Below are positions 1 to 35,207 of a stretch of DNA of 35,207 bases, piece after piece. Under the pieces are notes generated by a model, which did not search any database, was not told where the DNA came from, and saw nothing but the letters and a program-made list of their open reading frames with translations. The stretch is from SAR202 cluster bacterium. Lineage in GTDB: Bacteria; Chloroflexota; Dehalococcoidia; Lucifugimonadales; GCA-2712585. The first letter of the stretch is position 1; each line of letters starts with the position of its first letter. Location of the stretch: assembly GCA_016872285.1 (NCBI GenBank), contig VGZZ01000027.1:1-35207 (forward strand), in the 5' to 3' direction. The translations under genes and the position numbers were made by a program.

Positions 1-174
1 GGGGTAGGTCATCAACACTACCTGGCCGGCGTAAGAGGGATCGGTGAGGACCTCCTGATAGCCCGTCATGCTGGTGTTGAACACCACCTCGCCGTGGGCG
101 GCCTTTTCGGCGCCGAAGCTGTAGCCTTCGAAAACGGCGCCGTCTTCCAGGGCTAAGTAAGCCTTGCGTGGCAT
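1..174 (-). CDS. carA: Carbamoyl-phosphate synthase small subunit, N-terminal part
   Basis: Partial gene running off the left edge; only the first 58 codons are present. The reading [20 protein letters not shown] followed by [21 protein letters not shown] is the highly conserved N-terminus of CarA, the glutamine amidotransferase subunit that supplies ammonia for carbamoyl phosphate synthesis. The catalytic amidotransferase half lies outside the window. The ATG at 174-172 shares one base with the TAA stop of the upstream pyrB (TAATG arrangement), so translation is probably coupled. As third gene of the pyrR-pyrB-carA operon it would be controlled by the PyrR attenuator near 2.2 kb. The family call is secure; nothing can be said about the missing C-terminus. 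Confidence 0.93.
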
Positions 175-1565
175 TAACCCTTCACCTCGATTACTTTGGA
201 ATGCTCAGATAGAGTGGGTGGGAAGCCCGCCGCTATGGCGGACTGCCTGTCCGGTAAGAAGCGCAGGCGCGAAAGCTGGTCCATCGATGAGACCATTAGC
301 TCCTTTATCGGACGGGAATGAGTCTGGCCTGAAGGTATAAAATATTCCGCCGGCGCCTGACGCTCGCAGTACTTGCAGAGGAACCAGGGGGAGGGCTTGG
401 AGTAGAACACCACCTCGGCATGGGCGTTTTGAGGCTCCTTGTTGACGACGCAGATGGGATTGACGCAGCGCAAACCCTCAGCGGCCACCAGGACCTGGGG
501 CTTGCCAGGGGCGGTGTCTGTGGCGCGACGCCAAGGCTTGAGGCCCAGAATAAGCGATATGAGGGCCATGCGCACGGGCACGCCGTTCCAGGCCTGCTCG
601 AAGTATTTGCTGCGAGGGTCCTGGTCCATATCGGTGGCAAGCTCATCGACTCGAGGCAGGGGATGCATAACGACAGCTTTGGAGAGGGAGGAACTGCTCA
701 TGATGCGGGCGTTGACTTTGGGGTAGGCCCCAGGCGCGCCGCTGCCTTCCCGCTCCTTCTGCTTGCGAGTCATGTACAAAGCCAGAGGCCGTCCTTTGGA
801 GGCGAATTTAACCAGGGCGTCCTGCTGGTGTATGGCCAGCTGATGAGGCTGTGTGGGAGTCATGTAGACCGCGTTTAGAAAGGCGCTGTCGCCCTCACGC
901 CCTTCAAAGAGCGCGCCCAGGTCCATGTCCTTGGCGCTGACACGCTCGATGGGCACGCCGTACTCGGAGACGATGCGCTGTTTTAGATAGTCCGGCAGGT
1001 CCAGACCCTCGCCGGGGACGAAGATGATTTGAGCGCCAAATCGCAGCAGGGCCAGGGTGAGCGAGTGGACGGTGCGACCGTTTTTCAAGTCGCCACAGAG
1101 GGCGACTCGCAGGCCCTCCAGAGCGCCGTGTTCCTTTTTAAGGGTCAGCAAGTCGCAGAGGGTCTGGGTGGGGTGTTCGTGGCCGCCGTCGCCGGCGTTG
1201 ACCACGGGTACGGTGGCGTACTCGGCGGCCAGGCGGGCGGAGCCTTCCCAGGGGTGGCGTATGACAATGAGGTCAGCGTAGCCGCTCCAGACACGCATGG
1301 TGTCGGCCAGGGTCTCGCCCTTGGCGAGGGAGGACGTGGCGGCGTCGGCGGTAGTGATGGTCTGGCCGCCGAGGCGCTTCATGGCCGACTCGAAGGAGCC
1401 GCGGGTGCGGGTGCTGGGCTCGAGGAACAGGCTCGCCATGAGATAACCGGAGGCCAGGCCGTAGCAGGCCCGCAGGTCTTGCTGCATCTCCCCTGCCAGC
1501 TCCAGAACGTCCTCAATCTGCTGGTTGCTCAGGTCTTCTATGGTGGAAAGGCTGTTCTTGCGCAT
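174..1565 (-). CDS. pyrB: Aspartate carbamoyltransferase with C-terminal PyrI-like zinc domain
   Basis: Catalyses carbamoyl phosphate plus aspartate to carbamoyl aspartate, the committed step of pyrimidine synthesis. Seen: the carbamoyl-phosphate loop STRTR (residues 51-55), the HPTQ motif (131-134) and the HPLPR motif (301-305), all in the expected order. The protein is 463 residues, whereas a plain PyrB has roughly 310. The extra C-terminus contains Cys367-x4-Cys372-x24-Cys397-x2-Cys400 in a context (RCVNPICV...CKYCE) closely resembling the zinc domain of the regulatory chain PyrI. The PyrI nucleotide-binding domain is not present. PyrB-PyrI fusions are known from Thermotoga maritima, so the architecture has precedent. 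ATG start 2 nt after the pyrR stop. The last ~60 residues after Cys400 have no family I recognise. Confidence 0.93.
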
Positions 1566-1567
1566 AC

Positions 1568-2128
1568 CTACTCCTCCCTGTAGCGAATAAGGGCTACCTG
1601 GTCAACGCCATCGACTTCCTTCAATCGCACCTGGATCCGCTCGGACATCGACGTGGGCAGATTTTTGCCGACGTAGTCGGCGCGGATGGGCAGCTCGCGA
1701 TGTCCCCTGTCCACCAGCACCGCCAGCTCCACCAGGCCGGGGCGGCCGGCGTGGGTGAGGGCGTCAAGAGCAGCCCTGGAGGTGCGGCCCGTGAACAGCA
1801 CATCGTCAACGATAATGACTTTTCGACCGGCGACGGGTGCGGATAGGGGAGCCGCCTTGACCGGGCCGTTGGAGTGGTTGGACCGGTCGTCGCGGAAGGG
1901 CCGGGGGTCGAGGCACACCACGGGGACGGCGTCGCCCTCTAAATCGAGGAGCTTTTGGGCGAGGCGCTGGGCTATGGGGAGGCCTCGGGTGGGGATGCCG
2001 GCCAGCACCAGGTCATCGACGCCTTTGTGGCGTTCCAGCACCTGGTGGGCCATGCGGGAGAGGACGCGGCGCAGGTCGTCCTCGGTCATCAGTATTTTTG
2101 AGCTTATGGCTTCTTTAGTGTTTGGCAA
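1568..2128 (-). CDS. pyrR: PyrR, pyrimidine attenuation regulator / uracil phosphoribosyltransferase
   Basis: PyrR binds UMP and the leader RNA of pyr operons and promotes transcription termination; many members are also uracil phosphoribosyltransferases. The 186-residue protein shows the PRPP-binding motif VIIVDDVLFTGRTSRAAL and the family signature LVDRGHRELPIRADYVGKN. The annotated start is a TTG at 2128-2126, because the first ATG (residue 14) would remove the first conserved strand. The TTG has AAGGGG 7 nt upstream, and this sequence is part of the 3' arm of the attenuator terminator. Homologues begin nearer residue 8, where the codon is ATA, so the exact start is open. First gene of pyrR-pyrB-carA, with its own PyrR-binding leader upstream (autoregulation). 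Confidence 0.93.
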   Translation of the reverse strand: MPNTKEAISSKILMTEDDLRRVLSRMAHQVLERHKGVDDLVLAGIPTRGLPIAQRLAQKLLDLEGDAVPVVCLDPRPFRDDRSNHSNGPVKAAPLSAPVAGRKVIIVDDVLFTGRTSRAALDALTHAGRPGLVELAVLVDRGHRELPIRADYVGKNLPTSMSERIQVRLKEVDGVDQVALIRYREE

Positions 2129-2130
2129 CT

Positions 2131-2160
2131 AAAAACCCCTTGTCGACGGCTGACAAGGGG
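2131..2160 (-). terminator. Intrinsic terminator of the pyr leader (attenuator)
   Basis: On the minus strand a perfect 9-bp stem (arms 2152-2160 and 2136-2144, 7-nt loop) is followed directly by five T residues (2135-2131). It lies immediately before pyrR, where only a conditional terminator makes sense. Its 3' arm includes AAGGGG, the only plausible ribosome-binding site for the TTG start of pyrR. Confidence 0.88.
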
Positions 2161-2247
2161 TGCGCTGAGTCCACATCTAGTGCGGCCCTGCCTTGCCAGC
2201 CTCACCGGGCTGTATTTAAAGGTCGGTCCGTATCCCGCTATTAAGTT
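2161..2247 (-). promoter_or_regulatory. PyrR-binding leader (anti-antiterminator and antiterminator)
   Basis: The leader RNA contains AGCCCGGTGAGGCT at 2211-2198. This fits the PyrR-binding consensus ARUCCNGNGAGGYU except for C in place of U at one position, and can form the small AGC/GCU-closed hairpin typical of these sites. Directly 3' of it, GGCAAGG (2197-2191) is complementary to CCTTGTC in the 5' arm of the terminator, with one G-U pair, giving the competing antiterminator. Inference: with UMP, PyrR stabilises the first hairpin and lets the terminator form; without it, the antiterminator allows read-through into pyrR-pyrB-carA. Confidence 0.85.
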
Positions 2248-2253
2248 GAAATC

Positions 2254-2282
2254 AGCGTAGCAAAAGTTGAGGAGGATGACAA
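2254..2282 (-). promoter_or_regulatory. Candidate sigma70 promoter of the pyr operon
   Basis: On the minus strand TTGTCA (2282-2277) and TACGCT (2259-2254) are separated by 17 nt. The -35 box is good and the -10 box is poor. The implied start near 2247 would give a leader of about 120 nt containing the whole PyrR attenuator, which suits its position. Confidence 0.35.
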
Positions 2283-2319
2283 GGGGCAGTTTTGAGTTTT
2301 GGGGTAACAGAAAAACCTA

Positions 2320-3765
2320 TCATTTCACATCGCTCTCTTCTGAAGGTCCCGCCTCTTCCACGTCCCTCTCGCCCTTGGCGGCCATACGCTTCCGAAATGC
2401 CGCAATCCTGCGCCAGCTTGTCCTATTGAATTTAGACTCTTCGATTTTTCTGCTCGCCAGGGTGCGGCCCTGTTCTTTCAACTGCTTTGCCAGAGTAGAA
2501 GGCTGGCCCAAAATTCGCAGCGCGTTTCTGGACCACCTGTCCAGCGTGAGCGGCAGCACTCGGGCTCCTGCGGCCGCCAGCAGGAGCCGCGGCGCCGATT
2601 CCAGCACCAGGGAGTTTAGGGCGATGCTCACAATGGCCGCGGCCACCACCAGCGAGAACATCTCCCTGGAGATGGCGCCCTGCTCCAGTCCAACGTCGGC
2701 GACGATAAAAGCAAACTCGCCGATCTGCGCCAGCAGGATCCCGCCTAGAACAGCCGTCACCAGGGGGTAGCGAAAGAGCTTTATCGCGGCGGCGGAAATC
2801 AAAGATTTCCCCAGGATAACGGCCGCTAATATCGCCAGGAACCACATGGGGTTTTGGGTAAGGCTATCGGGGTCGAAAAGCATTCCAATGGACACAAAGA
2901 AGAGGGCGGCGAAAACGTCCCGCAAAGGCATGAGCCTGGCGTCCATGTTATTCCGGCGGATGGCGTCGGCGGCGACGAGACCGCCCACAAAGGCCCCCAG
3001 GGTAAAGGACAGGTCTAGAGCGCTGAGGGCCAGCCCGCTCCCTATCGCCACGGCCACGGCAGTCAGCAGCGTTATCTCGCCTGAGTCGTACTTCCCCACC
3101 CAGTCAATAAGGCGGGGCCACACAAGACGACCGGTAAAAAATACAGCCGCAGAGACGCCGATGACTTCCAGGATAGCCAGAGGAAGCGAAACAAGTCCCT
3201 CGGCGTCGGCCCCAAGGAACACCAGCAGCAATAACAATAGAGGGACAGAGGAAAGGTCCTGGACTACGCTCACACCAAGGGCAATCCTGCCGTGGACAGA
3301 GTCGCCCTCGTTGCGGTCTTCGAGAATCTTGATAATGGCCGCGCTGCTAGTCTGGGCAAGAATAGTGCCCAACAAGATGCCTTCAGCCAGGCTCAGGTTA
3401 AAGACCGGCGTCAGAAGGATTCCAAGAAGGATGGTCAATACTATCTGCGCCAGGCCGCCGAAAAGGATCACAGGGCCCATCTCCCTAAATTTGGAAACAG
3501 GGAGGTTGGCGCCCATCACAAAAAGCAGCAGGGCAAGGCCTATCTGAGTGAGAAATCGCAGGCCCTCAAACTCCACCTCAGGACCGGGGGTGAAGGGGCC
3601 GAAGAGGGCGCCGGCTAGAAGATAACCCAGAATTACAGGCTGTCCGAGCCTGATAGCCACCAGACCGCCGATGGCGGCGGCCGCCACAATGATGACAAGG
3701 TTTACCAGGATGTCATATTCAGGACTCAAGAGACTCCGGCCATGTCCGTAGGGTAAACCTATCAT
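2320..3765 (-). CDS. CPA2-family cation:proton antiporter
   Basis: Integral membrane antiporter of the monovalent cation:proton antiporter-2 type (KefB/GerN-like), expected to exchange K+ or Na+ for H+ across the cytoplasmic membrane. Seen: about 12 hydrophobic segments between residues ~15 and ~400, the glycine-rich stretch GYLLAGALFGPFTPGP, and the conserved VVQDLSSVPLL region carrying the aspartate expected in the ion path. The ~80-residue hydrophilic, basic then acidic C-terminal tail has no recognisable TrkA-N (RCK) domain, so KefC-type nucleotide gating is not supported. The ATG start has no clear ribosome-binding site. A TTG about 13 codons downstream (near 3726), just after a GGAG, is an alternative. 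It sits between the divergent pdxS operon and the pyr operon and appears to be a single gene. Substrate cannot be told. Confidence 0.85.
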   Translation of the reverse strand: MIGLPYGHGRSLLSPEYDILVNLVIIVAAAAIGGLVAIRLGQPVILGYLLAGALFGPFTPGPEVEFEGLRFLTQIGLALLLFVMGANLPVSKFREMGPVILFGGLAQIVLTILLGILLTPVFNLSLAEGILLGTILAQTSSAAIIKILEDRNEGDSVHGRIALGVSVVQDLSSVPLLLLLLVFLGADAEGLVSLPLAILEVIGVSAAVFFTGRLVWPRLIDWVGKYDSGEITLLTAVAVAIGSGLALSALDLSFTLGAFVGGLVAADAIRRNNMDARLMPLRDVFAALFFVSIGMLFDPDSLTQNPMWFLAILAAVILGKSLISAAAIKLFRYPLVTAVLGGILLAQIGEFAFIVADVGLEQGAISREMFSLVVAAAIVSIALNSLVLESAPRLLLAAAGARVLPLTLDRWSRNALRILGQPSTLAKQLKEQGRTLASRKIEESKFNRTSWRRIAAFRKRMAAKGERDVEEAGPSEESDVK

Positions 3766-3864
3766 AAGATACTAGTTCCAGGGCCGCAATCAAGCTTGAT
3801 AGCCTCTTCCCCAAATGCTCATCATTGTTAGTATGACGGGTAACGGCTCGATAGGCAGACTTAA

Positions 3865-3893
3865 TTGCGAAAGAATATCCCCTGGCGTATAAT
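3865..3893 (+). promoter_or_regulatory. Sigma70 promoter of pdxST
   Basis: TTGCGA (3865-3870) and a perfect TATAAT (3888-3893) are separated by exactly 17 nt. The expected start near 3900 leaves a short leader before the ribosome-binding site AAAGGAG at 3929-3935. Confidence 0.75.
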
Positions 3894-3940
3894 ACGCCCA
3901 GTTTCTACATCTCTCCCCTACATATGTGAAAGGAGCGGCA

Positions 3941-4831
3941 ATGGAGACAGGTACTACAGGTACTTGGAAGGTCAAAGTTGGACTGGCCCAGATGCTAAAG
4001 GGCGGCGTTATCATGGATGTGGTCACCGCTGACCAGGCTAAGATTGCTGAAGATGCCGGCGCCTGCGCCGTCATGGCCCTGGAGCGTGTGCCCGCCGACA
4101 TCCGAGCCGCCGGCGGCGTCGCCAGAATGTCCGACCCCACTAAGATCATCGAAATCCAGGAGGCCGTGACTATTCCCGTCATGGCCAAGTGCCGCATCGG
4201 TCACTTTGTAGAAGCCCAGGTCCTGGAAGCTCTAGGCATCGACTATATAGACGAGTCGGAAGTCCTCACCCCCGCCGACGAAGACCACCACGTTTTGAAG
4301 CACGACTTCAAGGTGCCCTTCGTCTGCGGCTGCCGCAATCTGGGCGAGGCCCTGCGCCGCATATCCGAGGGCGCGGCCATGATCCGCACCAAGGGCGAGG
4401 CTGGCACCGGCGACGTGGTAGAGGCCGTCAGGCACAACCGCACCGTGCAGGACGAGATTCGTAAGATTAAGAACATGCTGGATGAGGAGCTGCCTACCGA
4501 GGCCAAGAACCTGGGCGCTCCCATTGAGCTGGTGAGGGAAGTGAAGAAGCTGGGACGCCTGCCCGTGGTGAACTTCTCCGCCGGCGGCGTCGCCACACCC
4601 TCCGATGCCGCGCTGATGATGCAGCTAGGCTCCGACGGCGTGTTTGTAGGCTCCGGCATCTTCAAGTCGGAGAACCCCGCCAAGATGGCTAAGGCTATTG
4701 TTCAGGCCACCACCCACTTCCGTGAGCCCAAGATTGTGGCCGAGGTCTCCAAGGGCTTGGGAACGCCCATGTCCGGCATCGCCGTAAAGAGCCTGACTGA
4801 TAAGCAGCTACTGGCTACGCGAGGCTGGTAA
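3941..4831 (+). CDS. pdxS: Pyridoxal 5'-phosphate synthase, PdxS subunit
   Basis: PdxS condenses ribose 5-phosphate, glyceraldehyde 3-phosphate and ammonia to pyridoxal 5'-phosphate in the DXP-independent B6 pathway; the ammonia comes from PdxT. The 296-residue protein is near full identity to family signatures: [20 protein letters not shown] at 25-44 (includes Asp26), [14 protein letters not shown] with the lysine at 83, and [19 protein letters not shown] with the lysine at 151 and a phosphate-binding loop. I chose the ATG at 3941 because AAAGGAG lies 5 nt upstream; a GTG at 3926 in the same frame has no such site. Followed by pdxT. Confidence 0.97.
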
Positions 4832-4849
4832 CACCCCAAACCTCCAACC

Positions 4850-5473
4850 TTGCCCTTGAAAAATAAGGAAAAGCTAATAGTAGGTGTCCTCGCCGTTCAG
4901 GGGGACTTCGCCGAGCACATCGCCATTCTTAAAAAGATAGGCGTCGAGACGCGGGAAGTCCGCCTCCCCAAAGACCTGGACGGCGTGGACGCAGTCATTA
5001 TCCCCGGCGGCGAGAGCACCACCCTTCGCAAGCTCTTCGACCTCTACGGACTGACCGACGCCGTGACCAGGGTCGCCAAGAAGGGGACGCCCATCTGGGG
5101 CACCTGCGCAGGCATGATTATGCTGGCCGACAGGCTGACCGACGACCGTCCAGAGCCTCTCCATTTAATGGACATCACCGTTACTCGAAACGCCTTCGGA
5201 CGGCAGGTGGACAGCTTTGAGGCGGACATAGATTTCCCCAAGGTCGGCAAGAAGCCTTTCAGGGCTGTCTTTATAAGAGCGCCCGCAATTGATAAAGTAG
5301 AAGAAGGGGTTGAGATTCTCGGAAAGCTCTCAGATGGCTCTCCGGTGGCCCTCCAGCAGGGAAACCTTCTGGTGACCTCCTTCCATCCTGAGCTGACTGA
5401 GGACACTCGGTTCCACAAATTTTTCTTGAGCTTGGTTAAACCGGCTAATGGAAGAAATAGATATAAGGACTAA
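4850..5473 (+). CDS. pdxT: Pyridoxal 5'-phosphate synthase glutaminase, PdxT subunit
   Basis: Class I glutamine amidotransferase that releases ammonia and channels it to PdxS. Counting from the TTG at 4850: the PGGESTT motif at 52-58, nucleophile Cys86 in GTCAGMIMLA, and His179/Glu181 in SFHPEL complete the triad. The start is uncertain. The TTGs at 4850 and 4856 have no ribosome-binding site. An ATA at 4877 lies 7 nt after AAGGA (4865-4869) and would give 198 residues beginning just before GVLAVQG, as in characterised homologues (about 196 residues). The coordinates use the conventional TTG. The 3' end overlaps the next gene by 26 nt. Confidence 0.93.
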   Translation: MPLKNKEKLIVGVLAVQGDFAEHIAILKKIGVETREVRLPKDLDGVDAVIIPGGESTTLRKLFDLYGLTDAVTRVAKKGTPIWGTCAGMIMLADRLTDDRPEPLHLMDITVTRNAFGRQVDSFEADIDFPKVGKKPFRAVFIRAPAIDKVEEGVEILGKLSDGSPVALQQGNLLVTSFHPELTEDTRFHKFFLSLVKPANGRNRYKD

Positions 5474-7163
5474 CCAGCCAGGGCCAAAAGTGTTGCAAGA
5501 ACATTCACCGCCTACTAGCGAGAGTCCTCCCCAAAGGGAAAAACTCGTCCGAGACGATCTAGAGCTTCTGCTTGCTTGCCTGCCCCATCGCGTAGTCGAA
5601 CCCCTCCGCCAGCGGCCCAACCTCAGCGACCTCCTGGAAGTTGTACTTGACCTGGGACGTCTGCCCGAAGCCCGATTCCCTGACTCAGACCTGGTCCTCG
5701 ATTACCGCGAAATCAGCCAGGAGGACCTGGATTATGTAATTCAGCGCGTGGGGGACTTTGGCGAGGACAACCGCGCGGGCATTGAGCGGACGCTTCACCG
5801 AATATCAGTCATGCGGAACCGCAAAGGCCGCATTCTGGGCGTCACCTGCCGCGTGGGCCGCGCGGTGTTTGGCACTATTCGCATCATTGAAGACCTGGTG
5901 TTCTCAGGCAAGAGCATCCTGCTGCTGGGAAGACCTGGCGTCGGCAAGACCACCATGCTGCGCGAGGTTGCCCGTGTGCTGGCGGAGACGGCGCGCAGAC
6001 GCGTTATTGTTGTGGACACCTCCAACGAAATCGCCGGCGACGGCGACATACCCCACCCCGCCATTGGCCGCGCCCGCCGCATGCAGGTCGCGTCGCCCAG
6101 CCAGCAGCATAACGTGATGATCGAGGCGGTGGAGAACCACATGCCGCAGGTCATTATCATCGACGAGATGGGGACGGAGCTGGAGGCGGCGGCGGCCCGC
6201 ACCATTGCCGAGCGAGGCGTCCAGCTGGTCGCCACCGCTCACGGCAACACCCTCGATAACCTTATATTGAACCCGACGCTGTCAGACCTGGTGGGCGGCA
6301 TCCAGTCGGTTACCCTGGGCGACGAGGAGGCCCGTGCGCGCGGCACCCAGAAGACGGTATTAGAGCGCAAGGCTCCTCCCACCTTTGAGGTAGTGGTGGA
6401 GATACAGAGCTGGGACAAGGTGGCAGTTCACGACGACGTAGCCAAGGTGGTGGACGCCTGGCTTCGGGGCTACCCCCTGGCGCCGGAGGTCAGGTCGATT
6501 GATGACCTGGGGCGCGTGAGGAAAGAACGCCACGCCGCCGTCACCCGAGACGTAGGCGTGTCCCAGCAAGGCCAGGGACGAGAGCGGAAGGGTTATAAGC
6601 GCCGCGAGCGGGAGTCCGCCCGCGGAGGCCGGCGGTGGGAGGATTCGGGCGGGAGAGTCGAGGAGGAGCCTGAGGAACGAGAGGTGAGGGAGATTCCGGG
6701 GACGCGGGTGTTCCCCTTCGGCGTAGGCCGCGACCGCATAGAGCAGGCGGCGGACGACCTTGGGATGTCGGTGGACGTGGTCAACGAGATGCGCAACGCC
6801 GACCTCATCCTTACCACCAAGACCCACTACAAGCGCGGCGCGCGCCTTATTCACAGCGCCGAGCAGGCCGGAAAGCCTGTGTACGTGGTGCGCAAGAACT
6901 CGGCCTCCCAGGTGCAGCAGGTGCTTCGCAGCCTGCAACGCAACGGCTCCTCCAACGGGCATGAGGACGAGTCGCTGGAAGGCGCTTTGCAGGAGACCCA
7001 CGAGGCGGCGCGGCGGGTGCTGCAAGGGGAGGAGTTCGTGGACCTGGCGCCGCAGCGGGCTTATATCCGACGCCTGCAACACTTGCTGGCGGACCAGTAC
7101 AACCTCTCCTCCACCTCCAGCGGCGCCGACCCTAACCGCCACGTCCGGCTTATGTCCAAGTAA
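5448..7163 (+). CDS. AAA-type ATPase with C-terminal R3H domain (Ycf45/SpoIIIAA-like)
   Basis: Predicted nucleic-acid-associated ATPase of the family that includes cyanobacterial/plastid Ycf45 and resembles SpoIIIAA; its cellular role is not established. Seen: Walker A GRPGVGKTT (161-169), Walker B VIIIDEMG (235-242), an AHG sensor-like stretch (264-266), a low-complexity charged linker (about 370-415), a region around 420-485 resembling the family's nucleic-acid-binding part, and a C-terminal R3H domain (about 515-570) with RAYIRRLQH. The ATG at 5448 lies inside the end of pdxT (26-nt overlap) with no clear ribosome-binding site, so it may depend on re-initiation. tmk follows after 6 nt. The family call is firm; the biological function is unknown. 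Confidence 0.88.
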   Translation: MEEIDIRTNQPGPKVLQEHSPPTSESPPQREKLVRDDLELLLACLPHRVVEPLRQRPNLSDLLEVVLDLGRLPEARFPDSDLVLDYREISQEDLDYVIQRVGDFGEDNRAGIERTLHRISVMRNRKGRILGVTCRVGRAVFGTIRIIEDLVFSGKSILLLGRPGVGKTTMLREVARVLAETARRRVIVVDTSNEIAGDGDIPHPAIGRARRMQVASPSQQHNVMIEAVENHMPQVIIIDEMGTELEAAAARTIAERGVQLVATAHGNTLDNLILNPTLSDLVGGIQSVTLGDEEARARGTQKTVLERKAPPTFEVVVEIQSWDKVAVHDDVAKVVDAWLRGYPLAPEVRSIDDLGRVRKERHAAVTRDVGVSQQGQGRERKGYKRRERESARGGRRWEDSGGRVEEEPEEREVREIPGTRVFPFGVGRDRIEQAADDLGMSVDVVNEMRNADLILTTKTHYKRGARLIHSAEQAGKPVYVVRKNSASQVQQVLRSLQRNGSSNGHEDESLEGALQETHEAARRVLQGEEFVDLAPQRAYIRRLQHLLADQYNLSSTSSGADPNRHVRLMSK

Positions 7164-7169
7164 CGCGCT

Positions 7170-7787
7170 GTGGCCCCTTTCATCGTTTTCGAGGGGATTG
7201 ACGGCTCGGGCAAGAGCACCCAGGCCTACGCCTTCCATCAGGCGCTGCTGAAGAAGGGCTACGACGCTATTCTGACGCGAGAGCCCGGCGGCACGCCCCT
7301 GGGCGAGACCATTGCCCATTGGCTCAAGACCGTTCCAGAGCGCACCAACCTGTCCGAGCTGTTCTTATTCGCCGCCAGCCGCGCCCAGCACGTGTCGCAG
7401 CTTATAAAGCCGTCGCTGGCCAAGGGCAAGGTGGTGGTGTGCGACCGGTTTACCGCGTCGACGCTGGCCTACCAGGGCTACGGCCGCGGGCTGGACCTGT
7501 CGCTGATTCGACGCGTCAACGCCGATGCCGCCGCCGGCCTAGAGCCGACGCTGACGGTGCTGCTGGACGCGCCTGTGGAGGTCATTGTCCATCGCAAGAA
7601 AGGCACCAAGCAGGACGTGATAGAGAGTTCCGGACGGGAGTTCCTGCAACGCGTCCGGGACGGCTATCTGGCGCTGGCTGAGGAGTCGCCTGAATCGTGG
7701 GTGGTGGTGGACGGGCGGGGGAGCCGTGAGGAGGTGGCGGAGAAGGTGCGGAAGGCGGTTGACAAGACGTTAACTGGTATGGCGTAG
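7170..7787 (+). CDS. tmk: Thymidylate kinase
   Basis: Phosphorylates dTMP to dTDP for DNA synthesis. The 205-residue protein has the P-loop FEGIDGSGKST near the N-terminus, the TREPGGTPLGE motif, the CDRF motif followed by STLAYQGYGRG, and a lid region with Arg/Lys (HRKKGTKQ) ending in the FLQRVRDGY signature. Length is normal. The GTG start at 7170 follows the upstream stop by 6 nt and lacks a ribosome-binding site, which suggests coupling to the R3H ATPase gene. Homologues start two to four residues before the IVFEGIDG strand, which supports this GTG. Confidence 0.95.
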   Translation: MAPFIVFEGIDGSGKSTQAYAFHQALLKKGYDAILTREPGGTPLGETIAHWLKTVPERTNLSELFLFAASRAQHVSQLIKPSLAKGKVVVCDRFTASTLAYQGYGRGLDLSLIRRVNADAAAGLEPTLTVLLDAPVEVIVHRKKGTKQDVIESSGREFLQRVRDGYLALAEESPESWVVVDGRGSREEVAEKVRKAVDKTLTGMA

Positions 7788-7805
7788 AATAACACTCGTC
7801 GCCAG

Positions 7806-7826
7806 TCCGCCATGAATATCGGCGGA
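7806..7826 (+). other. Small hairpin just before the hydrolase ribosome-binding site
   Basis: TCCGCC (7806-7811) and GGCGGA (7821-7826) form a 6-bp stem with a 9-nt loop, ending 1 nt before the GGAGGTGA ribosome-binding site (7828-7835). No T-run follows, so it is unlikely to be a terminator. It could protect or expose the ribosome-binding site. Confidence 0.35.
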
Positions 7827-7839
7827 TGGAGGTGAAGCC

Positions 7840-8688
7840 ATAGCGCACGCCCGTGTAAACGGTATCAATCTCTATTACGAACTTAAGGGGGCTTCAGGCG
7901 AGCCGCTGGTCCTGGTCCACGGCTCCTGGGGCAACTCCAACAACTGGGACATGGTCTTCGGCCCGCTGTCCGAGTCCTTTCGTGTCCTTACCTATGACCG
8001 CCGCGGGCATAGCCGCAGCGAACGGCCAGCGGGTCAGGGAAGCGTCCATGAGGACATCGCAGACCTGGCGGCACTGGTTGAGCATCTTGGCTTAGCGCCA
8101 GCCCATATCGCCGGGAACTCCTTCGGCGCTTCGATTGTCCTGGGATGTGCGGCTAAGAATCCAGGGTTGTTCCGCTCACTTATCGCGCACGAGCCGCCGC
8201 TCTTCTCAGTTATTGATGGGGAGCCAAAGTTTCGGGATATGCTGCGAGAGACCAAGGCTCGGATAGGAAGTGTCATCGAGCGGCTAAAGCAGGGCGATAT
8301 GGCAGGCGGCGCAGAACAGTTTGTGAACACAGTGGCATTCGGTCCGGGGGCATGGGAACGTCTACCCGCAGTGACAAAAGAAACGTTTATAAGTAATGCA
8401 GTTACCTTCCTGGACGAGGCGAATGACCCGGATGCGTTGTCTATTGACCTCAAGGGCCTGTCCAAGTTCACGCGCCCAGAGCTCATTTCCCATGGCGACA
8501 GCAGCCCGCCCTTCTTCTCGCCCATTGCCGCTGGAATCGCCAAATCGATCCCAGGCAGCACTCAAAAGACCATAACAGGTGCGGGCCACGTCCCCCATCT
8601 GAGTCACCCAACGGATTACGTGGCGATGGTCAAAGGGTTTGTTCAGTCAGTGAGAGCGAAGGGTAAACCAGGCGCGAGACGGCGCTGA
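7840..8688 (+). CDS. Alpha/beta hydrolase with apparent ATA start
   Basis: Alpha/beta-hydrolase-fold enzyme of the AB_hydrolase_1 type; substrate unknown. The conserved fold begins at VNGINLYYELKG and continues through the oxyanion-hole motif LVHGSWGNSNNWD, DRRGHSRSERP, the nucleophile elbow GNSFGA, a late acid in HGDSSPP and the catalytic His in GAGHVPHLSHP. No ATG, GTG or TTG exists in this frame between the upstream in-frame TGA (7813-7815) and the ATG at 7951, and starting at 7951 would delete the oxyanion-hole motif. An ATA at 7840 sits 7 nt after GGAGG (7828-7832) and gives a normal 282-residue protein. I therefore call 7840 the start. A TTGACA at 7759 with TAGAAT 20 nt downstream is a weak promoter candidate. 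Convergent with sucD (4 nt between stops). Confidence 0.82.
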   Translation: MAHARVNGINLYYELKGASGEPLVLVHGSWGNSNNWDMVFGPLSESFRVLTYDRRGHSRSERPAGQGSVHEDIADLAALVEHLGLAPAHIAGNSFGASIVLGCAAKNPGLFRSLIAHEPPLFSVIDGEPKFRDMLRETKARIGSVIERLKQGDMAGGAEQFVNTVAFGPGAWERLPAVTKETFISNAVTFLDEANDPDALSIDLKGLSKFTRPELISHGDSSPPFFSPIAAGIAKSIPGSTQKTITGAGHVPHLSHPTDYVAMVKGFVQSVRAKGKPGARRR

Positions 8689-8692
8689 AGAG

Positions 8693-9574
8693 TTACCGCC
8701 CGCCCAGTACCCTCTGCACCGTCACACCCATCTCCCCCGGCGACGGCACCACGTGAGCGCCGGCGTCCTTCAGGGCCTTGTTCTTGGCCTCGGCGGTGGC
8801 GGCGGCGCCGGTAATGATAGCCCCCGCATGGCCCATGCGCTTCCCCGGCGGGGCCGTGGCCCCGGCAATGAACGACACCACGGGCTTCTTGAAGTTGCGC
8901 TTGATATACGCGGCGGCTTCCTGCTCCATAGAGCCGCCAATCTCGCCGATGAGCACCACCAGGTCTGTGTCGATGTCTTTGTTGAAGAGCTTGAGCACAT
9001 CCACAAAGTTGGTGCCGATGAGCGGGTCGCCGCCGATGCCGACGCAGGTGGACTGACCGATGCCCAAGGCGCTGAGCTGGCTGACGCACTCGTAGGTGAG
9101 GGTGCCGCTCCGAGACACCACGCCGACTCGACCTGGGCGGTGGATAGAGCCGGGCATGATGCCGACTTTGCATTTAGCGGTGGGCGAAATAAGGCCGGGG
9201 CAGTTGGGGCCTAAGAGGCGGCTCTTGCGGCCTCGCAGGTAGCGGAGGACGCGGCCTGAGTCCAGGACGGGCACGCCTTCGGCGATGCTGACGATAAGCT
9301 CCACGCCCGCCTCGGCAGCCTCAATCATAGCGTCCTGGGCGAAGGGCGCGGGGACGAAGATTAATGTGGCGTTGGCGCCGGTCTCTCGGACAGCCTGGTC
9401 AACGGAATCAAAGACCGGGACTTTATCGAAGGCCATGGTACCGCCTCGCCCGGGCGTGACGCCAGCGACCACGTTGGTACCATATTCAACGCATCGCTGG
9501 GCATGGAAGCCGCCCTCGCGGCCCGTGATGCCCTGGATTAGAAGCCGGGTGTCTTTACTGACCAGGACGCTCAT
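8693..9574 (-). CDS. sucD: Succinyl-CoA ligase, alpha subunit
   Basis: Alpha subunit of the TCA-cycle enzyme that interconverts succinyl-CoA and succinate with substrate-level NTP formation; it binds CoA and carries the phosphohistidine. Seen: the N-terminal CoA-binding Rossmann part ([16 protein letters not shown]), [10 protein letters not shown] (122-131), [25 protein letters not shown], and the active-site His249 in RMGHAGAI. Length (293 residues) is normal. The ATG follows the sucC stop by 3 nt, so both subunits are made from one operon. No terminator is visible in the 4 nt separating it from the convergent hydrolase gene. Confidence 0.96.
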
Positions 9575-9577
9575 ATT

Positions 9578-10768
9578 TCAATCCTCACTCAGCTCGTTAG
9601 CTGAGCGCAACGTTGGTAAAGCTCTCTTAAGCTGGGCCTCAAGTTCCAGCAAAGTGGTGGCGAAGAAGACATCCAGGCCGGACTGCGCCAGGATTTCGCA
9701 GGCCTGCTCCACGTTGGTGCCCTGAAGGCGGGCGATGATGGGAAGGCTCGCGCTACGCTCCTGGCAGGCGCGGACAACGCCCCGCGCGACGATGTCGCAT
9801 CGCAGGATGCCGCCGAAGATGTTGATGAGGATACCCTTCACGCCCGAGTCCGAAAGCATAATGTTGACGGCCTTGACCACTTTCTCGTCGTCAGCGCCGC
9901 CGCCCACGTCCAGGAAGTTGGCCGGCGTCGCGCCTACCCGCCGCACCAGGTCCATAGTCGCCATGGCCAGGCCAGCGCCGTTGACCAGGCAGCCAACGGA
10001 GCCCTCCAGCTTCACGAAGGCCACCTTGGCCTCGTGGGCCTGGGCCTCGGAGGGGTCTTCCTGGGCCGGGTCGGCCAGGGCGGCCAGGTCAGGGTGGCGG
10101 AAAAGGGCGTCGTCCTCCAGGTCCACCTTGGCGTCGAGGGCGATGACCTTGCCGTCGGAGGTCACGGCCAGGGGGTTAACCTCCACCAGCGTGCAGTCCA
10201 ATTCCATGAACATGCGATAGATAGCGGTAAGCATAGAACCTGCCGCCTTGGCCTGGTCGCCGCTGAGGCCCAGGGCGCGGGCGACGCGGCGGGCCTGGAA
10301 GGGCTGGAGGCCGATGGCGATATCCACGCCCTCGCGATATATCTTCTCGGGCTGCTTGGCGGACACCTCCTCGATGTCCATGCCGCCGGCGGCGCTGGCG
10401 ATGAACACCGGCCCCTGGGCGGAGCGGTCTACCGTCAAAGCCAGGTACAGCTCTTTGGCTACCGAGGCGGTTTCTTCGACGAGGACCTTGTGGACAGGGA
10501 CACCTTCCTTGCCCGTCTGGTGGGTGACGAGGCGGGAACCGATGAGCTTGCTGGCGTAATCGGAGGCGTCCTGAGGCGAGTTAACAAGCCGCACGCCGCC
10601 GGCCTTCCCTCGACCGCCAGCGTACACCTGCGCTTTAACCACGGCCTTGCCGCCCAGGTCTCGAGTCGCCGCTTCGGCCTCGTTGGGGGTGGAGGCGACG
10701 TGACCGCGGGGCGTCGGAGCGCCGTATTTGGCCAGCAGGGCCTTGGACTGGTATTCATGAATCTTGAT
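9578..10768 (-). CDS. sucC: Succinyl-CoA ligase, beta subunit, with apparent ATC start
   Basis: Beta subunit with an ATP-grasp domain that binds nucleotide and succinate. Seen: VVKAQVYAGGRGKAGGV, MFMELDCTLVEVNPL, ALDAKVDLEDDALFRHP, and the C-terminal FLDVGGGADDEKV with GILINIFGGILRCDIVA. The conserved family N-terminus MKIHEYQ(A/S)K is present as KIHEYQSKALLAKYGAPTPRG, but the codon in the Met position is ATC (10768-10766), with AGGA 9 nt upstream. The next in-frame conventional start, a GTG at 10642, would remove about 40 conserved residues. The promoter at 10798-10826 puts the transcript start near 10791, so an upstream start is excluded. With the ATC start the protein is 396 residues, the usual length. 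Confidence 0.93.
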   Translation of the reverse strand: MKIHEYQSKALLAKYGAPTPRGHVASTPNEAEAATRDLGGKAVVKAQVYAGGRGKAGGVRLVNSPQDASDYASKLIGSRLVTHQTGKEGVPVHKVLVEETASVAKELYLALTVDRSAQGPVFIASAAGGMDIEEVSAKQPEKIYREGVDIAIGLQPFQARRVARALGLSGDQAKAAGSMLTAIYRMFMELDCTLVEVNPLAVTSDGKVIALDAKVDLEDDALFRHPDLAALADPAQEDPSEAQAHEAKVAFVKLEGSVGCLVNGAGLAMATMDLVRRVGATPANFLDVGGGADDEKVVKAVNIMLSDSGVKGILINIFGGILRCDIVARGVVRACQERSASLPIIARLQGTNVEQACEILAQSGLDVFFATTLLELEAQLKRALPTLRSANELSED

Positions 10769-10797
10769 GGCGAATAGTCCTATAAAAGTCTTGGGGT

Positions 10798-10826
10798 ATT
10801 CTAGCGGCCTAATGGTGAATTGCCAA
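10798..10826 (-). promoter_or_regulatory. Sigma70 promoter of sucCD
   Basis: On the minus strand TTGGCA (10826-10821) and TAGAAT (10803-10798) are separated by exactly 17 nt. Transcription would start near 10791, giving a leader of about 23 nt before the ATC start of sucC. Confidence 0.65.
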
Positions 10827-10838
10827 CCCTTAAATGAG

Positions 10839-10923
10839 TAATCATTGAAATCGGGACTACGGTATGAAGCATTTCAAGGAGTTAAGAATTTAGGGGTTGA
10901 TGCAACTTAATCATTGAAATGAT
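10839..10923. promoter_or_regulatory. Candidate operator: repeated TAATCATTGAAAT, one copy a full palindrome
   Basis: The 13-mer TAATCATTGAAAT occurs at 10839-10851 and again at 10908-10920, 69 bp apart. The second copy extends into a perfect 6-2-6 palindrome ATCATTGAAATGAT (10910-10923); the first keeps only part of the right half. Both lie between the divergent sucC and zinc-ribbon/usp genes, a sensible place for a regulator site. No known regulator is assigned. Confidence 0.4.
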
Positions 10924-10996
10924 GAAATTAGCCCTGTCTATACCCCTGCGCAATCGTTACGCTTGTCCTGTAAACCAATTCGAGTGAGGGGAAGCT

Positions 10997-11203
10997 ATGA
11001 CAAGGCAGGGTTTCCTAACCGAAAAGCCAACTGCCCAGCATTTGCCACAACAGCGGCAAAGGCAGGCGCTCCTGCTTATTCCTCAAGGCTGCCCTTATTG
11101 CAACGGCGACGTGCTCTTTTTCCAGGACGGGTCAAGCATCCTGTGGATGTGCCTGCAATGCTCACACTTTGAGCAATTGCCCGAGTCGCTGATAAAAGTC
11201 TAA
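10997..11203 (+). CDS. Small zinc-ribbon protein
   Basis: A 68-residue protein with two CxxC knuckles, Cys32-x2-Cys35 (GCPYC) and Cys52-x2-Cys55 (MCLQC), separated by 16 residues. This is the spacing of a compact zinc ribbon. No other domain and no signal peptide. The ATG follows GAGGGGAAGCT, a reasonable ribosome-binding site, and the universal stress protein starts 22 nt downstream, so the two are likely co-transcribed. The spacing and pairing with usp argue for a real gene although it is short. Possible roles are a redox-sensitive or nucleic-acid-binding accessory of the stress operon. I do not recognise a named family. Confidence 0.7.
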   Translation: MTRQGFLTEKPTAQHLPQQRQRQALLLIPQGCPYCNGDVLFFQDGSSILWMCLQCSHFEQLPESLIKV

Positions 11204-11225
11204 TCCCAGTAAAGAAAGGAAAGCC

Positions 11226-11741
11226 ATGTACAAGCGAATGTTGATCACGCTGGACGGTTCGCCCCTGGCCGAGGAGGTTGTGGTCCAGGCTACGGAACTA
11301 GCGCTACAGTGTGAAAGCCAGGTCCTCTTGCTTCAAGTAATCGTGCCGGTGCGCTCAGTTATGGGGCCGGCAGAATTCGGCGCAGCGCCTTACGCGGACT
11401 ATACAGAGGAATTCTTGAAGCGGACCGAGGAAGAGGCTAAGGCATACCTGGAATGGACAGCGCAGCCGATGAGGGAAAAGGGTATTGACGTCCAGTGTGT
11501 GACGGTTCGCGGACTGGCGGCGGAGGAGATCATTCGCTGTGCCAAAGACTACGGCGTCGACCTAATTATCATGGCCACCCACGGACGCAGCGGTATTGGC
11601 CGCATGGTCTTAGGGAGCGTGGCAGACGAAGTCCTTAGGAAATCGTCGCTGCCGATATTGCTCTACAAGCCTGGAGCGCAAAAGAAACAGGAAGAGAAGC
11701 CGGCTTCAGTCCAAAAGAACAAGGGATCTGGGCAGAGGTGA
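11226..11741 (+). CDS. Universal stress protein, UspA family
   Basis: Single-domain Usp of 171 residues. Seen: the N-terminal strand KRMLITLDGSPLAEEVV and the C-terminal nucleotide-binding pattern (A)THG-x9-GS in ATHGRSGIGRMVLGSVADEV followed by SSLPILLYKP. The first glycine of the classic G-x2-G-x9-G(S/T) motif is Ala here, which is common; ATP binding remains plausible. A polar Lys/Gln-rich tail of about 20 residues follows. The start has a good site (AAAGGAAAG). It lies behind the zinc-ribbon gene and before the first hemerythrin-like gene, at the edge of the nitrite/redox island; Usp proteins in many bacteria respond to oxygen limitation or NO. Confidence 0.9.
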   Translation: MYKRMLITLDGSPLAEEVVVQATELALQCESQVLLLQVIVPVRSVMGPAEFGAAPYADYTEEFLKRTEEEAKAYLEWTAQPMREKGIDVQCVTVRGLAAEEIIRCAKDYGVDLIIMATHGRSGIGRMVLGSVADEVLRKSSLPILLYKPGAQKKQEEKPASVQKNKGSGQR

Positions 11742-11767
11742 TGGACTATCATAAGTAACACTACGAA

Positions 11768-11796
11768 TTGCGCCTGCAAAAGTGCTAGCTTAAAAT
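11768..11796 (+). promoter_or_regulatory. Candidate promoter of the first hemerythrin-like gene
   Basis: TTGCGC (11768-11773) and TAAAAT (11791-11796) are separated by 17 nt, in the 95-bp gap after the usp gene. The -35 match is weak and the -10 match good. Confidence 0.4.
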
Positions 11797-11836
11797 TCGG
11801 TATGACTAACAAAATGACCCACAGCAAGGTGCTGCA

Positions 11837-12448
11837 GTGCTGAAACAAGAGACTGAGTACACATCACTCAAGAGTCCAATTGACGTCATGTACCTTGTTC
11901 ACAAGGCCCTTCGGGCACATGGCGCCCGGGCTGAGGACATGGTCCGAAACCTGGACGCGAACGAAAGCCTGCACGGGTTTCGCAGTCACTTTAACGAATG
12001 GGCCTCCGCCCTGGCTTATCACGCCATTATGGAGGATGAGTTTATGACCTCCGTAATGCCTAAGCTACCTCAAGTTAACGAAAACGAAGAAAGCCACCGC
12101 AAGCTAGAGCAGCGGCTTGAGGCAGTGGTTAAATGCCTGGACAGCGAAATAGGCAAGCAGCGCCTGGTCGCCAGCACTCAGCGCCACCTCTATGGCGGGG
12201 TTGTCTCCTTACAGATAGCGCAAGATGACCATCTAGAGGAGGAAGAGGAGTTTGTGCTGCCCCTAGTCCGCCAGCACTTCTCCGACCAGCAGCAAACAGC
12301 TATAATCCGGCGCATCCTCATCGACGACCAAGCCGCCGATTGTCTATGGGTTCTCAAGTGGCTGGGGCGAAACTTGACCACAGGCGAGCGCCATCTTATT
12401 GAAGCCCTTCGTATGGACAACGTTCCAGCAGATGATATGTGGGGCTAG
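11837..12448 (+). CDS. Hemerythrin-like (HHE) domain protein, copy 1
   Basis: A 203-residue soluble protein with the histidine/glutamate pattern of HHE cation-binding (hemerythrin-like) four-helix bundles: His22 in LVHKALR, His62 with Glu66 in YHAIMEDEF, His87 in ESHRKLE and His132 with acidic residues in DHLEEEEEFVLPLV. Such proteins bind a non-haem di-iron centre; roles range from O2 or NO binding to iron-centre repair. It is clearly paralogous to the product of 15400-16011 (shared RH(L/F)YG.VV.LQ(I/V)AQ...HLEEE.EFVLPLV). GTG start with AAGG about 9 nt upstream. It ends 36 nt from the convergent PAS-LuxR gene. Binding of O2 versus NO cannot be decided from sequence. Confidence 0.82.
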   Translation: MLKQETEYTSLKSPIDVMYLVHKALRAHGARAEDMVRNLDANESLHGFRSHFNEWASALAYHAIMEDEFMTSVMPKLPQVNENEESHRKLEQRLEAVVKCLDSEIGKQRLVASTQRHLYGGVVSLQIAQDDHLEEEEEFVLPLVRQHFSDQQQTAIIRRILIDDQAADCLWVLKWLGRNLTTGERHLIEALRMDNVPADDMWG

Positions 12449-12484
12449 GGCCCGGGCGAAAAAGGGATGGCAGCAAACCGACCG

Positions 12485-13189
12485 CTAATCCCGATTTAGA
12501 AGGCGATGGCTGGAGGCGAAGGCCACGGCTTCCAGGGCGGTATGCACGCCCAGCTTACTAAGAATGCTCTGGATATGATTACGCGCCGTGGTGCGGCTGA
12601 TAACCAGGTCGTCAGCAATGGCCTTGGAGTTCTTGCCCTTGCACATCTGTCGCAGGACTTCAACTTCTCGCGGGGTTAATTCCTGATTAGGTCCGGGCGA
12701 TGAAGCTGGCGCAGTGGGCGACGCTGGCCTTAATGACCCGGCGGCGAGTTGGGCCAAGCGAGACAAGAGGTCCTGGTTTGCCATCTGGGTGGAGACATCC
12801 CGGAAGATGTGAACCATAGAGGACAGCTTGGCGTCACGAGATGGAATTACGATGTGCGTTATGCTAAGCCAGATAGAACGTCCATCTTTGGTTTTAGTAG
12901 CCACCTGAACTGACGGCGGAATGCCGTGTGTCTTGCCTATTTGCATAACGCGACAGTCCATTTGGCAGACGGTATGACCCGCTTGGTCCATGCCGCTGAC
13001 GACTGCAAAACAGGGCTTGCCTATTACCTCTTTCGCAGAGAAGCCTAGTATCTGTTCAGTAGCCTGATTCCAGAGCATGATGCGATGAGAGCTGTCCACC
13101 ACAAACACGCCATCCTCCGTTCGAGTGAACAGTTCCAGGACCTCATCATCTCGCTCCAAGTTCAGTTTTGTAGCCTTTGGCATCTCCAT
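12485..13189 (-). CDS. PAS-domain LuxR-family transcriptional regulator with Cys triad
   Basis: A 234-residue regulator. N-terminal PAS domain (about residues 13-135; DGVFVVDSSHRIMLWNQATE is the typical PAS core start) and a C-terminal LuxR/GerE helix-turn-helix (about 168-232; LTPREVEVLRQMCKGKNSKA then IADDLVISRTTARNHIQSIL). No receiver domain or membrane segment, so it probably senses a cytoplasmic signal directly. Within the PAS core are Cys60, Cys75 and Cys79 (GKPCFAVV...HTVCQMDC). Similar Cys patterns recur in PAS-LuxR proteins and could bind a metal or act as a redox switch; this is inference. The ATG at 13189 has AGGGA 7 nt upstream. Transcribed divergently from the nirK operon, 152 bp away, so it is a natural candidate regulator of it. 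Confidence 0.85.
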   Translation of the reverse strand: MEMPKATKLNLERDDEVLELFTRTEDGVFVVDSSHRIMLWNQATEQILGFSAKEVIGKPCFAVVSGMDQAGHTVCQMDCRVMQIGKTHGIPPSVQVATKTKDGRSIWLSITHIVIPSRDAKLSSMVHIFRDVSTQMANQDLLSRLAQLAAGSLRPASPTAPASSPGPNQELTPREVEVLRQMCKGKNSKAIADDLVISRTTARNHIQSILSKLGVHTALEAVAFASSHRLLNRD

Positions 13190-13341
13190 GAATCATCCCT
13201 TACAGCCTTTGCGAAGCCACACCATTTTAACATGCGTTCCGGTATCTGATGCATTCTACCTATTCATTTAGTGCTTTCTCTTCATGCGCTCCACAGACGC
13301 GGCATCGATAATTTGTGTAGCAAACTCGAAGGAGTAAGGAT

Positions 13342-13803
13342 ATGAGCCTCAGAACTGTCAGCAAAATAGCCGTGGTTATTGCCATAGCTATGGGCCTGGG
13401 AATGATGGCCATGGGGGTCGCTTTTATAGTCCTGGGCGCGGAGGCAAAGAGCGATATTCGAGCCGCCCTGCGCCAGGAGGAGGTAATCACCAGCGCCGAC
13501 GCCTCCATTCCGGGGGTGCCGGTGGAGGACGTGCAGACAGCAAGGGCCCAGGCGGAGGCTATTGAGGCCCATACCTTCGGGAGGTTTGGGCCTTACTCTT
13601 CGATGCAGCGCGACGACCCCAACCGGCAGGTGTATCTGAACGGGCTTACGCTCCGCAACTCGCTGAACCTGACAATCGTTGGATTCGGAGTGGGAGACCT
13701 GGCTATTGGAATGGGAGCGGTGACTGTGGTGCTGGGGCTGATCATCGCGGCGCTGGCCGTGCCCGTCCACGTCTTGGTAATGCGAGTCACAGGGGAGAGA
13801 TAA
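13342..13803 (+). CDS. Two-helix membrane protein upstream of nirK
   Basis: A 153-residue protein with one transmembrane segment near residues 8-33 and another near 115-145, enclosing a hydrophilic segment of about 80 residues. I recognise no family. The first helix is rich in Gly/Met (AMGLGMMAMGVAFIVLG). The predicted topology would put the middle region outside, next to the lipid-anchored NirK. AAGGAG lies upstream of the ATG, and nirK begins 3 nt after its stop, so they are certainly co-transcribed. It may help anchor NirK, mature it or supply electrons; none of this is shown by sequence. No Cys, haem-binding CxxCH or obvious metal-binding cluster is seen. Confidence 0.75.
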   Translation: MSLRTVSKIAVVIAIAMGLGMMAMGVAFIVLGAEAKSDIRAALRQEEVITSADASIPGVPVEDVQTARAQAEAIEAHTFGRFGPYSSMQRDDPNRQVYLNGLTLRNSLNLTIVGFGVGDLAIGMGAVTVVLGLIIAALAVPVHVLVMRVTGER

Positions 13804-13806
13804 GGC

Positions 13807-15291
13807 ATGACAACGCCAAAGCTTAATTCAAAATCTATCTACCTCTTGGTGGCAGTCCTGAGCTTGATAGCACTGGCTATAGGCTGCACCGCTGTGAGAG
13901 CGGACCCGACGCCCACGCCAACGGCTACAAAGGCGCGTACACCCACACCCAGCCCCCGGCCCAGCCCAACGGCGACACCTACGCGGCAAGCTGGCGACGG
14001 AGGCTCAGGCTCTCCTGCGGGGACCTCGTTTACCTTGACCACAGGGCTTTCCCAGGGAAAGCTGGTCTTTGTAGGCAAAGGCGGCGCCATTGACGGCCAA
14101 GTTAACCCGGTCCTACGAGTGCCCGTGGGCCGACCGGTGCAAGTGACGCTGGTAAACGGGGACGGCATCCAGCACGACTTTACGGTGCCTGACCTGAACG
14201 CCAAAACCGACTATGTTACGACGGTAGGGCAGTCGACGACCGTCACATTTACTGCTAACAAAGAGAGCCAGTTTGTTTACTTCTGCTCAGTGCCGGGCCA
14301 TCGACTGGCGGGCATGGAGGGTTTAGTAATTGTGGGCGAGGGCGGCCAAGACCCGGGTACAAAAGCGCCAAGCGTGGTTAAACCGCCCACCGATCTGCCC
14401 GGGCCGATAGGCCGTCGGGAGCCGCAGCATGTGCCGGTAGCGCTGGAGGCTATAGAGACTGAAGGACGGCTGGCTGACGGCGCAACCTATACCTATTGGA
14501 CTTTCGGCGGAACAGTGCCAGGGCCTTTCGTCCGTGTGCGTGCCGGTGACACAGTTGAGTTGAAGCTAAAGAATCTGTCGTCCAGCACTACCGGCCACTC
14601 CATAGACCTGCACGCCGTTACCGGACCCGGCGGCGGGGCGGTGGCTACGCAGGTCGCGCCGGGAGAGGAGAAGTCCTTCACTTTCAAGGCCCTTAATCCA
14701 GGGCTGTACGTGTACCACTGCGCAACACCTATGGTAGCCCATCACATATCCAATGGCATGTATGGGCTTATCTTGGTGGAGCCTGAGGATGGCCTGGCGC
14801 CGGTGGACAGGGAGTTCTACGTAATGCAAGGCGAAATCTATACCAGGCAGCCCCACGGCACCAAGGGACATCTGGATACCAGCATCGACAAAATGTTGTC
14901 GGAGGATGCCGAGTACTTCGTCATGAACGGGGCGGTCGGCGCGCTGACGCAGGAACACCCGCTGAAGGCCAACGTGGGTGAGACTGTGCGGATCTTCTAC
15001 GGCGTCGGAGGGCCGAACTTCACGTCCTCCTTCCACGTCATCGGCGAAATTTTCGATCGGGTATACAACCAGGGGTCGCTGACTTCAACGCCACTAACCG
15101 ATGTTCAGACCACGCTGGTGCCGGCGGGAGGCGCCGCTATGGTGGAGTTCAAGGTGGAGGTGCCCGGAAGGTACATACTGGTGGACCATGCCCTTTCCAG
15201 GGCGGAGCGCGGCCTGGCAGGATATCTGATAGTAGAGGGCGCGCCAAATCCGGAGGTATTCCAGGGAAATGCCGAAGGAGGTGGTCATTAG
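13807..15291 (+). CDS. nirK: Copper nitrite reductase with N-terminal cupredoxin domain, lipoprotein
   Basis: Reduces nitrite to NO outside the cytoplasmic membrane. A signal peptide ends in ALAIGC, so Cys27 would be lipidated; a Thr/Pro-rich tether follows (34-60). Next comes an extra cupredoxin domain (about 72-178) with a complete type 1 site: His123, Cys160, His165, Met170. The two-domain NirK follows: type 1 copper ligands His264, Cys305, His313, Met318; type 2 copper ligands His269, His304, His461; catalytic Asp267 and His410 (equivalents of Asp98 and His255 in Alcaligenes NirK). The motif HCATPMVAHHISNGMYG is of the short-loop class seen in Gram-positive and Chloroflexota enzymes. All ligands are intact. 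An N-terminal cupredoxin fusion has precedent in Hyphomicrobium and could deliver electrons. Second gene after the two-helix membrane protein. Confidence 0.9.
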   Translation: MTTPKLNSKSIYLLVAVLSLIALAIGCTAVRADPTPTPTATKARTPTPSPRPSPTATPTRQAGDGGSGSPAGTSFTLTTGLSQGKLVFVGKGGAIDGQVNPVLRVPVGRPVQVTLVNGDGIQHDFTVPDLNAKTDYVTTVGQSTTVTFTANKESQFVYFCSVPGHRLAGMEGLVIVGEGGQDPGTKAPSVVKPPTDLPGPIGRREPQHVPVALEAIETEGRLADGATYTYWTFGGTVPGPFVRVRAGDTVELKLKNLSSSTTGHSIDLHAVTGPGGGAVATQVAPGEEKSFTFKALNPGLYVYHCATPMVAHHISNGMYGLILVEPEDGLAPVDREFYVMQGEIYTRQPHGTKGHLDTSIDKMLSEDAEYFVMNGAVGALTQEHPLKANVGETVRIFYGVGGPNFTSSFHVIGEIFDRVYNQGSLTSTPLTDVQTTLVPAGGAAMVEFKVEVPGRYILVDHALSRAERGLAGYLIVEGAPNPEVFQGNAEGGGH

Positions 15292-15399
15292 CAAATGAAG
15301 AAGTTTGGAGGTAATAAGTAACGGCCGGACTTTTGGAGATGCAACGCTTCCCTGGCTTTCAACTAAATTAGGGGTTTAGCCCGATGTGAGGAGACTGAG

Positions 15400-16011
15400 A
15401 TGAACAATGAGATAACTACCCTAAAAAGTTCCATCGACGTGATGCACCTGATTCATAAGGCCCTAAGAGGGGAGGCAGAGCGTGTGGTTGCCACGGCTGA
15501 CGACATGGCCACAGCAGACGACCTGAAGGCCGTGAAGGAGGGTTTCAACTTCTGGGCAAAGGCTCTGGGGTACCATGCCGTCAACGAAGACAAATACATG
15601 ACGGGGCCTATCGCTAATTCCATGATCGCCAGAGAGAATGAAGAGGAACATGCGCGCCTTGGCGAGCGCATAGGGAATACAGCGACATGCTTGAGCAAGG
15701 AGTTCAGCGACGGCAACCTCAGTATACGCGGACATAGACACTTCTATGGCTGCGTGGTCGCTTTACAGGTAGCCCAAAACGCCCATCTGGAGGAGGAGGT
15801 GGAGTTTGTGCTGCCCTTGGTGAAAGAGCGCATGGCTGATGAGCAGCAATTAGAGATAGCTCTGAGGCTGCTATGGGATGAAACCGCCAAGGACAAACGT
15901 TGGGTAGCCGCTTGGGTTTCAAAGAGCCTTTCGGCAAGGGAAAAGAAACTGCTGGCAGACCTGGAAGAGGAACTAACCAAGGAAACCGTGGAGGGTATCT
16001 ACCTGCAGTAG
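15400..16011 (+). CDS. Hemerythrin-like (HHE) domain protein, copy 2
   Basis: A 203-residue paralogue of the protein at 11837-12448, with the same length and the same order of likely iron ligands: His19 (LIHKALR), His59 with Glu63 (YHAVNEDKY), His84 (EEHARL), and His129 with acidic residues (HLEEEVEFVLPLV). A further conserved His114 (RHFYG) is shared with copy 1. The ATG is preceded by AGGAG. It lies 108 bp downstream of nirK on the same strand with no terminator between, so read-through from the nirK operon is likely. That position suggests a role in handling NO or repairing iron centres damaged by it (inference). A strong hairpin follows the gene. Confidence 0.82.
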   Translation: MNNEITTLKSSIDVMHLIHKALRGEAERVVATADDMATADDLKAVKEGFNFWAKALGYHAVNEDKYMTGPIANSMIARENEEEHARLGERIGNTATCLSKEFSDGNLSIRGHRHFYGCVVALQVAQNAHLEEEVEFVLPLVKERMADEQQLEIALRLLWDETAKDKRWVAAWVSKSLSAREKKLLADLEEELTKETVEGIYLQ

Positions 16012-16053
16012 TATGAGGCACGTGCTTCGTCGGATAGAAGAGTCTACAGCACA

Positions 16054-16093
16054 AATCTTAAGGGCCTGGAATTATTCCCAGGCCCTTAAGATT
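16054..16093. terminator. Perfect 16-bp hairpin between convergent genes
   Basis: Arms 16054-16069 and 16078-16093 are perfectly complementary (16 bp) with an 8-nt A/T loop. It lies between the convergent hemerythrin-like gene (plus) and the SnoaL-like gene (minus), so it probably terminates both. No real T-tract follows on either strand, which is unusual for an intrinsic terminator. Confidence 0.7.
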
Positions 16094-16111
16094 ACGGACA
16101 AGGTGTAACTA

Positions 16112-16555
16112 TTATCTTCGCGCGCCTGCCTCTTCCATGGCCCCTACCTGCTGGAGCATAGTCACCATGTCAAAGTAATGGCGGGTCTCTTTTATCTTTC
16201 CACCCTGCACGGTGGCGACCATGGAAGCGGGCAATTTTACTCGCTTACCAGAGGCTGGTATCGAGTTGCCGGGCATTTGGATGGCTCCCCTGTGAGTCCC
16301 TTCCCAGGTTATTTCCGCCACCACGCTATTGCCGCTGGCAAAAATATTGCGGATGGTGCCTCTGGCATCGTGGAAGGCCTTACGCCACTCCTGGTCTGCC
16401 TTAACTATCTCGTCTGCGCCCTGGATTCGCCGCTGGGTGCCCGTTTCCTCATAAACACTGTCCTGCGTAAGAGTCGCTTTGAAACGCTGCCAATCGCCGG
16501 CATTAAAGGCTTCGATATTCTCTTTTAATACCCTGGTCACATCCTGCTGCGTCAT
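16112..16555 (-). CDS. SnoaL/NTF2-like protein
   Basis: A 147-residue protein of the SnoaL-like polyketide cyclase/NTF2-like fold. Seen: an N-terminal helix pair VLKENIEAFNAGDWQRFKAT, then LTQDSVYEETGTQRRIQGAD, EIVKADQEWRKAFHDARGTI, the strand VVAEITWEGTHRGAI and a C-terminal IKETRHYFDMVTMLQQVG, all in the normal order. Members bind or isomerise small hydrophobic molecules, but the fold does not predict a substrate. I start at the ATG at 16555 because GAGGTGG lies 5 nt upstream; a GTG at 16567 is an in-frame alternative without such a site. Stands alone, convergent with the hemerythrin-like gene. Confidence 0.82.
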   Translation of the reverse strand: MTQQDVTRVLKENIEAFNAGDWQRFKATLTQDSVYEETGTQRRIQGADEIVKADQEWRKAFHDARGTIRNIFASGNSVVAEITWEGTHRGAIQMPGNSIPASGKRVKLPASMVATVQGGKIKETRHYFDMVTMLQQVGAMEEAGARR

Positions 16556-16762
16556 ATGCCACCTCACCAGTGAATTTCCCCTTAAGACGCGCTGAAGGCT
16601 ATCTAGGGACGGGACGAGGCTATCACCGTCCGTCGTGCCTAGTCAATGTCGGCAAAGGCTTGCCTGGCAGGCCGAATTACCAGGAGATTTTGACGACTAC
16701 ACCACGAAATGCGTCGCGGCGGATGCCCGCTCAATATCAGGGGTGGAGGCAAGGACTACGCA

Positions 16763-16791
16763 TTGACGGCATACTTTATCTCGGATACATT
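16763..16791 (+). promoter_or_regulatory. Sigma70 promoter of the hydroxyacid dehydrogenase gene
   Basis: TTGACG (16763-16768) and TACATT (16786-16791) are separated by exactly 17 nt. The expected start near 16798 lies about 30 nt before the ATG at 16828. Confidence 0.65.
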
Positions 16792-16827
16792 GGCCCAAAG
16801 CCTAAGCATACCCAACAAGGAGCCGCC

Positions 16828-17736
16828 ATGGCTGACAAAGAGACCATCGGATTCATTGGCCTGGGCATCATGGGACAGCCCATGAGCCTCAACCTAATCA
16901 AGAATGGCTATAAAGTGGTGGCGTGGAACCGCACCAAGAGCAAAACCAAGCCCGTGGCCGACGCCGGCGCCGAGATAGCGGCGTCGCCGGCGGAGGTGGC
17001 GCGGAAGGCCAGGGTGGTCATAACCATGGTGGCCGACTCGCCGGACGTGGAGGCGGTGGTGCTGGGCAAGAACGGCGTCATCGAGGGCATACAGCGCGGC
17101 GGAGTGCTTATCGACATGAGCACGATTTCGCCCAAGATCACGCGGACGATTGGGGCGAAGCTGGGGGAAAAAGGAGCGTCGATGCTGGACGCGCCGGTGA
17201 CCGGCAGCTCGTGGGCGGCCAAGGACGGCACGCTGTCGATAATGGTGGGTGGAGACGGGCCGGTCTTCGAGCGGTGCCTGCCCGTCCTGCAAGCCATGGG
17301 CAAACGAATTATTCATATAGGGCCCGCGGGCAGCGGCCAGTCGGCCAAGCTGGTAAACCAGGTCCTGGTGGCAGGGACGCTGGCGGCGGTGTGCGAGGGG
17401 CTGCTGCTGGGGGCCAAGCTGGGAGTGGACCTGGACAAGACCTTCCAGGCTATCACCGGCGGCGCGGCCAACTCGTGGCAGTTGGAAAACCTGGGGTCGA
17501 GGTTGTTGAAGCGGGACTTCGCGCCCGGCTTCGCGGTGAAGCTTATGCTCAAGGACCAGCGGCTGATAAACGAGGCGGCGCAGGAGATGAACCTGCCGAT
17601 GCCAGTGTCGTCGGTGGCGAGGCAAGGCTTCTACGCCCTGGGGCTGCGGGGACTGGGCGAGGAGGGAACGCAGGCTTACGTGAAGGTGCTGGAGGAACTG
17701 GGGAAGGTGGAGGTGAAGGGAGGCGGAGGGGACTAG
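16828..17736 (+). CDS. NAD(P)-dependent beta-hydroxyacid dehydrogenase
   Basis: A 302-residue member of the 3-hydroxyisobutyrate dehydrogenase / tartronate-semialdehyde reductase family. Seen: the N-terminal dinucleotide-binding loop GFIGLGIMGQPM, the substrate motif DAPVTGSSWAAKDGTLSIMV, and GPAGSGQSAKLVNQ containing the catalytic lysine region. The motif order and length are normal. The exact substrate (3-hydroxyisobutyrate, tartronate semialdehyde or a succinic-semialdehyde-type compound) cannot be fixed. The frame stays open upstream to 16570, but the start at 16828 has AGGAG 7 nt before it and the conserved fold begins six residues in. Its stop overlaps the convergent Nudix gene by 4 nt. 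Confidence 0.9.
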   Translation: MADKETIGFIGLGIMGQPMSLNLIKNGYKVVAWNRTKSKTKPVADAGAEIAASPAEVARKARVVITMVADSPDVEAVVLGKNGVIEGIQRGGVLIDMSTISPKITRTIGAKLGEKGASMLDAPVTGSSWAAKDGTLSIMVGGDGPVFERCLPVLQAMGKRIIHIGPAGSGQSAKLVNQVLVAGTLAAVCEGLLLGAKLGVDLDKTFQAITGGAANSWQLENLGSRLLKRDFAPGFAVKLMLKDQRLINEAAQEMNLPMPVSSVARQGFYALGLRGLGEEGTQAYVKVLEELGKVEVKGGGGD

Positions 17737-18236
17737 TTTCGCCCGTTCCTCAGCCTCCGCCACGCCTTTAACACCTGGGCGTCCCGGGGGAAGGCCAGGG
17801 GCGGCAAAGCGTCGAGCGGGAAGAAACCCACGTCCTGGACTTCATGCGTCGCGGCGATAACACTTCCGCCCACCGCACGTCCATCAAAGGCGGCCAGGAC
17901 CACCGGGTGGCCCCGCTCGGAGAACAGCCCCACCAGCCCCCGAATCTCCACCGTCAGCCCCGTCTCCTCTCGAACCTCCCGGGCCGCGCCCTCCTCTACG
18001 GACTCGCCCCGGTTCACATACCCACCTGGAAAGCTCCAGAGGCCCAGGCCTGGCTCGGTGTTGCGCTTCACCATCAGCACCCTGCCGTCGCGTTCGACGA
18101 CCACGGCGGCGGCCAGCTTGGGGTCGTAGAAGATGACCTTGCCGCAGGCGGGACACACGGGGCGCGGCGTGCCATGGGCGGCACGGACCTCCAGGGGCGA
18201 GGCGCATTTAGGGCAGTAGCGGTCGTCCTGAAGCAT
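17733..18236 (-). CDS. Nudix hydrolase with N-terminal zinc ribbon
   Basis: A 167-residue hydrolase of nucleoside-diphosphate-linked compounds. N-terminal four-cysteine ribbon (Cys8, Cys11, Cys28, Cys31) as in NudC/NADH pyrophosphatase, then a complete Nudix box from Gly72 to Leu94 (G-x5-E-x7-REVREETGL). The NudC-specific SQPWPFPxS motif is absent, and the protein is shorter than NudC, so the substrate is probably not NADH; the closest description is a NUDIX protein with a zinc finger of the kind often called an ADP-ribose or (d)NTP pyrophosphatase. Its 3' end overlaps the dehydrogenase stop by 4 nt, and it is transcribed divergently from the fibronectin-III lipoprotein. Confidence 0.9.
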   Translation of the reverse strand: MLQDDRYCPKCASPLEVRAAHGTPRPVCPACGKVIFYDPKLAAAVVVERDGRVLMVKRNTEPGLGLWSFPGGYVNRGESVEEGAAREVREETGLTVEIRGLVGLFSERGHPVVLAAFDGRAVGGSVIAATHEVQDVGFFPLDALPPLAFPRDAQVLKAWRRLRNGRN

Positions 18237-18313
18237 GGGGAAAAGATAGGGGTTGGGGAACTAAAAGTCGAGAGCGCACGTAAGGTATCATAGGCAAAAT
18301 AGAAAGGTGGGTT

Positions 18314-18706
18314 ATGTTTATCAAAATCGCGCTCCTCTGCTTGAGCCTCCTAGCCTTATCGATTACTGTGGCCTGCGGCGACGACAGCGATACGCTTTCC
18401 ATCCCCGGCTCGCTGGAGGCGCAGACCATCCACGACCGGCTGGCTATTCAGCTCTACTGGCCCGAAGCCAACGGCGCGCCCGACGCCATCATCATCGAAC
18501 GCTCCAATACCGGCCGCGACGGCCCGTGGGTCAAGACCGCGACCATCGCCGGCGAGCACACCACGTATATCGACCAGGAGGGCCTGTCCAATAACGTCAC
18601 CTATCACTACCGGGTCAAGGCGAGGCTGGGCAGCAACGAGTCGTCTTATTCCAACGTGGTCAGCGCCATTGCCACGTCCCTGCCAACACCGCCGCCGACA
18701 AGGTAG
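18314..18706 (+). CDS. Fibronectin type III lipoprotein
   Basis: A 130-residue secreted protein. A signal peptide ends in the lipobox TVAC with Cys21, so it should be anchored in the membrane. One fibronectin type III-like domain spans about residues 35-120, with characteristic strands AIIIERSNTGRDGPWVKTAT, TTYIDQEGLSNNVTYHYRVKA and SSYSNVVSA. A short Pro/Thr tail ends the protein. AAGGTGG stands just before the ATG. Such single FN3 lipoproteins usually act in extracellular binding; no partner is visible. Divergent from the Nudix gene. Confidence 0.8.
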   Translation: MFIKIALLCLSLLALSITVACGDDSDTLSIPGSLEAQTIHDRLAIQLYWPEANGAPDAIIIERSNTGRDGPWVKTATIAGEHTTYIDQEGLSNNVTYHYRVKARLGSNESSYSNVVSAIATSLPTPPPTR

Positions 18707-19185
18707 CTGTCCATACAAGGGCAGATCGAAAGCGGCGCGTGTTGTTTTTTATCGCCCATCCCTCTAAAGGGACAGGAGACTAGGCGGCAGGTGTTGTCCC
18801 ATTGAATGAAAGCAAGATAGGCTTAGCAGTAATTACCAGCCAGCGCAGCCGCTAAGTAGAATGGGCTAAAAGGGAGTGGATTTAAGGGGGCGAAAAGTCG
18901 GATTATGCCAATGCCGCTCAGGCTCAGGTCACTTCTATGGCGACTCCAACCCTTGCTCCCACAACGCCAATGCCTTAAGAACTACCCAGTCCTAATCTGA
19001 ATGGACTATCGACTTCAAGCCATGTGACTGAGACACTTCTCATAAATTTTTACTGCGCATTTAGTCTCAAAGCCGCCTGCTAAACGGTCTGTTTAGATGG
19101 TTAACCTGTAACTGCCATCTCAGAACCTTATAGCAGTAATCCTGCGGATCCCCTGGCCGCAGCAAAAACGCATGGAGATAACTAA
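18707..19185. other. 479-bp gap without a recognisable gene
   Basis: No ORF with a good start, no tRNA and no mobile element is seen. Visible structure: GGGACA (18770) can pair with TGTCCC (18795) around a G/A-rich interior; GGGAG (near 18873) can pair with CTCCC (near 18957) around a G-rich segment containing GCTCAGG; GCCAATGCC is repeated at 18907 and 18966; and CTAAAC/GTTTAG form a small dyad at 19080-19096. These may be part of a leader for the lysyl-oxidase-like gene, but no known RNA family could be assigned. Confidence 0.4.
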
Positions 19186-21393
19186 ATGATTTCATGGCGC
19201 CTATGGAAGGTCGCGACCGCAGTGCTAGCCCTTCTCGCCGCCACCTTCAGTGGCGGCGGCGTTATAATGGCGGAGCACACCAGCGGCGGCGACCTGCTGC
19301 CGGACCTGGTCACCGTAGCGCCCAGAGAGATGGAGATCAAGACTGTGGGCGGCGAGAAACGCCTCTACTTCACCAATGAGGTTATCAACCAGCACACGGG
19401 CGTCCTGGAGATCTTCCCGCAGACCTTCTCAGGCAGTGACAATAATGACTGCGACGGCGATGGCAACGCGTCTAACGACCGCATTGTCTCCCAGAGGATT
19501 TTCCAGGACAACAACGGCAACGGGATATTTGTCCGGGGAACGGACACAAGCTCCCGGACTGTGAAGGCAGGCTGCATGGTGTACCACCCTTCTCACAACC
19601 ACTGGCACTTTGACGAGTTCACACACTACAGGCTGGCCAATCTATCCGGCGGCACGGTTTCCCAAGGGTCAAAACAGTCCACCTACATAGAGGACACGGC
19701 GCCAAGATACAACCTGGAGGGCCAGCCCAGCTCCAAGTACTACGGCGAATGCGCCTCCACCAGGGCCCAGGGACTCTCGGTAGGCTGGGGCGATATATAC
19801 CGCTCCACCCTTCCAGACCAGTATATAAGCATCGCGGGAGTGGCTAACGGAGAGTACTGCCTTTTCTCCACCGTCAATCCAGACCGCAGGCTGCTGGAGA
19901 CAAACCACAACAACAACGGCGCCGCACTGCGCATTACGATTAACGGCTCCACCGTGGCCGCCTCCAGCAACAACTCGTGCCCCAGCAGCAACCCCGCTCC
20001 CTTACCCCCCTCCCATACGGTCTACGACAACAGCCTGCGATGGGACAATTGGAGCTGGAGCACCACAGTGAACCCCAATAACACGTCGCCGATATATTCC
20101 GGCTCCAGGTCCATGGCGGTAACTTACAACAGCGCGTGGGCCGGCCTTTCGCTGCGCAGCGGGGGTCTGGACACCTCCTCCTCATCCCACCTGCACTTCG
20201 CCATCGCTATCGGAGGACAGCCGCTCTCTCGAGTTGTGGTGACACTGTACGGCCTCGGGGACGACGTCCTGGGGTCCGTCGACCCCACGGACTACGCCAC
20301 CGGCGGGGCCAACGACTGGTTTAGCGTATCCATTCCTCTAGGCGACCTTGGGGCGGACAACGCCACGGTCACCCGCGTAAACATTCAGGACAATACCGGC
20401 GGCGCCCAGCCCACCTTCTATGTGGACGAATTGGGATTCCTTAGCCAGTCCGGTCCAGGCGGCGGCGATCCTCCGCCCCCGCCTCCACCCCCCGCTTCCT
20501 CAGGGGTGGTGTACGACAACGCGCTTCGCTGGGAGGACTGGAGCTGGGGCACCAGCGTCAATCCCGGCAACACGTCGCCATACACCCATCTGCAATTCGC
20601 CATAAATATGGGCGGGCAGCCCTTGTCGGGGCTTCAGGTGTCGCTGTACGGTACGTCCGGCAGCCCCATCACCCAGGTCAACCCGCAGAATTACGACAGC
20701 CCCGCCGGCGGAGGGTGGCTCACCATCAACATCCCGCTGACAGCCCTTGGCGGCGCTAACACCACTATTACGCGCGTCCAGGTGCAGAACTCCACCAGCG
20801 CCGCGCGGCCTACCTTCTACATCGACGATATGAGCTTCACAGGCGACGGCGGCGGGGAGCCTCCGCCTCCACCGCCCCCAGGCGGGTCTACGGCCACCGT
20901 CTACGGCGACTCACTGCAGTGGGCCAACTGGAGCTGGGGGAGCAGCCTTAACCCCAACGCCACGTCGCCCGTCTTCGCCGGTTCCAACTCCCTGGCGGTG
21001 ACCTACAACTCGGCCTGGGCCGGCCTCTCGCTGCATCACTCCGGGCTGAACACATCCTCCTATACCCACCTAAGATTCGTTATACATCTGGGAGGCGGGC
21101 AGTCGCTGTCCTCCATAGCCGTGTCCCTCCACAACACCTCGGACACTCCCATAACCGAGGTCAATCCTGCCGACTACGACACCTCCGCCAGCGGCGGCTG
21201 GCTTCAGTCGCGATTCCTCTGTCGGCCCTGGGAGCGAGCAACACCACCATCACCAGGGTTACAATTCAGGAGAACAGCGGCGGGTCTCAGCCCACCTTCC
21301 ACATCGATAACCTGGCTTTTACCAACTAACGGCGCACTGAAGCTACGGACTAAGGCCCTCTTCGATGAATCGAAGAGGGCCTTCTATTTTTGA
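19186..21393 (+). CDS. Secreted lysyl-oxidase-like protein with three C-terminal modules, frameshifted
   Basis: Signal peptide (about 1-29), then a prokaryotic lysyl oxidase-like domain (about 35-255). The copper-binding block HPSHNHWHF puts His at 134, 137, 139 and 141; GDIYRSTLPDQYISI, GEYCLFSTVNPDRRLLETNH and an acidic Ca-type loop (DNNDCDGDGNASND, 85-98) are also present. Three related beta-sandwich modules follow (20020-20440, 20509-20838, 20899-21326), separated by proline-rich linkers; they resemble carbohydrate-binding modules. Module 2 lacks 30 residues. In module 3 a single base is missing near 21208: after GGWLQ the next frame reads AIPLSALGASNTTITR and ends at TAA 21327-21329. The literal frame continues to 21393, through the terminator hairpin, which confirms the frameshift. 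ATG start with GGAG 8 nt upstream. Substrate unknown. Confidence 0.82.
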   Translation: MISWRLWKVATAVLALLAATFSGGGVIMAEHTSGGDLLPDLVTVAPREMEIKTVGGEKRLYFTNEVINQHTGVLEIFPQTFSGSDNNDCDGDGNASNDRIVSQRIFQDNNGNGIFVRGTDTSSRTVKAGCMVYHPSHNHWHFDEFTHYRLANLSGGTVSQGSKQSTYIEDTAPRYNLEGQPSSKYYGECASTRAQGLSVGWGDIYRSTLPDQYISIAGVANGEYCLFSTVNPDRRLLETNHNNNGAALRITINGSTVAASSNNSCPSSNPAPLPPSHTVYDNSLRWDNWSWSTTVNPNNTSPIYSGSRSMAVTYNSAWAGLSLRSGGLDTSSSSHLHFAIAIGGQPLSRVVVTLYGLGDDVLGSVDPTDYATGGANDWFSVSIPLGDLGADNATVTRVNIQDNTGGAQPTFYVDELGFLSQSGPGGGDPPPPPPPPASSGVVYDNALRWEDWSWGTSVNPGNTSPYTHLQFAINMGGQPLSGLQVSLYGTSGSPITQVNPQNYDSPAGGGWLTINIPLTALGGANTTITRVQVQNSTSAARPTFYIDDMSFTGDGGGEPPPPPPPGGSTATVYGDSLQWANWSWGSSLNPNATSPVFAGSNSLAVTYNSAWAGLSLHHSGLNTSSYTHLRFVIHLGGGQSLSSIAVSLHNTSDTPITEVNPADYDTSASGGWLQSRFLCRPWERATPPSPGLQFRRTAAGLSPPSTSITWLLPTNGALKLRTKALFDESKRAFYF
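20020..21326 (+). repeat. Three related sandwich-domain repeats in the lysyl-oxidase-like gene
   Basis: Each unit begins VYDNSLRW/VYDNALRW/VYGDSLQW and ends in TFYVDELGF/TFYIDDMSF/TFHIDNLAF, with RV.(I/V)Q(D/N/E)N shared near the end. Units: 20020-20440, 20509-20838, 20899-21326. The second is shorter by exactly 90 nt, and the third is frameshifted near 21208. Confidence 0.85.
21352..21391 (+). terminator. Intrinsic terminator after the lysyl-oxidase-like gene
   Basis: Perfect 15-bp stem (21352-21366 with 21369-21383) and a T-rich tail (CTATTTTT, 21384-21391). It begins 22 nt after the ancestral stop at 21329. Confidence 0.9.
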
Positions 21394-21451
21394 GTTGCCC
21401 CTAATGGCGCGCCTGCTCTAAAGTAGTAGGGATGTCTAATAGGCAGGTTGA

Positions 21452-24340
21452 ATGAAAGCCACCGTTTCACAGGCGAGAGAGCTAGAGCATGAATTGAAGA
21501 AGGTTGTCAGCGGCGAGGTCCGCTTCGACGCCTTCTCGCGAGTCCTTTACAGCACCGACGCCTCGATTTATCAGATGGAGCCGGTGGGCGTGGTGGTGCC
21601 GCGCAGCGTGGAGGATGTGCTGGCGACGGTGGACGTCGCGCGGCGCGGCGGCGTGCCGATACTTCCTCGCGGCGGCGGCACCAGCCTGGCGGGCCAGACG
21701 GTGAACCACGCCATTGTCATCGACTTCTCGAAATATATGGACGGCGTGCTGGAAGTGAACCCGGAGGAGCGATGGGTGCGGGCACAGCCGGGGATTGTCC
21801 TTGACCAGTTGAACCGGCAACTTGCCAAACACGGCCTTAAGTATGCCCCCGACCCCTCGACGGCCAACCGCGCATCGGTGGGCGGCGGCATCGGCAACAA
21901 CTCCTGCGGCAGCCACTCGGTGATTTACGGCAAGACGGGCGAGAACGTGCTAGGTGTCAAAACAGTCCTGTCTGACGGTTCCCAGGCCAGCTTCAGCGAA
22001 CTATCTGCTCCCGAGCTCGAAGCCATGCTCAGCGGCGGCGGCTTCGAGGCGCAGGTATACCGGGGGGTGCTGGACATTGCGCGCCGGCATAGGGACGAGG
22101 TGCAGAAGCGGTACCCCAGGATTTCAAGGCGGGTCAGCGGCTACAATCTTGACCGATTCATCGATCCAGCCACAAGCAACATGGCGGACATGGTGGTGGG
22201 GTCGGAGGGGACGCTATGCGTCATCACCGAGGCCAAGCTGAAGCTGGTGCCCCGGCCCAAGCTGACCGGCCTGGCGGTGGCGCATTTCGACGACTTGGCC
22301 GAGGCCTGCGCCTCCGCGACGACCATTCTCAAGCACGGGCCGTCGGCGGTGGAGCTGATAGGGCGCATGTTATTAGACCGCACCCGCGAGTCGCCCGGCT
22401 TCTCGCGCATGATGACGTTCATAGAGGGGCGGCCCGACGCCGTGCTGGCCGTCGAGTTCTATGGCGAATCGCCAATCGAATTGAAGGACAAGCTGGAGAA
22501 GTTCAAATCGGACCTGCAGCGCCAGCGCCTGGGCTATGCCTGCGCCAATCTCACCGACCCCGCGGCCCAAGCCAACGTGTGGAACATTCGCAAGGCTGGC
22601 GTCGGCTTGCTGATGAGCGTTCGCGGCGACGCCAAGCCTATCCCCTTCGTCGAGGACACGGCGGTGGACGCCCATCGCCTGGGCGAGTATGTGCGGCGCT
22701 TCGACAGCATCGTCAAGGCCCACGGCACTACGGCGGGCTACTACGGCCACGCCAGCGAGGGCTGCCTGCATATCCGGCCCATGGTGAATTTGAAAACGGG
22801 CGAGGGCGTGAAAACTATGGTCGCCATTGCCAACGAGATTGGCGACCTGGTGAAGGAGTTCGGCGGGGCCTTCAGCGGCGAGCACGGCGACGGCATTGTG
22901 CGCGGCGTGTGGACCGAGAAGATGTTCGGCCCGGCGATTTACCAGGCCTTTAAAGAGGTCAAGGCGGTCTTTGACCCGCAGAACATTATGAATCCGGGCA
23001 AGATTATCGACTGCCCGCCCATGACTGAGAACCTGCGTTTTGGCGCGGGGTATGAGTCCACATTGAAGCTGGCGACGGCCCTGGACTTCAGCGCCGACTA
23101 TGGCTTCGACGGCGCGGTGGAGATGTGCAACGGCATGGGGGCCTGCCGCAAGGCCGACGGCGCCATGTGCCCATCTTATATGGTGACAAAAGAAGAAGAG
23201 CACTCTACGCGCGGGCGTGCCAACCTGCTGCGGGCCGTGCTATCCGGCCAGCTCCCCACCGGCGACATGACCTCCCATCGCCTGTACGAAGCCCTGGACC
23301 TGTGCCTCGAATGCAAGGGTTGTAAGGGCGAGTGTCCGTCGTCAGTGGACATGGCGAAGCTGAAGTACGAGTTCCTCAATAACTACCACAAAGCCCACGG
23401 GATACCCCTGCGGGCTCGGCTCTTCGCCAACATCCGCACGCTGAATCGATGGGGCCGCAGGTTGGGGCCGCTAGCCAACCTCGCGCCCAGGCTCCCCGGC
23501 GCGCGGTGGCTGCTGCATTCGATGGTCGGCATACACAAGAATCGCTCGCTGCCCCGCCTGTCGCCGAATACCTTCAGCGCGTGGCATAAACGTCACACAC
23601 CCCTCAGCGGCGGCGCCAAGGGTACCGTGGTGCTGTTAAACGACACGTTTATGGAGTACAACACGCCGTCGGTGGGCGCGGCGGCGACGGAGCTTTTGGA
23701 GAAGGCGGGGTTTAAGGTGGTGCTGGCAGAGCGGCTGGAGTGCTGCGGCAGGCCGATGATTTCCAAGGGGATGCTGGAGCGGGCGAGGGAGAACGCGCGG
23801 CGCAATGTGGACCGCCTGCTGCCTTATGTCAAGCAAGGCGCGTCGATTGTCGGCTGCGAACCGTCGTGCCTGCTGACGCTGCGAGATGAATACCCGGACC
23901 TGTTAAAAGACGAGGCTTCGAAAGAGGTAGCCAGGGCAACTTATCTAATCGACGAGTTTTTGGATCGGCTGCGAGAGCAGGGGAAGCTGGATTTGAAGTT
24001 CAAGGACACGGCTAAGAAGGTGCTGTTCCACGGCCACTGCCACCAGAAGGCCCTGGTGGGCACGGCGGCGTCGCTGAGAGCGCTGCGCCTGCCGCCCAAG
24101 TACACCGTCGAGGCGGTGGACGCGGGATGCTGCGGCATGGCGGGCAGCTTCGGGTTTGAGAAGGAGCATTACGACGTGTCCATGGCTATCGGCGGGCAGC
24201 GGCTGTTCCCGGCGGTCAACGCCAAGGGCGAGGAGTGGGAGGTGGCGGTGATGGGCATATCCTGCCGCCAGCAGATCGAGCACGGCACTGGGCGCAGGCC
24301 GCGGCATCTGGTGGAGGTGCTGAGGGAGGCGGTGGAGTAG
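21452..24340 (+). CDS. FAD-linked oxidase fused to 4Fe-4S/CCG domains (GlcD-GlcF type)
   Basis: A 962-residue fusion resembling D-lactate/glycolate/2-hydroxyglutarate dehydrogenases that pass electrons to the respiratory chain. N-terminal FAD-binding (PCMH) domain with PRGGGTSLAGQTVN and SVGGGIGNNSCGSHS; FAD-oxidase C domain with YYGHASEGCLHIRP and GEHGDG. Then two ferredoxin-like Cys clusters (MCNGMGACRK..CP and CLECKGCKGECP), and two CCG motifs (LECCGRPM and AGCCGMAGSFGFE) of the GlcF/HdrD type. All domains are intact. The order flavin-FeS-CCG equals GlcD and GlcF in one chain. ATG with AGGCAGG upstream. The substrate is not determined; D-lactate or glycolate is most likely. Confidence 0.9.
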   Translation: MKATVSQARELEHELKKVVSGEVRFDAFSRVLYSTDASIYQMEPVGVVVPRSVEDVLATVDVARRGGVPILPRGGGTSLAGQTVNHAIVIDFSKYMDGVLEVNPEERWVRAQPGIVLDQLNRQLAKHGLKYAPDPSTANRASVGGGIGNNSCGSHSVIYGKTGENVLGVKTVLSDGSQASFSELSAPELEAMLSGGGFEAQVYRGVLDIARRHRDEVQKRYPRISRRVSGYNLDRFIDPATSNMADMVVGSEGTLCVITEAKLKLVPRPKLTGLAVAHFDDLAEACASATTILKHGPSAVELIGRMLLDRTRESPGFSRMMTFIEGRPDAVLAVEFYGESPIELKDKLEKFKSDLQRQRLGYACANLTDPAAQANVWNIRKAGVGLLMSVRGDAKPIPFVEDTAVDAHRLGEYVRRFDSIVKAHGTTAGYYGHASEGCLHIRPMVNLKTGEGVKTMVAIANEIGDLVKEFGGAFSGEHGDGIVRGVWTEKMFGPAIYQAFKEVKAVFDPQNIMNPGKIIDCPPMTENLRFGAGYESTLKLATALDFSADYGFDGAVEMCNGMGACRKADGAMCPSYMVTKEEEHSTRGRANLLRAVLSGQLPTGDMTSHRLYEALDLCLECKGCKGECPSSVDMAKLKYEFLNNYHKAHGIPLRARLFANIRTLNRWGRRLGPLANLAPRLPGARWLLHSMVGIHKNRSLPRLSPNTFSAWHKRHTPLSGGAKGTVVLLNDTFMEYNTPSVGAAATELLEKAGFKVVLAERLECCGRPMISKGMLERARENARRNVDRLLPYVKQGASIVGCEPSCLLTLRDEYPDLLKDEASKEVARATYLIDEFLDRLREQGKLDLKFKDTAKKVLFHGHCHQKALVGTAASLRALRLPPKYTVEAVDAGCCGMAGSFGFEKEHYDVSMAIGGQRLFPAVNAKGEEWEVAVMGISCRQQIEHGTGRRPRHLVEVLREAVE

Positions 24341-24438
24341 ATGCTTTTATGCAGCATACCATCCTGCCAGAATAGCTAGCGAATTCGTATCTGAATTGGC
24401 AATTCTTTTGACGCTTTAATTACTCGTTTAGAGGGTTT

Positions 24439-24454
24439 CGACAGGATTCTGTCG
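24439..24454. promoter_or_regulatory. Dyad CGACAG-GATT-CTGTCG upstream of the TPR lipoprotein
   Basis: A perfect 6-4-6 inverted repeat 52 bp before the TPR lipoprotein start, in an A/T-rich stretch that could hold the promoter. It may be an operator or a short leader hairpin; no T-tract follows directly. Confidence 0.3.
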
Positions 24455-24506
24455 GGTTGTAAAAATATAGATGTTCAGTCTTGACAGTTATGTGCGGAGG
24501 CCGAAC

Positions 24507-25187
24507 ATGAAGTTCTGGGTAACTGCTATCCCACTATTGTTATCGCTTGGGGCCAGCGTGCTTGTCGCTGCGTGCGGGAGCGAGTCAAAAACGCCCACGG
24601 CGACGCAAAATCCCGCAGCTACACCAAATCCCACAGCCACATTACAAGCCGAATCTCCAGGGGCTATAGAAACGGAAGAACCTGGAGGGCAACAAGTCCT
24701 CACAGCGGCGCAACAGCTCGTAAACGACGGCGTTAAACAACATCTCTCGGGGAACTACAGCGCTGCAATTTCTCTATACAATGTGGCCCTGCGCCTGGAT
24801 GGAAATCGAGAAAAGGCCTATCTCAACAGGGGGTTCGCCTACGTCAGGTTAGGTGAGCTTGAAAGAGGCATTGAAGATTATGACAAAGCCATTGCACTAA
24901 AGCCGCAATGGGCAACTCCATACGCTAATAAAGCTGATGCGTTGGTGGACCTCAACCTACCTCAACATGCCTTGGAAAGTGCGAACCAGGCCATCAGGCT
25001 GGACGCTAATCTACTCCACGCATACGCCAACAGGGCGAGGGCTTATACCCTTTTAAGAAGGGACGCCGATGCCGCCAAAGATGTTACAAAGGCGATCCAA
25101 CTAGGATATTCCAAGAGCAAGCTCGAAACGGAAATCACCAGATTAAAATCTATCCGCGTGGGCGCTACCGCTACTCCGCGGCGCTAG
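24507..25187 (+). CDS. TPR-repeat lipoprotein
   Basis: Signal peptide with lipobox LVAAC (Cys23), a Thr/Pro/Ala-rich linker (about 27-65) and three to four tetratricopeptide repeats (for example AISLYNVALRLDGNREKAYL, AYVRLGELERGIEDYDKAI, ALKPQWATPYANKADALVDL, AYANRARAYTLLRRDADAAK). It would be an outward-facing, membrane-anchored scaffold for protein contacts. I start at the ATG 24507, which has GGAGG 7 nt upstream; an in-frame ATG at 24471 has none and would spoil the signal peptide. It ends near the bidirectional terminator shared with pckA. No functional partner is visible. Confidence 0.82.
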   Translation: MKFWVTAIPLLLSLGASVLVAACGSESKTPTATQNPAATPNPTATLQAESPGAIETEEPGGQQVLTAAQQLVNDGVKQHLSGNYSAAISLYNVALRLDGNREKAYLNRGFAYVRLGELERGIEDYDKAIALKPQWATPYANKADALVDLNLPQHALESANQAIRLDANLLHAYANRARAYTLLRRDADAAKDVTKAIQLGYSKSKLETEITRLKSIRVGATATPRR

Positions 25188-25217
25188 GTTAGAGAACGAC
25201 GGATAGGGTCCGTTCCG

Positions 25218-25250
25218 AAAAAAGGCCGTGGTTCAAATCCCACGGCCTCA
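25218..25250. terminator. Bidirectional terminator between the TPR gene and pckA
   Basis: Perfect 8-bp stem GGCCGTGG (25224-25231) with CCACGGCC (25240-25247). On the minus strand it is followed by six T residues (25223-25218), a standard intrinsic terminator for pckA; on the plus strand a weaker AAAATTTT follows. Confidence 0.88.
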
Positions 25251-25272
25251 AAATTTTCTGTAGTGGTTTAAA

Positions 25273-27573
25273 CTACACCCCCACGCCCAACTCCCTCAGC
25301 GCGGCCTTGTTCTCCGCCGACAGCGCCAGCCCGCCGCCGACCGCGGCTTCCACCTTCCCTTTCAGAGCGTTCAATATCGCCGCGCCGGGCTTTTGGCCCT
25401 GGGCCTTGTTGGTGGACACGTCGGCGAGGGTGGAGTAGGGCTGGTCCAGGTGCCAGTAGAAGGACAGCAATTCGCTTAGCTCACGCTCGCTGGTGGGTGC
25501 GGGGATGTCGTCGATGTCGAAGACCTCGTTGGCCACCTCGGTGTAACGAAGGATGCCCGCCTTATCGCCGGCGTCCTTGCCATAGTAGCGGCGGTGGGCC
25601 AGCTCGTGGGTGCGCTTCTTGTAATCGGCGTCGCCGTAGATATGGCGGGGCAGCCAGCCGCCGCGCTTCAGGTCAACCAGCGTCTCGCCCTTGTCGTTCT
25701 TGATGGCGACGGCGATGTCGGAGCCAAGGATGTCGTCATGCTCGAATACCACGGCGTCGCGCAGCAGGCCCTCCTGGAGCATCAGCGTAAGCTCCTTCTC
25801 GATCTTGCGATACCTGGCGCCCTGGGCCTTGTCGTTGGTGTCAGCGCCGACGCCGCCGGTGTTGAAGACGTAGAAGTGCTGCTCCAACCCGCCGCGCTCA
25901 ATCTCTTTGAGGATGCGATATAGCAGCGTGGCGTTGTCGTCCTCGAGGCCGATGATGAAGGGGTCCGAGAAGTATTCCACATACGGCGCGCCGATGGCCC
26001 CGATGGCCGCGCCCATCTGCACAGCCTCACCGTACATAAGCACGCGCACGTACTGGCTCAGGCCCAGGCGCCGCAGGGGCGGGACTACGGTGTTCTGACG
26101 CATAACGCCCTGCCAGAAGACCCTATCGATGGACTCCATAGGCACGTGGACGCCTTCTTTGGTGCCGCCGTTGGTGATAGTGTTGAGAAGGCCTGACGAA
26201 CCCTTCCGCTCCAGCAGCCGCGACCGGTTCATAATCATGCGCATGTTGCGCACGGGGTTGCTCTGGAAATCGGGGCGGCCCTCGTCCATCTTGACGGGCA
26301 CGTTCTCCTGGATCTCGTTCTTGTTGGGCTGGGCCTTGGTGCCCCGGACGACGTCGTAGGTGATGGGGTCGTCCTCGCGGGTAAGGCCGAAGGGCACGGC
26401 GTAGAAGTTGTTCTCGGTGCCGTCGATGCTGTAGGGAATCTTGATCTCCCTGCCGCCGGCAACTTTGCCGATGGGCCGAGCCAGCTTCTGGATAAGGATA
26501 ATGTCGTCGTTCATGGGGTAGACGCCCTCGCCGCGGTCGGGCTGGAGCTTCAGCTTCTGGGAAAGGGCGCTGTTGGCCAGCTCCAGCATGATGGTCATGG
26601 TGCTTTTGCCGTGGAGCGACGGGCCGGTGGTGACCAGGGCGGTGTTCTTGGCCCCGCCCTTGATTGTGCGCGCGCGGGCGACGCTGAGGGCCGCCTGGAG
26701 GGCCAGTCCACCCTGTTCTTTTACTTTGAACATGGTAATAGATAAGGGACCCATCTTGTGTTCGCCCAGGTAGTCGAAACCAAGATGCAGGGAGAGGCCC
26801 ACGGTGGGGGCTTTGAAAACAAGCTGCGTGAGGCCGGCCTTCTTGACCCGCTCGATAAGCTTGGCGGGCAAGCCCAGGTCTTGAAGCCAGTTCGGCACCG
26901 AAACTTCGAGGATGTCAGGCTCGCTGGTCCACTCCTCTTTAGGCAGCGGGAAGGTGAGCTGCCGCCACATGTAGGGGGCCTGGAGGTATCGAATGCCGAA
27001 CAATAGCTGGCGGGCGTGGAAGCTGCGGTCCGGGGCGTCGGCGATACGGCGGTCGGACTGGATGATGTCCTTGCCAGCCCGGAAGCTGCTCTCCATTTTC
27101 CTGGTGATATAGGGAAAGACCTCGGCGAAAAGCTCCTGACTGGCCTCGCTGAAGCTGAGAGCGTCGCGGTTCTTGGAAAAGCCGTCGATGAAATACTGGG
27201 TCAGGTCGGGGCGCCGCGCGACGCCTAGCTGGCTATAGAAGGCGAGGCCGCCGGTGTCCAATCTAAACACCACCTCGGGGCCGGCGCGGCGGGCGGCCTT
27301 TCCCTGGGAGTTGGCTGCCCGCCGCGCCGGCCCCGAGGTGGTGTATTCCTTCAGGAGCCTGCTTCGCTGCGCTTCCGGAAGGTCCTGATAGACAGGCATG
27401 CGCTGGATGAGCCATTGGTCGGTGGGGTTGAAGACCTCGCTGCTGGGGGAGTGGCCTTTCTTCGCCTGGGCCACCAGATCGTTCAGGGCCTTTTTGAAGG
27501 CGGGTACTGCGCGGGGCCCTTCCAGAATGGAGGCGGCGTGTTTGCTATGGGTATTCTTCTCTAGATTTGCCAA
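25273..27573 (-). CDS. pckA: Phosphoenolpyruvate carboxykinase (ATP)-like protein
   Basis: A 766-residue protein with the nucleotide-binding features of ATP-type PEP carboxykinase: P-loop GPSLHGKST (317-325), a kinase-2-like acidic motif MNDDIILI (354-361) and the FNTGGVGA region. It would convert oxaloacetate plus ATP to PEP plus CO2 for gluconeogenesis. It is clearly longer than the classic enzyme (about 530-540 residues); the excess is mainly in the first ~250 residues. Residues 78-102 (TTSGPARRAANSQGKAARRA then GPEVV) are encoded by a 28-bp inverted repeat. The ATG lies after AGAGGTCTC. Terminator at 25218-25247, promoter at 27656-27684. The family call rests on motifs and is moderately sure. 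Confidence 0.72.
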   Translation of the reverse strand: MANLEKNTHSKHAASILEGPRAVPAFKKALNDLVAQAKKGHSPSSEVFNPTDQWLIQRMPVYQDLPEAQRSRLLKEYTTSGPARRAANSQGKAARRAGPEVVFRLDTGGLAFYSQLGVARRPDLTQYFIDGFSKNRDALSFSEASQELFAEVFPYITRKMESSFRAGKDIIQSDRRIADAPDRSFHARQLLFGIRYLQAPYMWRQLTFPLPKEEWTSEPDILEVSVPNWLQDLGLPAKLIERVKKAGLTQLVFKAPTVGLSLHLGFDYLGEHKMGPLSITMFKVKEQGGLALQAALSVARARTIKGGAKNTALVTTGPSLHGKSTMTIMLELANSALSQKLKLQPDRGEGVYPMNDDIILIQKLARPIGKVAGGREIKIPYSIDGTENNFYAVPFGLTREDDPITYDVVRGTKAQPNKNEIQENVPVKMDEGRPDFQSNPVRNMRMIMNRSRLLERKGSSGLLNTITNGGTKEGVHVPMESIDRVFWQGVMRQNTVVPPLRRLGLSQYVRVLMYGEAVQMGAAIGAIGAPYVEYFSDPFIIGLEDDNATLLYRILKEIERGGLEQHFYVFNTGGVGADTNDKAQGARYRKIEKELTLMLQEGLLRDAVVFEHDDILGSDIAVAIKNDKGETLVDLKRGGWLPRHIYGDADYKKRTHELAHRRYYGKDAGDKAGILRYTEVANEVFDIDDIPAPTSERELSELLSFYWHLDQPYSTLADVSTNKAQGQKPGAAILNALKGKVEAAVGGGLALSAENKAALRELGVGV
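27267..27344. repeat. 28-bp perfect inverted repeat inside the pckA coding sequence
   Basis: Arms 27267-27294 and 27317-27344 are perfectly complementary; with one G-T mismatch the pairing extends to 27298 and 27313, leaving a 14-nt loop. It is very GC-rich and lies wholly within codons, and it encodes the mirror-like peptides GPARRAA and AARRAGP. Confidence 0.95.
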
Positions 27574-27655
27574 AGAGACCTCTCAGATTATGGAGTCGAT
27601 ACGAGGCTGCCGAAAGCGGCCTTTATGAGGGCCTTTGCGGGCCTGCTAAAGCCCC

Positions 27656-27684
27656 ATCCTACAACCCTTGCCAGCCAATGACAA
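27656..27684 (-). promoter_or_regulatory. Sigma70 promoter of pckA
   Basis: On the minus strand TTGTCA (27684-27679) and TAGGAT (27661-27656) are separated by exactly 17 nt, giving a leader of about 75 nt before the pckA ATG. Confidence 0.55.
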
Positions 27685-27708
27685 CACAATCGTCGTACGC
27701 ATAAATGA

Positions 27709-27727
27709 CATGATTGTGCTAATCATG
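27709..27727. promoter_or_regulatory. Dyad CATGATT-GTGCT-AATCATG upstream of pckA
   Basis: A perfect 7-5-7 inverted repeat beginning 25 bp upstream of the -35 box of pckA, a position suited to an activator. Its half-site AATCAT also occurs in the palindrome at 10910-10923 but in the opposite geometry. Confidence 0.4.
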
Positions 27728-27818
27728 CACTAGTCTACATCCTGTCCTTTTATATAAGACGAAATACGTTGCGCGGCAAGGAACAAAGTCCTGTACATGC
27801 CTATTGGGCGAAGCAGCG

Positions 27819-29318
27819 CTACGCCCCGCCAGCCCCCGGCGCGGCAGGCTGCGGCGCCGGCGACTTGACCCGCACACCGCCGCCCTTTACCAGCGACAGC
27901 GCCACCGCCGCCAGCTGTATTGACGCCATCACCAGGTAGACCGTCTTGAGGCCGTCGGCGAAGGCGGAGGCCACCGCGGCGTCGCCGCCCTCGGACACAG
28001 AGCCTAGATTCGGCTCGAAACCCTGGCCGCGCATGGTAGAGGCGATGATGACGGTGGAGATGGCTATGCCCGTGACGTTGGAGCCTGTCCGTAGGAGTTG
28101 CACAAAGCCGGAGATGACGCCGTATCTCTCTTTAGGCACTACACTGAGAATAGAGCTGGTGTTGGGAGCGGTGAACATGCCCATGCCGCAGCTCTGCATA
28201 ATAATGCCCGCCATAGCCAGAGCCAGGGCCGAGTTTTCGTCGACGCGCGACAGTATGAACAGTCCTCCCGCCGAAAGCGCCGCGCCGCCGACGTTAAAGG
28301 GCCGCCAGCCAAATCGGTCCGAGTACCGGCCGGCCAGCGGGCCGACGACCACCATGCCAAAGGCTACCGTAGTCATAATGACGCCGGACTCCCCCGGGCT
28401 GTAGCCCGCGACGCCCTGCAGATAGAAGGGGATGAGGAAAAGTACGGTGGAGGAGGTGATGAAGGCAATGGAACGGGCGCTGACGCTCAGAGAGAACACC
28501 GCCTCCTTGAACAAAGATACGTCCAGCATAGGCGCTTTGGCGCGTTTCTCCCAGGCCACGAACAGCCCCAGCGACAACGCGCTGGACACCAGCAGCATCG
28601 ATCGATAGATAGAATCCCATTTCCAGGGGTTGGTCATGCCCAGGAGGAAGGTCAACAGCGCCATCGACGACAGAGCGGCCCCGGCCCAGTCGTACCCCTC
28701 GTGGGCGCTGCCCGCCCCCCGGTGCGTCACCCTCGACTCCTCCAGCACCAGCAACCCTGGCAGAATGCAGACCACACCCAGCGGCAGATTTACGTAGAAG
28801 ACGGACTGCCAGCCCAGCGTGTCCACCAGCACGCCGCCGATGGCTGGGCCAATGATCAGCGCCGCGCCCACCATAGTCATGTGAATGCCCAGGGCCTTGC
28901 CCCGCTCCTCAGGCGGGAAGATGGAGGTCATAATCGCCATCTGGTTGCCCTGGACCATGCCCAGGCCCGCGCCCTGCAAGAACCGGAAGAAGATGAGCAT
29001 GCCCAGGTTTGGCGATAGGGCCGCCAGGCCTGACGCGACGGTGAAGACCGTCAGGCCCCACAGGTACACTCGCTTGCGGCCTATCATGTCGGACAGGCGG
29101 CCCATGGGCATCAACAGGGCGCTGATGGCCACCAGGTAGCCCGTGGCCAGCCATTGCACGGTGGGGAGATCTGTGTCGAAGCGGTCGGCAATGGTGGGCA
29201 GGGCAACGCTGACCAGGCCCGTGTCAGCCACGGTTATGAGCGTGCCGATGGCCATGGCGGTGGTAGCCCACCACTTGTAGTTGGGGCTGGCTTTTAGGCG
29301 GGTAATCGGTGACGGCAT
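27819..29318 (-). CDS. MFS drug-exporter-like transporter, DHA2 family
   Basis: A 499-residue major facilitator protein with about 14 hydrophobic segments, as in EmrB/QacA-type drug:H+ antiporters. Seen: motif D1-like AVADTGLVSVALPTI (read here as TVADTGLVSVALPT), motif A GRLSDMIGRKRVY, and motif C-like GPAIGGVLVDTLGW typical of exporters. The tail is rich in Pro/Ala. A start ATG without a clear ribosome-binding site lies 93 bp from the divergent histidine kinase gene. Substrate is unknown; it may be exported toxic or metabolic compounds. No local regulator of the TetR or MarR type is present. Confidence 0.88.
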   Translation of the reverse strand: MPSPITRLKASPNYKWWATTAMAIGTLITVADTGLVSVALPTIADRFDTDLPTVQWLATGYLVAISALLMPMGRLSDMIGRKRVYLWGLTVFTVASGLAALSPNLGMLIFFRFLQGAGLGMVQGNQMAIMTSIFPPEERGKALGIHMTMVGAALIIGPAIGGVLVDTLGWQSVFYVNLPLGVVCILPGLLVLEESRVTHRGAGSAHEGYDWAGAALSSMALLTFLLGMTNPWKWDSIYRSMLLVSSALSLGLFVAWEKRAKAPMLDVSLFKEAVFSLSVSARSIAFITSSTVLFLIPFYLQGVAGYSPGESGVIMTTVAFGMVVVGPLAGRYSDRFGWRPFNVGGAALSAGGLFILSRVDENSALALAMAGIIMQSCGMGMFTAPNTSSILSVVPKERYGVISGFVQLLRTGSNVTGIAISTVIIASTMRGQGFEPNLGSVSEGGDAAVASAFADGLKTVYLVMASIQLAAVALSLVKGGGVRVKSPAPQPAAPGAGGA

Positions 29319-29432
29319 AAGCCGATGATTCTATCCACTGCTAAGCTGAGCGAAGAAATTGTATTCGCTGACCTATGGCATGTCTAATACAATACCGCTC
29401 ATTGGCGAAAATTGACGCGGTGTGGTAAAGAT

Positions 29433-31178
29433 ATGGACGGCAGCTCGCTATCAAGGGCATCGCCGAAAAAGGTCGCCGGACTCACAATGCACGCTTCAGA
29501 TATCCATAACAGGGCAGCCCATCTCGAGACCATGTACAACCTGTCTCGAATAATGGCGATGCCCCTGGACTATCGAGGGAGGATCAGGCGCATCCTTGAT
29601 GAAGTCCTGCGCGTATCTCGCGGGCATAAGGTGGTCATGCGGGCGGGGGACCAGCAGCAGGGCGGCCTGTCGCTGGTGGAGGCCGTGGGCCGGGACCTGG
29701 CCCTAGACCCACCGCTGCCGATGGTCCCCTTCGCCGCGGGCGTGGTAGGCCAGGCCTATCAAGAACTGTGTCCCGTCATTGTGAACAACTACCCCGCTTA
29801 CCCCGCCGCCTTGCCCAGCGTGGTGGAGCACGGCGTTAAGTCCATCGCCGCGCTGCCCATCAGGGCAGAAGACCGTCTTCTGGGCGTTATAACCATCCAA
29901 TCTTTAGAACCCGATTTTTTCAACGACGAAATGGTGCGGCTGATAACCGCCATAGCCGACGAGCTGGGCGTGTTGATGGCCCACGCCCGCGCGCTGGAGT
30001 CGGAACGATTTCGCGCCCTGGAGCTTGAGGCCCTGTTCCAGATCGCTAAAATCCTGGTAAACACTGAGACGGTGGAGAAAAGGGCTGAGGCTGTGCTGGG
30101 CGTCCTCTGCCAGTCGGCCACGGCGGAGCACGCGGCCCTCAGGCTGGTGGATAGGCAGCGACATGCTTTAAAAAAGGTAGCCGCCGTGGGCTACCCGCAA
30201 GACGCCACGCCCTTTGAATACCAGGAGATTGGATATGGAATTGTCGGCGCCGCTTTTAACGAGGAGCGGCCCGTCATCATCGACGACCTGGAGACCCATT
30301 CGTGGCGCCCTCCGGGTCTTCTGGCCGCCGGCATGAAGTCCTTTATGGTAGTTCCGATAAAAGTTGGTGACCATTTGCTCGGCACAGTATCGATAGCATC
30401 TCCTCAGCCGGGACATTTTAACCAGGACAGGGCCAAGCTGGTGACCGCCATCGCCAATGGCGCGGGGACACTGCTGGAGAACGCCCGGCTGCAGGACGTG
30501 GTGAAAGCTCGCGCGCATGAGCTCCAGACCCTATCGCGAAAGCTAGTGGACGCCCAGGAGCAGGAGAAAAAGACCCTGGCGCGAGAGCTGCACGACGAGA
30601 TTGGGCAGGAGCTGACCGGCCTTAAAATGATGCTGGAGTCCGTCTCTCACGGCGGCGGCATTCCTCAGCCTGAACTGCTTAAAAGCCCGAAAGATCTGGT
30701 GGACAGCCTTATCAGCAAGGTCCGCAATCTGTCCCTGGACCTGCGGCCCGCCATGCTGGACCACCTGGGCCTCCTACCCGCCCTCTTCTGGCAGATGGAG
30801 CGCTACACCCAGCAATGCGGAATAAAAGTCGGCTTTGTGCATTCGGGGATCGACGGCAGGTTCAACCCGGACATCGAGACCGCCGCCTACCGGATTGTCC
30901 AGGAGGCGCTGACCAACGTAGCCCGCCACGCTAACGTCGACAACGCGCAAGTCAGAGTCTGGATTGACGGCGATATGCTGGCCATTACAGTCAAAGATGA
31001 AGGATCGGGGTTCGAGACTGGACAGGTTATGTCTGACCGATACACCGCCGGCGTGGCTAACATGCGGGAACGCGTAACTGCCCTGGGGGGCAAGTTCATT
31101 ATTCACTCCGCCAGGGATATGGGGACCGAGGTCATCGCCCGCATACCCCTTGGCGGACCTCCGGAACCAGCGGCATAG
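29433..31178 (+). CDS. GAF-GAF sensor histidine kinase, NarL-partner type
   Basis: Cytoplasmic sensor kinase. Two GAF domains (about 38-183 and 198-348), then a HisKA_3 dimerisation segment with the phospho-acceptor His387 in ARELHDEIGQEL and a HATPase_c domain (EALTNVARHANVDNAQVRVW, VKDEGSGFE). No transmembrane segment, so it senses a soluble or diffusible ligand; GAF ligands in this class can be haem-bound gases, cyclic nucleotides or Fe-S clusters, and none can be assigned here. I numbered from the ATG at 29433; a TTG at 29412 and an ATG at 29487 are in-frame alternatives and none has a strong ribosome-binding site. The response regulator gene follows after 10 nt. Confidence 0.88.
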   Translation: MDGSSLSRASPKKVAGLTMHASDIHNRAAHLETMYNLSRIMAMPLDYRGRIRRILDEVLRVSRGHKVVMRAGDQQQGGLSLVEAVGRDLALDPPLPMVPFAAGVVGQAYQELCPVIVNNYPAYPAALPSVVEHGVKSIAALPIRAEDRLLGVITIQSLEPDFFNDEMVRLITAIADELGVLMAHARALESERFRALELEALFQIAKILVNTETVEKRAEAVLGVLCQSATAEHAALRLVDRQRHALKKVAAVGYPQDATPFEYQEIGYGIVGAAFNEERPVIIDDLETHSWRPPGLLAAGMKSFMVVPIKVGDHLLGTVSIASPQPGHFNQDRAKLVTAIANGAGTLLENARLQDVVKARAHELQTLSRKLVDAQEQEKKTLARELHDEIGQELTGLKMMLESVSHGGGIPQPELLKSPKDLVDSLISKVRNLSLDLRPAMLDHLGLLPALFWQMERYTQQCGIKVGFVHSGIDGRFNPDIETAAYRIVQEALTNVARHANVDNAQVRVWIDGDMLAITVKDEGSGFETGQVMSDRYTAGVANMRERVTALGGKFIIHSARDMGTEVIARIPLGGPPEPAA

Positions 31179-31188
31179 GCGCATATTC

Positions 31189-31833
31189 ATGCGAATCGCC
31201 ATCGCTGACGACCACAAGCTGATCAGGGATGGCGTCCGCTCCCTGCTGGCGACGGAGCGGGACATCGAAGTCGTCGGCGAGACGTCCGACGGGCCGCAGG
31301 TGGAGGAGATGGTGTCGAAATGCGGCCCCGACATCTTGCTTCTGGACGTGATGATGCCCGGATTAAACGGCTTAGAGGTTACGCGGCAGATAATCAAGAA
31401 GCACCAGGGCCTTCGTGTGATCATCCTGTCGATGTACGCCAACGAAAGTTTTGTGCTGCAGGCGCTGAAGCTGGGAGCTATGGGCTACGTGTTGAAAAAC
31501 GCAGGCTCCATAGAGCTCAAGAAGGCGATTCGAAGCGTCAGCGCGGGCAAGCGGTACCTTAGCCCGCCGCTGTCGGACCTGTCCTTGGAGGCCTACGTGG
31601 AGAAGGTGCGGTCCACGGGCATGGACGAGATGCAGGCCCTTACGGACCGCGAGCGCACCATATTGCAGATGACGGCGGAAGGACTTAGCAGCAACCAGAT
31701 CGCTGAGAAGCTGATCATCAGCCCCAGGACTGTGGAGACCCACAGGGCCAACGTTATGCGAAAGCTCCACTTGCAGAGCCACACAGACCTTATCCGTTTT
31801 GCCCTGCGTCATGGCATTATTTCCCTGGACTAG
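31189..31833 (+). CDS. NarL/FixJ-family response regulator
   Basis: A 214-residue regulator. Receiver domain (1-120) with acidic pocket ADD at 6-8, phospho-acceptor Asp53 in LLLDVMMPG, a conserved Ser in ILSMYAN and Lys in YVLKNA; then a LuxR-type helix-turn-helix (LTDRERTILQMTAEGLSSNQ, IAEKLIISPRTVETHRANVM). I start at the ATG 31189, directly before the first receiver strand RIAIADDHK; an in-frame TTG at 31150 would overlap the kinase gene. It is the obvious partner of the kinase. Targets are unknown; with a GAF kinase upstream the pair could report redox or gas signals. Confidence 0.93.
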   Translation: MRIAIADDHKLIRDGVRSLLATERDIEVVGETSDGPQVEEMVSKCGPDILLLDVMMPGLNGLEVTRQIIKKHQGLRVIILSMYANESFVLQALKLGAMGYVLKNAGSIELKKAIRSVSAGKRYLSPPLSDLSLEAYVEKVRSTGMDEMQALTDRERTILQMTAEGLSSNQIAEKLIISPRTVETHRANVMRKLHLQSHTDLIRFALRHGIISLD

Positions 31834-31966
31834 CCCGGGAAGGCGATTGAAACGAATTACGTACTCCCACGGATTCACAAAAAGGCCGATGGGATAAAAG
31901 ATTAACCCTGGAAATTAAGGTCCAATTCAGCGCCTTAACCAAATCTGAGATGAACTGGGAGCGGCA

Positions 31967-32179
31967 ATGGTGTCAGAGATATATAAGGCCAGAAGGAAGG
32001 TTGGGCGTCCCGCAAAGGACCCCGCCAGGGGGCCGCAGAGACCCGTGCGCATACCCCTGGGATATGACAAGAATTCGCCCCAGGGCAAGGCGGAACTCGC
32101 CAGGCGGATAAAGATGGGCCAGATGAAGGCCAAGCTCCGAAGGCAGGCCGATTATTCTCAGACCCGCGCTTCCAGCTAA
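31967..32179 (+). CDS. Small basic protein, unknown function
   Basis: A 70-residue, very basic ORF (many Lys/Arg, e.g. KARRKVGRPAKDPARGPQRP and ARRIKMGQMKAKLRR). GGAG lies 6-7 nt before the ATG, which argues for expression. No signal peptide, membrane segment or Cys motif. The basic helical second half could bind nucleic acid or a ribosome, but no family is recognised. Stands alone between the response regulator and the DUF1800 gene. A chance ORF cannot be excluded in this GC-rich sequence. Confidence 0.45.
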   Translation: MVSEIYKARRKVGRPAKDPARGPQRPVRIPLGYDKNSPQGKAELARRIKMGQMKAKLRRQADYSQTRASS

Positions 32180-32280
32180 GCAAGATTTGTCGTTTCCCCG
32201 CCGCATATCTGCCGAGATTGGACTTCGGTATATCCGGACGGTTTATGACGCGCGCGGAAAGCTGTCAAAGGAGCCTTTCA

Positions 32281-33699
32281 ATGGCTGATAGAGACATACC
32301 CCTGATGGCGCATCTCATGCGCCGGGCCGGGTTCGGCGCATCCCGCGACGAGCTGGAGGCCCGGGCCAAGAAGGGCTACGAGGCCACGGTGGAGGAGCTT
32401 ATCGACCCCGACGCCCACGGCATGCCCAGAGTGGACATCCTCAAGCTCTACCGATACCACCCCATGACCGAGGTGCCGCCCAATCCCTCCTCGGCCCAAA
32501 TGAACCTGATATTCCAATTCATTCAAACGCGGCGGCCGTTAGAAGAGAAGATGATGCTTTTCTGGCATATGCTTTTCGCCACCGGAAACTCCAAGGTGGA
32601 CAGCCCGCCGGATATGATAAAGCAGATGGAGATTCTGAGGTCCAAGGGTCTGGGTAACTACAAAGACCTGCTGCTGGTGATATCCAAGAACCCCGCTATG
32701 CTGTTCTGGCTGGATAACAACCAGAACCACCGGACCGCGCCCAACGAGAACTGGGGCCGCGAGCTTCTGGAACTCTTCTCCATGGGACAGGGCCACTACT
32801 CAGAAGACGACGTCAAGATGGCCGCCCGCGCCTTCACAGGCTGGACCATGAAACCCAAGCTCCCACGCTCACCATACATGCGAGGCACCTGGGAGTTCGA
32901 ATACCGGGCCGAGGACCATGACGACGGCGACAAGACCTTCCTCGGGCGCACCGGCAATTTCAACGGCGAGGACATTATCGACATCATCGCCAAGGAACCC
33001 GCCACCGCCCAGTTCATCGCCCGCCACCTCTACAATTTCTTCGTCGAAGACGACGTTCAGGTGCCGTCCTGGCTGGACGTGCCCGCCAAGAACCCCAAGG
33101 CGGTGGACACCATCGCCAAAGTCCTCAAGGACTCGGACTACGATGTAAAGAGCGCCCTCAGGTTCCTTTTCAACGCCCCCTTCTTCAAAGATGAGAAGGT
33201 GTGGTTCGCCAAAGTAAAGAACCCCACGGAGCTGGTGGTGGGCGTCAGCCGGCTGGTGGGCGAATACCAGGAGCGGTCCATGCCCGGCCTGGTGCAGACC
33301 GCCGTCGAGCCTGGCTATCAAGGACAAGAAATCGTGAACCCGCCCAGCGTCGAGGGCTGGCACTACGGCAGCGAGTGGATTGACACCGGCTCCCTGGTGC
33401 GCCGCGTCAACTACGCCGCCGAAAAGCTGGGCAACGCCTCCTTTCCCGGTGTCCAATCGATCATCGACAGGCTGGCCTCTAAGTTCTCCCTTACGCCGGA
33501 AGAGCTGCTGGACGGCTGCCTGGAGCTTCTCGGCATGATCAGGCTGGAGGCCGGGACCCGAAAACAGCTAATCGAACACGTACAGGCCGCCGGCCCCCTG
33601 AAGCGCGGCTCTACCGAAGCCCAGCGCCGCGCCTTTGCCGGACGAGTCTCGGAGCTTCTCCAACTCATCGGCTCCACCCGCGAGTACCAGTTCTGCTAG
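32281..33699 (+). CDS. DUF1800 family protein
   Basis: A 472-residue protein matching the DUF1800 family: N-terminal AHLMRRAGFGASRDELE, the central MLFWHMLFATGNSKV and NHRTAPNENWGRELLELFSM, FTGWTM, and C-terminal NPPSVEGWHYGSEWIDTGSL. Function of the family is not established; it is often encoded beside DUF1501 proteins and often exported. Here no signal peptide is seen and the neighbour is an NHL-repeat protein instead. I chose the ATG 32281 because AAAGGAG lies 8 nt upstream; the frame is open back to a TTG at 32218 which has no such site. The NHL gene begins 18 nt after the stop. Confidence 0.9.
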   Translation: MADRDIPLMAHLMRRAGFGASRDELEARAKKGYEATVEELIDPDAHGMPRVDILKLYRYHPMTEVPPNPSSAQMNLIFQFIQTRRPLEEKMMLFWHMLFATGNSKVDSPPDMIKQMEILRSKGLGNYKDLLLVISKNPAMLFWLDNNQNHRTAPNENWGRELLELFSMGQGHYSEDDVKMAARAFTGWTMKPKLPRSPYMRGTWEFEYRAEDHDDGDKTFLGRTGNFNGEDIIDIIAKEPATAQFIARHLYNFFVEDDVQVPSWLDVPAKNPKAVDTIAKVLKDSDYDVKSALRFLFNAPFFKDEKVWFAKVKNPTELVVGVSRLVGEYQERSMPGLVQTAVEPGYQGQEIVNPPSVEGWHYGSEWIDTGSLVRRVNYAAEKLGNASFPGVQSIIDRLASKFSLTPEELLDGCLELLGMIRLEAGTRKQLIEHVQAAGPLKRGSTEAQRRAFAGRVSELLQLIGSTREYQFC

Positions 33700-33717
33700 A
33701 GAATTGAGGAGAACCTG

Positions 33718-34728
33718 ATGGCCCTAACCCTCACTGTCGGTAATCGGACGTATAACTACAGCCACTGCATCGGCACCCTGTACACCTCGCGCGGCGGCCA
33801 GGACTACATCCTCGACGCTAAGAACGAGGACGTTATGTACGTCATCAGCCGGGCCAACGGCGCTGACGTGGCCTTTGGCGCAATTCAACGGTGGGCCAAG
33901 TGGGACCTGGAAAAGGACGAGGCTATTTTTGAGACCAGCACCCTTGGCGCCGAGGACGGCAACTTCCTCTGGCCGGCGGGCGTGGCCCAAGGGCCGGACG
34001 GCAACATCTACATCTCCGACGAGTATCTCAACCGCATCTCCATCTTCTCATCTAAAGATGGGAAATTTCTCGGGAAGTGGGGTGTTCCGGGCGCCGCGCC
34101 CGGCCAGCTCGGCGGCCCCGCCGGCATGCGGTTCGATAGGGACGGCAGCCTGTATGTGGTCGAGAGCCAGAATAACCGCGTGCAGAAGCTCACCAAGGAC
34201 GGGCGTCGCCTGGCTACGTGGGGCGAGAAGGGGTCCGGCCCGGGCCAGTTCGACGCCCCCTTCGGCATCCACATCGACGCCAAGGGGAACATTTTTGTGG
34301 CCGATTGGGGCAACAATCGAGTCCAAAAATTCAGCCCTGACGGCCAATTCATCCTCGAATTCGGGGCTTCCGGCGCGGGGCGGCTGCTGCGGCCCACCGG
34401 CGTCGCCACCGACGCTCAGGGCGACGTTTACGTCGCCGACTGGGGCAACGACCGCTTGCAAATCTTCGATGCCGAGGCTAACCCCATCGCGTCGGTGTAT
34501 GGCGACGCCCGCGAGTTGTCCAAGCAAGGCCAGCGGGTCATCAACGCCAACCCCGATTTCGTAAAAGCCCGCCGCCGCGCCGACACTTCCGTGGAGTGGA
34601 AATTCTTCCGCCCCATCGCCGTTCACGTGAACAGCAGGAACGAAATCATCGTTATGGAATCGCTGTCCGGCAGGATGCAGGTCTATAAGAAAGAGAAGGA
34701 CTACGTAGAGGCGCAGTTCAACCTGTAA
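33718..34728 (+). CDS. NHL-repeat beta-propeller protein
   Basis: A 336-residue protein with about five NHL repeats (e.g. PAGVAQGPDGNIYISDEYLN, PAGMRFDRDGSLYVVESQNN, PFGIHIDAKGNIFVADWGNN, PTGVATDAQGDVYVADWGND, PIAVHVNSRNEIIVMESLSG), which should form a beta-propeller together with an N-terminal strand region. No signal peptide or membrane segment is seen. NHL propellers bind proteins, RNA or small ligands, or act as lyases; none of these is indicated specifically. GAGGAG precedes the ATG. It is co-transcribed with the DUF1800 gene (18-nt gap), so the two may work together. Confidence 0.88.
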   Translation: MALTLTVGNRTYNYSHCIGTLYTSRGGQDYILDAKNEDVMYVISRANGADVAFGAIQRWAKWDLEKDEAIFETSTLGAEDGNFLWPAGVAQGPDGNIYISDEYLNRISIFSSKDGKFLGKWGVPGAAPGQLGGPAGMRFDRDGSLYVVESQNNRVQKLTKDGRRLATWGEKGSGPGQFDAPFGIHIDAKGNIFVADWGNNRVQKFSPDGQFILEFGASGAGRLLRPTGVATDAQGDVYVADWGNDRLQIFDAEANPIASVYGDARELSKQGQRVINANPDFVKARRRADTSVEWKFFRPIAVHVNSRNEIIVMESLSGRMQVYKKEKDYVEAQFNL

Positions 34729-34780
34729 TTTACATTGGCTTAAAGAGAAGGATGCGCACTGTACTACCACCGGCGTAGTC

Positions 34781-34807
34781 GTCATTCCGGCGGAAGCCGG
34801 AATCCAG
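34781..34807 (+). repeat. Left palindromic inverted repeat
   Basis: Perfect 8-bp hairpin ATTCCGGC/GCCGGAAT with loop GGAA, flanked by GTC and CCAG. Reverse complement of the right copy except one loop base. Confidence 0.92.
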
Positions 34808-34809
34808 AA

Positions 34810-35094
34810 TGGCAGCCTTGCGTCTACATTCTCTCCAGTAAGCGCAACGGCACTTTATATGTCTGTGTAACCTCTAACCTATTTCGGCGCGTGTGGGAAC
34901 ATAAAAGTGACCTAGTAGAGGGGTTTACTCAACGTTACTCTGTGCATACGCTCGTTTGGTACTAGACCCATGACAATATGGGGAGCGCTATTGCGCGGGA
35001 GAAGTCAATCAAGGAGTGGAAACGCATTTGGAAGCTTAGGTTAATTGAAGAAGCCCACCCGAAATGGCGTGACCTGTATGAGGACTTGATGTGA
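34810..35094 (+). pseudogene. GIY-YIG nuclease family remnant
   Basis: The frame beginning at 34810 reads WQPCVYILSSKRNGTLYVCV, then TSNLFRRVWEHKSDLVEGF, and ends WRDLYEDLM before the TGA at 35092-35094. This is unmistakably the short GIY-YIG protein family (relatives begin close to QPCVYILASKRNGTLYVGVT). It is broken: an in-frame TAG at 34963-34965 replaces the expected codon after LVWY, the glycine of the YIG/YVG motif is Cys (TGT at 34864), and no ATG or ribosome-binding site exists in this frame. The remaining parts are well conserved, so inactivation is recent. Confidence 0.85.
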
Positions 35095-35096
35095 GA

Positions 35097-35123
35097 CTGG
35101 ATTCCGGCTTTCGCCGGAATGAC
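35097..35123 (-). repeat. Right palindromic inverted repeat
   Basis: Inverted copy of the left repeat; hairpin ATTCCGGC/GCCGGAAT with loop TTTC on the plus strand (GAAA on the minus strand), beginning 2 nt after the pseudogene stop. Confidence 0.92.
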
Positions 35124-35207
35124 AAAAGGCGGCATCACTGCCCGCACACTGGGTCTCTCTGTGGGGTCTTATGTTGCAGCGATGCACGGGCTAAAACGGC
35201 GCCTTGG

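Follow-up and report, generated by a model that had tools for sequence, protein, structure and literature searches.

An alpha/beta hydrolase gene of a SAR202 cluster bacterium is probably intact, with an initiator that has mutated from ATG to ATA and from which it is translated, at position 7840 of the window (the whole 35,207-nucleotide stretch of contig VGZZ01000027.1 analysed here). By comparison with orthologues, the hydrolase carries an AUH codon where they have their initiator, and the same is true of sucC, encoding the succinyl-CoA ligase beta subunit. Weak starts would be used gene by gene and not under a relaxed initiation code: the sequences support AUH use at particular genes, not a lineage-wide habit.

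The hydrolase frame opens without a canonical start codon

The hydrolase locus comprises the following features.

7840..8688 (+): gene for an alpha/beta hydrolase, 282 codons and a stop, with ATA 7840-7842 as proposed start; Pfam and NCBIfam matches; the ATA stands in the ATG column of orthologues L033 and L034
7828..7832 (+): Shine-Dalgarno sequence GGAGG (in GGAGGTGA, 7828-7835), 7 nt before ATA 7840; GGAGGTGA is equally spaced from the ATG in L033
7813..7815 (+): in-frame TGA closing the hydrolase frame upstream, read from the sequence
7951..7953 (+): ATG, the first in-frame canonical start, codon 38 of the hydrolase; would yield a truncated protein
7826..7843 (+): minicistron ATG GAG GTG AAG CCA TAG, five codons, its stop overlapping the ATA start (ATAG); read from the sequence

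From the TGA at 7813-7815, the hydrolase frame runs ATA TCG GCG GAT GGA GGT GAA GCC ATA(7840) GCG CAC GCC CGT GTA AAC GGT. As the original prediction stated, there is no in-frame ATG, GTG or TTG between this TGA and the ATG at 7951, and ATA 7840 follows GGAGG by 7 nt. These three canonical codons make up 6.3% of codons in the source genome, and a 37-codon stretch devoid of them has a chance probability of ~0.09; in the window, 19 matches to the pattern GGAGG-N4-9-ATH stand against an expectation of 20.7, which is the chance level. Since neither the missing canonical codon nor the pairing of a Shine-Dalgarno sequence with ATH exceeds chance, the case for the hydrolase start stands on homology.

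The surroundings of the start were also searched. A simple consensus scan found no promoter or terminator near the hydrolase, RNA structure around the start was no greater than in shuffled sequence (z -0.67), and no Rfam family was matched within the window.

Distant orthologues place the initiator at ATA 7840

We searched one genome per species across ~85,000 species and recognised two hydrolase orthologues, both from other phyla: L033, 54% identical, in a MAG labelled Spirochaetaceae, and L034, 46% identical, in a MAG labelled Candidatus Aeolococcus gillhamiae. The initiator ATG of each aligns to the same column as ATA 7840, and ATA 7840 therefore occupies the initiator position in this sequence alignment and is derived in the source genome. 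One orthologue reads GGAGGTGAcaacATG against GGAGGTGAagccATA in the hydrolase gene here, and the leader is kept in L033, with GGAGGTGACAAC-ATG-GCA against GGAGGTGAAGCC-ATA-GCG. The original prediction had named ATG at 7840 in relatives as an outcome that would speak against it; taken literally this was found, but only in these distant orthologues of other phyla.

While L033 and L034 locate the hydrolase start, they give no means of telling whether the base was truly substituted or miscalled. AUH was seen at the hydrolase start in no relative, the orthologues carrying ATG. In 60 relatives drawn from the same family and order, the best-matching hydrolases reached no more than 34% identity over their length, so that no close relative informs on the reality of the base or on the time of the change. 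We consider it improbable that the true start is ATG and that base 7842 reflects a mistake of sequencing or assembly, or else a variant of a minority strain that entered the consensus. A single G-to-A change would be enough, both orthologues have ATG, the genus is represented in the comparison by one genome, and the ATA itself is seen in a single draft assembly of 83 contigs. Consensus error rates of such assemblies are ~1e-5 to 1e-6 per base. The errors estimated for this genome nevertheless amount to well under one affected start codon genome-wide. A few real AUH starts per genome are, on the other hand, usual, as in Listeria, where <0.3% of core genes have non-canonical or flexible starts (PMC13068326).

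The first 37 residues belong to the hydrolase domain

The frame that begins at ATA 7840 matches Pfam Abhydrolase_6 (5e-21) and Abhydrolase_1 (1e-20). Residues invariant across the three aligned orthologues include the HG oxyanion motif (H27-G28), the GNSFG nucleophile elbow with S94, D220 and H250; with its Ser-acid-His triad, nucleophile elbow, HG oxyanion motif and canonical fold, the protein falls within the alpha/beta hydrolase superfamily. The predicted conserved N-terminus with an oxyanion-hole motif ahead of 7951 was thereby borne out, and the 37 N-terminal residues are conserved in the three-sequence alignment. A structure model built on this alignment (mean pLDDT 74) places three strands before Met38 (residues 2-6, 9-16 and 21-26, beta1-beta3) together with the oxyanion HG loop.

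The best structure matches are esterases and lactonases (e.g., 4uhc, 5egn, 2xua), at TM ~0.7 and ~20% identity. The hydrolase shares fold and catalytic residues with these esterases and enol-lactonases but is only ~20% identical to them, and against the 3-oxoadipate enol-lactonase PcaD (TIGR02427) it scores 81.8 bits, well under the curated cut-off of 255.85; its substrate is not predictable from them.

We consider it very unlikely that translation of the hydrolase begins elsewhere, either at ATG 7951, which would give a shortened protein, or through re-initiation behind the minicistron that overlaps the ATA. A purely mechanical ORF call picks ATG 7951, the earliest canonical codon, but in the structure model a start there removes the three strands and the oxyanion-hole loop, and the first 22-24 Pfam profile positions are missing from the shortened protein, at a cost of ~17-19 bits. 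The minicistron ATGGAGGTGAAGCCATAG (7826-7843) is present in the sequence and encloses the hydrolase Shine-Dalgarno sequence; it may be a candidate re-initiation context for the ATA and could equally be due to chance. Re-initiation would, however, itself use ATA, and orthologue L033 has no minicistron upstream of its hydrolase. The hydrolase frame is intact with all its catalytic residues, the Shine-Dalgarno sequence is strong and well spaced, and no canonical codon precedes codon 38.

sucC has a probable AUH start in the family genomes that carry it

The sucC gene of the window offers the following features.

9578..10768 (-): sucC, for the beta subunit of succinyl-CoA ligase, with ATC 10766-10768 as proposed start; residue 2 matches position 1 of the ATP-grasp_2 profile
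10640..10642 (-): GTG, codon 43, the first in-frame canonical codon of sucC; a start there costs 42 ATP-grasp_2 positions, ~49 bits
10798..10803 (-): TAGAAT, a -10-like box upstream of sucC; family variants TTAGAAT, CTAGAAT and TTAAAAT; a resemblance to consensus only

The N-terminus encoded in the window reads IKIHEYQSK where MKIHEYQ is expected, with ATC at the methionine position. This codon is ATC or ATA in all six family genomes with sucC (G000, G006, G001, G004, G005 and G002, from three genera), a seventh, incomplete genome having been left out for want of a sucC match. It stands behind GGGAGGT or AGAGGT in five of the six, and the -10-like box recurs at a similar distance across the family. 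An N-terminal extension is excluded in G006 and G001 by a TAG standing in frame one codon upstream.

We then searched 147 genomes of the order for the sucC motif, which 56 of them contain (50 outside the family and 6 inside). The start is ATH in 6/6 genomes of the family versus NTG in 50/50 outside it (Fisher P ~3e-8, although phylogenetically this is one switch). The ATC start of sucC had been part of the original prediction, and the evidence for it, ATC or ATA in 6/6 family genomes and 0/50 elsewhere in the order, is stronger than was claimed. In a class-wide sample, sucC has ATH in 3/393 genomes (the source and two from other families) versus ATG, GTG or TTG in 51/119. At the initiator position of sucC, the two from other families of the class, L178 (G372) and L179 (G067), read ATA, in L179 behind GGGAGG; these are apparently separate switches.

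On sequence grounds, sucC, a neighbour of the hydrolase gene, gives the strongest evidence for AUH starts and is the more interesting of the two; such conservation of AUH is unusual. The change from NTG to AUH in this gene of central metabolism is clean and specific to the lineage, and every family genome in which the gene is found has kept it. For neither sucC nor the hydrolase is any canonical in-frame start able to give the full domain. Gene finders limited to ATG, GTG and TTG shorten the hydrolase by 37 residues and sucC by 42 and so remove what is essential to each domain, as had been anticipated for ordinary gene finders.

infC provides a precedent within the family

In all six family genomes carrying infC the start is ATA, each time after GGAGG (for G006, from its leader). 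Because of this 6/6 pattern, AUA is expected to function as a start in the family, if infC serves as a guide. A census of an infC-type motif over the order gave matches in family members only; the motif is too strict and uninformative on infC outside the family.

Such conservation bears on whether the hydrolase might have lost its start codon and be silenced or decaying as a young pseudogene, which we regard as unlikely. ATA initiates much less efficiently than ATG, and the hydrolase shows no conservation within the family, where the best matches in the 60 relatives stay at or below 34% identity; it may be dispensable. However, its 282-codon frame, catalytic residues and Shine-Dalgarno sequence are all intact, and infC and sucC retain AUH starts in the family.

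A further gene had been proposed, with less certainty, to start with ATA.

4877..5473 (+): pdxT counted from ATA 4877; residue 2 aligned with position 2 of the TIGR03800 profile; start uncertain

Here the evidence is weak. TTG codons stand in the pdxT frame at 4850 and 4856, and the gene mostly begins with GTG or ATG a little further upstream in relatives, so that pdxT is ambiguous as a third AUH gene.

General use of AUH starts finds no support in the scans

The original prediction held that AUA and AUC starts may be used in this lineage. This stands for sucC and infC (6/6 each) and, by homology, for the hydrolase position, but not as general use. We scanned about one third of the genome for AUH starts: 0.84 Mb of the source genome were covered, along with 0.8-1.2 Mb of the family member G004 and 0.4 Mb of G009, which belongs to another family. 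The scans overlook any gene that happens to have a canonical codon close by and give a lower bound. The suggested scan for AUH after strong ribosome-binding sites gave no excess over chance: in genes lacking a canonical start led by a Shine-Dalgarno sequence, ATA, ATC and ATT were not enriched behind such sequences (632 gene models of the source genome and 579 of G004). An orthologue-anchored scan likewise showed no AUH excess in the source genome or in G004; for G000 it returned 104 ATG, 17 GTG and 6 TTG cells, with no convincing start among its few ATH cells. Within this coverage, genome-wide AUH use was rejected on the Shine-Dalgarno-anchored enrichment, a coding-potential scan for genes without canonical starts and the homology scans, which left isolated cases only.

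We also rejected an altered initiator tRNA, there being one ordinary tRNA-fMet(CAU) among three CAU tRNAs, and a missing or grossly changed IF3, as infC is present and alignable over its full length. A lineage with a relaxed initiation system, in which AUA, AUC and AUU serve widely as starts, is accordingly hard to credit: while sucC and infC have AUH in every family genome carrying them, and the hydrolase probably has it here, the lack of enrichment in both sets of gene models, the start codons recovered in G000 and the ordinary IF3 and tRNA-fMet all speak against it.

Proposed mechanism and known systems

If the hydrolase is translated from ATA 7840, GGAGGTGA would position 30S subunits at this codon, where tRNA-fMet(CAU) would form two Watson-Crick pairs with AUA and a third-position mismatch. 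By analogy with other species, IF3 would discard most AUA initiation complexes on the hydrolase mRNA, and the protein would be made at a lowered level, through weak AUA initiation aided by a strong Shine-Dalgarno sequence. This AUH mode would be common to the hydrolase, infC (AUA, the known autoregulated case) and sucC (AUC or AUA, conserved on the family branch).

Autoregulation of IF3 through the infC start is an established precedent (PMC5472188). Like the hydrolase, infC (AUU, AUC or AUA) has an AUH initiator behind a strong Shine-Dalgarno sequence, with AUA in 6/6 genomes of the family; unlike it, infC feeds back on its own product, whereas no link to IF3 is known for the hydrolase, whose AUA occurs in one genome. 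In Listeria, the infC (ATT) and rnhC (ATC) starts are confirmed by experiment, and rsbW with an ATA start has reduced yet detectable expression (PMC13068326). The ATG-to-ATA/ATT variants of rsbW include the one third-base change to ATA seen in the hydrolase, with translation reduced but real, and rnhC has a fixed AUC start; the rsbW and rnhC starts are shown experimentally, while that of the hydrolase is deduced from sequence only. The sucC case resembles sigR of Streptomyces (GTC or GTT), which also has a lineage-conserved non-canonical start, a strong conserved Shine-Dalgarno sequence and third-base drift among non-canonical codons. Its GTC start is repressed by IF3 (PMC5472188). It differs in that GTC is not an AUH codon and in that a regulatory role is shown in sigR, not in sucC.

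We speculate, as a rather unlikely extension, that a few genes besides infC (sucC family-wide, the hydrolase in the source species) are under IF3-sensitive translation through selected AUH starts, which would couple flux through the succinyl-CoA synthetase step of the TCA cycle to the ratio of IF3 to ribosomes; the AUH of sucC would have arisen on the family branch and drifted between AUA and AUC only, across three genera. The sucC case makes selection of weak starts for regulation directly testable.

Other unusual codons in the scanned genomes

The scans yielded several further observations. In G000, a fabF-like beta-ketoacyl-ACP synthase gene (L056; C4 58672-59916, +) has a candidate CTG start directly after a stop codon and behind TTTGGAGG, its next canonical codon being codon 85, and a gene for a CoxM-like FAD-binding subunit (L104; C8 42889-43776, -) has an apparent CTG start behind AAGGAGG. 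An LLM-class (F420-type) oxidoreductase gene of the same genome (L057; C5 18151-19221, -) reads GTC AAG TTT in the usual place of MKF, a possible GTC start as in Streptomyces sigR. Finally, peroxiredoxin-like genes from two families (L114, G000 C3, 70103; L161, G009 C1, 75323) read TGA in frame where the catalytic cysteine usually stands (FTGG*TNQ and AFF*TYC), an arrangement suggestive of selenocysteine.
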